59,692 nt of DNA from an uncultured bacterium (GTDB lineage Bacteria; Patescibacteriota; Saccharimonadia; Saccharimonadales; Saccharimonadaceae), in assembly GCA_903900345.1 (NCBI GenBank), contig CAIUMO010000022.1, forward strand, positions 1 to 59,692. Reading direction: 5' to 3'. A program made the translations under genes and the position numbers. How positions within the stretch are numbered: the stretch's first letter is position 1; every line of letters starts with the position of its first letter. Shown piece after piece: positions 1 through 59,692 of this stretch. The notes under the pieces are model-generated. The model was given only the letters and a program-made list of their open reading frames with translations, was not told the DNA's origin and did no database searches.

Positions 1-2
1 AA

Positions 3-311
3 ATGACAAAAGCAGTCGTTAAGATCGGTGGCAAACAATTTATTGTCGCCGAAAAAGAGACCCTACTGGTGGACCTCCTCCAGGAAGGCACAAAAGAGCT
101 CACGCTTGATGCACTGTTGGTTATCGATGGCGATAAAACGCTGGTCGGCAAGCCAACCGTTAAGGGTGTTAAAGTAACCGCTAAGGTTGTCGAAGACCTC
201 GTTAAAGGTGACAAAGTTCGCGTTATTCGCTACAAAGCCAAAAAACGCGTCCACAAAGAAAATGGCCACCGCCAAAAATACAGCAAGATTGAAATTACTT
301 CAATCAAATAG
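3..311 (+). CDS. rplU: 50S ribosomal protein L21
   Basis: ORF 102 aa; VVKIGGKQFIVAEKETLLVDLL and C-terminal KKRVHKENGHRQKYSKIEITSI typical of L21. Confidence 0.95.
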   Translation: MTKAVVKIGGKQFIVAEKETLLVDLLQEGTKELTLDALLVIDGDKTLVGKPTVKGVKVTAKVVEDLVKGDKVRVIRYKAKKRVHKENGHRQKYSKIEITSIK

Positions 312-318
312 CTAACCA

Positions 319-349
319 AAATCCCCGCAAAATCTGCGGGGATTTTTTA
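319..349 (+). terminator. Rho-independent terminator after rplU
   Basis: AAATCCCCGCA-aaatc-TGCGGGGATTTTTT stem followed by T-run. Confidence 0.85.
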
Positions 350-395
350 TGCGCTCATGCTATAATTAGTGAAAAGAGAGAGGGAATATCAACAC

Positions 396-1166
396 GTGGC
401 AAAAGTTATATCAGTAACGAACCAAAAAGGTGGGGTAGGCAAGACGACGACCGCTGTTAATTTGGCTTATTATTTAGCTAAATTTGGTAAAAAGACATTA
501 TTGATCGACTTTGACCCTCAGGGTAACGCTACCAGTGGACTTGGTATTGATAAACAAGATTTGCAGTTGACGATGGCGGATGTTGCCATGGAAACGGCGA
601 CACTTGATCAGGTGGTGATTCCGACGGCTTACAATAACTTTTTTTTGGCACCAACAACACCTGTTTTGGCTAATACTGAGGTTCAGTTAGCTCAGGCTGA
701 TCGACGATTCTCGCGTCTAAAAAATGCCATAGAAGCCAGTAAAGTTGATTATGATGTGATTGTTATTGACAGCCCACCAAGCCTGAGTTTGTTGACCGTC
801 AATGGTTTAGTGGCGACTAATTATGTATTGTTGCCGGTCCAGGCTGAATTTTATGCCCTAGAGGGCCTTGGTCAGCTGCTAGAGACGATGAAACTTGTTC
901 GTAAGGGTATGAATCCAACGCTTGAATTGTTGGGTGTTTTGCCGACGATGATGGATTCACGGACAACACTAAGTGGTCAGGTTCACGAAGAAATCAAAAA
1001 GCATTTTCCTGGCAAGGTTTTTAACGCCGTTATTCCACGTAATATCCGTTTGGCTGAAGCGCCAAGTCACGGTTTGCCGATTGGAGCTTACGATAGGTTT
1101 TCAAAAGGCGCTCGTGCCTATAAAGCGTTTACTAAGGAGGTGATTAGTCGTGTCAGCATCGGATAA
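396..1166 (+). CDS. parA: ParA family chromosome-partitioning ATPase
   Basis: VTNQKGGVGKTTTAVNLA deviant Walker A; GTG start at 396 likely rather than 369. Confidence 0.93.
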   Translation: MAKVISVTNQKGGVGKTTTAVNLAYYLAKFGKKTLLIDFDPQGNATSGLGIDKQDLQLTMADVAMETATLDQVVIPTAYNNFFLAPTTPVLANTEVQLAQADRRFSRLKNAIEASKVDYDVIVIDSPPSLSLLTVNGLVATNYVLLPVQAEFYALEGLGQLLETMKLVRKGMNPTLELLGVLPTMMDSRTTLSGQVHEEIKKHFPGKVFNAVIPRNIRLAEAPSHGLPIGAYDRFSKGARAYKAFTKEVISRVSIG

Positions 1167-2052
1167 AAAAAGTCTTAAACATGGTTTGGGTCGTAGTTTT
1201 GAATCGTTAATCCCAACCGATCTTTTGGATGAATCTTTTGATCCGACAGCTCAGCAAGATCAGCAAGTTAGTGAACTGCGTCAGATAAAACTGAGTCAAA
1301 TCGTAGTTGATCCCGATCAGCCTCGTAAAAAGTTCGATGAGGCTGACATTGAAGAATTGGCAACGTCAATCAGCGAACATGGTGTCGTTCAACCTATTAT
1401 TGTCACGCCATATAATGGTGGCTATCAGGTTGTGGCCGGTGAAAGGCGATTTAGGGCTTCAAAAGTTGCTGGACTTGATAAGATTCCAGCCCTAGTTCGA
1501 ACTTTAACTGATCAGCACAAACTCGAAATTTCGTTAATTGAGAACCTACAACGCAAAGATTTGAACGTTATGGAAACAGCTACGGCTTATCTGAAACTAC
1601 GCGATCAGTTTAATTTAACACTTGAGCAAATCGGTAAAAGAGTCGGCGGCAAATCAGTTAGTGCCGTCAGCAACAAACTACGATTGCTTAAATTATCAAA
1701 TTATATGAAACAAGTTTTAATTGATGGCGAGCTGACCGAGGGCCAAGTCAGGCCATTGATCGGTTTAGATAACGCGATCATTAACAAAGTTGTGCCTCAA
1801 ATGATTCGCGAGGATTGGAATTCACGCAAGATCGAGCAATTCGTAGTTAACCTCAAAAAAAATCGTTTGAACGCCGAAATGTCCAAGGCTCGTCAAATTC
1901 GTGAGCAACCTTATAAAAAGCAGTTGAAACACCTGCAAGAACACTATCAAACCGATGTTAGTATCCACACTAACTTCAAAGGCGCTGGTCATATTACAAT
2001 TAAATTCAAAAACGACGCCGAATTTGAACGACTACAAAATCTGTTAGGCTAG
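1150..2052 (+). CDS. parB: ParB/Spo0J chromosome-partitioning protein
   Basis: VVAGERRFRASKVAG and LIENLQRKDLN motifs; preceded by AAGGAGGTGATT Shine-Dalgarno. Confidence 0.93.
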   Translation: MSASDKKSLKHGLGRSFESLIPTDLLDESFDPTAQQDQQVSELRQIKLSQIVVDPDQPRKKFDEADIEELATSISEHGVVQPIIVTPYNGGYQVVAGERRFRASKVAGLDKIPALVRTLTDQHKLEISLIENLQRKDLNVMETATAYLKLRDQFNLTLEQIGKRVGGKSVSAVSNKLRLLKLSNYMKQVLIDGELTEGQVRPLIGLDNAIINKVVPQMIREDWNSRKIEQFVVNLKKNRLNAEMSKARQIREQPYKKQLKHLQEHYQTDVSIHTNFKGAGHITIKFKNDAEFERLQNLLG

Positions 2053-2064
2053 AAACTTGTTCTG

Positions 2065-2664
2065 TTAGAAAGTTCGTATTTTGTCGAACGGAAAAACTCG
2101 GATACCGACTGGACCAACTACGTCATAAAGTGGGATTGTGCCGAGTCCGTTACGTGAATCGTATGAATATGAGGCCTGTCGATGGTCGCCTGATACGAAT
2201 AGTTCGTTGTCAGGAACGGTGCTGTCGACTGAGCCGCTGGTTGGGCTGCCTGGTTCGCCATGATTGGCGTCGTCAGGGTCAAAACCATTCGGATGCTGTT
2301 TGTTGTAGACGGCATAGTGTCCGTCTTTGAGTGTGACCCGTTCACCGGCGAAAGCGATAACTCGTTTGACTATATATTCATCGCTGATGCCAGCGGTATA
2401 TTTGGGATTTTTGAAGACAATTATTTGGCCGCGTTCTGGTACGTAGGTTTTGTTTTGCAATTGGGCCCAAGTAACAGGTAGGCGATTGACGATTAAACGG
2501 TCATCGGTGTATAAGGTTTTTTCCATGCTTGGACCGACAACGCTGAAGCTACGAAAGATGAAAGTATTGATGAAAATTGTGCCGATTATAACGCAAGAAA
2601 TAAAGATTATGATGCCAAATATATCTTTGGCGAGCGGGTGACGTTGAAAAAAGGTTAGCTCCAT
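2065..2664 (-). CDS. lepB: Signal peptidase I
   Basis: N-terminal TM, VVGPSMEKTL (catalytic Ser), IVKRVIAFAGE, SGDHR. Confidence 0.92.
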   Translation of the reverse strand: MELTFFQRHPLAKDIFGIIIFISCVIIGTIFINTFIFRSFSVVGPSMEKTLYTDDRLIVNRLPVTWAQLQNKTYVPERGQIIVFKNPKYTAGISDEYIVKRVIAFAGERVTLKDGHYAVYNKQHPNGFDPDDANHGEPGSPTSGSVDSTVPDNELFVSGDHRQASYSYDSRNGLGTIPLYDVVGPVGIRVFPFDKIRTF

Positions 2665-2734
2665 TGAACTTAACTATACACTTTTTCTGGGTTTAAAAAT
2701 AGCCACAAGTTCGTTATAGTAGATACAAGCATTT

Positions 2735-4390
2735 ATGAAAAAACATCATTCATCAGTTGATGGGTTTATACCCAGACGATCCGGCAATCGACTAGGGGAA
2801 TTACACACTAGTGATAATAACGAGGCTTTTGTTGGCGCGGTTGATAATAAACAACTTCACAACACAGGTGACAACAAAGAGATGCGATCTTTAGGTCAGG
2901 CGCAGGCTGGTTATGCTCTGGGCCGATCTGATATCGACGAATCGCTTAAGGGAATTGATGATATTGACGAGCCAGTACAGAAACTTAGCCGTCGACAGCG
3001 TCGCCGTCTTGAAAAAAAATCGGTTGAAAAGCCTAAAAGTCTAGCCCGTCGAATAATTAAATGGTTCTTTGTATTATTATTACTAGCTGGTCTGTCGGCC
3101 GGCGGTTATATGGCGTATAAATTTGTTAACGCTGGCAACAATGTCTTTCAGGGCAATATATTAGACATTTTCAAGAATCAGCCACTTAGACAAGATAGCA
3201 ATGGTCGCAGTAACTTCTTGATACTAGGTACATCCGAGGATGATCCTGGTCACCAGGGTGCGAACTTAACTGATTCAATTTTGGTGTTGAGTGTTGATCA
3301 AAACAATAAAAACGCCTACATGTTTAGCGTGCCGCGCGATATGGAAGTGCAATATGGCATGGCGTGTGTATCTGGATATGCTGGCAAGATTAATGATTAC
3401 TTTAGTTGCACCAATGACGGTACTACTAGCCAAGATGAACAAGATCGCCTGGCTAAATCTCAAAAATTTATTGGTGATATATTTGGCCTTGATATTCAGT
3501 ATGGTATTCACGTCAATTACACTGTTATGCGTGATGTGGTTAACGCGATTGGCGGCAGTATATCGGTCACGATCGAAAGCCGTAACCCGAACGGTCAGAT
3601 GGACAGTAATTTTGACTGGAAGTGTGGTGCAACCTATTCTAAGCGCTTAAAGAATTGTCCTCCAAACGGTCATTTTATTGATTATCCAAATGGTCCAGTG
3701 ACACTTGATGCTGAACATGCTTTGTATTTGGCTCAGGCGAGGGGTGATAGTGCACCGACATATGGCTTTGAGCAATCAAACTTTGATCGAGAAAAAAATC
3801 AACAAAAAATCTTGATTGCTATTCGCAACAAGGCTATGAGCGTTGGAACGTTGACTAATCTAGCCGCAGTTTCGAATTTAGTCGATGCTTTGGGTAGTAA
3901 CCTGCGGACTAACATAAAGACAGATGAGATACGTACACTTATGCAGGTCGCTAGCGAAATTAAAACAGCTGATATTCACACCCTAAGCTTTATTGATGGT
4001 GACAGTCCTTTGATGAGTGGTGACGGTAATCCATCAGCTGGTCAATATAAATTTACCGACCTTCAAGCCTTTGTTAGTAAAAGTTTGTCGAGCAACCCAC
4101 TTGTCCAAGAAGCAGCTCCGATTGTTGTCCTGAACGGCACTGATCAGGTTGGACTTGGTCAGACCGAGGCCGATAAACTGACGACGCAAGGCTTCAACGT
4201 GATTCTTGTCAGCAATGCACCTGAAACTACTTATACCAAGACCGAAGTTTATCAAATTGGCACTGGCGATAGCGCAACTGCGGCTAAACTCGCGAGTTTG
4301 TATAATACGACCGTACTAACTACGGCGCCTCCGATTGCAGTCAGCGGTGATGTCAGATTTGTTGTAATTGTTGGAGCTGTCAGTAACTAG
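2735..4390 (+). CDS. LytR-CpsA-Psr (LCP) family protein with C-terminal LytR_C-like domain
   Basis: TM near aa 110; NFLILGTSEDD, DSILVLSVD, SVPRDM, ALYLAQAR; C-terminal VVLNGTDQVGLGQTEADKL. Confidence 0.85.
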   Translation: MKKHHSSVDGFIPRRSGNRLGELHTSDNNEAFVGAVDNKQLHNTGDNKEMRSLGQAQAGYALGRSDIDESLKGIDDIDEPVQKLSRRQRRRLEKKSVEKPKSLARRIIKWFFVLLLLAGLSAGGYMAYKFVNAGNNVFQGNILDIFKNQPLRQDSNGRSNFLILGTSEDDPGHQGANLTDSILVLSVDQNNKNAYMFSVPRDMEVQYGMACVSGYAGKINDYFSCTNDGTTSQDEQDRLAKSQKFIGDIFGLDIQYGIHVNYTVMRDVVNAIGGSISVTIESRNPNGQMDSNFDWKCGATYSKRLKNCPPNGHFIDYPNGPVTLDAEHALYLAQARGDSAPTYGFEQSNFDREKNQQKILIAIRNKAMSVGTLTNLAAVSNLVDALGSNLRTNIKTDEIRTLMQVASEIKTADIHTLSFIDGDSPLMSGDGNPSAGQYKFTDLQAFVSKSLSSNPLVQEAAPIVVLNGTDQVGLGQTEADKLTTQGFNVILVSNAPETTYTKTEVYQIGTGDSATAAKLASLYNTTVLTTAPPIAVSGDVRFVVIVGAVSN

Positions 4391-4425
4391 ACTACGTACT
4401 GAACGTGGTATACTGAATAACAGAT

Positions 4426-5271
4426 ATGGAGTTTCTAAAAAATGTCAAACGTCGGCGTTCGTTTATCAACGAAGCTATCTACATCGTCTTGAATATTGGC
4501 CTGGCGGTTTCGTTATTAGTGATTGTCAGGGTGACTAGCTCGATTTGGCCAGCATTTATATTGGTTGCTTTGAGTAAATGGCGCGTCTTTGCTGTTCGTC
4601 CACAATTTTGGTTTGCTAACGTCCAAGCCAATTTGGTTAGCGCTATAGTCAGTGTCAGTTATGTCGTATTTTTGTTTGCAGCTAATATTCCTGGCGCTAG
4701 CTATGGTCAAGTATTGTTATTGCAATCTATATTAGCAATCTTGGATATCTGCTGGTTGTTATTATTGAAACCAAAGTCAAAAAGAAAATATGTTGTGTCT
4801 CAGGCAGCAGTGGCATTATTTATGGGTATTACGTCGATATATTTTGTGTCATTTGAATGGATTGCGACGCCAGTTGTGCTGTTAGTCTGGCTGGTCGGCT
4901 ATGCAACGGCGCGTCATGTCCTGAGCAGTTACGATAACGAAGACCATACGGTCCTGTTGAGCCTAGGCTGGGGGCTAACGCTGGCTGAAGTTGGCTGGTT
5001 GGCTTATCATTGGACAATTGCTTATAAATTGCCGATTATCGCTGGAGTTTTGTTGCCACAGGTAACGATTATTATCATGTGTTTGGCGTTTGTAGTTTAT
5101 CGAATTTATGATTCTTATTATCATCACCAAAAAATTCGTATGAGTGACATTGTATTGCCTTTGTTGTTCGCAATTGGCATTATAGGCGTGCTTATTATAG
5201 CTTTTAACAGCGGTACGGCTACTGGCGCCGGATCATCATTCGTGTTGTTTGAAGGCAACAATATAGCCTAA
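4426..5271 (+). CDS. Multi-pass membrane protein of unknown function
   Basis: Long hydrophobic ORF, 281 aa, -10 box TATACT 11 nt upstream. Confidence 0.7.
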   Translation: MEFLKNVKRRRSFINEAIYIVLNIGLAVSLLVIVRVTSSIWPAFILVALSKWRVFAVRPQFWFANVQANLVSAIVSVSYVVFLFAANIPGASYGQVLLLQSILAILDICWLLLLKPKSKRKYVVSQAAVALFMGITSIYFVSFEWIATPVVLLVWLVGYATARHVLSSYDNEDHTVLLSLGWGLTLAEVGWLAYHWTIAYKLPIIAGVLLPQVTIIIMCLAFVVYRIYDSYYHHQKIRMSDIVLPLLFAIGIIGVLIIAFNSGTATGAGSSFVLFEGNNIA

Positions 5272-6090
5272 TTTTTGTTTAAATTCTAGCGTATTTTTTT
5301 GGGCGAAATCTGTCAATGAAGCATGTTGAGTTGGGTCGGCTTCGATAATTAGGTAACCATTTGGCGTTAATAATTTACTTGCTTGGATAATTAGCTCTTC
5401 GATAATTGCCTGGCCGTTTTTATTGGCGAATAAAGCCAATTTGGGTTCGTAGTCTGTTTCGGGCGAGCGCTGCCAAGTCTGATCGACATATGGTAAGTTG
5501 GCAATGATTATATCTGTTTTTGTTTGGAGGCTGTTTAACAGGTCACTTTTAACGATTTTGACTGTGGCCGACAGATCCTGGGCATTTTGTTGGGCAACTG
5601 CCAGAGCTTCGTCGCTGATATCTGATAATGTGACATCAAGATTAGGAAACTCTAATTTAGCTGTAATACCAAGGCAGCCGCTGCCAGTACCAACGTCGAT
5701 TAGTTGGTGGTCGGTAGTCGGTAGAATCTCTTTTAAGATAGTAATTATATCTTCGGATTCAGGGCGGGGGATTAGAACATCCGAATTGACGAAGAAGTCT
5801 CGTCCATAAAATTCTTTGTAGCCAGTTATATAGGCAATTGGAATACGATTTAGACGTTGGTTAAGCCCGACGTTAGCCAGCTCAAGTTGCGGCGTATCAA
5901 TAATTTGTTCGGGGTGAGCATGCAGATAAGTGCGGTCTTGGACTAAGGCATTTGCCAATATTATCTCGGCATCTAAATTAGAGCTGGCTATGTCGACTTT
6001 CGATAATTGTCGGACGGCGTCAGCCAGCCAATCTTTAATTGCTGGCATTGGCAGCTGTAAGTTCACGTTCATAATTTTGTAATTGTTCAA
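5236..6090 (-). CDS. prmC: Peptide chain release factor N5-glutamine methyltransferase
   Basis: [12 protein letters not shown] and NLPYV motifs; downstream of prfA; true start probably at MNVNLQLPM. Confidence 0.9.
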
Positions 6091-7105
6091 TTATGTCGTC
6101 GATATCACCATTCATGGCGCCAGGTATATTACTGCGTGAATAGCCGATGCGATGGTCGGTAATGCGGTCTTGAGGGAAGTTGTAGGTGCGGATTTTTTCA
6201 CTGCGATCGCCAGAGCCGATTAAACTGCGGCGTTCAGCCATTTGTTTAGCTTGTTCGGCCTCGACTTTTTGTTGTAGCAGACGACTACGAAGAACGCCCA
6301 TAGCTTTCATTTTATTTTTTGTTTGCGATTTTTCATCTTGGTTAATAACAACCATACCGGTTGGAATGTGGGTAATACGAACGGCGCTGTCGGTTGTGTT
6401 GACCGACTGACCACCGTGACCACCTGATCGATAAATATCGATTCTTAGGTCATTTGGGTCGATTTGGATGTCAGTTTCTTCGGCTTCTGGTAAAACTGCA
6501 ACAGTAACGGTGCTAGTGTGAATGCGGCCTTGTGATTCGGTCACAGGAACGCGTTGTACGCGATGAACACCGGATTCAAATTTAAGTTTAGAGTACGGAG
6601 CATCACCTTTGACACCGAAAATAACTTCCTTGTAGCCGCCAGCATCGTTGGCGCTGTCGCTAATTAATTCAGTTCTTAATGAGTGGGTTTCGCAATAACG
6701 TAAATACATGCGATAAAGTTCGGCTGCAAATAAACTAGCTTCGTCGCCACCAGCGCCAGCTCGGATTTCAACGATAATATTCTTTTCGTCGTTTGGATCT
6801 TTGGGTGCTAGCATTGTAAAGATATCTTCTTCGATTTTTTGCAGACGGTTAGTAATATCGTCAATTTCTTGCTTGGCCATTTCGGCTAGTTCATCATTGC
6901 CACTGGCTAATTCGGTCGCTTCGACCAGCTGGCTTTCGAGTGTTTGACGTAGACTAGCTTTTTCGATAATACGGTCTAATTCGGTTAGTCGTTTATTCTT
7001 TGAGGTATAGTCTGGGTCTGAATAGGCGGTCGGTGATGACAAAAATGAAGATAACTCGTTTTTCTCGAGCAGTAATTCATCTATGTTGATTGATATTTTA
7101 GCCAT
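6035..7105 (-). CDS. prfA: Peptide chain release factor 1
   Basis: [20 protein letters not shown] and [19 protein letters not shown]. Confidence 0.95.
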
Positions 7106-7131
7106 AAAATTCCTTTTAATCTCATTGTAAC

Positions 7132-7166
7132 AAAAAAAGGGTCATCGCGGACGATAACCCTTTTTT
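7132..7166 (-). terminator. Terminator hairpin downstream of rpmE
   Basis: AAAAAAGGGT...AACCCTTTTTT stem immediately after the L31 stop on the minus strand. Confidence 0.75.
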
Positions 7167-7176
7167 ACATAGGACG

Positions 7177-7497
7177 CTATTTAGCAGTTTTAGTTGCTTT
7201 GCGAACGCTAGCTTTTTTAGCTTTGCTAGCAAGAGCGGCTTTGCGAGCTTCAGCAGCTGCAAATTTAGCCTTGTAACGATCGACGCGACCTTCGGTGTCG
7301 ATAATCTTTTCTTCACCTGTAAAGAATGGGTGAGAAGCTGATGAGATGTGGACTTTAACGAGTGGATACTCGTTGCCATCTTCCCATTTAATGGTTTCAG
7401 TGGTCTGCGCAGTAGACTGTGTCAAAAACGCAAACCCAGCCACCTCGTCGCTAAATACGACAGGGCGATATTCGGTTGGGTGTAGGTTAGTTTTCAT
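7177..7497 (-). CDS. rpmE: 50S ribosomal protein L31 type B, with Lys/Ala-rich tail
   Basis: [29 protein letters not shown]...[18 protein letters not shown]; no CxxC. Confidence 0.92.
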
Positions 7498-7583
7498 ATT
7501 GGACTATTGTATCTGTTTTAGACGGATTTGTCAAAGGTTAATCAGCAGTCTGTTCAACACTTGTAATTTAACCTCTAAAGGGT

Positions 7584-7679
7584 TACAATAACTAGGTAAT
7601 TTATTTTAATGAAACAACCTACGCGGTTAACTCCTGGTACAAATCGGGCGTGTAGGTGAAGAAAAAGGAGTTCAAAATT
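7584..7679 (+). promoter_or_regulatory. rpsB promoter and candidate structured leader
   Basis: TACAAT -10 at 7584-7589; CCTACGC/GCGTGTAGG stem; AACTCCT complementary to the SD AGGAGTT. Confidence 0.45.
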
Positions 7680-8405
7680 ATGGCAGTAGCCGTAGATATT
7701 AAAGACTTATTTGAATCTGGGGTTCATTTTGGTCACAAAACAAGTCACTGGCACCCTAAAATGGCGCCATATATTCATAGCAAACGCCAAGATAGTCACA
7801 TCATTGACTTGGTCAAAACAGTCGAAGGCCTAGAACTGGCATTGCCATTCTTGACTAAATTAGCTGCTAATGGCAAACAAATCTTGTTTGTTGGTACTAA
7901 AAAGCACACCAAGGATATTATCCGCGAAACTGCCATTGCAATTGGCCAACCATACATGACCGAACGATGGCTCGGTGGTACTTTGACTAACGTTTCAACC
8001 GTTAATCAACAGATCAAAAAGCTAAAAGACCTTGAAAAACGTATGGTTTCGGGTGATCTTGAAAAACGTTATTCAAAGCTTGAAGTTCAACGCTTCCAAG
8101 AAGAGATTGATGATCTAAATAGCAAATATGGTGGTATCAAAGACCTAAAAGGCAAGCCAGGCGCAGTCTTTATCGTCGATGTTATTGGCGATATGAACGC
8201 TATCAAAGAAGCAACCGTTTTGGGTATTCCAGTGGTTGCAGTTGTTGACACCAACGCTGATCCATCACTTGTAAATTATGTCATTCCTGGTAACGATGAT
8301 GCCATCAAAGGCGTTCAATTATTGCTAGACTATGCACGCCAAGCTGTAGCTGAGGGCTTAGGTGCTAACAAAACAATCGAAACAACTGACACAAAGGAGA
8401 AATAA
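7680..8405 (+). CDS. rpsB: 30S ribosomal protein S2
   Basis: LFESGVHFGHKTSHWHPKM, TERWLGGTLTN, VDTNADPSLVNYVIPGNDDA. Confidence 0.97.
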   Translation: MAVAVDIKDLFESGVHFGHKTSHWHPKMAPYIHSKRQDSHIIDLVKTVEGLELALPFLTKLAANGKQILFVGTKKHTKDIIRETAIAIGQPYMTERWLGGTLTNVSTVNQQIKKLKDLEKRMVSGDLEKRYSKLEVQRFQEEIDDLNSKYGGIKDLKGKPGAVFIVDVIGDMNAIKEATVLGIPVVAVVDTNADPSLVNYVIPGNDDAIKGVQLLLDYARQAVAEGLGANKTIETTDTKEK

Positions 8406-8410
8406 CAACT

Positions 8411-9010
8411 ATGGCCGTATCAATTGATGATATCAAGAAATTAAAAGAATTATCTGGTATTGGTTTGACTGATGCCAAGGTTGCTCTAGTTGAAGCTAAT
8501 GGTGATTTTGACAAAGCTCTGGAAGCACTTCGTAAAAAAGGTGTTACCAAAGCCGAGAAAAAAGGCGATCGTGAAGCTCGCGAAGGATTAATCGACAGCT
8601 ATGTTCACGGTGGTCGCATTGGCGTTTTAGTTGAGGTTAACTGTGAAACTGATTTCGTTGCCAGGACAGATGGTTTTAGATCATTTGTTCATGAAATTGC
8701 TTTGCAGGTTGCTTCGATGTCACCAATCTATGTTAGCGAAGCTGATATCCCAGCTAGCGAAATAGAGCGAGTTCGCAATGAAGCCAAAGAGCGCATCGTT
8801 ACTGAAGGCAAAAAACCAGCTGATATGATTGATAAAATCGTTGATGGCCAGGTTAAAAAGCATTTCAGTGAAAAGGTTTTGCTTAATCAAGAATATATCA
8901 AAAACGACAAACAAACTGTAGCTGATTTCGTCAAAGAAAATATAGCTAAAACAGGCGAGAATCTAATCATCCGCCAGTTTAAACGGATTGAATTAGGCGT
9001 TAGCGAATAA
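8411..9010 (+). CDS. tsf: Elongation factor Ts
   Basis: LKELSGIGLTDAKVAL, VEVNCETDFVARTD. Confidence 0.96.
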   Translation: MAVSIDDIKKLKELSGIGLTDAKVALVEANGDFDKALEALRKKGVTKAEKKGDREAREGLIDSYVHGGRIGVLVEVNCETDFVARTDGFRSFVHEIALQVASMSPIYVSEADIPASEIERVRNEAKERIVTEGKKPADMIDKIVDGQVKKHFSEKVLLNQEYIKNDKQTVADFVKENIAKTGENLIIRQFKRIELGVSE

Positions 9011-9028
9011 AATCGATCAGATTACAAC

Positions 9029-9060
9029 AATGGCCACGTAGAAATTACGTGGCCATTTTG
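9029..9060 (+). terminator. Terminator hairpin after tsf
   Basis: AATGGCCACGTA-gaaat-TACGTGGCCATTTTGTT. Confidence 0.75.
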
Positions 9061-9076
9061 TTACAATAAATACATT

Positions 9077-9631
9077 ATGTTTGATACAAAACCTTACGAA
9101 AACAGATTTGACGGTGCCATTGCTCATTTTATTGAAGAACTAAAGAAAGTCAGGACTGGTCGGGCCCATCCTGGTCAATTAGATGGAATTAAAGTCGAGG
9201 TTTACGGGACTTTGATGCCACTCAATCAGGTCGCCAATATCACAGCACCCGAGGCGCAACTATTGCAAATAACACCTTTTGATCCAGGTAATATCACGGC
9301 TATTAGCGCCGCTATTCGTAATGATCAAAGTCTGGGCTTTAACCCTAGTGATGATGGTCGTGTCGTGCGCGTGCCGGTACCAGCACTAACCGAGGACCGT
9401 CGTAAATTATTAGTCAAACAGACCAGTGAAAAGGTTGAAGAGGCAAAAATTGCGCTGCGTAACGTCCGCCAAGATGCCTTGAAAGAGGCCAAGCGCAAAA
9501 AAGAGGCCAAAGAGCTATCCGAAGACGACGTCAAGCGTGTCGAAAAGACAATTGATGGCATGATGGTGACGATGAATGCCAAAGTTGATGAAACTTTCAA
9601 GGCTAAAGAGAAAGAGATATTAACAATTTAA
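9077..9631 (+). CDS. frr: Ribosome recycling factor
   Basis: KVRTGRAHPGQLDGIKVEVYG, VRVPVPALTEDRRKLLVKQ. Confidence 0.96.
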   Translation: MFDTKPYENRFDGAIAHFIEELKKVRTGRAHPGQLDGIKVEVYGTLMPLNQVANITAPEAQLLQITPFDPGNITAISAAIRNDQSLGFNPSDDGRVVRVPVPALTEDRRKLLVKQTSEKVEEAKIALRNVRQDALKEAKRKKEAKELSEDDVKRVEKTIDGMMVTMNAKVDETFKAKEKEILTI

Positions 9632-10323
9632 TGGCTGATATAACCATACCTCGACACATCGGCTTTATAGTTGACGGTAATCGCCGTTGGGCTAAAAAGC
9701 ATGGCTTGCCGACTTATGAGGGTCATTTGGCAGGTTATAATACGCTGCAAGACGTAATTACGGCTACTTTTGAGGCTGGCGTTGAGTTTATTTCTACCTA
9801 TATCTTTAGCACCGAAAACTGGAAACGCAGTCAGGATGAGGTTAGCAAGATTATGGGGTTGATGCTGAAGTCGTTGACAGCTGATTTGCCGATTTTTGAA
9901 AAAAATAATATTAAATTAATTATTTTAGGTTCAAGAGACGGTATTAGTGAGCGACTTTTGAAGGCGATTGATCATGCGGAAACTTTTACAGCTGACAATA
10001 CAGCTGGTACTTTGGTGATTTGTTTTAATTACGGCGGACAGCTTGAAATTGTTGATGCGGTCAAAAAGATCATAAAATCAGGCATATCGGCTGATCATGT
10101 TACGCCTGATTTGATCGAGCGTAACCTGTATTCACCAGAAATTCCACCTATCGACATCATTGTGCGCACCAGTGGCGAGCAGCGCTTGTCGAATTTTATG
10201 TTGTGGCGAGCAGCTTATAGCGAGATTATGTTTATCGAGAAGTTATGGCCTGATATGACAAAGGCCGACGTTACAGATATTATGTCAGAGTTTAACCGAC
10301 GTTCTAGGCGATTTGGAGGCTAA
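9631..10323 (+). CDS. uppS: Isoprenyl (undecaprenyl) diphosphate synthase
   Basis: HIGFIVDGNRRWAKKHG, TSGEQRLSNFMLWRAAYSE. Confidence 0.95.
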   Translation: MADITIPRHIGFIVDGNRRWAKKHGLPTYEGHLAGYNTLQDVITATFEAGVEFISTYIFSTENWKRSQDEVSKIMGLMLKSLTADLPIFEKNNIKLIILGSRDGISERLLKAIDHAETFTADNTAGTLVICFNYGGQLEIVDAVKKIIKSGISADHVTPDLIERNLYSPEIPPIDIIVRTSGEQRLSNFMLWRAAYSEIMFIEKLWPDMTKADVTDIMSEFNRRSRRFGG

Positions 10324-10324
10324 A

Positions 10325-11464
10325 ATGGGATTAATTTTAGGTATCATTGTTGGGCTATTAATACTAATATTTTTGGTTGTTATGCACGAACTTGGCCATG
10401 CAATTGTTGCAACCAAAAGCGGTGTTGTGGTTAAAGAATTTGGTGTCGGTATGCCGCCACGGGCTTGGAAGAAAAAGTTAAAAAATGGCGTACTTTTCAG
10501 CTTGAATTGGCTACCACTGGGCGGTTTTGTGCAATTAAAAGGCGAGTATGACTCAGCTGATAAACCAGGTGATTATGGCGCAGCGACTTTTTGGCAAAAA
10601 ACACGGATATTATTCGCTGGTGTGGTCGCCAACTGGATTGTTGCGGCGGTATTACTGTCAATTTTAGCTTTAACTGGATTGCCAAAAGTTTTGCCAGATC
10701 AATTTACGGTGGCAGGTGATACGACAATTGTTAATCAGCCGATTATGATTGCTGGACTAACCAAAAACCACGCTGCCGAGAAAGCCGGACTTAAAACAGG
10801 CGATACTATTGTCAGATTTGCTGGTCAGGAAGTTTTAACCGCTGATCGGATGATTGAATTGTCACGACAAAACAAAGGTAAAACCGTAGACGTTATTTAT
10901 AATCGAGCTGGTGTGAGCCATAGCGTAAAAGTCACGATTGGCAGCAGTGCGGACGGTGGCTATTTTGGAGCTAGTTTGGGACAGCGAGACTTAATCAAAT
11001 CGACCTGGTCTGCACCGATTGTTGGTGTTGGTACGACGGTGCAACTTAGCTGGTTAACGTTGCAAGGGATAGGTAATATGGTTGGTAATTTGGTTAACGG
11101 TTTGGCGTCGCAACTTAGTTTTAACGCTAGTATTCGCGAAAAGGCGTCAGCTGAATTAAAATCTGTTAGTGATGGTGTGGCTGGTCCGATTGGCATTTTA
11201 GGCACGATATTTCCAGCTGCTCAACAGGCTGGACTGACTCAACTGGTCTTTTTGACGGCGATTATTTCACTGTCGCTAGCGGTTATGAATATTTTGCCGA
11301 TTCCAGCGCTGGATGGTGGTAGGTGGTTTACGCTTGTGGCCTTTAAATTATTCAAGAAAAAACTCACCAAAGAGCGTGAAGAAAAGATTCAAACAATCGG
11401 CTTTTCATTATTAATGGGGCTAACATTGTTAGTGACTATCGCCGATGTTGCGAAACTATTTTAA
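10325..11464 (+). CDS. M50 site-2 metalloprotease (RseP/RIP-type) with PDZ domain
   Basis: MHELGHAIVA (HExxH), NILPIPALDGGRW, PDZ region. Confidence 0.92.
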   Translation: MGLILGIIVGLLILIFLVVMHELGHAIVATKSGVVVKEFGVGMPPRAWKKKLKNGVLFSLNWLPLGGFVQLKGEYDSADKPGDYGAATFWQKTRILFAGVVANWIVAAVLLSILALTGLPKVLPDQFTVAGDTTIVNQPIMIAGLTKNHAAEKAGLKTGDTIVRFAGQEVLTADRMIELSRQNKGKTVDVIYNRAGVSHSVKVTIGSSADGGYFGASLGQRDLIKSTWSAPIVGVGTTVQLSWLTLQGIGNMVGNLVNGLASQLSFNASIREKASAELKSVSDGVAGPIGILGTIFPAAQQAGLTQLVFLTAIISLSLAVMNILPIPALDGGRWFTLVAFKLFKKKLTKEREEKIQTIGFSLLMGLTLLVTIADVAKLF

Positions 11465-12179
11465 ATTGCCAAAATTAGCGATGGCTTTAATCTTGCCAGT
11501 TTGGGTATTTGTCAGCTTTTTTGTGGCTCAGGCGATAACCGTAGGTGTTTTTTGGCTGTTAGCTAGGTTAGGTGGTTTGACGTTATCTGCGATTAATCCA
11601 GCAATTTTAAATACTACAGTGGCCGCTATTCTTTATATTGTTACTTTGTTGTTAGCAATTGGATTACCTTGGTTAGTGAAGAAAGTCCGGACGAGTCGAG
11701 AGGATATAGGTTTGACCAGATTGCCATCGTGGACTGATATACTGATGGCGCCAGCTGGACTGATTATTTATCTGATTTTGTCGTCAGTTTTAATTTATGT
11801 AGCAACCCAACTTTTTCCTGGTTTCAATGTCAACCAAGTTCAAGACACTGGTTTTGGCAATCTGCATCAAAGCTACGAAATGTTATTGGCTTTTATAACT
11901 TTGGTAGTTGTCGCGCCAGTGGCTGAAGAAATATTATTTCGTGGTTATCTGTATGGCAAGCTAAAAAAACACATCCCAATTTGGGCTGCGATCTTGATAA
12001 CCAGCCTATTATTTGGCTTTATTCACGGCGCCTGGAATTTAGCAGTTGATACCTTTGCCCTAAGCGTTATGCTATGTTTACTGCGCGAGTCAACTGGTAG
12101 CATTTGGTCGTCAATTTTGCTGCACATGATGAAAAATGGCATTGCATTTTATTTTCTGTTCATTGTCCATCTGAACTAG
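11445..12179 (+). CDS. CPBP-family intramembrane glutamic endopeptidase
   Basis: APVAEEILFRGYLYG and LLFGFIHG motifs in a multi-TM ORF. Confidence 0.88.
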   Translation: MLRNYFKLPKLAMALILPVWVFVSFFVAQAITVGVFWLLARLGGLTLSAINPAILNTTVAAILYIVTLLLAIGLPWLVKKVRTSREDIGLTRLPSWTDILMAPAGLIIYLILSSVLIYVATQLFPGFNVNQVQDTGFGNLHQSYEMLLAFITLVVVAPVAEEILFRGYLYGKLKKHIPIWAAILITSLLFGFIHGAWNLAVDTFALSVMLCLLRESTGSIWSSILLHMMKNGIAFYFLFIVHLN

Positions 12180-13603
12180 TAGCTTTGAGCGAATATCCAC
12201 TGTGTTGACGACGGTTCGCCAGTGATGAAATCTGTACCAACTTTTTCTTGGTGATCAACAATCATGCAACGACTAGATGCAGTCGTTTCTTTTTTAATTT
12301 TTTCTTCAATCTCGGAATTATCATTCCAAAAGACTTTAACAAAGCCTTTATGTTCGGCGATAATAGATTTAAATTGTTCGTAATCTTTGGCTTCACGGGT
12401 ATTGTCGACTAGGTTTTGTGAGCTTTTTGCTAGCATGGCTGACTGGATGCTGTCTAGCCATTTAGTAGTTTCGTCCAAGCTGTTTTCGACTGAAATTTCA
12501 CGTTCTTCTTTGTTAAAGCGAGCTTTGGCGGTGACTTTTTGGTTTTCGACTTCGCGGGCGCCAATCTTATAGATAATAGGGACGCCTTTGACTTCCCATT
12601 TGTTCAGTTTAAAGCCAAAGCGTTCATCGTCGCGCGTATCAATCTCGGTTTTGATGTTGCCATTTATCAAAATAGTTTTCAGTTCGTTAGCAAATTTCAT
12701 TTCGTCATCAGACATGTTAACAGTGACAATAATCACTTGGATTGGGGCTAATTTTGGTGGCAAAACTAATCCGTCGTCGTCGCCATGTGTCAGAATCAAG
12801 CCGCCGATGGAACGAGTTGATAGGCCCCAGCTGGTTTGCCAGGCAAATTCATCAGCGCCGTCTTTAGTTTGGAACGATATATTGAAAGGCTTGCTAAAAT
12901 TTTGTCCCAAATTGTGTGAAGTCGCTGCCTGTAAAGCTTTGCCGCTTGGCATTAAGGCTTCAAAGGTCAAGGTCTCGTCAGCACCCGAAAAGCGTTCAGC
13001 CTTTGACTTGTAACCGATGCAGCCGTCGATTGCAAAGTAGTCATTATAGATATTTTTGTACATATCCATGGCCCATTTTTGAGTTTCAAGCGCTTCGCTG
13101 AGTGTGGCATGAGCGGTGTGACCTTCTTGCCAGAGGAATTCGCTGGTGCGTAAGAATGGGGTAGTGCGCTTTTCCCAACGAACGACGTTATTCCATTGAT
13201 TCATCATGATCGGCAAATCGCGCCACGATTGCACCCAGTTAGCGTAGGCGTTGTACATAATTGTTTCACTGGTTGGCCTGACAACTAATGGTTCTTCTAA
13301 TTTTTCATTACCGGCAATCGTAACGACGGCTAGTTCAGGTGAGAAACCTTCGATGTGGCTGGCTTCTTTTTCCAGTAAACTCATTGGAATTAGCAGAGGG
13401 AAGTATGAATTGCCGACGCCTTTTTGTTTAATAATCGGGTTCATAGCGTTCTGGACATTTTCCCAGATAGCGTAACCATAAGGTTTGATAATTATCGAGC
13501 CTTTGGATGGGCCGTAATCAGCCAGGTCGGCCAATCGAATAATTGTCGTATACCAATCTGTTGGAGAATCGATTTTTGATGGTAAAAGTTTCTTCTTTGT
13601 CAT
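12176..13603 (-). CDS. proS: Prolyl-tRNA synthetase, archaeal/eukaryote-like architecture
   Basis: VVRPTSETIMYNAYANWVQSWRDLP, RTSEFLWQEGHTAHAT; short form; start taken at MTKKKLLPSK. Confidence 0.93.
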   Translation of the reverse strand: MTKKKLLPSKIDSPTDWYTTIIRLADLADYGPSKGSIIIKPYGYAIWENVQNAMNPIIKQKGVGNSYFPLLIPMSLLEKEASHIEGFSPELAVVTIAGNEKLEEPLVVRPTSETIMYNAYANWVQSWRDLPIMMNQWNNVVRWEKRTTPFLRTSEFLWQEGHTAHATLSEALETQKWAMDMYKNIYNDYFAIDGCIGYKSKAERFSGADETLTFEALMPSGKALQAATSHNLGQNFSKPFNISFQTKDGADEFAWQTSWGLSTRSIGGLILTHGDDDGLVLPPKLAPIQVIIVTVNMSDDEMKFANELKTILINGNIKTEIDTRDDERFGFKLNKWEVKGVPIIYKIGAREVENQKVTAKARFNKEEREISVENSLDETTKWLDSIQSAMLAKSSQNLVDNTREAKDYEQFKSIIAEHKGFVKVFWNDNSEIEEKIKKETTASSRCMIVDHQEKVGTDFITGEPSSTQWIFAQSY

Positions 13604-13800
13604 AATAAGATGATTATAACAGTATAACGTGTGGCGACCAACAGCTATTGCTATCTCTAAAGAAAATGACATATTGACACATAATCGACTGCTTGCTAAA
13701 CTAAGCTGACTATAAAAGATACTATGTAACTTTACGCTATATGTAGCGTATATTTAACGTTTATATACACCTTTTATATTGAGAAGAGGAAATAATTACT

Positions 13801-14256
13801 ATGAAGAAAAAATATCAAATCACCAATGAAGGCCGTAAAGAACTTGAGACAGAACTCAAGGCTTTAATAGGTCGTCGTAGCCAAGTTGCTGCCAAGATTG
13901 CTGAAGCGCGCGATTTTGGTGATTTAAGTGAAAATGCTGAATATGATGTTGCTCGCGAAGAGCAAGGTCTGGTTGAAACTAGAATTGCTGAAATTGAAGA
14001 TATATTACAAAATGCTGAAATTATCAAAAGCGGCGGTAGCTCAAAAATTGTGCTCGGCAGCAAAGTTGAACTGAAAATTGGCAACAAACATGTTACTTAT
14101 TCGATCGTTGGACCAGTCGAAGCTAATCCTTTAGAGGGAAAAATTAGCAACGAATCACCAATTGGCTTGGCATTATTTGGCAAAAAGGTCGGCGATAGTG
14201 CTACTATTGTGACGCCAAAAGGTGAAGTCACTTACGAAATCGCAAACATTGGTTAA
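13801..14256 (+). CDS. greA: Transcription elongation factor GreA
   Basis: GDLSENAEYDVAREEQGLVETRIAEIEDIL; SPIGLALFGKKVGD. Confidence 0.95.
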   Translation: MKKKYQITNEGRKELETELKALIGRRSQVAAKIAEARDFGDLSENAEYDVAREEQGLVETRIAEIEDILQNAEIIKSGGSSKIVLGSKVELKIGNKHVTYSIVGPVEANPLEGKISNESPIGLALFGKKVGDSATIVTPKGEVTYEIANIG

Positions 14257-14294
14257 CAACTGACAACCGTCAGCTTATGTTATAATTAACCAAT

Positions 14295-15806
14295 ATGGCG
14301 ACACTAAAAGATTTTCGTGATGAGAGGCTCCGTAAACTACAAAACCTACGAGATTTAGGGATTAATCCTTATCCGGCTGATTCGAAGCGCACTCACAAAA
14401 CTAATGATATTGTGTCTAATTTTGATAGCCTAGAAGGACAAGTCGTGACGGTGACTGGTAGGGTTATTGGTATCCGTAAATTTGGTAAATTAGCCTTTAT
14501 TGTCGTCAAAGATTTCAGTGGTCAGATTCAGTTGTTCTTGCAATCTAATGTTGTGGCTGAACTTGACGCCGCTGCTAATCAAATTGGCATAGCTGAACTG
14601 CCACTGCTTGATACGGGTGACTTTGTCGAAGCGACAGGCCGTATTATCAAAAGTAAAACTGGCGAGATATCAGTCGAAGTCACTAATCTAAGATTGCTGA
14701 CCAAATCACTTCGTCCAATGCCAAGTGCCACCGAAGGTTTCACTAACAAAGAAGAGCGCATGCGTCGTCGTTATGTTGATATGAATGTTAATCAGGATGT
14801 GCGTGATCGATTTGTCAGGCGATCAGAATTTTGGAAGGCAACTCGTGAATATTTAAACCAACACGAATTTGTCGAGATTAATGTGCCAGTAATCGAACAC
14901 ACGACTGGTGGGGCAGATGCTAACCCATTTGTAACTCATATGGATGCACTGGACCAAAATTTTTATTTGCGCATTAGCCACGAACTGCCATTAAAACGAT
15001 TAATTGGTGCTGGTTTTGAAAAAGTTTACGACATTGGACCACGTTTCCGTAACGAAAATTACAGCGACGAACATTTGCCTGAACATGTTGCTATGGAATG
15101 GTACTGGGCCTATGCCAATTGGCAAGACGGCATGAAATTCATGGAAGATATGTATAAATTTGTGCTAGAAAAAGCTTTCGGCAAATTACAGTTCCAATTA
15201 AACGGCAAAGATGTCGACATGAGCAAAACTTGGGAAGTTTGGGATTACGAAACCGTAATTCGCGAACGCTATAATATCGATGTATACAACAGTAGCTTGG
15301 AAGAAGTCAAAAAAGCTTTGGCTGATAATAAATTAGAAGTTGAACAGACCGAAAACCGCGCCCGTGGTATCGATAAATTATGGAAAAATATTCGCCGTGA
15401 TGTTGCTGGTCCCGTTTGGTTAATTAATACGCCAAAATTCATCAGTCCGCTGGCCAAAAGTAATCCAGGCAACGAACAAACTGTTCAACGATTTCAGCCG
15501 ATTATTGCTGGGTCTGAACTGGGCAATGGTTTTTCAGAACTTAACGACCCAATTGATCAGTTGAATCGCTTTGTCGAACAACAAGGTATGCGCGAAGCAG
15601 GTGATGACGAAGCTATGATGTTAGACATCGACTTTGTCGAAATGTTGGAATATGGCATGCCACCAGCTTGTGGTTACGGATTTAGCGAACGTGTATTTTG
15701 GATATTTGAAGGTGTGACCGCCCGTGAAGGTGTACCATTCCCACAACTACGGGCCGAAATTGACAATACCACTCGCGAAATTTATCCTGATATTAAATTA
15801 GGTTAA
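14295..15806 (+). CDS. lysS: Lysyl-tRNA synthetase (class II)
   Basis: RRRYVDMNVNQDVRDRFVRRS, FEKVYDIGPRFRNE, GYGFSERVFWIFEG. Confidence 0.95.
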   Translation: MATLKDFRDERLRKLQNLRDLGINPYPADSKRTHKTNDIVSNFDSLEGQVVTVTGRVIGIRKFGKLAFIVVKDFSGQIQLFLQSNVVAELDAAANQIGIAELPLLDTGDFVEATGRIIKSKTGEISVEVTNLRLLTKSLRPMPSATEGFTNKEERMRRRYVDMNVNQDVRDRFVRRSEFWKATREYLNQHEFVEINVPVIEHTTGGADANPFVTHMDALDQNFYLRISHELPLKRLIGAGFEKVYDIGPRFRNENYSDEHLPEHVAMEWYWAYANWQDGMKFMEDMYKFVLEKAFGKLQFQLNGKDVDMSKTWEVWDYETVIRERYNIDVYNSSLEEVKKALADNKLEVEQTENRARGIDKLWKNIRRDVAGPVWLINTPKFISPLAKSNPGNEQTVQRFQPIIAGSELGNGFSELNDPIDQLNRFVEQQGMREAGDDEAMMLDIDFVEMLEYGMPPACGYGFSERVFWIFEGVTAREGVPFPQLRAEIDNTTREIYPDIKLG

Positions 15807-15813
15807 GGTTTTT

Positions 15814-15844
15814 TATTCTTGCAAGGATTATCCTTGCAAGAATA
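15814..15844. repeat. Near-perfect palindrome, copy 1
   Basis: TATTCTTGCAAGGA-TTA-TCCTTGCAAGAATA; core shared with 42135-42157. Confidence 0.85.
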
Positions 15845-15867
15845 TAGCGCTTGCGCTTTTACGGTGG

Positions 15868-17109
15868 GTGACCGATAATATCAATCATATGAATATGCCT
15901 AATTTGAATAAACGCGGCTTTACCATTGTTGAACTAATAGTCGTCATTACTATTATTGGTATCTTGGCTGCTATAACAGTTGTCAGCTATACTGGCATGA
16001 CCCAAAGAGCTGTAGTGGTGTCATTACAATCAGACCTGGATAACGCTTCATCACTAATAGCGGCATTTCAATTCGCGGATCCTAACGGTAATTATCCAAC
16101 GGCAATTAATTGTCCTACACCTGGCGCGACTGAAATATGTTTAACGCCAAGTGGATCCAATAATTTTGGAAGTTACGCAGCCAATAACGTTGCTAGCCCC
16201 AAGACCTTTACATTAGATGTTGCCAGTAGTGACGGCACTACATACCGAGTCACTGATAATTCAACGCCAGCGGCTGTTACGCCAATGACGGCTATCGCTG
16301 CCACAACTGGCGTCACGACTTCGATTGGTTCTGTTTTGACGGCTGGAGATTTAGCTCCATCTGGCGCTACGGCAACTTATCAATGGCAAAGCGCTACGTC
16401 CGCTGGCGGTACGTATGTCAATATAGGCGGTGCGAACAGCAATACGTATACATTAATAGTTAGTGATTTTGGTAAATATCTCAAAGTTGTTGCCACCGGA
16501 TCAGGCAGCTATTCAGGCACTCGAACAAGTGCGGCTTCAGCGGTGGTGTCAGATACTAACTGGCTGGCGGTTGGCAATCAAGTTTGGGGTAAATATAATT
16601 TGGATGTTGGTAATATGATTACAACTGCAACGGACCAAACGAATAATGCCGTGCTTGAAAAATATTGTTACGCCAACACCGCATCCAACTGCACGACCTA
16701 CGGTGGGTTATACCAATGGGACGAAGCTGTGCAATATGTTAACACTCAGGGCGCTCAAGGTATCTGTCCAGCTGGATCGCATATTCCATCTGATAATGAT
16801 TTGAAGATTCTGGAAGTGCAACTTGGTATGACTCAGGCACAGGCTGACCTTGATGCCGCCTGGCGTGGTACCGACCAGGGCACTCAACTTAAGACAGGCG
16901 GTACGTCAGGTTTGAATGTGCCGTTTGCCGGATATTACCGTAAAACCGACGGGACCTTCGGCAATCTGTCTTTGGCCACGGACTTGTGGTCCAGTTCGGA
17001 GTCCAGTACTAGTGCCTGGAGTCATACTCTGAGCTCGAGTAATGCCACAGTGTATCGTGGTATACACGCCAAGAGTGTCGGGTTTTCGGTGCGCTGTCTC
17101 GGGAATTAA
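15868..17109 (+). CDS. Type IV pilin-like protein with C-terminal FISUMP-type domain
   Basis: RGFTIVELIVVITIIGILAAITVVSY prepilin N-terminus; C-terminal GICPAGSHIPSDNDLKILE...WSSSESS...GFSVRCLGN. Confidence 0.8.
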   Translation: MTDNINHMNMPNLNKRGFTIVELIVVITIIGILAAITVVSYTGMTQRAVVVSLQSDLDNASSLIAAFQFADPNGNYPTAINCPTPGATEICLTPSGSNNFGSYAANNVASPKTFTLDVASSDGTTYRVTDNSTPAAVTPMTAIAATTGVTTSIGSVLTAGDLAPSGATATYQWQSATSAGGTYVNIGGANSNTYTLIVSDFGKYLKVVATGSGSYSGTRTSAASAVVSDTNWLAVGNQVWGKYNLDVGNMITTATDQTNNAVLEKYCYANTASNCTTYGGLYQWDEAVQYVNTQGAQGICPAGSHIPSDNDLKILEVQLGMTQAQADLDAAWRGTDQGTQLKTGGTSGLNVPFAGYYRKTDGTFGNLSLATDLWSSSESSTSAWSHTLSSSNATVYRGIHAKSVGFSVRCLGN

Positions 17110-17156
17110 AGAGTTATCAGCTAGTAAGCTTTACCTCTAAAGCGTATAATAGATAC

Positions 17157-17840
17157 ATGATAGAGGTAAAAAAGATATCGAAGACTTATGGCAAAGGTGA
17201 CAATGCCTTTAGGGTCTTGGACAATATCAATTTTACTGTTCCAGATGGCGCCAGTGTGGCGATATTGGGCAAATCGGGCAGTGGAAAATCGACTTTGATG
17301 CACGTTATGAGTGGACTTGATAAGCCTGACAGTGGTGAAATCATTATTGATGGCAAAAATATTTTGCAACTTAACCAAAAAGATATCGACAAATTTCGTT
17401 CAACTAAAATGAGCTTTATCTTTCAAAGCTTTTTCGTTCAAGCCAAAGAAAATTGTTACGACAACGTCAGTTTGCCGCTGGAAATTGCTGACGTAGCACC
17501 TAGCAGGCGTAAATCTAAAATTGAAACGGCTTTAAAGGCGGTTGATTTGTTGGACAAAATAAAATCCCGCGCCAAAGATTTGTCTGGCGGTCAAAAACAG
17601 CGTTTGGCGGTCGCTCGGGCAATCGTCAACAGTCCTCAGGTTTTATTTGCTGATGAGCCAACTGGTAATCTGGACAGCGTGACTGGTGGTAAGGTTGAAG
17701 ATTTGTTATTTGATTACAACAAAAAGAATAATGTCACTTTGATTGTAGTGACTCATGATGCTGAGTTAGCCGACAGGTGTGATATGCAGATTCATATCAA
17801 GGACGGCAAAATTGATTCAATTAGGGAGATGAAAAAATGA
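17157..17840 (+). CDS. ABC transporter ATP-binding protein (MacB/LolD-like)
   Basis: GKSGSGKSTLMHVMSGLD, LSGGQKQRLAVARAIV, ADEPTGNLD. Confidence 0.93.
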   Translation: MIEVKKISKTYGKGDNAFRVLDNINFTVPDGASVAILGKSGSGKSTLMHVMSGLDKPDSGEIIIDGKNILQLNQKDIDKFRSTKMSFIFQSFFVQAKENCYDNVSLPLEIADVAPSRRKSKIETALKAVDLLDKIKSRAKDLSGGQKQRLAVARAIVNSPQVLFADEPTGNLDSVTGGKVEDLLFDYNKKNNVTLIVVTHDAELADRCDMQIHIKDGKIDSIREMKK

Positions 17841-19114
17841 AACTTCGAGATGTAACGATTCGTGCTGGTCGTAGCCTGAAACAGGCCAAGGCACGTACTT
17901 TGCTGACAAGCTTGGCAATCGGTGTCGGCGCTTTTACGATTACATTATCGTTAGCCGCTGGTGTTGGTGGGCGAGCTTATACGGACGAGATAGTTAATGC
18001 TAATACTAACGTCAAAGAATTAAGCGTCACAAAATCACCACCAAAAAGTCAGCAGGGACCGCAAAAGTACACCGGCAACGCGTCAGGTGTTTCGGGTGGT
18101 TTATTCTCGGGCGAATTATTAGACCAAGCGGACATTGATAAAATTTTGAAACTTGATGGCGTCGTATCGGTCTCACCTAATTACAATCCACAGGTGAAGT
18201 ACGTTACTCGGTCTGATCAAGATAAATATGTTGCAACGATCAGTACTTTTAGTCCAAGCGTGACATTGAAATTTGCGGCTGGATCAGTTAACGGTGATTT
18301 GGCAAGCAACGAAATTATATTGACAGAAGAATATGTCAAAGCCCTTGGTTTTAGTAGTAGCCAAGATGCAATTGGTAAGACCGTTAACATTGTAGCTGAC
18401 AAATTATCATCACCTGTAACTGCGCCTGAAAATAACACGTTTGTTTATACGGTCAAGGGTGTCAGTAGTAAATCTGGTCTGGCATTTCGAGCCCAAAGTT
18501 CGCTATTAATATCGAACTCTTCGGCTAAAACACTTTATGATTACATAAATCTAGGCACACGCAGTTACGGTAACTACATCGTTGCTTCTGTTGAAACGAC
18601 TAGTGCTAGCCAAGCTCAAAAAGTCAAAGATACTTTGACCGGAATGGGTTATTTAGCACAGACGGCGGCTGATGTCTTGGGTGTGATTAATACGTTTATA
18701 AATGTCTTGCAAGGAGTGCTGCTTGGATTTGGTGCTTTGGCAGTGCTGACATCAGTCTTTGGGATAATTAATACCCAATATATTAGCGTTTTAGAGCGCA
18801 CGCAACAGATCGGCTTAATGAAAGCCCTTGGTATGAGACGACGTGATGTCGGTCGATTATTCAAATTAGAGGCAGCCTGGATCGGACTGTTGGGTGGCTC
18901 GATTGGTACTGGATTAGCGGTGATATTAGGAACGATTGCTAACCCAATTATCAGCAAAGCGCTGGATATCGGCAATATTAGTCTGATTGTATTTACGCCG
19001 ATGAATATTGCTGTCGTAATAGTCGGCTTGGTGATTGTGTCTGTATCATCTGGCATATTGCCAGCCCGTAAGGCAGCTAAGCTTAACCCGATCGAAGCCT
19101 TGCGCACTGAATAG
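17837..19114 (+). CDS. ABC transporter permease (MacB/FtsX-type)
   Basis: N-terminal TM, periplasmic-type domain, TQQIGLMKALGMRRRDVGRLF, C-terminal LPARKAAKLNPIEALR. Confidence 0.92.
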   Translation: MKLRDVTIRAGRSLKQAKARTLLTSLAIGVGAFTITLSLAAGVGGRAYTDEIVNANTNVKELSVTKSPPKSQQGPQKYTGNASGVSGGLFSGELLDQADIDKILKLDGVVSVSPNYNPQVKYVTRSDQDKYVATISTFSPSVTLKFAAGSVNGDLASNEIILTEEYVKALGFSSSQDAIGKTVNIVADKLSSPVTAPENNTFVYTVKGVSSKSGLAFRAQSSLLISNSSAKTLYDYINLGTRSYGNYIVASVETTSASQAQKVKDTLTGMGYLAQTAADVLGVINTFINVLQGVLLGFGALAVLTSVFGIINTQYISVLERTQQIGLMKALGMRRRDVGRLFKLEAAWIGLLGGSIGTGLAVILGTIANPIISKALDIGNISLIVFTPMNIAVVIVGLVIVSVSSGILPARKAAKLNPIEALRTE

Positions 19115-19155
19115 TTAATCGTGCCTGACAGATAAAAATCTGTTACAATAATGTC

Positions 19156-20454
19156 ATGTTAGATATTAGATTTATTCGTGATAACGCCGACGCAGTTCAG
19201 ACCAACGCTCGTAATAAAGGATATGATGTAGACATTACTACATTATTAAAATTAGATTCTGAACGTCGTGAATTGCAGGCTTCGGCTGATGATTTACGCC
19301 AAAAGCGCAATGATATCGTATCTCAAACCAAAGGCGGCAAGCCAACCGACGAGTTAATTGCTGCTGGTAAGGCAGTCAAGGATCAATTGGCCTTGGTTGA
19401 GCCTAAACTCAAAGAAGTCGACACAAACTTTACGACATTACTGAAAAAAGTGCCTAATATGGCCGCTAGTGATGTGCCAGTTGGTGCGACCGAAGACGAA
19501 AACGTCGTTAGCAAAACTGTTGGCGACGTCACAAAATTTGATTTTACGCCCAAGAATCATGCTGATATAGCGGCTGAACGTGGCTGGATCGACAAAGAGC
19601 GTGCTGCCAAAGTTACAGGTAGCCGTTTTGCCTATATCGAAGGCGATTTAGTGCGCTTACAACTAGCGATTGTTCAATATGTGATTAATACTTTGAGTGA
19701 CGAAGCAACGATTGCTGAAATTGCCAAAAATGCTGGCCTAACGGTCTCGACTAAACCATTTACGCCAATTTTGCCGCCACTTTTAATTCGGACTGATATG
19801 TATGATGCGATGGACCGCCTGGAGCCTCGTGATGACAGGTACAAACTAGAAGGCGATGATTTGTGGTTGCAGGGTAGTGCCGAACACGTCCTGGGCAGTA
19901 TGCACGCTGGTGAAGTATTCGATGAGTCACAATTACCGCTGCGTTACGTTGGCTATGCGACCAGTTTTCGCCGTGAAGCCGGTACTTATGGCAAAGACAT
20001 GGAGGGTATCTTTAGGATGCACCAATTTGATAAATTGGAAATGGAAAGTTTTGCGACGGCTGGTGATGGTTTGAATGAACATCTGTTGTTCGTCGCAATC
20101 CAAGAATATTTGTTGACTCAATTAGGTTTGCCTTATCGAGTGCTGCAAAAATGTACGTTTGATATTGGTAAGCCAAATGCGCGTGGTGTTGATATGGAAA
20201 CCTGGTTGCCTGGCCAAAACAAATACCGCGAAACTCACACAGCTGATTATATGACCGATTATCAATCGCGCCGTTTGAATACTCGCGTCCGTCGTCAATC
20301 AGGCGAATTAGAGTTAGTTCACACTAACGATGCCACAGCTTTTGCATTGGGTCGCATTATGATTGCGGTTATCGAAAATGGTCAAACCGTGGACGGAAAA
20401 GTTCACGTACCAACCGTCCTGCAGCCTTATTTGGCTGGCCGAACGATGCTATAA
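19156..20454 (+). CDS. serS: Seryl-tRNA synthetase
   Basis: MLDIRFIRDNADAVQTNARNKG, RREAGTYGKDMEGIFRMHQFDKLE, ETHTADYMTDYQSRRLNTR. Confidence 0.96.
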   Translation: MLDIRFIRDNADAVQTNARNKGYDVDITTLLKLDSERRELQASADDLRQKRNDIVSQTKGGKPTDELIAAGKAVKDQLALVEPKLKEVDTNFTTLLKKVPNMAASDVPVGATEDENVVSKTVGDVTKFDFTPKNHADIAAERGWIDKERAAKVTGSRFAYIEGDLVRLQLAIVQYVINTLSDEATIAEIAKNAGLTVSTKPFTPILPPLLIRTDMYDAMDRLEPRDDRYKLEGDDLWLQGSAEHVLGSMHAGEVFDESQLPLRYVGYATSFRREAGTYGKDMEGIFRMHQFDKLEMESFATAGDGLNEHLLFVAIQEYLLTQLGLPYRVLQKCTFDIGKPNARGVDMETWLPGQNKYRETHTADYMTDYQSRRLNTRVRRQSGELELVHTNDATAFALGRIMIAVIENGQTVDGKVHVPTVLQPYLAGRTML

Positions 20455-20487
20455 TAGTAGTATCGACAGACTAAACAGGAGGGCGAC

Positions 20488-20859
20488 ATGATTACAGAAA
20501 TTCAAATTACAGGGATTGCATATGAAGTTGATGATAATACTCGCAAATATACGCTAAAAAGAGTCGGTCGTTTGGATCGTTATTTGCCAAAGCATGCTCG
20601 CAGTAGCGCTACAGCTGAGGTTAAATTGGCTCAAGTCAATCATGATCATGGCAATAAATATGAAGTCGAAGTTATTTTAAATATTCCTAATAAAGTCGTC
20701 ACCGCCAAAGATTCGACCAGCAATATATTGGCGGCGATTGATATCGTTGAAGCCAAAATTCAGTCTCAATTGCGTGAATACAAGCAGACCGCCATTAAAC
20801 ATATTGGCAATCGTGGCGTCATGAGCCGTTTTAAACGCAGCTTTCAACGCGAATTATAG
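20488..20859 (+). CDS. hpf: Ribosome hibernation-promoting factor / RaiA family
   Basis: MITEIQITGIAYEVDDNTRKYTLKRVGRLDRYLP; precedes secA. Confidence 0.8.
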   Translation: MITEIQITGIAYEVDDNTRKYTLKRVGRLDRYLPKHARSSATAEVKLAQVNHDHGNKYEVEVILNIPNKVVTAKDSTSNILAAIDIVEAKIQSQLREYKQTAIKHIGNRGVMSRFKRSFQREL

Positions 20860-20949
20860 GTGATTGTTATCTTGTCTAAATAGTATTCTAGCCTTATAAT
20901 TGGGGGTAGTATTTTACTTTAGAATTTCTAAATAGAGAGCGAGGGTTTT

Positions 20950-23577
20950 TTGGTTATGGTGAATAAGAATAAGGTTTTGACAAAAATATTTGGCGATCCT
21001 CAAGCCCGTATTTTAAAAGGCCTGCAAAAAAAGGTTGCATCGATTAATGCTTTGGCTGAAAAATATCAAAAAATGTCCAAGCCCGAACTGAAAAAGCAGA
21101 CTGAAGTTTTGAAACAGGAATTGCAAAAGAAGGGTACGACTTTAAATAGTATTTTACCTGATGCTTTTGCGTTAGTTCGTGAAGCTAGCGACAGGGTGCT
21201 GGGTATGCGCCCATTCGATGTGCAGTTAATCGGCGGTATGGCACTACATGAAGGTAATGTGGCCGAGATGAAGACTGGTGAAGGTAAAACTTTAGTGGCT
21301 ACATTACCGGTCTATCTGAATGCGCTAGAAGGCAAAGGTGTTCATGTTGTGACGGTCAATGATTACTTGGCGCAACGTGATGCCAGTTGGATGGGTGGTA
21401 TTTATCACTTTTTGGGCCTTTCAACCGGCGTTATTATCAATGAAGCCTCATTCTTGTATGACCCAGAATTCATAAACGAAAGTCATGATGACGAGCGCAT
21501 GAAACATCTGCGCCCTGTGACTCGCAAAGAAGCCTATGCGGCTGATGTGACTTACGGAACTAATAATGAATTCGGATTCGATTATTTGCGCGACAACATG
21601 GTTAACGAAGTCGATTTATTGCGTCAACGTGACCTGAATTTTGCGATTGTCGATGAGGTTGACAGCATTTTAATCGATGAGGCTAGAACACCGCTGATTA
21701 TTAGCGCTCCAGCCGCTGAAAACCCTGATAGTTATTACCAATTTGCTAAAATCGCTGCTAAATTAGTGCCCGAAGATTACATTTTGGACGAAAAACATCG
21801 TACTGTAGCCCTAAGTGACGAAGGTACTGAAAAAGTTCAAAAAATGCTTGGCGTCAATAATCTATATAGTCCAGATTATGTGCGCTCGGTTTATCATATG
21901 GACCAAGCTTTAAGGGCTCAGGCTGTGTTCAAGCGCGACAAGGATTATGTTGTTACCAAAGATGGTGAAGTTATTATTGTAGATGAATTTACTGGTCGTT
22001 TGATGCAAGGTCGTCGTTATAACGAAGGTCTACACCAGGCTATCGAAGCCAAAGAGGCTGTGCCGGTTTTACAAGAAAGTATGACATTGGCGACGATCTC
22101 ATTCCAGAACTATTTCCGTTTGTACAAAAAGCTATCTGGCATGACAGGTACGGCCTTTACCGAAGCTGAAGAATTTCAGCAGATTTATAGTTTGGATGTT
22201 ATCCAAATTCCATCGAATCGTCCTTTGGTTCGCGTCGACAAGCAAGATTTAATTTTCAAGACCGAAAAAGCCAAGCTCAAGGCTGTTGCTAAATCGATTG
22301 CCGAATATCATGCAGCTGGTCGACCAGTTTTGGTCGGATCGGCTTCGATTGCTAAAAACGAATTAATCGCTTCATATTTGGACGAAGCTGGCATAGCTTA
22401 TGAACTATTGAATGCTAAAAACAACGAACGTGAAGCAGCTATTATCGAAAAAGCTGGCGAAAAGGGCGCGATTACGCTTGCTACCAACATCGCTGGTCGT
22501 GGAACCGACATCAAGCTTGGTAAAGGCGTCAAAGAATTAGGCGGTTTAGTCGTGGTTGGTTCAGAGCGCCATGAATCACGCCGTATCGACAATCAGTTAC
22601 GTGGGCGTGGCGGACGTCAGGGTGATCCTGGTGAGACGCAATTTTACGTATCAACCGAAGATGATTTGATGCGAATTTTTCAGGGCGAACGCATTGCTAG
22701 TTTGATGGACAGATTAGGTGTCGGTGAAGATACGCCGATTCGCAATAAAGCCGTTTCAGGCACGCTTGAGGCGGCTCAAAAACGGGTTGAAGGCTTTAAC
22801 TTTGACACTCGAAAAAACGTTGTCCAATATGACAACGTGATTAATCGTCATCGTCGTGTAGTTTATACGATGCGCCACAAGATTTTAGAGGGCGATAGTA
22901 TCAAACCTGAAATTGAGCGTTTGATTGAATCAAAACTACGTGAATTGACTATTGTTCCAGCTAAAAATAACAAGAGCTTTGCCGCAGAATTTGAAGCCAT
23001 TTTTCCACTAAGTGAACTCGAGATCAAGGCTATTGGTGAGCAAAAGAACGACAAGCTCAGATTTGAATTGGCCTATAAAGAAACTAACAAATTATACGAA
23101 GCCAAAGAGAAAGAATTAGAAACTGGTGTGATTCGCAAAGTCGAGCGAGAAGTTTATCTGCAAGTGCTAGATACACTGTGGATGCAACATCTTGAGAATA
23201 TGCAGCATCTGCGTGAAGGCATTCATTGGCGCAGTGTTGGTCAACGTGATCCATTGGTAGAATACCGCAGTGAATCTTCAACTTTGTTCGAAAGTTTGCA
23301 ATCGACTTTGCGCGATGAAGTCTTGCGGGTTGTGATGCACGTTCGCAAAAACGATGTTGCTGCTAATGCCGAAGAAGATCATGATACTGAATTAACTCGT
23401 TTAGCCGAAAACGCTGTCGAAAAAGGCGTTAATGAAATAACTGGCGGTGAAGAGAATCGCGATCAAGATTTTAAAATTCAAAAATCTGATAAACTTCAAA
23501 CTACCAATCAAAAGAAAAACGCTGCACGCAAGAAAAAGAAATCACAGCGTCAAAATCGTAAGAAAAATCGTAAATAA
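20950..23577 (+). CDS. secA: Preprotein translocase subunit SecA
   Basis: MKTGEGKTLVATLPVYLNAL, VDEVDSILIDEARTPLIIS, ATNIAGRGTDIKL, LRGRGGRQGDPGETQF. Confidence 0.97.
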   Translation: MVMVNKNKVLTKIFGDPQARILKGLQKKVASINALAEKYQKMSKPELKKQTEVLKQELQKKGTTLNSILPDAFALVREASDRVLGMRPFDVQLIGGMALHEGNVAEMKTGEGKTLVATLPVYLNALEGKGVHVVTVNDYLAQRDASWMGGIYHFLGLSTGVIINEASFLYDPEFINESHDDERMKHLRPVTRKEAYAADVTYGTNNEFGFDYLRDNMVNEVDLLRQRDLNFAIVDEVDSILIDEARTPLIISAPAAENPDSYYQFAKIAAKLVPEDYILDEKHRTVALSDEGTEKVQKMLGVNNLYSPDYVRSVYHMDQALRAQAVFKRDKDYVVTKDGEVIIVDEFTGRLMQGRRYNEGLHQAIEAKEAVPVLQESMTLATISFQNYFRLYKKLSGMTGTAFTEAEEFQQIYSLDVIQIPSNRPLVRVDKQDLIFKTEKAKLKAVAKSIAEYHAAGRPVLVGSASIAKNELIASYLDEAGIAYELLNAKNNEREAAIIEKAGEKGAITLATNIAGRGTDIKLGKGVKELGGLVVVGSERHESRRIDNQLRGRGGRQGDPGETQFYVSTEDDLMRIFQGERIASLMDRLGVGEDTPIRNKAVSGTLEAAQKRVEGFNFDTRKNVVQYDNVINRHRRVVYTMRHKILEGDSIKPEIERLIESKLRELTIVPAKNNKSFAAEFEAIFPLSELEIKAIGEQKNDKLRFELAYKETNKLYEAKEKELETGVIRKVEREVYLQVLDTLWMQHLENMQHLREGIHWRSVGQRDPLVEYRSESSTLFESLQSTLRDEVLRVVMHVRKNDVAANAEEDHDTELTRLAENAVEKGVNEITGGEENRDQDFKIQKSDKLQTTNQKKNAARKKKKSQRQNRKKNRK

Positions 23578-23606
23578 ATATTATCGGGTGGCAGAAAGTT
23601 TAATAA

Positions 23607-24893
23607 ATGAAACATACAGTTGAAGAAATACGATTAAAAAATGGCGCTCGTGGGTTGCTAATTGATGTTCCCGACGCTACGACGATGAGCATGCAATTTC
23701 AGTTTCGAGCTGGCAATCGCTATGCTAAATCCAAAGATATCGAACAAGTTGCTCACATTATGGAGCACATGGCCTTTGGTGCCAATGCGCGCTTTAAAAC
23801 CGAACATGAATTCGAGTTTGAGTTTACAAAAAACGGCGCTTACCGCAATGCCTATACTAGTGATTTATCAATGGTATACGAGGCGGACTGTGCTGATTTT
23901 GAATGGGATCGAATCTTGGATTTACAAAAAGTTGCAATTTGTCAGCCAAAATTTAATGAAGAGGAACTTAACGCTGAAAAGGGTAATGTTCGCAGTGAAT
24001 TAACTAATTATCTGAATGATCACCAGCGGATATTGTGGCCAAGGGTTCAGCAACTGTTAGGTGAAGATGTTTTGACTTATCGTCAATCTTTGCCGACCAT
24101 TGGCGCTGTAACGTTGGCTGATGTGCGTGAACATCATCGCCGCACTCACACAACTAACAATATGCGTTTCGTGATTGCTGGTAAGTTACATGGTCGCAAA
24201 ACCGAGATTAGACGACAAATTGAAGACTTTAAATTAGCCGAGGGTGAAAGATTTGAAGTTCCGCATGATATCTTGACCAAAGCTGCTCCAAGTATTATTC
24301 GTCGCAAAGATGCTACGAATCTGACATTTGGTCTGTTTATGGCTATACCTCGAGAGTTAAATGATGAAGAATTGGACGCGATGCATTATTTAAATCATAT
24401 TTTAACCGGCACGATGTATTCCCGTATTTTTGGTGCGGCTCGTCAAAAAGGTTTGGCATACAGTGTCAGCGCCTATGTCGGAACTGGTTTTTACGATAGT
24501 GGCTGGGATATTACCGGTCAGGTTAATCACGAAACTGCTGGAGAGTTATTCGATATTATCACTCGTGAACTTGACCAGGTGCTAAAGGGAAATATTAGCC
24601 AAGAAGAAGTTGATGCTGCTAAATCTTTTGCATTAGGTCGCTATCAAATGGGCGCGCAAACGGTCTCGCAAATTAGTAGTTTTTACACTGGACGTTATTT
24701 TGATGATGGCTTTATCAAAGATTATGAGAAAGTTCCAGATATGATCAAAAAAGTCACATTAAAACGCATGGTTGAAACGGCTCGTAACTTTATCGAACAA
24801 GACATATGGGTCTTGGCGGCAGTCAGTAGTGGCGAACGCCAAGAAATCATCGACCTGAACGACAAAGTAGCTACATTATTCAATCCGCGCTAA
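23607..24893 (+). CDS. M16-family zinc peptidase-like protein
   Basis: AHIMEHMAFGA (degenerate HxxEH-like region), GRKTEIRRQIEDF, YSRIFGAARQKGLAYSVSAYVGTG. Confidence 0.8.
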   Translation: MKHTVEEIRLKNGARGLLIDVPDATTMSMQFQFRAGNRYAKSKDIEQVAHIMEHMAFGANARFKTEHEFEFEFTKNGAYRNAYTSDLSMVYEADCADFEWDRILDLQKVAICQPKFNEEELNAEKGNVRSELTNYLNDHQRILWPRVQQLLGEDVLTYRQSLPTIGAVTLADVREHHRRTHTTNNMRFVIAGKLHGRKTEIRRQIEDFKLAEGERFEVPHDILTKAAPSIIRRKDATNLTFGLFMAIPRELNDEELDAMHYLNHILTGTMYSRIFGAARQKGLAYSVSAYVGTGFYDSGWDITGQVNHETAGELFDIITRELDQVLKGNISQEEVDAAKSFALGRYQMGAQTVSQISSFYTGRYFDDGFIKDYEKVPDMIKKVTLKRMVETARNFIEQDIWVLAAVSSGERQEIIDLNDKVATLFNPR

Positions 24894-24903
24894 GATAGAT
24901 AAT

Positions 24904-26187
24904 ATGAAGATAGCAATTGCTGGTTATGGCGCAGAGGGTGAATCTAATTATCGTTATTTTGCGCTCGATCCTAGTAATGAAATAACTATAGTTGACCAGC
25001 GGCAACCTGATCGCGAGATACCATCTGGTATCGCTACGATTATTGGTAATGATGCTTTTGAAAAACTCAATGGCTTTGATTTAGTTATCCGCACGGCTGG
25101 TTTGTCGCCTCACAAGATAATCACTGATGGCAAAATATGGTCGGCGACTAACGAGTTCTTTGCTAAATGTCCAGCCAAAATTATTGGCGTAACTGGCACC
25201 AAAGGTAAGGGCACGACAGCCAGTTTGATTGCTAGTATTCTAGAATCTGCTGGTCGAAAAGTTTGGTTGTTGGGTAATATCGGTAAGCCGGCTTTGGATG
25301 TGATTGAACAGATAAAAAGTGATGATTTAGTGGTTTATGAATTATCGAGTTTTCAACTTTGGGATTTAGAAAAGTCGCCACATGTTGCGGTCGTCTTATT
25401 TATCGAGCAAGAACATTTAGATGTCCATATCGACATGAAAGAGTATGTCAACGCTAAAAATAACATAACAAGATATCAGACAGCTGATGATTATTTGATT
25501 TATAATCAATCAAATGAATACGCTCGTTCTATTGCGGATGGGTCAAAGGCTAAACTTATTGGCTATACGGATATAGAAACTTCACATGTCGCTGACGACA
25601 ACTTTTATTATGGTGAACAAAAAATTAGTTCAGTTAACACCTTACAAATCATGGGTAAACATAATTATGACAACGCCTGTGCCGCGATTGATGCTATATG
25701 GGAATACGTCCGTGATTCAGAGGTGATTGAACGAGGGCTAGGTGCTTTTAAAGGCTTGCCTCATCGTTTGCAGTTTGTTCGTATGGTTAATGAAGTTAAG
25801 TATTTCGATGATAGCATTGCAACTACTCCAAGCTCGGCGATCGCAGCGCTTAGGGCGTTTGATGGGCCAAAAGTGATTATACTAGGCGGATCTTCAAAAG
25901 GCTCTGATTTTACGGAACTTGCTGCCGAATTATTAAGACATGATGTCAAAGTGATTTTGATAGGTGATGAAGCCAACAAGATTGCAACAGAATGCCAATC
26001 TGCTGGTTTTGTTGATTTCGAAATTATTAATAATGCCACAATGACAGACGTAGTTAAGCGTTCGCAAATACTTTCAAAACCTGACGGCGTAGTCTTGTTA
26101 AGCCCTGCCAGCGCAAGCTTTGGCCTGTTCAAAAACTATGTTGACAGAGGCGACCAGTTTCAGGCAGCTGTAAAAATGCTACAATAG
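24904..26187 (+). CDS. murD: UDP-N-acetylmuramoylalanine--D-glutamate ligase
   Basis: GVTGTKGKGTTASLIASIL, ELSSFQLWDLEKSPHVAVV, PHRLQFVRMVNEVKYFDDS. Confidence 0.9.
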   Translation: MKIAIAGYGAEGESNYRYFALDPSNEITIVDQRQPDREIPSGIATIIGNDAFEKLNGFDLVIRTAGLSPHKIITDGKIWSATNEFFAKCPAKIIGVTGTKGKGTTASLIASILESAGRKVWLLGNIGKPALDVIEQIKSDDLVVYELSSFQLWDLEKSPHVAVVLFIEQEHLDVHIDMKEYVNAKNNITRYQTADDYLIYNQSNEYARSIADGSKAKLIGYTDIETSHVADDNFYYGEQKISSVNTLQIMGKHNYDNACAAIDAIWEYVRDSEVIERGLGAFKGLPHRLQFVRMVNEVKYFDDSIATTPSSAIAALRAFDGPKVIILGGSSKGSDFTELAAELLRHDVKVILIGDEANKIATECQSAGFVDFEIINNATMTDVVKRSQILSKPDGVVLLSPASASFGLFKNYVDRGDQFQAAVKMLQ

Positions 26188-26192
26188 TCTAG

Positions 26193-27272
26193 ATGCAAAC
26201 ACTTCTCAAAAATCTGACAACATTATTATCGCAAATTGATGCGGCTTTTGAGCGTTTAGATATTGCTAAAAAGCAAGAATTGATAGCGGCTTTGACCGAG
26301 CAATTATCTCATTCGGAAGTTTGGAATAATCCGACTGACGCCCAGACTAAGAACAAACAGCTAGCAGCCTTATCGGGTACGGTTGATCCATGGGTGACGT
26401 TACGTATCCAAGTTGCCGATATTATTGAATTTATTAAATTGGGTGATGATAGTATGTCGCAAGAATTTGAAACCGAAGCCAAGGCGCTCGAACAAGATTT
26501 CAATAAACTGCGCAAAGATCTGCTATTTCATGGTAAATACGATGATTATAATGCAATCATCAGATTAAGCGCCGGTGTTGGTGGAACTGATGCTCAGGAT
26601 TGGACTGAAATGTTGGAACGTATGTATCTGCGTTGGGCGGGAAAGTCGGGCCTGAAAGCGGCTATTATTGAACGTTCAGCGGCCGAAGAAGCTGGTATCA
26701 AATCGAGTGTGATTGAAATATCTGGCTCACATGCCTATGGTAAATTACGCAGTGAAAATGGCGTTCATCGTCTGGTGCGGCTTAGTCCATTTAACAGCGA
26801 TAATCTGCGCCAAACTAGCTTTGCATTGGTTGAAATTTTGCCGCAAATTGACACGCCCGAAGAAGTTCAAATAGATGACAAAGATTTAAAAATTGATGTT
26901 TATCGATCAGGCGGAAAAGGTGGTCAGTCGGTCAACACAACTGATAGTGCAGTTCGAATAACGCATATTCCGACTGGTATTGTTGTGGCAATTCAGAATG
27001 AACGATCGCAATTGCAGAATCGCGAAATGGCGATGAAAATCTTGCGATCCAAATTATTACAATTAAAACTTGAACAACATGTTGCTGATATTACAGACCT
27101 GCAAGCAGGTGAGTCAGCTAACTGGGGTTCACAGATCCGTAATTATGTTTTGCACCCATATACTTTAGTCAAAGACACGCGAACTAAACATGAAACTAAC
27201 AACGCTCAATCGGTGCTGGATGGTGACATTGATGGCTTTATTGATGCCTTTTTAGAATCAGAAAAATCTTAG
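26193..27272 (+). CDS. prfB: Peptide chain release factor 2
   Basis: [52 protein letters not shown]. Confidence 0.93.
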   Translation: MQTLLKNLTTLLSQIDAAFERLDIAKKQELIAALTEQLSHSEVWNNPTDAQTKNKQLAALSGTVDPWVTLRIQVADIIEFIKLGDDSMSQEFETEAKALEQDFNKLRKDLLFHGKYDDYNAIIRLSAGVGGTDAQDWTEMLERMYLRWAGKSGLKAAIIERSAAEEAGIKSSVIEISGSHAYGKLRSENGVHRLVRLSPFNSDNLRQTSFALVEILPQIDTPEEVQIDDKDLKIDVYRSGGKGGQSVNTTDSAVRITHIPTGIVVAIQNERSQLQNREMAMKILRSKLLQLKLEQHVADITDLQAGESANWGSQIRNYVLHPYTLVKDTRTKHETNNAQSVLDGDIDGFIDAFLESEKS

Positions 27273-27660
27273 TCTCAACAAGCCCATCTCGCTTCACGGG
27301 TCCTGCCGCTCATTACACCCTCCAAGTTTCTCTTTTCTGCCGCCTCCCCTCACTTACCTTTATTCTAAGCAGCACACTCTACCAGGTACGCTTTCGCCCG
27401 TTACAATCTAACGGGGAAAACGTAGCCTATGGCGTTCGGCTGGTCCTGGTGGACCACAGTCTGCTCAGTAATAAATGTAAGTGATGGTAGACGTATTTAA
27501 ATTATCTTCAAAACAATACGACTCTTTGGCATAAACATCAGACCTAAACGGGTGACGCGAGGCGGGGCGGCACCCGATTTACTACAAAATGGTAATCCAT
27601 TTTTATAAATCAGGGGCGGACCGAGCGGCAGGACCCGTGAGATGGGCGGGGCCTGCTTTA
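27273..27660. ncRNA. Candidate large structured noncoding RNA; strand and family undetermined
   Basis: No convincing ORF; 27282-27289 pairs with 27640-27647 and 27295-27311 with 27623-27639; internal hairpins CCCGTTA-caatc-TAACGGG, TGGTCC-tggt-GGACCA, CGGGTG...CACCCG, AAAATGG-taat-CCATTTT. Confidence 0.6.
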
Positions 27661-27719
27661 GATCTATAGCGGCAAAAACTATCATTCATCATCTTACTTA
27701 TGTTATAATTGACCGAGTA

Positions 27720-28403
27720 ATGATACTGCTAGATAGGGTAACAAAATCATACGGCAAAGACTTAAGCCCGGCTGTTGACCGAGTTAGTTTATTCATTGAA
27801 CCACGTGAATTCGTGATTTTAGTTGGTACTAGTGGTGCTGGCAAATCGACCTTATTAAAACTATTGACCCGTGAAGAAAAACCAACCAGTGGCAAAATTG
27901 TGGTTGGCGGTATTGATTATGACACACTCAAAGATAATCATATTCCAATGCTACGCCGCAAAATTGGCGTTGTCTTTCAGGATTTTAAACTACTGCCGCA
28001 ACGAACTGTGTTCGAGAATATCGCCTTTGCACTAGAGATCGCTGGTATGACTAGGCGAGAGATCAAAAATACTGTACCTAAAGTGATCGAATTAGTCGGA
28101 CTAGCCGGCAAAGAAAAACAATTTCCGCATCAGTTATCCGGTGGTGAACGTCAACGAGTGGCAATTGCTAGGGCAGTTGTTCGCCAACCCAAGATTTTAA
28201 TTGCTGATGAGCCGACTGGTAACTTGGATCCAAAACACAGTTGGGATATTATCCGCTTGTTGGAAAAGATTAATAAATACGGTACGACAGTCCTGTTGAC
28301 TACGCATAATGCCGATATAGTAAACAAGCTCAAACGACGTGTGATTACGCTTGACCATGGCAAAATTACTGGCGACCAAGCTGAGGGGAGTTACAGACAA
28401 TAA
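27720..28403 (+). CDS. ftsE: Cell division ATP-binding protein FtsE
   Basis: GTSGAGKSTLLKLLTREEKPTSGKI, VVFQDFKLLPQRTVFENIAF, LSGGERQRVAIARA; next to ftsX. Confidence 0.93.
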   Translation: MILLDRVTKSYGKDLSPAVDRVSLFIEPREFVILVGTSGAGKSTLLKLLTREEKPTSGKIVVGGIDYDTLKDNHIPMLRRKIGVVFQDFKLLPQRTVFENIAFALEIAGMTRREIKNTVPKVIELVGLAGKEKQFPHQLSGGERQRVAIARAVVRQPKILIADEPTGNLDPKHSWDIIRLLEKINKYGTTVLLTTHNADIVNKLKRRVITLDHGKITGDQAEGSYRQ

Positions 28404-29383
28404 TGGCCAAGAAAAAACTTGATTCAAAAACTTTTGCAGCTCAAAAGCGCAGTCGCCGCAGATTGTTGACTTTCTTTCGAGTGATTCGATACGGTACCGA
28501 TAGTTTTATCCGCAACTCGTGGCTTTCAGTCGCTGCGACAGCTGTTATGGCTATTACACTACTGATTATTTTTGTCGTGTTTGTAACGCATACTGTTCTG
28601 GTTGACACCGTCAGTGACCTCAGTAACAAAGTCGACATGTCGATTTATCTGAAGACTGACACGACCGACCAAGTTGGTGCCGATTTAAGTGCCGAACTAA
28701 AGAAATTATCGTCGGTTCGTTCTGTCAAATATTGTAGTGCTGACTGTGCCAGGGCAGCGATTGCTCAAGAAAATAGCGATGACCCAGCTGTTTTGGCGGC
28801 GATTAATGTGGCTACAAATATGAATCCAGCGACCTTGCGAGTAGTCGTCAAAGATATTAACAACACAACTCAGTTACAGAATTTTGTTAGCCAGAACGCC
28901 TTACTAAAAGACCATATTAGCTCTGACTTCAAGCCATCATTTGCTGGTGAAAGGCGCAATACTATTCAATCGATTGGTCGCGCAGTTAACTTTATTCAGC
29001 AACTTGGTATCGCGATTGGCGTGGTTTTCGTGGTGATATCATCGTTAATTATCTTTAATACAATCCGTATGGCGATATTCAATCGTAAAGAGGAAATTCA
29101 GATGATGAAGCTAATTGGCGCCGATAAATCATTTATTCGTGGGCCATTCTTGGTTGAGTCAATTATCTATGGTTTTATTGCTTCACTCATGGCAACTGGT
29201 TTAGGTATTTGGGGATTGTATAGCTCAACTAAAACACTGGCCAGCTACCAGGTGTCTGTGCAACCGACTATCCATCTGGTGACTTATTATTTGCCGTTTG
29301 TATTGCTAAGTATGATCGGTGTAGGTGCCCTGGTTGGAATCATTTCATCATCATTGGCGACACGTAAGTATTTAAAGCTATGA
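28403..29383 (+). CDS. ftsX: Cell division permease FtsX
   Basis: Four-TM FtsX topology, MSIYLKTD...; IFNRKEEIQMMKLIGADKSFIRGPFLVE. Confidence 0.92.
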   Translation: MAKKKLDSKTFAAQKRSRRRLLTFFRVIRYGTDSFIRNSWLSVAATAVMAITLLIIFVVFVTHTVLVDTVSDLSNKVDMSIYLKTDTTDQVGADLSAELKKLSSVRSVKYCSADCARAAIAQENSDDPAVLAAINVATNMNPATLRVVVKDINNTTQLQNFVSQNALLKDHISSDFKPSFAGERRNTIQSIGRAVNFIQQLGIAIGVVFVVISSLIIFNTIRMAIFNRKEEIQMMKLIGADKSFIRGPFLVESIIYGFIASLMATGLGIWGLYSSTKTLASYQVSVQPTIHLVTYYLPFVLLSMIGVGALVGIISSSLATRKYLKL

Positions 29384-30633
29384 TAACGTTAAACGCTAAA
29401 TCAAAATTACGCTCTTTCAAGACCAGGCTAGTGCTGGTCGTTATGAGTTTAGTGATTGCCGTTAGTGTTCCGATGCAAATGGTGCAAAAGGCGTCGGCTT
29501 ATACAATCGATGAGATTAATGCAATATACAATGCTCAAAAAGCTGCGATTCAACAAGATGTTGATAAATATGCCGCGCAGGCTTCACAACTGGCTGCTCA
29601 GGCTAGTACACTTCAATCTGCTCTTGAGATAATATCTTCTCAAAAAGCCGAGATACAGGCCTTGTTGGATCTTAGTCAAGCGAAATATGATAATTTAGTT
29701 CTGCAAATCGCTGATACTGAACAAAAAATCAAAGACAACCAAGACGCGCTAGGTAAAACTATCGCTAATATGTATGTTGATGACCAAGTTACACCTTTAG
29801 AGATGTTGGCTAGTAGTAAAAATATTGGTGACTATTTAGACAAGCAAGAGTATCGCTCGTCTGTTCGTAATCAGTTGACGTCAACTATTAGCAAGATCAA
29901 GGATTTAAAAACTCAGCTAGATGTCCAAAAGAGTGACGTCCAAAAAGTTCTTGAACAACAGAAAGCTCAAAAAGATATTTTGGCTGCCAAAGAACAAGAA
30001 CAACAGAATTTGTTGGATCAAACCAAAGGTCAAGAGGCGGCTTACCAACAACTAGTTACGCAAAGAGCGGCTGATTTAGCTGCCGCTAATGAACAGCAGC
30101 GCTTGGCAATTGCTAAGATTACTAATAATGGACAAAATACATCTGGGTCGGTCGGTTCATTCCAGTACCGTAACTTTAGCGGTAATCAAGGCGCTTGTGG
30201 TGGTGGTTATCCAGCTAATGTGTCTAATATATGGGGCTGTAACTTTTCTTTGGATTATGGCGCACCATATTATTACGATAGTTGGGCTTTATTCAATCGT
30301 GAATGTGTCAGTTATACAGCTTGGGCTGCCTATACGCGTTTTAATAAGAAAGTAACTAGTTTTATGGGTTCTGGTATGGCGTATCAATGGCCAACGACGG
30401 CATTAAGTATGGGTGCAAATGTTGATAATACACCAGAAGTTGGCTCTGTAGCTATTAGCCCTCGTCAATATTTTACTCCTAGCGGTCACGCCATGCTGGT
30501 TGAAGAGGACTATGGAGACGGATGGATTAGAGTAAGCCAGTATAACTTCGCTGGTACTGGTGAATATAGCACTATGGACCTTAAAGCTTCCAGTGCTGTA
30601 TATATTCATTTCCAAGATAGAATAGTTAGATAA
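29380..30633 (+). CDS. Coiled-coil CHAP-domain peptidoglycan hydrolase (PcsB/CwlO-like)
   Basis: Signal peptide, long Gln/Ala coiled coil, CHAP motifs NRECVSYTAWAAYTRF and SGHAMLVEE. Confidence 0.88.
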   Translation: MITLNAKSKLRSFKTRLVLVVMSLVIAVSVPMQMVQKASAYTIDEINAIYNAQKAAIQQDVDKYAAQASQLAAQASTLQSALEIISSQKAEIQALLDLSQAKYDNLVLQIADTEQKIKDNQDALGKTIANMYVDDQVTPLEMLASSKNIGDYLDKQEYRSSVRNQLTSTISKIKDLKTQLDVQKSDVQKVLEQQKAQKDILAAKEQEQQNLLDQTKGQEAAYQQLVTQRAADLAAANEQQRLAIAKITNNGQNTSGSVGSFQYRNFSGNQGACGGGYPANVSNIWGCNFSLDYGAPYYYDSWALFNRECVSYTAWAAYTRFNKKVTSFMGSGMAYQWPTTALSMGANVDNTPEVGSVAISPRQYFTPSGHAMLVEEDYGDGWIRVSQYNFAGTGEYSTMDLKASSAVYIHFQDRIVR

Positions 30634-30719
30634 TTAACCATAACTTCTATAGCTAAATCTCAGCCGATTGAGTTATACTTATATTCAGTAGAAAAATGGG
30701 ATCAAAAATAGGGGACACG

Positions 30720-31949
30720 ATGACTCAAAAAAAAGCAAAAGTTGCTGGGCATTTAGCAAAACATCAACAAGTCATACAACGTTTGACTCCAACGACATTA
30801 TTTATGGTCGTCGCAGCTACGGCAGCACTTGGCTATGTAGCCGGATCATACCATTATCAGATCGAGGCGGCTATTGGACCAGTCTTTGGCTATAACGCTC
30901 ACTCGGGCAGTATTGACTTTAGTTCTTTGCAGCGGACTTACAACGATCTAGCGGCTAATTATGATGGCAAACTTGACGTCAACACCTTGATTCAAGGCGC
31001 TAACAGTGGCTTAGTAACAGCGGCCGGCGATCAATACACCGTTTATATGAGTCCTACGGAATCAACCAGCTACAATAATGGATTAGAAGGTAATATTGGT
31101 GGCGGTATTGGTGCCGTGATTGGCATGAAAAACAGCCAAGCTACAATTATGAGTGTTTTGGACAATAATCCTGCCAAGACGGCTGGATTACTGGCTAATG
31201 ATACTATATTGGAAGTCAATGATCAGTCAACGACTGGCTGGACGGTTGACAAGACGGTTGGAGTAATCCGTGGCGATGCTGGCACAACGGTCAAATTAAA
31301 GATACAACGAGGTAGCGACACCAAAGAATATTCTGTTACGCGCGCGATTATTAATAATCCGAGCGTGATTAGTAGTGTTGTTGATGGTGTTGGTACTATA
31401 ACAATTAGTCGATTTGACGAACAAACTGGCAATCTGTCGCAACTTGCGGCTCAGAGCTTCAAAAAGCAAAATGTTAAATCAGTCATTCTTGATCTACGTG
31501 ATAATCCAGGTGGTTTTGTTGATGCGGCGGTGTCTGTAGCTGGATTATGGTTAAATAATCAGGTTATTGTAACTGAACGGACAGGTACTACCGTCAAAGA
31601 AACATTGCGATCGGGCGATAACGCTATCTTGGCCGGTGTGCCAACTGTAGTTTTGGTCAATAATAACAGCGCCAGTGCCAGTGAGATCGTGGCAGGAGCT
31701 TTGCAAGATCATAAAGCCGCTACGCTAGTAGGTGAGAAGACTTTTGGTAAGGGTAGTGTGCAACAACTGATTCCACTAAATGGTGGCGCTCAACTAAAGG
31801 TTACAGTTGCGCGTTGGTACACTCCAAATGGCAAGAACATTACAAAAGACGGTATAACACCTGATACGATTGTCGGTTTGACACAAGCCAATGTCGATGC
31901 TAGTGTTGATCCCCAGGTTGACGCTGCTAAAAAGGCACTTAGCCTGTAG
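30720..31949 (+). CDS. S41 C-terminal processing peptidase with PDZ domain
   Basis: PDZ region, DLRDNPGGFVDAAVSVA, VLVNNNSASASEIVAGAL, KTFGKGSVQQ. Confidence 0.92.
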   Translation: MTQKKAKVAGHLAKHQQVIQRLTPTTLFMVVAATAALGYVAGSYHYQIEAAIGPVFGYNAHSGSIDFSSLQRTYNDLAANYDGKLDVNTLIQGANSGLVTAAGDQYTVYMSPTESTSYNNGLEGNIGGGIGAVIGMKNSQATIMSVLDNNPAKTAGLLANDTILEVNDQSTTGWTVDKTVGVIRGDAGTTVKLKIQRGSDTKEYSVTRAIINNPSVISSVVDGVGTITISRFDEQTGNLSQLAAQSFKKQNVKSVILDLRDNPGGFVDAAVSVAGLWLNNQVIVTERTGTTVKETLRSGDNAILAGVPTVVLVNNNSASASEIVAGALQDHKAATLVGEKTFGKGSVQQLIPLNGGAQLKVTVARWYTPNGKNITKDGITPDTIVGLTQANVDASVDPQVDAAKKALSL

Positions 31950-31992
31950 CGCTTGTGCTATCACGGCTGGTTGTAGTAATATAAGGACAAGT

Positions 31993-32397
31993 ATGGAAAC
32001 TGAAGCAAAGAAAAAAATTTTATTAGTCGAAGACGATGTTGCTTTATCTGGCGTCTACAAGTCTCGGCTCGATATGGAAGGTTTTGAAACAGCTACAGTT
32101 AATAACGGTGAAGACGCTTTGTCGGCAGCAGTGAAGTTTAAACCTGATTTGATTTTGCTAGACGCTATGATGCCAAAGATCAGCGGCTTTGACGTGTTGG
32201 ATATCCTGCGTAATACCGCCGAGACAGCTAATATCCGCATTATTATGCTAACTGCTCTTAGCCAGCCCAAAGACAAAGAGCGGGCTGAATCACTTGGTGT
32301 TGATGACTATCTGGTCAAATCACAAGTTGTCATTGGTGATGTGGTTGAGCGCGTTAAATTTCATTTAGGCATGCTCGAGCAAAAACCTGCTGAATGA
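31993..32397 (+). CDS. Response regulator receiver protein (stand-alone REC)
   Basis: KILLVEDDVALSGVYKSRL, PDLILLDAMMPKISGFDVL; start taken at ATG 31993. Confidence 0.92.
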   Translation: METEAKKKILLVEDDVALSGVYKSRLDMEGFETATVNNGEDALSAAVKFKPDLILLDAMMPKISGFDVLDILRNTAETANIRIIMLTALSQPKDKERAESLGVDDYLVKSQVVIGDVVERVKFHLGMLEQKPAE

Positions 32398-32415
32398 TTA
32401 ATATAGTTACTAAAT

Positions 32416-32448
32416 AAAAACTGCCGACATTATGACGGCAGTTTTTAT
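32416..32448. terminator. Bidirectional terminator between convergent genes
   Basis: AAAAACTGCCG...CGGCAGTTTTTATTT. Confidence 0.8.
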
Positions 32449-32466
32449 TTGAACATTTCAAGCGAG

Positions 32467-32739
32467 TTACAGAACTGATACTTGAGTTCGAGGTACTGTT
32501 TTGCCAGTAAAACGGCTTTTGCGAATCTTATTGAAAGATACGACGCCATCAACAGCAGCGTGAATAGTAAAATCACGGCTGATAAACGTGCCAGGGCCAG
32601 CAAGTTTAGTTGAACCAGTTTGGCGAACTAAAACTTCACCTGTGCGTACAATTTGGCCGCCAAAGCGTTTAGTACCAAGTCGTTGACCGGGGCTATTGCG
32701 ATTATTTTTTGACGTTCCGCCTGCTTTAACGTGTGACAT
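32467..32739 (-). CDS. rpmA: 50S ribosomal protein L27
   Basis: MSHVKAGGTSKNNRNSPGQRLGTKRFGGQIVRTGEVLVRQTGSTKLAGPG. Confidence 0.96.
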   Translation of the reverse strand: MSHVKAGGTSKNNRNSPGQRLGTKRFGGQIVRTGEVLVRQTGSTKLAGPGTFISRDFTIHAAVDGVVSFNKIRKSRFTGKTVPRTQVSVL

Positions 32740-32815
32740 CTAATAAACTCCTTGAACTTTTTTATAACAAAATCTAACCAATTGTATCAAATATAAGTGG
32801 TAGCGTCAAGGGTGT

Positions 32816-33985
32816 TTAAATTCTGGTTAGGACTAATAATTCGCGGGCGACGACTTGGTTTTCGCGGTAATATAACATGTCGTTTTGTGAAACATTGACG
32901 AATTCGTGTGGCTTGTATCCAAAGTGGGCCATAGTTGCGATTAATGGTAGGTGAGTAAAATCGCCGTTGGTGTCGCGCCAAGCTGGGACAGCTACACAGA
33001 CTGGCGTGCCTGGCTCGATTTGAGGGCGCAGATTCTTGAGAAATTCAGTAATAATATGATTACAGTTTTTGACAACTTCATCGAGTTTAGCTGGTGATGG
33101 TGGAGCGCTGAAAGGTTGGCCAAGGTAGGCTTCACAAACAACGGCGCTAATCGGCTGTTGCCATTTGGCGGTCATAGCATCGCCGGCGCTTAATTTGTAA
33201 TCGAATTTGGCGTGGTAGCCCTGGGCTAACCAATCTAGGTTGTCATGGCTGTAACTGACCATCTTTTCCGATAGGTCGGTGCCATAGGCGGCATAACCCA
33301 TCAAGACGGCCTCTTGCAGGATAACACCGGTACCGCAGAAGGGGTCTAGGATTCTGAGTTTTTCTGAACTGTTACCGACAGCCAGGTTGAGCATAATTTG
33401 GGCTAACTTTGGTGGCAACATGCCGACAAAAGCGTCGCGTTTTGGTCGTTCTTGGTCGCGTCTGGCGTAGGCGGTGATATTTTGGGCGCCAGTGCTTTCG
33501 GCGACAATTATTTTGCCGTCATGGCCGGCGACTATTAACAGCTCAATTTTATTGGCAGATAAACCTAATTTGTTGTGGTGGCTGGTGGCTGTATTAAGTG
33601 ACGGTTCGTTATTAGGGATGAGTCGCAGACTGACACCGAATTTCTTTAATTTCTGTTTCAAGATGATACCGGTTTTTTGAACCTCGCGAGCGTTAACGTT
33701 GATGTCGTAAGCGCTGAAGCCCAAGGTTATCTTGCCCTCGAACGATGACCACTCATTGGTGTAATATTGAACGACTTTTTGACTGATCTGGTGCCAATCG
33801 CCACGTGGCAGCTCAAAAATAACTTTACCGGCCTTGGGCACGCCGCCAAAACGTTGAATATCAAAATTGTCGCTGTTAATGGTGGCAGTTTGTTGAGATG
33901 TTAATTTAATAGCTTGACCGCCGAAAACTCTTTCGAGTTCAGCAATGCCAAGTTCGGGTTGTCGTCCTAAAATTGCGATATACAT
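32816..33985 (-). CDS. Trm11/TrmG10-like SAM-dependent RNA methyltransferase
   Basis: PKRDAFVGMLPPKLAQIMLNLA, ILDPFCGTGVILQEA; start approximate. Confidence 0.75.
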   Translation of the reverse strand: MYIAILGRQPELGIAELERVFGGQAIKLTSQQTATINSDNFDIQRFGGVPKAGKVIFELPRGDWHQISQKVVQYYTNEWSSFEGKITLGFSAYDINVNAREVQKTGIILKQKLKKFGVSLRLIPNNEPSLNTATSHHNKLGLSANKIELLIVAGHDGKIIVAESTGAQNITAYARRDQERPKRDAFVGMLPPKLAQIMLNLAVGNSSEKLRILDPFCGTGVILQEAVLMGYAAYGTDLSEKMVSYSHDNLDWLAQGYHAKFDYKLSAGDAMTAKWQQPISAVVCEAYLGQPFSAPPSPAKLDEVVKNCNHIITEFLKNLRPQIEPGTPVCVAVPAWRDTNGDFTHLPLIATMAHFGYKPHEFVNVSQNDMLYYRENQVVARELLVLTRI

Positions 33986-34037
33986 ACACCTATTATACGT
34001 GTTTGTCGTCATTTGGATGCTATAATTATGTTTAGTT

Positions 34038-35081
34038 ATGTCATTTCGTACTTGGGTATCCGTAATTACGTTAATCTTGCTGGGACTTGTGGTTTATTTT
34101 GGCCGGCAAGAAATCGCCCAAGCTTGGGGTCTGTTGGATCATGTTAACATTTGGATTTTGGCACTTTTGGTTCCAGTTCAACTGATTAGTTATTATGCTA
34201 ACGGCGGTATGATTTTTTCATATTTGCGCTCCAAGGGTAATCTAAAGACGACGACTCACTGGCAGATGACTCGTATGGCGCTGGAGTTAAACTTCGTTAA
34301 CCATATTTTACCAAGTGGTGGAGCCGTTGGCTTTTCATATCTTGGCTGGGTTTTGGGTCGTCATGGTGTTAGCGCCAGCCGGGCAACGATGGCCCAAATT
34401 GTACGATTCGTAGCAACCTTTGTAACTTTCATATTGATGTTGACGGTGGCGATTACTATTTTGATATTTGACCACAGTATTAATCGCATGATTCTTGGCC
34501 TTTGTGCGGCTATGGTGGTTGGTGTGATTGTAGCTACGGCTGCTATTATTTATATGGTTAGCAATCATCGACGATTAATCAGCTTCTCGGGTTGGGTAAC
34601 TAGGCTTATCAATGGTTTTGTAGCAAAATTGACGCGCGGTAAAAAGATTGAAACGTTAAAACTTCAATCAGTTGAAAAGTTATTTACCGAAATTCACCAA
34701 GATTATTTAGAGATCTTGGACGAGAAAAAGATCATAATTCTTCCATTAGTCTGGGCGATATTTGAAAATATGTTAAATGTAGTTTTGATCTGGATCGCTT
34801 TTTGGTCACTGGGGTGTTTCGTAAGTCCAGCTACGCTGATCGTGGCCTTTGGCGTATCATCAATTGCTGGTGTCGTGTCATCTGTACCAGGTGGTGCCGG
34901 TGCTTACGAAACCGTTATGATCGCCTTCTTGGCATCATCTGGTGTGCCGGTTAACACCGCGACCGCCGGTACGTTATTAGCCAGAGTTATATTGCTGGCT
35001 GGCACAATCTTGTTCGGTTATTTCTTTTACCAACTAACGATTAACAAATATGGAAAAGCCACTAAGTCAACCAATCTTTAG
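34038..35081 (+). CDS. UPF0104 / LPG-synthase TM region-like (MprF N-terminal-type) membrane protein
   Basis: Multi-TM ORF; NHILPSGGAVGFSYLGW, GVVSSVPGGAGAYETVMIAFL. Confidence 0.82.
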   Translation: MSFRTWVSVITLILLGLVVYFGRQEIAQAWGLLDHVNIWILALLVPVQLISYYANGGMIFSYLRSKGNLKTTTHWQMTRMALELNFVNHILPSGGAVGFSYLGWVLGRHGVSASRATMAQIVRFVATFVTFILMLTVAITILIFDHSINRMILGLCAAMVVGVIVATAAIIYMVSNHRRLISFSGWVTRLINGFVAKLTRGKKIETLKLQSVEKLFTEIHQDYLEILDEKKIIILPLVWAIFENMLNVVLIWIAFWSLGCFVSPATLIVAFGVSSIAGVVSSVPGGAGAYETVMIAFLASSGVPVNTATAGTLLARVILLAGTILFGYFFYQLTINKYGKATKSTNL

Positions 35082-36153
35082 TGTTAGCGACTTTATCGCG
35101 GTTTTTAATCAAACGCTTGAATATGCATATCCAAGCGTCGAGATAGAAGGTGAGGTTGCTTCGTTTAAAGTCAATCAAGGTAAATTCGTCTTTTTTGATA
35201 TCAAAGACAAAAACGGTAGTGTTGGCTGTTTCATGACAGTCTGGCAAATGCGTGTGCCGATCGAAGATGGCATGAAAATAATCGTGTCAGCCGTACCAAA
35301 ACTGACACAATGGGGCAAATTCAGTCTGACTATTAAATCATTGCGACCAAGTGGTGAAGGGGCTTTGAAAAAGAGCTTTGAGCTATTAAAAGCCAAGCTT
35401 GATAGCGAAGGTTTGTTTGCGCTGGAGCGTAAACGGCAACTACCAAGAATACCTGAACACGTGGCTGTTATCAGTAGTACACAGGCGGCTGGTTATGCTG
35501 ATTTTATTAAAATTTTAGGTGATCGTTGGGGTGGTATTAGGGTTGATGTGGCGCATGTTCAAGTTCAGGGTGAGTCGGCGCCCGATCAAATTATTAGGGC
35601 TATCAATTATTTTAATCAGCAAGAACAGTTGCCAGAAGTTATTGTAATTATTCGCGGTGGCGGTAGTGCTGATGATTTGTCGACTTTTAATGATGAGCCG
35701 CTAGTGCGATCAATCGCGGCTAGTCGAATACCAACCCTGGTTGGCGTTGGGCATGAAATTGATGAAAGTTTGGCTGATTTAGTCGCCGATGTGCGCGCGG
35801 CGACACCAAGTAATGCGGCGCAAATTTTAGTACCCGATCGCAATGAAATAATTCGATCAGTTCGGGTTCAAGTTGGCTCGCTTTTGCCTCGAATCTTGCA
35901 ATTAATTGATCAACAAAAACAGTCTGTTCGCGATAATTTAAATACGGCGTTCGATGCGATCGAAAGGTCTATTAATGACCAAGTTGTCAGACTATCTACG
36001 CTGCGAAGTGTCTTGGCGCAGCTTGACCCGACAGTGGTTTTAAACCGAGGTTACGCCTTGATACGCGGTTTAACAAAAGTTGGCGCAATGGTTGAGATTG
36101 AGACAAACAAAGTTATACTAGAAGCAGAGGTAAAAAATGTCATCAACAAATAA
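35050..36153 (+). CDS. xseA: Exodeoxyribonuclease VII large subunit
   Basis: VEGEVASFKVNQGKFVFFDIKD, VIIRGGGSADDLSTFNDEPLVRSIAASRIPTLVGVGHEIDESLADLVADVRAATPSNAAQ. Confidence 0.95.
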   Translation: MEKPLSQPIFSVSDFIAVFNQTLEYAYPSVEIEGEVASFKVNQGKFVFFDIKDKNGSVGCFMTVWQMRVPIEDGMKIIVSAVPKLTQWGKFSLTIKSLRPSGEGALKKSFELLKAKLDSEGLFALERKRQLPRIPEHVAVISSTQAAGYADFIKILGDRWGGIRVDVAHVQVQGESAPDQIIRAINYFNQQEQLPEVIVIIRGGGSADDLSTFNDEPLVRSIAASRIPTLVGVGHEIDESLADLVADVRAATPSNAAQILVPDRNEIIRSVRVQVGSLLPRILQLIDQQKQSVRDNLNTAFDAIERSINDQVVRLSTLRSVLAQLDPTVVLNRGYALIRGLTKVGAMVEIETNKVILEAEVKNVINK

Positions 36154-36343
36154 AACAATTAGTGAAAAAACAGCTGAACTAACCAAAATGGTGCAGTGGT
36201 TTGATGGTGATGAATTCACGCTTGAAGCAGCGCTTGATAAATATAAAGCCGCCGAAAAACTAGCTGCCGAAATTGAACATGACTTGTCGTCACTGAAAAA
36301 CGACGTTCAAATTATTAAGCAAAAATTTGACAGCGACAAATAG
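36137..36343 (+). CDS. xseB: Exodeoxyribonuclease VII small subunit
   Basis: 68 aa, overlaps xseA end; FTLEAALDKYKAAEKLAAEIEHDL. Confidence 0.85.
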   Translation: MSSTNKTISEKTAELTKMVQWFDGDEFTLEAALDKYKAAEKLAAEIEHDLSSLKNDVQIIKQKFDSDK

Positions 36344-36871
36344 ATGGGTTGGCTGCTACTGACGATCTCATTATTAGTCTTGTTTTTTGGCTTGGTTGTT
36401 TTTAGTGGTGCGCCGTATGTTCCCAGCCGAAAAAAAGACGTCCAACAAGCTTTTAGTCGATTATATCCGCTAGGTCCCGATGATTTGTTGGTTGATATCG
36501 GTAGTGGTGACGGATTGGTCCTGCGTGCCGCCGCCAAAATTGGCGCTCGGGCAGTTGGCTATGAAATTAATCCGATTCTGGTATTTGTGTCACGCCTTTT
36601 GGCCCGAAAATATCGTGGTATTGATGTTATTTTGGCAGACTTTTGGCTATCAAAATTACCAACCGACGTAACCGTGGTTTATATTTTTTCGGTTACTCGA
36701 GATATGAAAAAAATTATTAATAAGTTGCAAAATGAGACCAATCGACTAGGCCGACCAATTCACGTTATTAGTTATGGCAGTAAATTTGACGTTGTAAAAG
36801 CAATTAAAAGTCTTGGTGCTTATAATCTGTACAGGCTGGAGCCTTTACAGTCAGCTGAAGCACAAGTATAA
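36344..36871 (+). CDS. Membrane-anchored class I SAM methyltransferase-like protein
   Basis: N-terminal TM then LVDIGSGDGLVLRAAAKIGARAVGYEIN. Confidence 0.75.
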   Translation: MGWLLLTISLLVLFFGLVVFSGAPYVPSRKKDVQQAFSRLYPLGPDDLLVDIGSGDGLVLRAAAKIGARAVGYEINPILVFVSRLLARKYRGIDVILADFWLSKLPTDVTVVYIFSVTRDMKKIINKLQNETNRLGRPIHVISYGSKFDVVKAIKSLGAYNLYRLEPLQSAEAQV

Positions 36872-36878
36872 TGACGCT

Positions 36879-37541
36879 ATGAAACAGTTTGGCTATCGTG
36901 ACGAAAACGGCTCAATTAATAACTGGATGATGGTATCAATTGGTCTAATTGTATTGTCGGTTATTTTAGGTGGGCTGGCTATCTGGTCTTATATTAGTTA
37001 TACAAATCAAAAAACGAATGTCGACAATAAAATAAGCGTTGCTGTAGCGTCGGCCAAAAAGACTCAAGCTGATGCCGATGAGACTAAATTTACTGAACGC
37101 GAGAAACAGCCAAATCGTCAATTTGTTGGTCCAGATGATTATGGTCGATTGACTTTTGATTACCCAAAGACCTGGAGCGTTTACGTTAGTAGCGCTGTCG
37201 GTAACGGTAGCAGCTACCAGGCTTACTTAAACCCAGTATCTGTACCGTCGGTATCAACCTCGACTCAACAATTTGCGCTTCGTGTAGTTATTGTTCAGCA
37301 AGATTACAATAAAGTAATTTCAAGTTTTGATTCATTGGTCAAAAGCGGTGCTTTAAAATCGAGCAGTATAACTGTCAATGGCGCCACTGGCGTCAGATTG
37401 GACGGTAACTTTACTAAGGATCTTCGTGGTTCGGAAGTTATCTTCAAGATTCGTGATAAAACCCTCACTATCCGCACCGACGCTAATACATTTTTGCCAG
37501 ATTTCAACGCTTTGATTCAAACTGTTAAGTTTAATCAGTGA
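36879..37541 (+). CDS. Single-TM (PsbP-like?) exported protein of unknown function
   Basis: N-terminal TM VSIGLIVLSVILGGLAIWSYIS; RLTFDYPKTWSVYVS region. Confidence 0.65.
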   Translation: MKQFGYRDENGSINNWMMVSIGLIVLSVILGGLAIWSYISYTNQKTNVDNKISVAVASAKKTQADADETKFTEREKQPNRQFVGPDDYGRLTFDYPKTWSVYVSSAVGNGSSYQAYLNPVSVPSVSTSTQQFALRVVIVQQDYNKVISSFDSLVKSGALKSSSITVNGATGVRLDGNFTKDLRGSEVIFKIRDKTLTIRTDANTFLPDFNALIQTVKFNQ

Positions 37542-37599
37542 TAGACATCAGTTTTTTATAAATATTGCAATTTATGAAAAAATGTGAGGTAATAAGTAT

Positions 37600-37881
37600 A
37601 TGGTAAATCATCATCCAGAATGTAGAGCGTGTGCGGCTGAAGACAGTTATGATCGTTGTCGTAGTGCTATGCAAAATTCCGTGGATGCTATACGTGATGT
37701 TGCGATTGCGGTCCGCGATATAGATAACACAATTGAAAGTATTGATGATAGCGTAGCCTGCAAAGAGCAGTTACGTGGGCGGGCAGTTTTGCTATATGCT
37801 GCAATCGATGAAGTTATTACTTCAACTGATGTAGTTTTTTGTGGAATTATCAATTTTGCTAACTCGGTTAATAATGACTAG
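37600..37881 (+). CDS. Hypothetical Cys/His-containing 93-aa protein
   Basis: SD GAGGTAA upstream; HHPECRAC N-terminus; no recognised family. Confidence 0.5.
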   Translation: MVNHHPECRACAAEDSYDRCRSAMQNSVDAIRDVAIAVRDIDNTIESIDDSVACKEQLRGRAVLLYAAIDEVITSTDVVFCGIINFANSVNND

Positions 37882-37941
37882 AGTTTTGCTTCGATAATTA
37901 ACCTTAGTCTAAATAAACGAACATGTTACAATTAATAGTAT

Positions 37942-38685
37942 ATGAGTGCAGCGCAAGGGGAGCACGAACAGTTATTTAGTGGGCCATTGTTAGCTAGTGG
38001 CTTGTCATCGTTCACTGCTGCTGCCCATGAGCTGAAATCACCACTAGCCTTGGTTCGACAGCTGTCTTTAATGCTTGAAGAAGGTGAGTTATCGATTGAC
38101 GAGCAAAAACGCATATTGCGTCAGATTAGTCTAACTAGTGAGAGGGCTTTACGTTTGACTAGCGATTTAACTCGGTCAGTTCGATTAGCCGATGCTTTAT
38201 TCGAGCTAGAACCAATTAATCCACAGCAACTCTGCGAAGATATTATTCGCGAATTAACACCGTTGTTTGCGGCTCACGATCGTGAAGTCAGATTCGTGTC
38301 TCATAAACACCCGCTGTTGTTGGTCGCTAATCGAGATTTGTTGCGTCGAATCATCATGAATTTCAGTGATAATGCTTTGCATTATGCCGAAGATGAAACA
38401 ACCGTAGAGATACGAGTTGGATCATTGCAGTCGGGTAAGATTATTCGTTTAGGCGTTCGTGATTACGGTCCAGCTTTGTCGCGTGATACGGTTAAATCTT
38501 TGAAAGATAAATTAGCGCATGCAGCAGCGCCAATTAACGCCAGACCACAAAGTAGTGGCCTAGGGCTTTATATTGCCAGTCAATTTGCGGATGCCATGAA
38601 CGGCAAGATAGGTGTGACGCAACATCGTGACGGCGCGACATTTTATATAGATCTGCAAGCGTCCCACCAGTTGAGTCTACTATGA
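37942..38685 (+). CDS. Soluble sensor histidine kinase (HisKA + HATPase_c)
   Basis: AAHELKSPLALVRQLSLML (H-box), RIIMNFSDNALHYA (N-box), SSGLGLYIASQFADAMNGKIG (G-box). Confidence 0.88.
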   Translation: MSAAQGEHEQLFSGPLLASGLSSFTAAAHELKSPLALVRQLSLMLEEGELSIDEQKRILRQISLTSERALRLTSDLTRSVRLADALFELEPINPQQLCEDIIRELTPLFAAHDREVRFVSHKHPLLLVANRDLLRRIIMNFSDNALHYAEDETTVEIRVGSLQSGKIIRLGVRDYGPALSRDTVKSLKDKLAHAAAPINARPQSSGLGLYIASQFADAMNGKIGVTQHRDGATFYIDLQASHQLSLL

Positions 38686-39056
38686 AAAAAACCGCAGCAA
38701 TCTTGATAGTTGAAGATGACAAATGGCAAGCTGAACAACATGAACGTGTTTTAAACCGAGCTGGCTATAATACAGCCGTGGCTTTGCACGCTTTGGCGGC
38801 AATCGAAGCGATTGACGACATTCACCCTGATGTGATTGTTTTGGACGTTTTATTGATTGGCAACACAGCGTTTACGCTATTACACGAACTGCAAACTTAC
38901 AGCGATACAGGCAATATACCAGTTATCATGTGTACTAATATAGCTAGCGATTTGTCGATTGACGATCTAAAGCCGTACGGAGTTAGACTGGTACTTGATA
39001 AGACCAAGATGGCGCCAAAAGATTTAGTGTCTGCTGTGCAAAGTGTTTTGGTATGA
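38682..39056 (+). CDS. Response regulator receiver protein
   Basis: ILIVEDDKWQAEQHERVLNRAGY, DVIVLDVLL; overlaps the kinase stop. Confidence 0.88.
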   Translation: MKKTAAILIVEDDKWQAEQHERVLNRAGYNTAVALHALAAIEAIDDIHPDVIVLDVLLIGNTAFTLLHELQTYSDTGNIPVIMCTNIASDLSIDDLKPYGVRLVLDKTKMAPKDLVSAVQSVLV

Positions 39057-39727
39057 GGTCCAAGCGAACGTCTGCTATTGTTCTACGCCGAACTAACTAC
39101 GGCGAGGCTGATAGGATATTGCAATTATTAACGCCTGATGGCAAGCGTAGTGTGATGGCTCGTAGTGTTCGTCGCGAAAAAAGTCGGCTAGCAGGTGGTA
39201 TTGAACTCTTCGCCATTTGCGAAGTTGTTATAACTGACGGCAAGGGTGATTTAGGCATATTGACGTCGGCCAGGTTGGCGCATTTCTTTAAGCATATCAT
39301 GCAAGATTATGATCGGATGCAGTTTGCTTATCTGACGATTAAGTTAGTTTCAAGTGCTAGCGAAATGGTCGAAGGATCGGATTGGTATGATGTGCTGGCT
39401 GAAACTTTAGCTGGACTTGATGCGCCATCGATTCAACTTAGCGTTGTCCAAACTTGGTTTTATCTGCATTATGCGGCGCTAATGGGTTACGAATTAAGCC
39501 TGTGGCACGATACAACTGGTGAAAAGTTATTAGCCGATCAGACTTATCGTTATGACGCCGCCGAAAGGGGATTAAGGTTGGTAGGTGGTGGTGAATTAAC
39601 ATCCGAACATATCAAACTATTGCGGCTAATCGCAACTAGGCCGCTCAAGGTTATTGCGCAGATTGGCGGCTTGAATGAAATCATTAAAGATTGTTTACTG
39701 GTCGCTCGTGAACACGCAGCGCTATAA
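39053..39727 (+). CDS. recO: DNA repair protein RecO
   Basis: TSAIVLRRTNYGEADRILQLLTPDGKRSVMARSVRREKSRLAGGIELF. Confidence 0.88.
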   Translation: MRSKRTSAIVLRRTNYGEADRILQLLTPDGKRSVMARSVRREKSRLAGGIELFAICEVVITDGKGDLGILTSARLAHFFKHIMQDYDRMQFAYLTIKLVSSASEMVEGSDWYDVLAETLAGLDAPSIQLSVVQTWFYLHYAALMGYELSLWHDTTGEKLLADQTYRYDAAERGLRLVGGGELTSEHIKLLRLIATRPLKVIAQIGGLNEIIKDCLLVAREHAAL

Positions 39728-39760
39728 ATTTTATAAATTACTGGTATAATATACATAAAT

Positions 39761-41134
39761 ATGAGCGAAAAAACTATGGAATCAATTATCAGCCTAGCTA
39801 AGCGCCGAGGCTTTGTTTATCAAGGTAGTGAAATATATGGCGGTATGGCTGGTATGTATGATTTTGGTCCATATGGCGTTGAATTACTTAATAACATCAA
39901 GGCTGCTTGGTGGAAAGAGAATGTTCAAAAACGCGAAAACTATTTTGGCCTAGATTCGGCTATGTTTAAAGACCCACGGGTTTGGGATGCGTCAGGTCAT
40001 ACGACTGGATTCTCGGATCCATTATCTGAATGTAAAAAGTGTAATACTCGTATTCGTGTTGACAAAGAACTGGAAAAGATTGGCGTTACCGCCGATGAGA
40101 AAATGTCCGAAGAACATTTAAACCAATTGTTTAATGACAACAAAGACAAAATTAAATGTCCAAAATGTGGTGCTAGCGATTTTACACCAGTTCGTTCATT
40201 TAATCTGTTAGTTAAAACCAATATGGGTGACTTTACAGGCGAGAATGTACAACCAGTTTATTTGCCAGGTGAAGCTTGCCAAGGTATTTATTTGAATTTC
40301 AAAAACGTCGTTGATACGACTCGGGCCAAGGTGCCATTTGGTTTGGCGCAAATCGGCAAAGCTTTCCGTAATGAAATATCACCACGTAACTTTTTGTTCC
40401 GTACTCGCGAATTTGAACAAGCCGATACCCAATATTTTATTCGTCCAAATGAAAATAAAGAGGCCTACGAAAGAATCAAACAAGAACGTTTTGACTGGTA
40501 TGTCAAAATGGGTATCAAGCCTGAAAATTTGCGCTTTAAACAGCACGAAAATCTAGTATTTTACGCCTCTGACGCTTGGGATATCGAATATAATTATCCA
40601 TCGTATGGCTTTGACGAGATGGAAGGAATTCATGACCGCACTGATTACGATTTATCTCAGCACTCTAAATTTTCTGGCGTCGATTTATCATACAAAGATC
40701 CATACACTGGTGAAAAATATATTCCTTGGGTATTGGAAACCTCAGCCGGCCTAGGCCGCATGTTGCTGGCATTTATGTCGGATGCTTATACCGAGGACAT
40801 TGTTGGTGATGACAAACGAACAGTTTTGAAATTGTCGTATGATTTAGCGCCAATCAAAGTTGCGGTTTTCCCACTACTTAAAAACAAACCTGAACTTGTT
40901 GCCAAAGCCCGCGAAGTTTATGATAAATTAAAAGAAACCGTTCGCTGTGAATTCGATGACAACGGTAATATCGGTAAACGCTACCGTCGCCAAGACGAAA
41001 TTGGTACGCCACACTGTGTTGTTATTGACTTTGATACCCTAACCGACGGTACCGTTACAGTTCGTGACCGTGATACAACCGAACAAAAACGTGTTGCCAT
41101 CGCTGATTTATCTTTCGCCCCCACACGAGCCTAG
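39761..41134 (+). CDS. glyS: Glycyl-tRNA synthetase (dimeric class II)
   Basis: RRGFVYQGSEIYGGMAGMYDFGPYGVELLNNIK, FRNEISPRNFLFRTREFEQ, PWVLETSAGLGRMLLAF. Confidence 0.95.
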   Translation: MSEKTMESIISLAKRRGFVYQGSEIYGGMAGMYDFGPYGVELLNNIKAAWWKENVQKRENYFGLDSAMFKDPRVWDASGHTTGFSDPLSECKKCNTRIRVDKELEKIGVTADEKMSEEHLNQLFNDNKDKIKCPKCGASDFTPVRSFNLLVKTNMGDFTGENVQPVYLPGEACQGIYLNFKNVVDTTRAKVPFGLAQIGKAFRNEISPRNFLFRTREFEQADTQYFIRPNENKEAYERIKQERFDWYVKMGIKPENLRFKQHENLVFYASDAWDIEYNYPSYGFDEMEGIHDRTDYDLSQHSKFSGVDLSYKDPYTGEKYIPWVLETSAGLGRMLLAFMSDAYTEDIVGDDKRTVLKLSYDLAPIKVAVFPLLKNKPELVAKAREVYDKLKETVRCEFDDNGNIGKRYRRQDEIGTPHCVVIDFDTLTDGTVTVRDRDTTEQKRVAIADLSFAPTRA

Positions 41135-41203
41135 TAATCTAGTTATTACTAGGTGTTAGTCGTGTGAATTATTATTGTGTCTAAAAATAACGGGGAGAAT
41201 GTC

Positions 41204-41942
41204 ATGAAAAGTAAAATTTTAGTTGTTAAATATGGGTCCAGTACTCTAACGGGTGGTAATGGACTGGATCAAAATAAAATTGATAGTTATGCGGCCAAAT
41301 TAAATAACTTGCGCCAAGATTATCGGCTGGTTGTTGTCAGTTCGGGCGCCGTGGCAGCTGGACGAGCAATCCTGGGCAGTTCGAGGCAACTTCCGCGACT
41401 CTAGTATCTATGCCATGGTTGGTTCAGCGGCGCTAGTTGAAGCTTGGCGCCAAGCGTTTAATAAATTTGGCGTCAATGTTGGTCAAATCTTGGTGACATA
41501 CAAAGACATCGAAGACCGAGTTGAAGGTGGCCGTTTAAAAAATGTCATCAATTCGGCAATTCGGCATGGAATCGTGCCAATTATTAATGAAAACGACGTC
41601 CTAAGTGATATCGAATTAGCGCGCCTGAGTTATGGCGGCGACAATGATGGTTTGGCGTCTAAAATTGCCGTGGCAATTGGCGCGACCGAATTAATGTTGC
41701 TGACTAATGTTGATGGATTACTGGATAAAAAAGGCAATACGGTGTCTGTTATTGATTCATGTAATATCAAAAAAGCTTTGATGTTGACCAGTGGCAAATC
41801 AAGTGCCGGCAGGGGAGGTATGCAGTCAAAAATTGAGGCCGCCATCCAAGCCAATTGGGCCGGTGTCAAGACCCACATTGGTAATCCATCAGCTGATTAC
41901 GGATTAATACTAACAGGTAAAACTGGTACCAGTGTTCGATAA
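41204..41942 (+). pseudogene. proB: Glutamate 5-kinase-like (ProB AAK kinase domain), frameshifted, no PUA domain
   Basis: Frame 1 ILVVKYGSSTLTG...LVVVSSGAVAAGRAIL; frame 2 MVGSAALVEAW...IPIINENDVL...GGDNDGLASKIAVAIGATELMLLTNVDGLL; one-nt frame change near 41375-41400. Confidence 0.75.
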
Positions 41943-41953
41943 TTAAAGCCAAC

Positions 41954-41981
41954 AAAAAAACGCTAGATCTAGCGTTTTTTT
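41954..41981. terminator. Bidirectional terminator hairpin
   Basis: AAAAAAACGCTA-GATC-TAGCGTTTTTTT. Confidence 0.85.
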
Positions 41982-41996
41982 GTTTGCAAAGTATAA

Positions 41997-42059
41997 CTAC
42001 TTTTTAGCAACTTTCTTTGGTTTCTTGACTGCTTTTTTCTTGTCTTGACCTTTTGCCAT
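41997..42059 (-). CDS. 20-aa Lys-rich microprotein MAKGQDKKKAVKKPKKVAKK
   Basis: ATG with upstream GAAAGGA SD on the minus strand; stop TAG; followed by a terminator; missed by the ORF track because of size. Confidence 0.6.
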   Translation of the reverse strand: MAKGQDKKKAVKKPKKVAKK

Positions 42060-42134
42060 AGTAAATCCTTTCTTCTAGGCTTTTACGCCTCGGTAATATC
42101 ATTATTATGCTAATGTTTAATAATATCAATACTC

Positions 42135-42157
42135 TTTGCAAGGATAATCCTTGCAAA
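42135..42157. repeat. Near-perfect palindrome, copy 2
   Basis: TTTGCAAGGA-TAA-TCCTTGCAAA; core shared with 15814-15844. Confidence 0.8.
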
Positions 42158-42206
42158 AAAGTTGTCACTTTTATTTTTTATCTTAAACTGTAGTAAAATA
42201 GAGTTA

Positions 42207-42638
42207 ATGATTACTTATTATACTGACGGTAGTTGCAGTCCTAACCCTGGTGCCGGTGGATTCGCGGTTATAAAAGACACTGAACTGGCCATAGTCGGCA
42301 GCGAACAAATGTCGACTAATATTCGCATGGAAGGTCGAGCGATAATCACAGCGCTAACAGATGCGGCTGGTAATGAATGCCAAATTTATAGCGATAGCGA
42401 ATTTTGGATAAACGTTGCTACTAAATGGGGCGTCAGCTGGAAGGCTAATGGCTGGAAGAAAAAAGGTAGCGATATTAAAAACCTTGATATCGTTCAAGAA
42501 TTATTTGCATTATATGAAAAATCTAACGCTCAATTAATTTGGGTGCGTGGTCATGTTGGCAATGTCAGCAACGAAATGGCTGATCAGTGGGCAAATCGGG
42601 CTCGTGACCAAAAATTGTTTGGCAAAATATTGTTATAA
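42207..42638 (+). CDS. Ribonuclease HI-like protein
   Basis: ITYYTDGSCSPNPGAGGFAVI, RMEGRAIITALTDA, IYSDSEFWIN, WVRGHVGNVSNEMADQWANRA. Confidence 0.9.
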   Translation: MITYYTDGSCSPNPGAGGFAVIKDTELAIVGSEQMSTNIRMEGRAIITALTDAAGNECQIYSDSEFWINVATKWGVSWKANGWKKKGSDIKNLDIVQELFALYEKSNAQLIWVRGHVGNVSNEMADQWANRARDQKLFGKILL

Positions 42639-42695
42639 ACAACCTGCCTTTGTTACAATAATTACTTAGTTATCACCTAAAAAAGAAAGCAAAAA

Positions 42696-43673
42696 ATGGA
42701 AAAACCAAACGAACCGACCGATATTTTTTTATGGGCCAATAACATTGACGGTGTTAAAAAAGAGTTGGATGTCGAATTCTTTCTATTCAATAAACACTAT
42801 ACGCCATACACAACTAGCTTTAGTAGTGAATTAAATTCCCAAATTAAACCGTTATTTTTATACGATTTAATTAATTTTGTCACCATGGGCGCTGGTACTG
42901 GGTTATCGGTTAGGGATTTTGAGCTGTCTGAGGATGAAGACAACGTGCTGCTAAGGACGGACTTGGAAAAAGTCGGTCGCGCCGAAACTTTATTGCATTT
43001 AATCGAGCACCAACGTAATGATATCGTTGAATTCAGCGAACAAGAGCATGAATTTAAACGCATCAAAGGTATTTTGGCACGTTTTACTCGCAAGAATTCG
43101 CCTGATAAGCCTTTCTATGCTGTTAAGCAAATTTCGCAGGGTCAGGTGTTAAAAGGTGCCACCGCTTGGGAATTCCGTGATGGCAAATTCGGTGCCTTTC
43201 AGGCTGAAGTTGGCCTAAAAGTACCATCAGATAACCAGGTTTTGATTATCGACAAAGATATATTCGTATTTAATCAAAGCAAATTTGAACGATTATTTAA
43301 CTACGATTACAAAAAGCAGGCCTTGGCCGACAAAAAAGTCGAAGAAATTGAAAAACACTTCCGACTCAGTTTTCCTGATGGTATGGATTTGCAATCACTA
43401 GTTCGTGAACGCAAAAAAACCGTCAATAAATTACAAAAAATCGAAGTTGGTGACATCAGCCAAGAGCAGGTGATTGAATATGCCGATGGCATGCAACTGG
43501 ATTTGATGACTGATGACAAGGGCGCAATTATTATTATGGACGGCAACGACCTGGATGTTTTTGTGAACTTGATTAACGAAGATTATATCACCAGCGAAGT
43601 CACTGGTCGTCGCTATGAAGTTAAATCTAAAAAGCTGCTCGATGACCCTGAAGGCGAACCGCCAAGAGGCTAG
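42696..43673 (+). CDS. DUF4868-like protein (KwaB-like, Kiwa anti-phage family?)
   Basis: 325-aa soluble protein; central ...VLIIDKDIFVFNQSKFERLFNYDYKKQALADKKVEEIEK... resembles the DUF4868 core; family call from memory. Confidence 0.5.
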   Translation: MEKPNEPTDIFLWANNIDGVKKELDVEFFLFNKHYTPYTTSFSSELNSQIKPLFLYDLINFVTMGAGTGLSVRDFELSEDEDNVLLRTDLEKVGRAETLLHLIEHQRNDIVEFSEQEHEFKRIKGILARFTRKNSPDKPFYAVKQISQGQVLKGATAWEFRDGKFGAFQAEVGLKVPSDNQVLIIDKDIFVFNQSKFERLFNYDYKKQALADKKVEEIEKHFRLSFPDGMDLQSLVRERKKTVNKLQKIEVGDISQEQVIEYADGMQLDLMTDDKGAIIIMDGNDLDVFVNLINEDYITSEVTGRRYEVKSKKLLDDPEGEPPRG

Positions 43674-43756
43674 ATTGTACGTCGTTTCCTAATACGTATT
43701 ATAGTGGTATGATTTTATCATAAGTTTTGTGGCAATAAACTAAAGGAGGTTATTAT

Positions 43757-44305
43757 ATGTTCTGTCATCAATGTGGCGCTAAAAATACTGAGGGTTCTAA
43801 ATTTTGTAAGGATTGTGGTGAAGCTATTAACATTGCGCCTGCTCACTCGGCCGCTGCACATCACAATGAAAAAAATCTGATTAGTAATTTTGTCGGTGTT
43901 ATGAAAAAATATGCCACATTCACCGGTCGCGCATCGCGTAGGGAATACTGGATGTTTTACCTGGCCTATATGATTGTAGCTATATCGTTTACTATTTTAA
44001 ATGTAATCATAACGTCAGGTAGTCAAAGTAGCTATAGTTATAGCTATGGTTATGGATATAGTTATGGTTACGAGCCAAACCCAATTGCGATGATATTCTC
44101 GTTGGTAGAATTTGTATTCTTCTTGGCCATAATGATACCTAGCCTGGCCGTTGGGGTACGCAGACTTCATGATACCGGTCATAGCGGCGGTTTCTTGTTT
44201 ATCAGCCTCGTCCCATTTATAGGCTCAATCATACTGCTAGTATCATTAGCGTCCGAGGGTGACAGCGGAAATAATTCGTACGGACATGAGCCTAAAAAAG
44301 CCTAA
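43757..44305 (+). CDS. Zinc-ribbon + DUF805 membrane protein
   Basis: MFCHQCGAKNTEGSKFCKDCGEAI zinc ribbon; TFTGRASRREYWMFYLA and AVGVRRLHDTGHSGG typical of DUF805; SD AAAGGAGG. Confidence 0.88.
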   Translation: MFCHQCGAKNTEGSKFCKDCGEAINIAPAHSAAAHHNEKNLISNFVGVMKKYATFTGRASRREYWMFYLAYMIVAISFTILNVIITSGSQSSYSYSYGYGYSYGYEPNPIAMIFSLVEFVFFLAIMIPSLAVGVRRLHDTGHSGGFLFISLVPFIGSIILLVSLASEGDSGNNSYGHEPKKA

Positions 44306-44360
44306 TAATCGGTAATAGGCGCGGGTGCTAATTAAAAGCTTTTAGTCTATAATTAGATTA

Positions 44361-45881
44361 ATGAAACAGGGGATGGCGCTCGAAGTTATGCTTTCGGGAG
44401 AAAGCGTGTTGCTAACCGGTCCAGCAGGGGCCGGCAAGACTTTTGTATTGAATCAATTTATTCGTTTGGCAAAGGCTGAAGGTAAACATGTCTCGGTGAC
44501 GGCTACAACTGGCTTGGCGGCGACGCATTTGGGCGGTACGACAATTCATTCATGGAGTGGAATTGGCATCAATGACGAGCTCCATGCTGGTTTTGCCGAC
44601 AATATGTCTAAAACGCGGCGCGAAATCATCGAAAAGACCGATGTTTTGATAATTGATGAGATTAGTATGTTGCATGATTTCCGTTTGGATATGGTTGATC
44701 AAGCTTGTCGATTGGTGCGCAAAAAAGATGAGCCGTTCGGCGGTATTCAGCTAATTATGAGTGGTGACTTTTTTCAATTACCGCCGATTAACCGCGGCGA
44801 CAGTCGTGCTGGCGGCTTTGTCGTTAACAGCAATGTTTGGCATGAATTAGATCCAGCTATCTGTTACCTAAGTGAGCAATATCGTCAGGATGATGAAGAG
44901 CTATTGGACATTCTAAACTCGCTTAGATCTGGTGAGTTAAGGCGACATCATGCCGAAAAATTATTGTCACGGGTTGATGTTGTGCCCGAAGGCGACGAGG
45001 TAATTACCGAGCTGCATACCGTTAACGTGGATGTCGATAAGATAAATGATGCCCGTTTGGAAACGCTGGTAGGCGACGAACTTTTTTATACACAAACGAC
45101 GACTGGTGGCAAAAATTATGTCGAAGCTTTGCAGCGATCAGTCCTGGCGCCAGCTACTTTACGTCTTAAAAAAGGTGCTTTGGTGATGGCGGTCAAAAAT
45201 AGTTTAGACCGAAAATACGTCAACGGTAGTATTGGCACGGTGATAGATTTTGAAGCTGGTACTGAATATCCAATTGTTGAATTTCGAAATGGTAAAGTGG
45301 TGACAATGTCGCCTGACACTTGGGAACTGCGTGATGGCGATAAAAAGCGTGGCAGTATCACCCAAATTCCACTACGTTTGGCGTGGGCGATCACGGTTCA
45401 TAAATCGCAAGGTATGACGCTAGATGCCGCCAAGATTGATTTACGAAAAGCCTTTGTTGAAGGTATGGGCTACGTAGCGCTCAGCCGAGTAAAAAATTTG
45501 CACAGTTTGTATTTATCTGGTATAAATCGCATGGCTTTACAGATTAGCGAAGACGCTAAGACAATTGATGTTTTGTTGCGCGATAAAGCGGCACGAGATC
45601 TAAAACGATTCGCCTATTTAGAAGAGGCGATTGCTAAGCGAAAAACCGAATTACCGGAAAAATCAGCCAAAAAGGCTAGTGGTTGGGCTGAAAAGATCGC
45701 CAAAATGCGCGAGACTCATCCCAATGCCTACAAACCCTGGGAGCCAAAACAAGATGCATTATTAAAAGAAAAATTTCAAAATGGCGCTACAATCAAAGAA
45801 TTAAGTCAGCTGCTAGGACGCCATGAAGGCTCCGTCACGATGCGCCTACAAAAGCATTTTGGCGATGATATAGTACAATAA
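44361..45881 (+). CDS. Pif1/RecD-like SF1 helicase with C-terminal HTH-like extension
   Basis: LTGPAGAGKTFVLNQF, TATTGLAATHLGGTTIHSWSGIG, LIIDEISMLHDF, AWAITVHKSQGMTLDAAKIDL, YVALSRVKNLHSLYL. Confidence 0.9.
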   Translation: MKQGMALEVMLSGESVLLTGPAGAGKTFVLNQFIRLAKAEGKHVSVTATTGLAATHLGGTTIHSWSGIGINDELHAGFADNMSKTRREIIEKTDVLIIDEISMLHDFRLDMVDQACRLVRKKDEPFGGIQLIMSGDFFQLPPINRGDSRAGGFVVNSNVWHELDPAICYLSEQYRQDDEELLDILNSLRSGELRRHHAEKLLSRVDVVPEGDEVITELHTVNVDVDKINDARLETLVGDELFYTQTTTGGKNYVEALQRSVLAPATLRLKKGALVMAVKNSLDRKYVNGSIGTVIDFEAGTEYPIVEFRNGKVVTMSPDTWELRDGDKKRGSITQIPLRLAWAITVHKSQGMTLDAAKIDLRKAFVEGMGYVALSRVKNLHSLYLSGINRMALQISEDAKTIDVLLRDKAARDLKRFAYLEEAIAKRKTELPEKSAKKASGWAEKIAKMRETHPNAYKPWEPKQDALLKEKFQNGATIKELSQLLGRHEGSVTMRLQKHFGDDIVQ

Positions 45882-45885
45882 GCTT

Positions 45886-46914
45886 ATGCAACAACGAAAT
45901 TATGAATCACTGACTAGTCAAGTTACTAGTCGTGACGTTGATGATCTAAAAAGCCTGTATGCTCAAAAAAAATCTCAAATAGTTAAGCAAAGTATTATCC
46001 TGCTAATAGTATTCAGTACTTTGTCACCGGCATTAATACTGACAACTCAAATTGATGTTAGTAGTTTAGTTTATATTTTAGGATGGGTCGGTCTGGCGTC
46101 TATTATCGCAGTTATATTTGGCATATTGATAATTAATCAGCAGACAAAAAAGTGGCAACAAGCTGTCAGATTGAATCGCTTCGCCCAGGCTAACGGTTTA
46201 AAGTTTACTCCTACTATCACTAATCCTGTTCGTGACGGAATGATCTTTAATATTGGTCGCAGCCGTAGCGCCAATAATATTTTAACTAGTACGTCATTTA
46301 ATCCGTTTGAGATTGCGAACTACACCTATATAACTGGATCGGGAAAGAATTCGCGTACTTATAATTATGGCTATATTATGGTTCAGCTTGATCGAAATTT
46401 GCCGCACATGGTATTAGATTCCAAGGCTAATAATACCAATATTTTTGGCATTTCATTTAGCGATTTGCCTGTAAATTTTGACAAAGATCAAAAGTTATCA
46501 CTGGAAGGTGATTTTGACTCGCATTTTACGCTATATGCGCCCAAAGATTACGAACAAGACGCTTTGTATATATTCACGCCAGATTTGATGCAATTATTTA
46601 TTGATGACTCATTAAATTTTGATGCGGAAATTATTGATAATAAATTGTATATTTATTCGAATAAACAGTTTGATTTGAATGATCAGGTGTTGTTTCAGCG
46701 TTTATTTAACGTTATCGATAAGGTGGCTGCGAAAGTTGAATCGCAAACCGACCGATACGTTGACGACAGAGTAGGTAGCGCCCTCAATAACGTGGTTGCC
46801 CAGCCTGGGCGTCGGTTAAAGATTAGCCAACCTTGGGTGATTATTATTGTTGTAGCCTTTTACGCTATCTATTTCGCTTATACATTTTTGTATCCTTTTC
46901 TGTCGATAAAATAG
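45886..46914 (+). CDS. Membrane protein of unknown function (2 N-terminal TM, 1 C-terminal TM)
   Basis: 342-aa ORF, TACAAT -10 immediately upstream, hydrophobic segments at both ends. Confidence 0.7.
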   Translation: MQQRNYESLTSQVTSRDVDDLKSLYAQKKSQIVKQSIILLIVFSTLSPALILTTQIDVSSLVYILGWVGLASIIAVIFGILIINQQTKKWQQAVRLNRFAQANGLKFTPTITNPVRDGMIFNIGRSRSANNILTSTSFNPFEIANYTYITGSGKNSRTYNYGYIMVQLDRNLPHMVLDSKANNTNIFGISFSDLPVNFDKDQKLSLEGDFDSHFTLYAPKDYEQDALYIFTPDLMQLFIDDSLNFDAEIIDNKLYIYSNKQFDLNDQVLFQRLFNVIDKVAAKVESQTDRYVDDRVGSALNNVVAQPGRRLKISQPWVIIIVVAFYAIYFAYTFLYPFLSIK

Positions 46915-46937
46915 TCCCTAATGTATAATAGATAGTA

Positions 46938-47954
46938 ATGAATGAGCCATTTGCGAAGAATGACATCAAGATTGCTTTAGTCGGTGGCGGAACTGGTAGC
47001 TTTACTTTACTGTCGGAACTGAAAAACCACACCAAGCAGTTAGCGGCGATTGTTAATATGGTTGACGATGGTGGTAGCACCGGTATTTTGCGTGACGAAC
47101 TGGGCACTTTGCCGCCAGGTGATGTCAGGCAATGTTTAGTGGCACTTAGCGCTTCACCCAAGATACGTGATCTATTTAATTATAGATTTGAAGAAGGTAC
47201 TTTTGGCGGACACTCGTTCGGCAATATATTACTAACCGCACTTGAAAAGGTGACCGGAAGTTTTAGTGAAGCTGTTAAAACTGCATCAGAGATTTTGCGT
47301 GTTAATGGCACCGTTATCCCAGCGACGTTGGATAACGTTCGCCTCAAGATGGAATGGCCTAACGAAGGTGTTATTTTGCAAAACCAACACGTTGTGGCAT
47401 TAGATAATTTCAAAAACGATCCGCGCCAGGCAATATTGTCACATGTGCCAGTTGCAACCGCTAATCCAATGGCGATTAAGGCGATCGAACAAGCTGATAT
47501 GGTAGTTATTTCACCAGGCGACATGTATTCATCGCTAGGGCCGCTGCTGGTAATTGATGGTATTGCTGAAGCTTTAAAAAACACCAAAGCGGTTTGCTTT
47601 TATGTCTGTAATCTGGTTACAAAACAAGGTCAAACTGCAGGCTTTACGGTCAGCGACCATGCTGGCGAGATTGAACGTTTTGTTGGTGCACCTTTTTTGG
47701 ATTATGTTTTATACAACAAACAGCAGCCAGCGGCTGATGTCGCTCATCGTTACAAAGAAGAGAATGCTTTCTTAGTCAAAATTGATAAGGCTAAATTAAA
47801 TAAAGCCACTTATCAAACTGTTGCCGGAAATTTTTTGGGTGAGATGGCGCCAAGTAAAAAATCAAGTGTTTTGCCGCTGAGACGATCATTGATCCGTCAC
47901 GATGCCAAAGCTGTTGCTAAGGCTTTAATTGAAATTTACGATGCAAAAGATTGA
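46938..47954 (+). CDS. YvcK/CofD-family (gluconeogenesis factor-like) protein
   Basis: IALVGGGTGSFTLLSELK, VDDGGSTGILRDELGTLPPGDVRQCLVALS, HSFGNILLTALEKVTGSF. Confidence 0.92.
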   Translation: MNEPFAKNDIKIALVGGGTGSFTLLSELKNHTKQLAAIVNMVDDGGSTGILRDELGTLPPGDVRQCLVALSASPKIRDLFNYRFEEGTFGGHSFGNILLTALEKVTGSFSEAVKTASEILRVNGTVIPATLDNVRLKMEWPNEGVILQNQHVVALDNFKNDPRQAILSHVPVATANPMAIKAIEQADMVVISPGDMYSSLGPLLVIDGIAEALKNTKAVCFYVCNLVTKQGQTAGFTVSDHAGEIERFVGAPFLDYVLYNKQQPAADVAHRYKEENAFLVKIDKAKLNKATYQTVAGNFLGEMAPSKKSSVLPLRRSLIRHDAKAVAKALIEIYDAKD

Positions 47955-48648
47955 CACATTCTACGTACTAGATTTTGATAGGTGCTTGGGTGATATTGAA
48001 GCCAGCTTTGATCTGCTAAAGGAAGTAGTCGAGGTACTAGCTGATAATAGTGGCCAGGCCTTGCAAGCGGCTCGCCATCAGGTTGAATCAAGTGGCGGTT
48101 CGTTTAATGCTTTGAAGCATCTAGCCGAACTCAATCCTGATATGGATTTAACTGCTGTTGGTGACCTGTTTATGCGGCGCGCTAGTCAAAAACCAGGCCG
48201 ATTACTAGAACCAGGTGCGGTTGAGTTAATTGATTTTTTAATTTCAACTAATCGTGATTTTTGCATTATGAGTTATGGTGATGCCAGATGGCAGATCTTA
48301 AAGATTAATGCCGCTGGTCTCGGTGAAGTATCGAACGTCATTGTGTCTAGCAAGATGAAAAGTAACTATATTACACAGTGGCAAGATTCTAAATCGGGTG
48401 AGTTTATTATACCGGCCGACTTTTTTGCAAATCAACAGCCAAGGTTGGCCCATGAAGTCGTACTGGTCGACGATAAACAGTTGGCTTTTCAGGATTTAGC
48501 TAGCGGTGCAAGAGGTTATTTAGTCGCTGGTAAACAGCGAACAGCCGCTAATAATCGACATTCAATTGCTATGCCATCATCTGTCAAAGTCGTAACCCGA
48601 GTTGACGAGATTATAACCCAAGAATTGTTATTAGAGGGGCGGCGATAG
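47941..48648 (+). CDS. HAD-like hydrolase
   Basis: YVLDFDRCLGDIEA and later VVLVDDKQLAFQDL. Confidence 0.65.
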   Translation: MQKIDTFYVLDFDRCLGDIEASFDLLKEVVEVLADNSGQALQAARHQVESSGGSFNALKHLAELNPDMDLTAVGDLFMRRASQKPGRLLEPGAVELIDFLISTNRDFCIMSYGDARWQILKINAAGLGEVSNVIVSSKMKSNYITQWQDSKSGEFIIPADFFANQQPRLAHEVVLVDDKQLAFQDLASGARGYLVAGKQRTAANNRHSIAMPSSVKVVTRVDEIITQELLLEGRR

Positions 48649-49907
48649 TGGTTGGTGAAGTCGGTCCAAAATTCTCAAAGAAATTTTTGTGGGGTGCGGC
48701 CACGGCTGCGCACCAAGTTGAAGGTGGCAATCACAACCAATGGACTGTCTGGGAATTAGAAAATGCTAAAGTTAGAGCTACCCAGGCCGAATATCATATC
48801 AATGATTATGCCAGCTGGGATCGCATCAAAAAACAGGCCAAAAACCCCAATAACTACGTGTCTGGTATCTTAGCTAATCACTATGAACGTTATGAAGAAG
48901 ATTTTGATTTGTTGCAAAAAATGCATATGAATGCCTATCGATTCAGTATCGAATGGTCGCGAATCGAGCCAGAATGCGGTGTTTGGAATCAGGAAGAAAT
49001 AGAGCACTATAAGCGTTACATTGATGCGCTAAAACAGCGGGGGATTGAGCCAATTGTGACTTTATTTCATTTTAGTTTACCGGTTTGGTTTGCTGAAAGA
49101 GGTGGCTTTGAAAGGCGTTCTAACGTCAAATATTTTACCCGTTTTGCTAAAAAAATTGTTAGCGAACTTGGATTGAGCGTTAAATATATTATTACGATTA
49201 ATGAAATTGAAGTTTACGCAGTTCAAAGTTACTGGTTTCAGGATTGGCCACCGGCTGTCCATAGCCCTTATACGTTCTGGCGAGTGATTAACAACTTAAC
49301 TTATGCCCATCGCCAAGTTGCCAAATCTATCCACAAGGTAAGTCGGCATTATAAAGTTTCAATTGCCAAGAACTCGACCTATATCTATCCGGGTGATAAT
49401 GCCTGGTCTAGTCGTGCTAGCGCGGCAGTGATGCAATATATTGCCGACGATTATATTGTCAAAAAGGTTATAAAACATTGTGACTTTTTGGGCGTTAATT
49501 ATTATCAATCTCAAAGAGTCTACGGACATCGGATCCATAACCCCGAAGATATTGTGAGCGATTTGGACTGGCCGATGACGCCTGGCGATATTCAATATAC
49601 AGTTGAACGATTGTATCGTAAATATAAAAAGCCGATTATTATCACCGAGAATGGCTTAGCCGACGAGCGAGACGCTAAGCGTCAATGGTGGATTACTCAA
49701 ACTCTAATCGGTTTACAGGCGGCTATGAAAAACGGCGTTAAAATTGACGGCTATTTGCACTGGAGTCTGATTGATAATACTGAATGGTCGTACGGAAAAT
49801 GGCCGCGGTTTGGTTTGGCGTCAGTAAACTACGCTACAGGTGAAAGAACTCTGCGTCCTAGTGCTCTTTGGTTCGGTCGTGTTATTAAAAAAATACGTGG
49901 TATTTAA
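48648..49907 (+). CDS. Glycoside hydrolase family 1 (beta-glucosidase-like)
   Basis: FLWGAATAAHQVEGG, YRFSIEWSRIEPECG, ITINEIEVYAV, PIIITENGLAD, GYLHWSLIDNTEWSYG. Confidence 0.93.
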   Translation: MVGEVGPKFSKKFLWGAATAAHQVEGGNHNQWTVWELENAKVRATQAEYHINDYASWDRIKKQAKNPNNYVSGILANHYERYEEDFDLLQKMHMNAYRFSIEWSRIEPECGVWNQEEIEHYKRYIDALKQRGIEPIVTLFHFSLPVWFAERGGFERRSNVKYFTRFAKKIVSELGLSVKYIITINEIEVYAVQSYWFQDWPPAVHSPYTFWRVINNLTYAHRQVAKSIHKVSRHYKVSIAKNSTYIYPGDNAWSSRASAAVMQYIADDYIVKKVIKHCDFLGVNYYQSQRVYGHRIHNPEDIVSDLDWPMTPGDIQYTVERLYRKYKKPIIITENGLADERDAKRQWWITQTLIGLQAAMKNGVKIDGYLHWSLIDNTEWSYGKWPRFGLASVNYATGERTLRPSALWFGRVIKKIRGI

Positions 49908-49976
49908 GCCTAAATTAACCTCTGTTAGTTAAGTTGTTTATCCACAGAACTGTGAACAAACCTGTTTTTAGTTATA

Positions 49977-50049
49977 TATAATGTCAAAATTGGGTATTGA
50001 AGTGGTTAATTGTGGGTAGTATAGTTAGACTCAGTGGAAAGAAGTGGGT
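49977..50049 (+). promoter_or_regulatory. mraZ promoter region with TGGGT/TGGNN repeats (candidate MraZ operator)
   Basis: TGGGT 49991, TGGTT 50003, TGGGT 50013, TGGAA 50035, TGGGT 50045; TTGAAG-17-TATAGT promoter-like element 49997-50025. Confidence 0.55.
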
Positions 50050-50122
50050 AACACCACCACACACAAAACAAACAACCACTAAATATTAAAATAACTAAAC
50101 GGGGCCGATAAGAAGTATAAAC

Positions 50123-50494
50123 ATGGCAAACGTAGATTATTTCGAACGGAAGCTTGACGACAAGCGTCGGTTAACCATACCGACTGAACTTCGAAATGAA
50201 TTTGCAAGCGGTGTTGTGCTGACTAGAGGCTTTGGCCATTACTTGCATCTATATCCAAAACAAGTTTGGGATAGGGAAGTCGAACCGTCACTAGGTAGCA
50301 GCATTTTTGATGAAAGAATCGCTGACCTCACTGTACGATTCAGGCGTGGCAAGACCGAGGCAGAACTTGACCAAAAACAAGGTCGAGTAACAGTTGAGCA
50401 ACATTTGCTTGATTATGCTGGGATTGACAGGCAAGCGGTCGCAATCAGGGTGGGCGTCTATTGGCGCGTAATGTCACCCGAAACTGACGTTTAG
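50123..50494 (+). CDS. mraZ: Transcriptional regulator MraZ
   Basis: ERKLDDKRRLTIPTELRNEF, VLTRGFGHYLHLYPKQVWD; start of dcw cluster. Confidence 0.9.
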   Translation: MANVDYFERKLDDKRRLTIPTELRNEFASGVVLTRGFGHYLHLYPKQVWDREVEPSLGSSIFDERIADLTVRFRRGKTEAELDQKQGRVTVEQHLLDYAGIDRQAVAIRVGVYWRVMSPETDV

Positions 50495-50553
50495 GTAGAT
50501 TAATCAATCTGTTCTTTAAAAATTTATTCACACTATAAGAAACAAGAAAACTC

Positions 50554-50813
50554 TCGAGATCAACTATCTGGTAGTTAGGCAAAAAACAAGCGTGGGCTAC
50601 GAGACCACATTAAAAAACTCGCGCACTTTAGTTCAACAAAAAACACACCTCCCAAAAAACTCCACCTCACACATAAGTCTCTCAACCGAAGAATCAAAAC
50701 AGATTGTGATTTGCCTTTGGCAACCACTGTCATGATTATTCGGAAACTTATAAATAAAAAACAAACACAACTACAAAAACAAACAGCCATAGCTACCAGT
50801 TAGGTGATCTCGA
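50554..50813 (+). repeat. Long-range inverted repeat flanking the mraZ-rsmH intergenic region
   Basis: TCGAGATCAACTATCTGGTAGT (50554) vs reverse complement of GCTACCAGTTAGGTGATCTCGA (50792-50813); about 19/22 complementary. Confidence 0.75.
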
Positions 50814-50830
50814 ATCGTCATCGTGTTATC

Positions 50831-51736
50831 ATGAGAAGCGAAATGAGTACAATACCACCACAAAAACTAATACATGTTCCAGTTTTGCTAGAGTCGACGC
50901 TTGAGCTACTTAAGCCACAGCCCAGAGAGAGCTATCTCGATCTGACTGCGGGTTACGGAGGTCATGCTAAACGAATTCTAGATATAACTGGAAATTATGC
51001 CGAATCTGTCTTGGTTGATCGTGACGACTACGCCATAAAGCGTTTGGAGCCATTATCGGACAAGGGAGTGCGGCTATTGCACACCGATTTTGTGACTGCT
51101 GCAAAGCAGTTAATAAAAGAGGGGCAAACATTCAACATTATACTAGTTGATTTGGGGGTGTCATCACCACAACTCGATCAGTTTGAGCGAGGGTTTTCCT
51201 TTACAAATAGTGGTCCGCTAGATATGCGCATGGATCGAAATCAAGTTACTAATGCAGAAACATTAGTCAACACAGCTTCGGTCACAGAACTTACGCGTAT
51301 CATTACTCAATACGGTGAAGAACCGATTGGTTTAGCTAAGACGATTGCTAACGCTATTGTCGTTAACAGACCACTGTCTAAAACAGGAGAACTCGCTGAT
51401 CTGATCAAACAAGTATATCGTGGTAAATGGAAAAAAATTCATCCAGCCACTCGCACCTTTCAAGCAATCCGGATTGCAGTCAACGATGAGCTACGGCAAG
51501 TCGAAGATTTGTTGCCACTTTTGCCCGACCTGCTAAAACCAGGCGGGCGAGTCGGCATCATTAGCTTTCACAGTCTAGAGGATCGATTAGTCAAACGTTA
51601 TTTCAAAGATCAGTTTGACGATGGACTCGAAGCTGTACTTCTGCCACTGACCAAAAAGCCAATCGCCGGAAGCATTTACGATGTTCACAACCCGCGTGCC
51701 CGTAGCAGCAAGTTACGAGCCGCAGTGAAAAAATAA
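50831..51736 (+). CDS. rsmH: 16S rRNA m4C1402 methyltransferase
   Basis: HVPVLLESTLELLKP, YLDLTAGYGGHAKRIL, DLGVSSPQLDQFERGFSF, GRVGIISFHSLEDRLVKRYF. Confidence 0.95.
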   Translation: MRSEMSTIPPQKLIHVPVLLESTLELLKPQPRESYLDLTAGYGGHAKRILDITGNYAESVLVDRDDYAIKRLEPLSDKGVRLLHTDFVTAAKQLIKEGQTFNIILVDLGVSSPQLDQFERGFSFTNSGPLDMRMDRNQVTNAETLVNTASVTELTRIITQYGEEPIGLAKTIANAIVVNRPLSKTGELADLIKQVYRGKWKKIHPATRTFQAIRIAVNDELRQVEDLLPLLPDLLKPGGRVGIISFHSLEDRLVKRYFKDQFDDGLEAVLLPLTKKPIAGSIYDVHNPRARSSKLRAAVKK

Positions 51737-51766
51737 AACAAAAATAAAAGGAAGGGGCAAAACACC

Positions 51767-51832
51767 ATGCCAATTCACATCGCAGTACAGTACGCAGACG
51801 TCGCTCAATCGGTGATCGTTCGCGTTAAGTAA
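51767..51832 (+). CDS. 21-aa leader-like microprotein MPIHIAVQYADVAQSVIVRVK
   Basis: AAGGAAGGGG SD about 10 nt upstream of ATG; TAA stop; hairpin follows. Confidence 0.5.
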   Translation: MPIHIAVQYADVAQSVIVRVK

Positions 51833-51845
51833 TTAAATTTACTAT

Positions 51846-51868
51846 AGCCCCGTCAAACTGACGGGGCT
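51846..51868 (+). terminator. Strong hairpin without T-tract (attenuator-like)
   Basis: AGCCCCGTCA-aac-TGACGGGGCT. Confidence 0.55.
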
Positions 51869-51906
51869 CCAAAACAAAAAATAAAATAAACAGAGATTCC
51901 ACCACA

Positions 51907-52254
51907 ATGTCTTATCAAATTGCTCAAAATTACAGTAGTCGTCGTCAGCAAAACTGGTCGCGCAATCAGAATACTGTTGCTTTTGTTTCAGCTATTAAAC
52001 TTGGTCCAGTGACTAATGTCGTAATAATTGCCTTAATGGTTACGATACTTGGCTTAATATATTTGACACAAGCAACTCGCGCCACCGGTTATGACTATGC
52101 AACCCAAAAAATTGATAGTCAAATTGCAGCTCTTAATGAGCAAAAAAGTGATCTAGAAATTGAGAATGCAAAACTGACCTCACTTGAAACTGCTAAAAAC
52201 AGTAGTGTTGCTTCGACAATGACGACGCCGGCCACTACAGAATACGCTCAATAA
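51907..52254 (+). CDS. FtsL-like small single-TM division protein
   Basis: Position between rsmH and ftsI; one TM followed by a short coiled coil. Confidence 0.65.
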   Translation: MSYQIAQNYSSRRQQNWSRNQNTVAFVSAIKLGPVTNVVIIALMVTILGLIYLTQATRATGYDYATQKIDSQIAALNEQKSDLEIENAKLTSLETAKNSSVASTMTTPATTEYAQ

Positions 52255-52259
52255 ATACT

Positions 52260-53999
52260 ATGAATCTGGAACTACAAAAAGGCAGTCGGTCCAAGACTTT
52301 AGCCGCCATATTATTTATAACTATGGCTGTTTTTGTTGGTCGACTATTTTATTTGCAGATTATCCAGCATGATTATTATGTCGGAGTTGCCAACCAAGAA
52401 CAGATTAAACGTCTGGCGATTCCAGCTAAACGCGGCCTTATCTATGCCTTAGACGGCCAAACACCAGTGCCATTGGTTATGAACCAGACGGTTTATACTG
52501 TTTTTGCTGACCCCAAGACAACGACTGATGATACCAAGATAATTGATACGATTCGCAAAATAGCTGGCGGCAACGCTTGCCCCGATTTGCAGGCTCTTTT
52601 AAATAAAAAAGATAGTCGTTATCAAGTTTTAGCTACCAGAATCACAAGGTCTCAAGCTGACAAAATCAAACAAGAGAATCTTAATGGCGTCGGTTTTCAA
52701 GAAGAGTCACAGAGAGTTTATCCCGAAGGTTCATTAGCAGCGCAAACACTTGGCTTTGTTGATTTTAGCGGCGTTGGTCGTTATGGCGTAGAAGATAAAC
52801 TGAACGACGAGTTAACCGGTACCGATGGTTTATTGCAATCTGTAACTGATGTCAGAGATGTGCCGTTGACGATCGGCAATAATAATATTAATCGTCCGGC
52901 GGTTAATGGTAAGAATGTCGTGCTTAGTATTGATCGCAATGTTCAGTCGCATGTTGAACAAGCTTTGTCTGACGGTCTAAAGCGTACCGGCGCAACCAGA
53001 GGTAGCGCGATTGTTATGGATCCACAAACTGGCCAAATTATGGCTATGGCTAATCTGCCAACTTATGATCCAGCTAAATTTAATCTAGTTTCAGATGTTG
53101 CCGCCTTTAATAACGCAGTCGTTTCAGCGCCTTATGAGCCAGGATCGGATGTCAAGACTTTGACGATGGCGACTGGTATCGATAAAGGTGTTGTCACGCC
53201 GGATGCCACTTATAACAACACGGACTATATTAAAGTCGACGACCGAACAATTACTAATGCAACCTTGGGCCAGACTGGCGAGATTACGTTTCAACACGCT
53301 TTGAACTGGTCACTTAACACTGGGTTTGTAACGGTTGCTGAACGTTTAGGCGACGGTAAAAGCATTACTCGTGGTGCCAGGGATACCATGTATGATTATT
53401 TCTATAATCGATTCCATCTGGGGCAATTGACTGGTGTTGAGGTAGCAGGTGAGACTGCCGGTACGGTTGTATCACCAACTACGTCTGAAGGCAACGCCGT
53501 GCGTTATTCTAATATGGCTTTCGGTCAAGGTCTGGATGCTACGATGGTGCAAGTTGCCTCGGCATTTGGTTCAATCGTCAATGGTGGCAAATATTATAAA
53601 CCAACAGTGATAGCTGGTGTTGTTGATGCCAGTGGTAAGTACATAGCTAACAAAATTACTCAACCTTCAATGCAAATCGCTAAATCGACGGCCGATCAAG
53701 TTCGATCGATGACTCATGTTGCCAGGGATACCTTTTTCGCTAGCCTGGACCGTCCTGGTTATTATATAGGTGGCAAGACTGGTACTTCACAGGTGATCAA
53801 GAACGGTGTTTATTCAAGCGACGAGACAGTTGGCACTTATCTTGGTTATGGTGGTAGTGAAGATTTGTCCAGATATGTCATAATGATACAGGTATCTGGT
53901 GACAATAAGTTATTGCAGGGCGCCAGAGATGCCCTGCCAATCTTTACAGATATATCTAACTGGATGTTAAATTATTTAGAGATACAACCGAAAGGCTAA
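52260..53999 (+). CDS. ftsI: Penicillin-binding protein 2 / FtsI transpeptidase
   Basis: RGLIYALDG, GVGRYGVEDKLNDELTG, GSAIVMDPQTGQIMAMANLPTYDP, GGKTGTSQV. Confidence 0.93.
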   Translation: MNLELQKGSRSKTLAAILFITMAVFVGRLFYLQIIQHDYYVGVANQEQIKRLAIPAKRGLIYALDGQTPVPLVMNQTVYTVFADPKTTTDDTKIIDTIRKIAGGNACPDLQALLNKKDSRYQVLATRITRSQADKIKQENLNGVGFQEESQRVYPEGSLAAQTLGFVDFSGVGRYGVEDKLNDELTGTDGLLQSVTDVRDVPLTIGNNNINRPAVNGKNVVLSIDRNVQSHVEQALSDGLKRTGATRGSAIVMDPQTGQIMAMANLPTYDPAKFNLVSDVAAFNNAVVSAPYEPGSDVKTLTMATGIDKGVVTPDATYNNTDYIKVDDRTITNATLGQTGEITFQHALNWSLNTGFVTVAERLGDGKSITRGARDTMYDYFYNRFHLGQLTGVEVAGETAGTVVSPTTSEGNAVRYSNMAFGQGLDATMVQVASAFGSIVNGGKYYKPTVIAGVVDASGKYIANKITQPSMQIAKSTADQVRSMTHVARDTFFASLDRPGYYIGGKTGTSQVIKNGVYSSDETVGTYLGYGGSEDLSRYVIMIQVSGDNKLLQGARDALPIFTDISNWMLNYLEIQPKG

Positions 54000-54000
54000 T

Positions 54001-55035
54001 ATGGAACATACATTAATGCAATTAACTCACGGTCTAGCCAGCACATTTATTTTAAGTGTTAGCGCTTTTTTGATAGCAATGCTTTTGACGCCGCCTTATA
54101 CGTTCTTGGCGTATCGATTCAAATTCTGGAAGAAACAACGTACGACCAGTACGACTGGCGAGAAACTTGAGATTTTTAATAAATTACATGCCGACAAATT
54201 CAGGCGCAATATCCCAACTATGGCCGGAGTTGTCTTTATAATTGCGATTGCCGTTGTGACGCTTGCTTTTAACCTTAATAGAGGTCAAACTTGGTTGCCA
54301 CTGGCGGCTTTGATCGGTGGGGCTGGCGTTGGTCTGTTGGATGATATTATTAATGTCCGTGGTTATGGCAAGGGTGTCGCTGGCCTGCGTTCAAGCTTAA
54401 AATTTGTCATGATCGCTATTATTGGTTTGGTGCTTGGCTGGTTCTTTTACGCTAAGCTTGGTGCTGTCGCTATTCATGTGCCTTTCATTGGTGATCTAGC
54501 TTTGGGCTGGGGGATTATTCCATTATTCGCTTTTGCAGTTATCGCAACTGGTAATGCTGTTAATATCAGCGACGGTTTAGACGGTTTAGCCGGTGGTCTA
54601 GCCGGAATTAGTTTTGGTGCTTTTGGAGTTATCGCTCTTTTGCAGTCACAATTTATTTTAGCTGGTTTTTGTTTCACGGTCGTCGGCGCATTATTAAGCT
54701 ACCTGTGGTTTAATATTTATCCAGCCCGATTCTTTATGGGCGATACTGGCAGTTTTGCACTTGGGGCTTCACTCGGTGTTGTGGCTATGTTAACTAATAC
54801 ACTTTTATTACTACCGATTATTGGTATTGTCTTTGTAGCCGAAGCTGGCTCAAGCTTGATTCAAATCTTTAGCAAAAAGGTGTTTAAGCACAAAATATTT
54901 ATCTCGGCACCAATTCACCAACACCTGCAGGCGACTGGTTGGCCTGAGACCAAAGTCACTATGCGTTTTTGGGTGATTGCGAACGTAGCTGCCTTTATTG
55001 GTGTATTAATGGCTCTAGCTGGTGGTAGTATTTAA
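54001..55035 (+). CDS. mraY: Phospho-N-acetylmuramoyl-pentapeptide transferase
   Basis: IPTMAGVVF, LLDDIINVRGYGKGV, NAVNISDGLDGLAGGLAG, FFMGDTGSFALGASLG, HQHLQATGWPETKV. Confidence 0.93.
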   Translation: MEHTLMQLTHGLASTFILSVSAFLIAMLLTPPYTFLAYRFKFWKKQRTTSTTGEKLEIFNKLHADKFRRNIPTMAGVVFIIAIAVVTLAFNLNRGQTWLPLAALIGGAGVGLLDDIINVRGYGKGVAGLRSSLKFVMIAIIGLVLGWFFYAKLGAVAIHVPFIGDLALGWGIIPLFAFAVIATGNAVNISDGLDGLAGGLAGISFGAFGVIALLQSQFILAGFCFTVVGALLSYLWFNIYPARFFMGDTGSFALGASLGVVAMLTNTLLLLPIIGIVFVAEAGSSLIQIFSKKVFKHKIFISAPIHQHLQATGWPETKVTMRFWVIANVAAFIGVLMALAGGSI

Positions 55036-56315
55036 TGTTTTCAGAGAGCGCTCAATTCTCTGAGGTTACATCTGTTCGTCGCCACAGACCTGATTATTTG
55101 ATAGTCCTGTATATGGGACTGCTGATGCTACTTGGCCTTGTTATTATGTATGCCATTGGCCCACAGCGAGCTAACGTCCTTAATAACGCCTATGGCAGTA
55201 ATTATGGCGATACCTATTTCTTTGGTAAGCAGGTTGTTAGTTTGTTATTTTCACTTGCTGCTTTCGCGGCTATAGCTTCTATTCCTTATAATCTGGTGAC
55301 CAAGAACGCTGGTAAGATATTATTGTTTGCCCTTGGAGCTTGTGCATTACTGGCGATTGCCGGCTGGGCTCATCTGGGCATTGCCCAGCAATCCCTAGGT
55401 GCGACACGCTGGTTTAACTTGGGGCCACTTGGCAGCTTGCAACCGGCTGAGCTATTGAAATTTGCCATCCTAGTGTTTGTAGCTGGTTTTTTAGGAGTAA
55501 AAGTCAAGCAAGGCAAACTTAACGACGTTAATGAGACGCTAATTCCACTGGCTGTTTTGACGGCAATTTCAATGTTATTTATAGTCGTAATCCAAAAAGA
55601 CTTAGGTACGGGCGTATCGTTGATGACGATTATTATGACGATGTTGATTGTTGGCGGCATCAATAAACGCATTGGCGGTATTATCTTGATGACTATAATT
55701 GCAGTTGGCACCGTCATGATTATCAGCGCGCCGCACAGGCTTGATCGAATCGTTACGTTCTTTAAAGGTGATGATACGTCTTCTAGTGATGCTGGTAGTT
55801 ACCATATCGAGCAGGCCAAGGTAGCGATTGGCACTGGTGGCTTATTTGGCGTAGGGGTTGGTAATAGCATTCAATCAACTGGCTATCTGCCAGAAGCGAC
55901 CAACGACTCGGTCTTTGCGATTATGGGTGAGACATTTGGATTCGTCGGTCTAGTGACGATATTGATATTATTTGGAGCTTTATTGATGCGTCTGCTCAAG
56001 ATAATGGATCATTTAATTGACGTTAGGCTAAAGTTAATCGTAGCTGGCGTCTTTGGTTGGTTAGGGTCGCATGTTATTCTTAATGTAGCCTCAATGATTG
56101 GGATATTCCCATTAACGGGCATTACTTTGCCATTACTTAGTTTTGGCGGAACGAGCATGCTATTCATTACGGCGGCATTAGGACTGGTATTTCAGCTATC
56201 ACATTACACAGTTAATTCGTTAAATCTAAAGGAGGCGCAACATGAGAATTTTAGCGGTCGGCGGGGGCTCGGGCGGTCACGTCACGCCAGTCGTGGCAGT
56301 TTTACGCGAGGTTAG
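55035..56315 (+). CDS. ftsW: FtsW/RodA/SpoVE family lipid II polymerase
   Basis: LGATRWFNLGPLGSLQPAELLKFAILVF, ATNDSVFAIMGETFGFVG, GITLPLLSFGGTSML. Confidence 0.93.
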   Translation: MFSESAQFSEVTSVRRHRPDYLIVLYMGLLMLLGLVIMYAIGPQRANVLNNAYGSNYGDTYFFGKQVVSLLFSLAAFAAIASIPYNLVTKNAGKILLFALGACALLAIAGWAHLGIAQQSLGATRWFNLGPLGSLQPAELLKFAILVFVAGFLGVKVKQGKLNDVNETLIPLAVLTAISMLFIVVIQKDLGTGVSLMTIIMTMLIVGGINKRIGGIILMTIIAVGTVMIISAPHRLDRIVTFFKGDDTSSSDAGSYHIEQAKVAIGTGGLFGVGVGNSIQSTGYLPEATNDSVFAIMGETFGFVGLVTILILFGALLMRLLKIMDHLIDVRLKLIVAGVFGWLGSHVILNVASMIGIFPLTGITLPLLSFGGTSMLFITAALGLVFQLSHYTVNSLNLKEAQHENFSGRRGLGRSRHASRGSFTRG

Positions 56316-57393
56316 ACAGTCGCATCCAAAAGCAGAGATACGATTTTGGTGTGATAATAAATTTGCTGTTCAGGCTAGCGAGATTATGGAACATTTTGAC
56401 AAAAATATTCCAGTTCAAACTATTATTGCCGGTAAATTACGTCGTTACCATCACTTGTCTTTAATGCGTCAATTAATGTGGCCGTCGTTGGTATTATCAA
56501 ATATTAGAGATGGTTTTTTGGTGATCGCTGGTTTTTTTCAGAGTACAATTAAATTGATCCTTTGGCGACCAGACGTTGTCTTTACTAAGGGCGGCTATGT
56601 CTGTTTACCGGTTGGGATTGCGGCGCATTTGCTACGAATTCCACTGGTTGTCCATGATTCTGATGCTCACCCAGGTTTAACTAATCTTATTTTAAGCAAG
56701 TGGGCAACAGCTATTGCCACTGGTGCGCCACTGAAATACTATCCTTATCCAGCCAAAAAATCACGTTATGTTGGTATTCCAGTTGCGCCAGAATTTCATG
56801 AATTTTCTGACAAAGAGCGTCAAGCCGCCAAAGAGAAGTGGGGGATAAGTAGTAAATACCCACTGGTAGCCGTCACTGGTGGTGGGTTAGGCGCAAGTCG
56901 GATCAATGACGCCATAGCCTTATCACTTGATGAACTGATGCAATTTTGCTCAGTTATTCTTGTTTCTGGCATGTGGCAATATGATGAGCTAAAGTCGATT
57001 ACGCCACCAAATAGTGATCGTTTTCAACTACATTCGTTTATATCACGTGACATGGCGTCATTATTAGGTGCGGCTGACGTGGTTGTGACGCGAGCCGGAG
57101 CGACGACTATCCTTGAACTAGCCGCTTTGGTAAAGCCAACAATCTTGGTTCCAAATGGCCGGCTGACTGGCGGCCACCAGCTTAAAAATGCTGCTGTCTA
57201 TCTTAAAGAAAACGCCGTTAAGGTAGTTGACGAAGCCTTAATAGTTGATAATCCTCAGGTTTTGGTCTCGGAAATTCATGACGTCTTATCTCATCCTGAG
57301 GCTTCACGCAAGATGGCGCAATCATTTGCTGCGTTTGCGCGTCCTAATGCGGCACGAGATGTTGCGAATATGATAATTTCAAGTGTTAAATAG
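56242..57393 (+). CDS. murG: UDP-GlcNAc:lipid I transferase MurG
   Basis: ILAVGGGSGGHVTPVVAV, FTKGGYVCLPVGIAAHLL, VVTRAGATTILELAAL; SD AAAGGAGG. Confidence 0.93.
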   Translation: MRILAVGGGSGGHVTPVVAVLREVRQSHPKAEIRFWCDNKFAVQASEIMEHFDKNIPVQTIIAGKLRRYHHLSLMRQLMWPSLVLSNIRDGFLVIAGFFQSTIKLILWRPDVVFTKGGYVCLPVGIAAHLLRIPLVVHDSDAHPGLTNLILSKWATAIATGAPLKYYPYPAKKSRYVGIPVAPEFHEFSDKERQAAKEKWGISSKYPLVAVTGGGLGASRINDAIALSLDELMQFCSVILVSGMWQYDELKSITPPNSDRFQLHSFISRDMASLLGAADVVVTRAGATTILELAALVKPTILVPNGRLTGGHQLKNAAVYLKENAVKVVDEALIVDNPQVLVSEIHDVLSHPEASRKMAQSFAAFARPNAARDVANMIISSVK

Positions 57394-57411
57394 TTTATAA
57401 TATAAACATAA

Positions 57412-58344
57412 GTGAAATTTTTTACTAAAAAACAGGCAGATATTCCTAGGCGTAGACTGACAACAGTCGATTCTTCAATATCGAGTCCTACTAGCTCGGA
57501 TATATTTAAGCGTAATCGGACATTGACTGGTACGACTTCTAATCGTCTAGATAGCCTTAATATCGTCAAAGCTGGACTTGAATCACCCAGGTCTCATGTC
57601 CATCATTTAACTAATAAACGTCGCAAGGTTTTTAGCATTTTTTTGGTAGTTGTTGCCTGTATTGTTATCTTATGGACGCTGGTTAGTCATTTTACGGCTA
57701 CAGTTGTAATCAGCACTGGCTCCGCTCTTTCCAGGTCTGTGGATAGCTCTAGGTATGAAACTGTTGTTCAAGATTATTTCGCGGTCAATCCACTGAGTCG
57801 ATTTCAATTCTTTTTAGATCAGGCGGCGCTATCAGCCTATGTGGCGAACAAACTAACAGAAGTTGAATCTGTGATTAATAAAGGCATGGTTAATATTGGT
57901 GCGACTAGTTTTGCTATTACCATGCGAGTGCCGGTCGCTGGCTGGAAAATCAATGACAAACAATATTTTGTTGACACCAAAGGTGTACCGTTTGATCAGA
58001 ACTACTTTGCGGCGCCAATAGTTCAGATCATTGACAATAGTGGTGCATCACTTCAAACTGGCGAGGCCAGTGTTAGCAAGCGATTTTTGGGCTTTGTTGG
58101 TCGGATTGTATCACTTGCCAAAGACAGCAGTTACACTGTTACTCAAGCTATTCTACCCGCCAATACCACTAGAGAGCTAGAAATAAAGTTAAAAGAAAAT
58201 AACTTGTTGGTAAAATTATCGATAGACCGTCCAGCAGGGGAGCAAGTAGAGGATATGAGTAGGGCAGTGCGGTATTTTGTTAGCCATAATCAGACTCCAG
58301 CTTATATTGACGTTCGAGTTAGCGGCAGAGCTTTTTATAAATAA
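57412..58344 (+). CDS. FtsQ-like cell division protein (cytoplasmic tail, one TM, extracytoplasmic domain)
   Basis: Position after murG; TM VFSIFLVVVACIVILWTLV; GTG start 10 nt after TATAAT. Confidence 0.6.
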   Translation: MKFFTKKQADIPRRRLTTVDSSISSPTSSDIFKRNRTLTGTTSNRLDSLNIVKAGLESPRSHVHHLTNKRRKVFSIFLVVVACIVILWTLVSHFTATVVISTGSALSRSVDSSRYETVVQDYFAVNPLSRFQFFLDQAALSAYVANKLTEVESVINKGMVNIGATSFAITMRVPVAGWKINDKQYFVDTKGVPFDQNYFAAPIVQIIDNSGASLQTGEASVSKRFLGFVGRIVSLAKDSSYTVTQAILPANTTRELEIKLKENNLLVKLSIDRPAGEQVEDMSRAVRYFVSHNQTPAYIDVRVSGRAFYK

Positions 58345-58778
58345 ATTTTAGGAATGGCTATCTAAAAAGTAGTATACCCTAGCTCCTCTACTCTATGTTC
58401 TAAATTTGTTCTATTTTTTGTTTAAAATGCAAATCGATAAAAAAACATATTCCAATACAAATTTAAGAAAAAGCAAATATTTAAGGACGGGTGAGCAGAG
58501 GAGCGCGCCAAAAGAGAGACGGACTGTGGATAACAATTTAACAGCAGTTCGAGCCTAAAATGCCTAATAATGCATTAAACGCGATCCATGTAATGCAGTT
58601 GAAGCTTTAGTTATTTAAATAGAATAAAATATCTAAAATAAATATGATTAACATCCCAATTAGAGGGATATATCACACTACTCCGGCCAATAGTAGTCTT
58701 ATTAGTTGAATGCTTAACCATCTATTGTTAATATACCTAATGTCGTAAAAGATATATTGTGCGACACAAAGTCTATGT

Positions 58779-59012
58779 ATGAATTATGAACGATTTATTT
58801 CTCTGCTTGTCACTATTGCTTTGATTTTTATAGCTACTTTTAAATTTCATTTAATATTACTATTCTCCGGCCTTGGCTTTTGTTTTTTAAATCATCGTTA
58901 TTGTTCATGGCGACTAATTATGTTAACAATTTATATTATTTTGATTTTTATCACAGTTGAAGCTTTTGACCTATATTGTGGCTTAGGCTGGCTTTTGTTG
59001 ACCTATATATAG
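58779..59012 (+). CDS. Possible 77-aa hydrophobic membrane protein
   Basis: ORF with two or three hydrophobic stretches; no clear SD or homology. Confidence 0.3.
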   Translation: MNYERFISLLVTIALIFIATFKFHLILLFSGLGFCFLNHRYCSWRLIMLTIYIILIFITVEAFDLYCGLGWLLLTYI

Positions 59013-59043
59013 TGTTCTATTTTTGTTCTATATCACGTTAACT

Positions 59044-59079
59044 AAAATAAGCCTGCCGATATGTAGGCAGGCTTATTTT
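59044..59079. terminator. Bidirectional terminator
   Basis: AAAATAAGCCTGCC-gatatgta-GGCAGGCTTATTTT. Confidence 0.85.
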
Positions 59080-59108
59080 AGAAGATTATATAATCTAATA
59101 AATCGCTT

Positions 59109-59495
59109 TTATTTTTTGAGGCTTTCAAGGTAAGCGCTAACCTTGGCAACTAGATCTGGTCCCTCGTAGTCTGATTTAATCAGATACATATCAGCGCCGC
59201 GTTGCAGAGCTTTTTGTTTCTCTTGATCTTGAGTTAAGTTAGAGATGACTATGACGTGTAGCTTTAATGAAGTATTGTTTTTAAGCGCTTCCAAAACCTC
59301 AAAGCCATTCATCTCTGGCATCATAACGTCTAGCAAGATGATGTCGGGTACGAGCTCAACAGCGTCAGTGATACCGTCTAGGCCGTTGTTGCTGGTCTTG
59401 ACATCATAACCCTCGGCTTCAAAGGCGTATCGATAAAGTTGTTGTATATCCGTGTTGTCTTCGATGATTAAAATTTTACGTTTTGCTTCGCTCAT
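59109..59495 (-). CDS. Response regulator receiver protein
   Basis: KILIIEDNTDIQQLYRYAFEAEGYDV, PDIILLDVMMPEMNGFEVLEAL. Confidence 0.92.
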   Translation of the reverse strand: MSEAKRKILIIEDNTDIQQLYRYAFEAEGYDVKTSNNGLDGITDAVELVPDIILLDVMMPEMNGFEVLEALKNNTSLKLHVIVISNLTQDQEKQKALQRGADMYLIKSDYEGPDLVAKVSAYLESLKK

Positions 59496-59525
59496 GGTAG
59501 TTATATCCCCTATTGTTTATGTAAT

Positions 59526-59692
59526 CTATGATAGCGTATCATTATCATTTTTGCTACTCATCGCCACCGTAAAACAAAAAGTACTGCCTTCGCCAACCTT
59601 GCTTTTAACCCAAATCGTTCCACCTAGCTTTTCCACTAGTTCCTTACAGATAGCCAAGCCTAATCCAGTGCCGCTAGTCTGTCGTTGTAGAT
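59526..59692 (-). CDS. Sensor histidine kinase, C-terminal fragment (runs off window)
   Basis: Minus-strand translation [54 protein letters not shown], HATPase G-box. Confidence 0.85.

Follow-up and report, generated by a model that had tools for sequence, protein, structure and literature searches.

The window, a stretch of 59,692 nucleotides from an uncultured bacterium of the Saccharimonadaceae, carries prfB, ftsE and an ftsX-like gene. The interval between prfB and ftsE is occupied by a composite block, in which two structured modules lie between terminal inverted repeats. The features of the locus are as follows:

26193..27272, plus strand: prfB, the upstream neighbour, an open reading frame whose orthologs adjoin ftsE in relatives
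27276..27660, minus strand as drawn with module A first: the whole composite element, outer ends approximate; blastn homology among the copies of this genome ends near these limits, with unrelated flanks, and most orthologous prfB-ftsE gaps lack the element
27279..27311, no strand: terminal inverted repeat distal to module A, CAAGCCCATCTCGCTTCACGGGTCCTGCCGCTC, the reverse complement of the other end
27312..27332, no strand: tail from module B to the distal terminal repeat, common to the copies at C1:71843 and C14:1-200
27333..27495, minus strand: module B (type B1), a branched structured unit; covariance model R2, 77.9 bits
27496..27547, no strand: linker between A and B; the A-to-B order and the linker are kept in composites of several genomes
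27548..27638, plus strand by wobble asymmetry (its covariance model uses the minus strand): module A, a 91-nt palindromic structured unit; covariance model R1, 96.9 bits
27623..27660, no strand: terminal inverted repeat at the module A end, where it serves as the outer stem of that module
27704..27709, plus strand: TATAAT, the conserved −10-like element of ftsE, just outside the element; TTATGNTATAAT lies 5' of ftsE in almost all relatives
27720..28403, plus strand: ftsE, the downstream neighbour, its start set by relatives, with 227-aa homology from 27720 on

The initial annotation had described the block as a candidate large structured noncoding RNA with a long closing stem. The stem pairs exactly where it had been placed: GCCCATCT (27282-27289) is complementary to AGATGGGC (27640-27647) and CACGGGTCCTGCCGCTC (27295-27311) to GAGCGGCAGGACCCGTG (27623-27639), the two parts being separated by a 5-nt bulge, CGCTT. 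This closing stem corresponds to the terminal inverted repeats of the element, one end of which also forms the outer stem of module A. The folding energy of the 386-nt block is −176 kcal/mol on the minus strand (z of −9.7 versus dinucleotide shuffles) and −154 kcal/mol on the plus strand (z of −8.6), and none of 100 shuffles folded as well; both the stems and the folding are far beyond chance. The block is, as had been noted, GC-richer than its surroundings, if modestly (0.47-0.50 versus about 0.39-0.43), and devoid of a credible open reading frame, the longest being 62 aa. The hexamer TATAGA, put forward as a minus-strand −10 element, is present at 27663-27668, one base off the position first given, but its role as a promoter is without support.

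A blastn search of the same genome with the block returned 17 pieces, with homology ending at the element limits. When these copies are compared with each other, homology is confined to the element, the flanks are unrelated, and the interiors are swapped. The element is thus dispersed, with a size of approximately 350 to 390 bp. The terminal inverted repeats of complete elements in this genome measure roughly 33 to 40 bp, and, with up to 2 mismatches allowed, their 17-nt core has 15 matches in the genome, whereas the reversed core, used as a control, has 0. Terminal repeats 300 to 345 bp apart form three complete pairs, namely, that in the window and those at C29:35369-35681 and C1:71854-72153. 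Between the shared ends the interior varies, with module B1 in the window and at C1:72k and an unrelated module D at C29:35370, while a type B2 follows module A in copies without a distal repeat, some of them truncated at contig ends. In other genomes, module A usually occurs alone, and module B is also found alone; where both are present, the order A-linker-B is kept, and other structured units can replace A.

Several variants accompany these copies. Module D (CCTGGAACCC..GACAGGGCGCCGGGGCCC..GGAGCGAAGC) lies in the interior of one element of this genome (L088, 1587-1790), and strings similar to it are present in two other genomes (L014 near 1700 and L016 near 1650). At L040 and L041, the position upstream of module B is occupied not by module A but by a palindromic unit C (TCGAGGACTACCYGAACCC), and that of L040 contains AACCAAGGTCGGACCCTGGTT, which is similar to the REP next to the Y1 gene in that genome (L338). 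Short forms of module A, 42 nt long and lacking exactly the inner hairpin, are found at L091, L092, L093, L156, and L114:855-896; one such form lies in frame within a tlyA gene.

Two covariance models were built, R1 for module A (27548-27638) and R2 for module B (27333-27495). They recover 12 copies of module A and 17 of module B in this genome, counts that are approximate because many copies lie at contig ends. Repeats tend to occupy that position in draft assemblies. Matches to the DNA of the block were obtained in 34 of 100 relatives; with the models, module A was found in 36 of 150 relatives and module B in 18 of 100. Within the genus, 24 of 28 genomes (this one counted) carry module A, with 1 to 14 copies each, and an even sample of the phylum yielded 4 genomes of 380 and one weak match. 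In that sample, module A is almost restricted to this genus and the family around it, concentrated in the former and scattered in the latter, and the named contigs with model-confirmed copies are mostly from Candidatus Saccharibacteria or from metagenome-assembled genomes (MAGs). A wider host range that emerged from an exact-pattern scan (Elusimicrobia, Streptomyces, and others) was not confirmed by the covariance model. This includes an A-like string, GGGTCCTGNCNNNNNGTYYRCCCC, in the Elusimicrobia MAG NC_groundwater_1151, which occurs on at least eight contigs (L212, L218, L222, L225, L226, L236, L242, and L286), was not confirmed as module A by the model, and possibly represents another repeat family. 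The 101 copies of module A examined range from 42 to 125 nt, mostly 82 to 93 nt, and some are identical at unrelated sites. Their orientation relative to the neighboring genes is unbiased (18 ++, 21 −−, 18 +−, and 13 −+), and a cis-regulatory role judged by orientation was rejected.

In most relatives the gap between prfB and ftsE measures 25 to 63 nt, in one case 10 nt, and is empty of the element. In the window the element lies between the prfB stop codon and the ftsE promoter, both of which are left intact. In the gap of one relative, G016, module A stands alone, in the orientation opposite to that of the window. Unrelated inserts, including apparent small open reading frames, occupy the gap in different species (L053, L061, L062, L072, L077, and L079). 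The prfB-ftsE gap is an insertion hot spot.

Module A is also found inside protein genes, where 24 of the 101 copies overlap an open reading frame of at least 60 aa and 14 lie within long, convincing genes. The host proteins, identified with Pfam, are CysS, TopA, DnaX, RecJ, a TrmA-like methyltransferase, MnmA, MutM, Dus, and TlyA. Most of the in-gene copies read one common peptide, RVTxGGAAP...KEGADxAAGP, in the plus sense of the window; the reverse sense, AGPxxxSAP...GAAPxxATR, is less frequent. The CysS and TopA orthologs of relatives align on both sides of the insertion and lack exactly the inserted residues. The length of module A is divisible by 3 in 12 of the 14 in-gene copies versus 44 of the 87 elsewhere (P = 0.019, the copies not being independent). 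In the predicted structure of CysS, the insert (residues 218 to 243, carried by only two rows of the alignment) is a low-confidence loop with a pLDDT of about 36 to 40, whereas the enzyme has a mean of 84.5; the prediction thus gives a confident enzyme with a disordered loop at the insert. The TopA of another species, G012 (L378), has a different in-frame insert, GKVATLQSNLQPEFDKASGPLFEPGAKPALRGS, in the same loop that holds the module A insert in the TopA of G004. The inserted peptides are probably tolerated rather than useful.

The homologs display abundant compensatory changes in both halves of the block. For module A (101 copies, 94 distinct), 93.6% of the cells pair, 14 of the 20 pairs have changed on both sides, with a covariation score of 0.375, versus 0.121 for shuffled alignments and at most 0.118 for slid structures. 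For module B (43 distinct copies), 36 of the 44 pairs have changed on both sides, with a score of 0.657 versus 0.193 when shuffled; each alignment was fitted to its own model, which favours the modelled structure. The pattern of substitution shows that folding is under strong selection in each module. There are also invariant unpaired bases.

The mismatches carry information on the strand, as an A.C mismatch on one strand is a G.T pair on the other. On the model (minus) strand, module A presents 41 A.C versus 6 G.T cells, or 30 versus 6 if each genome and pair is counted once, and module B presents 20 A.C versus 121 G.T cells, of which 86 G.T are left without the near-invariant pair 92-154. 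The model strand allows G.T, a bias of the fitting that works against the strand result for A and in favour of that for B. Module A thus seems to fold on the plus strand of the window and module B on the minus strand. If this is right, it is hard to reconcile with one noncoding RNA that carries both. The asymmetry is compatible with both RNA and single-stranded DNA, as G.T wobble pairs are better than A.C in single-stranded DNA too.

The copies are dispersed with unrelated flanks, the element is absent from orthologous gaps, and module A is inserted in frame into unrelated genes. With a probability of about 0.86, the block belongs to a multicopy set of palindromic mobile elements, non-autonomous and particular to one lineage of Saccharibacteria, of which one copy has been inserted between the prfB stop codon and the ftsE promoter. 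The element has terminal inverted repeats of about 33 to 40 bp, the structured module A, of about 90 nt, at one end, and an interior that is also structured and can be swapped, in this case B1; its spread would be by transposition in trans. Folding would be needed since the moving or recognised form would be a single-stranded hairpin, possibly of RNA. Hairpin tips may be preferred targets, because copies of module A are unusually often situated inside locus-specific, terminator-like inverted repeats (17 of 98 with arms of at least 8 nt, versus 3.9% in shuffled flank pairs).

The most plausible candidate for the mobilising enzyme might be a Y1/HUH transposase that acts on DNA hairpins. A Y1 transposase is present in 19 of the 36 genomes that bear module A and in 26 of the 114 others (P = 0.0014, a comparison confounded by kinship), and within the genus the association is not evident (15 of 24 versus 2 of 4). 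RAYT was rejected as the carrier of module A, since the short palindromes that flank the genes at 20 Y1 loci are other sequences, proper to these genes. Almost all of these RAYT-like genes, of about 210 aa (L326-L345, with the copy of this genome at G000:C10:12069-12296), have short perfect palindromes at their flanks, which vary from genome to genome (TTGCAAGGATTATCCTTGCAA, AAGGACGGACCTT, and AACCAGGGTCCGACCCTGGTT), an arrangement that indicates REP/RAYT pairs in Saccharibacteria. This draft genome, in which many copies lie at contig ends, was searched for an autonomous partner with matching ends, and no pair of ends spanning a long element was retrieved. The ends of the element vary between copies, and the genomes compared include no near-identical empty site at which a target-site duplication would be visible. 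The apparently opposite folding strands of A and B sit badly with their moving as one unit, and individual copies may have been exapted as RNAs or terminators.

A more far-reaching formulation, tentative and rather doubtful, is that A and B are mobile units selected to fold either as RNA or as one strand of DNA, serving as interchangeable cassettes between common ends in a modular Saccharibacteria family that spreads via a hairpin intermediate and gives rise to new peptide loops in the essential enzymes of these very small genomes. It is unlikely that the modules are mobile elements acting at the RNA level, through recognition or processing of a folded transcript (plus strand for A, minus strand for B), for instance, in the manner of a retro-element or as a processing or termination signal. 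The G.U-type asymmetry is what RNA would give, and the invariant unpaired bases and the frequent location of A inside terminator-like inverted repeats point the same way; RNA is nevertheless not required, given that single-stranded DNA has the same preference for G.T, and the copies show no orientation bias relative to genes.

An undescribed class of large structured noncoding RNA, functional at this locus as one transcript of about 370 nt, would account for the very strong fold, the covariation in both halves, and the A-to-B order kept in several genomes. It is very improbable, as A occurs mostly alone and B also alone, interiors are swapped between copies, the two modules favour opposite strands, no promoter or orientation is conserved, module A lies within protein genes, and the locus is empty in most relatives. 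The part of the initial annotation that holds is that the block is structured and undescribed, with covariation in both halves and no Rfam family, whereas a single large noncoding RNA is unsupported.

The same annotation had offered, for the minus strand, an RNase P RNA that is divergent or reduced, from faint similarities of short stretches and the shape of a large folded RNA. This can be set aside almost entirely. An ordinary rnpB is located on another contig of the same genome (G000:C11:35585-35979), matching the whole type A model RF00010 with 256 bits, and the block is multicopy (12 A and 17 B copies), not single copy per genome; together these refute the RNase P reading. The block resembles RF00010 only in size range and heavy folding. 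An Rfam scan gave nothing at gathering thresholds and, at E ≤ 10, only two chance-level matches to eukaryotic families, with none to RNase P in a focused scan at that same limit. Furthermore, the longest RNase P-like stretch falls in module B, whose conserved pairs give another structure. No tRNA or tmRNA was detected in the block, and the composites from other genomes had only chance-level matches to other Rfam families. Chance or an ordinary intrinsic terminator or inverted repeat between two operons, for which the site between a stop codon and a promoter would be suitable, is equally close to nil given the folding z-scores near −9 and the multicopy homologs with compensatory changes.

The mobile palindromic element favoured here is best compared with three known systems. 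The Rickettsia palindromic elements (RPEs) are short palindromic repeats of several families that lie between genes and in frame in unrelated genes, where they are read as a common peptide (PMC10969869). Module A is likewise a dispersed palindromic repeat, mostly of 82 to 93 nt versus about 100 to 150 bp in RPEs, which is also intergenic and is inserted in frame in unrelated protein genes as a common peptide. It differs in the unrelated host phylum, Saccharibacteria, and in that the element of this genome has terminal repeats, swappable structured interiors, and pronounced compensatory evolution. The element would accordingly work like an RPE, a likeness drawn from the description of RPEs. It resembles bacterial miniature inverted-repeat transposable elements (MITEs) in being 300 to 400 bp long, noncoding, and multicopy, with terminal inverted repeats and no transposase inside. 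Unlike MITEs in general, its interior has a strongly conserved structure, and no parent transposon with matching ends was found in the draft genome. It shares palindromic hairpins with REP/RAYT systems, and RAYT-like Y1 proteins (HUH motif NHFHL, YIHLNP, about 210 aa) are found in many of the same genomes; however, at the 20 loci these genes are flanked by other short palindromes (about 20 bp), not by module A or B, and module A, at about 90 nt with internal loops, is unlike a REP.

The searchable literature, with most subscription papers outside its scope, describes no such repeats from Saccharibacteria or from the candidate phyla radiation. The copies constitute a real, lineage-restricted, and apparently undescribed family of modular palindromic mobile repeats, and a noncoding RNA reading of the prfB-ftsE locus alone is unlikely. 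In-frame palindromic repeats in conserved genes are known mainly from Rickettsia. A review of MITEs leaves open whether in-frame insertion occurs in other prokaryotes (PMC10969869), and here it is found in housekeeping enzymes of at least nine kinds, in a phylum that is unrelated to Rickettsia and has reduced genomes. Such repeats break the assemblies of these genomes, with many copies at contig ends, and can be mistaken for new classes of noncoding RNA. The strand-specific covariation makes their mode of movement, as a DNA hairpin or as RNA, testable.
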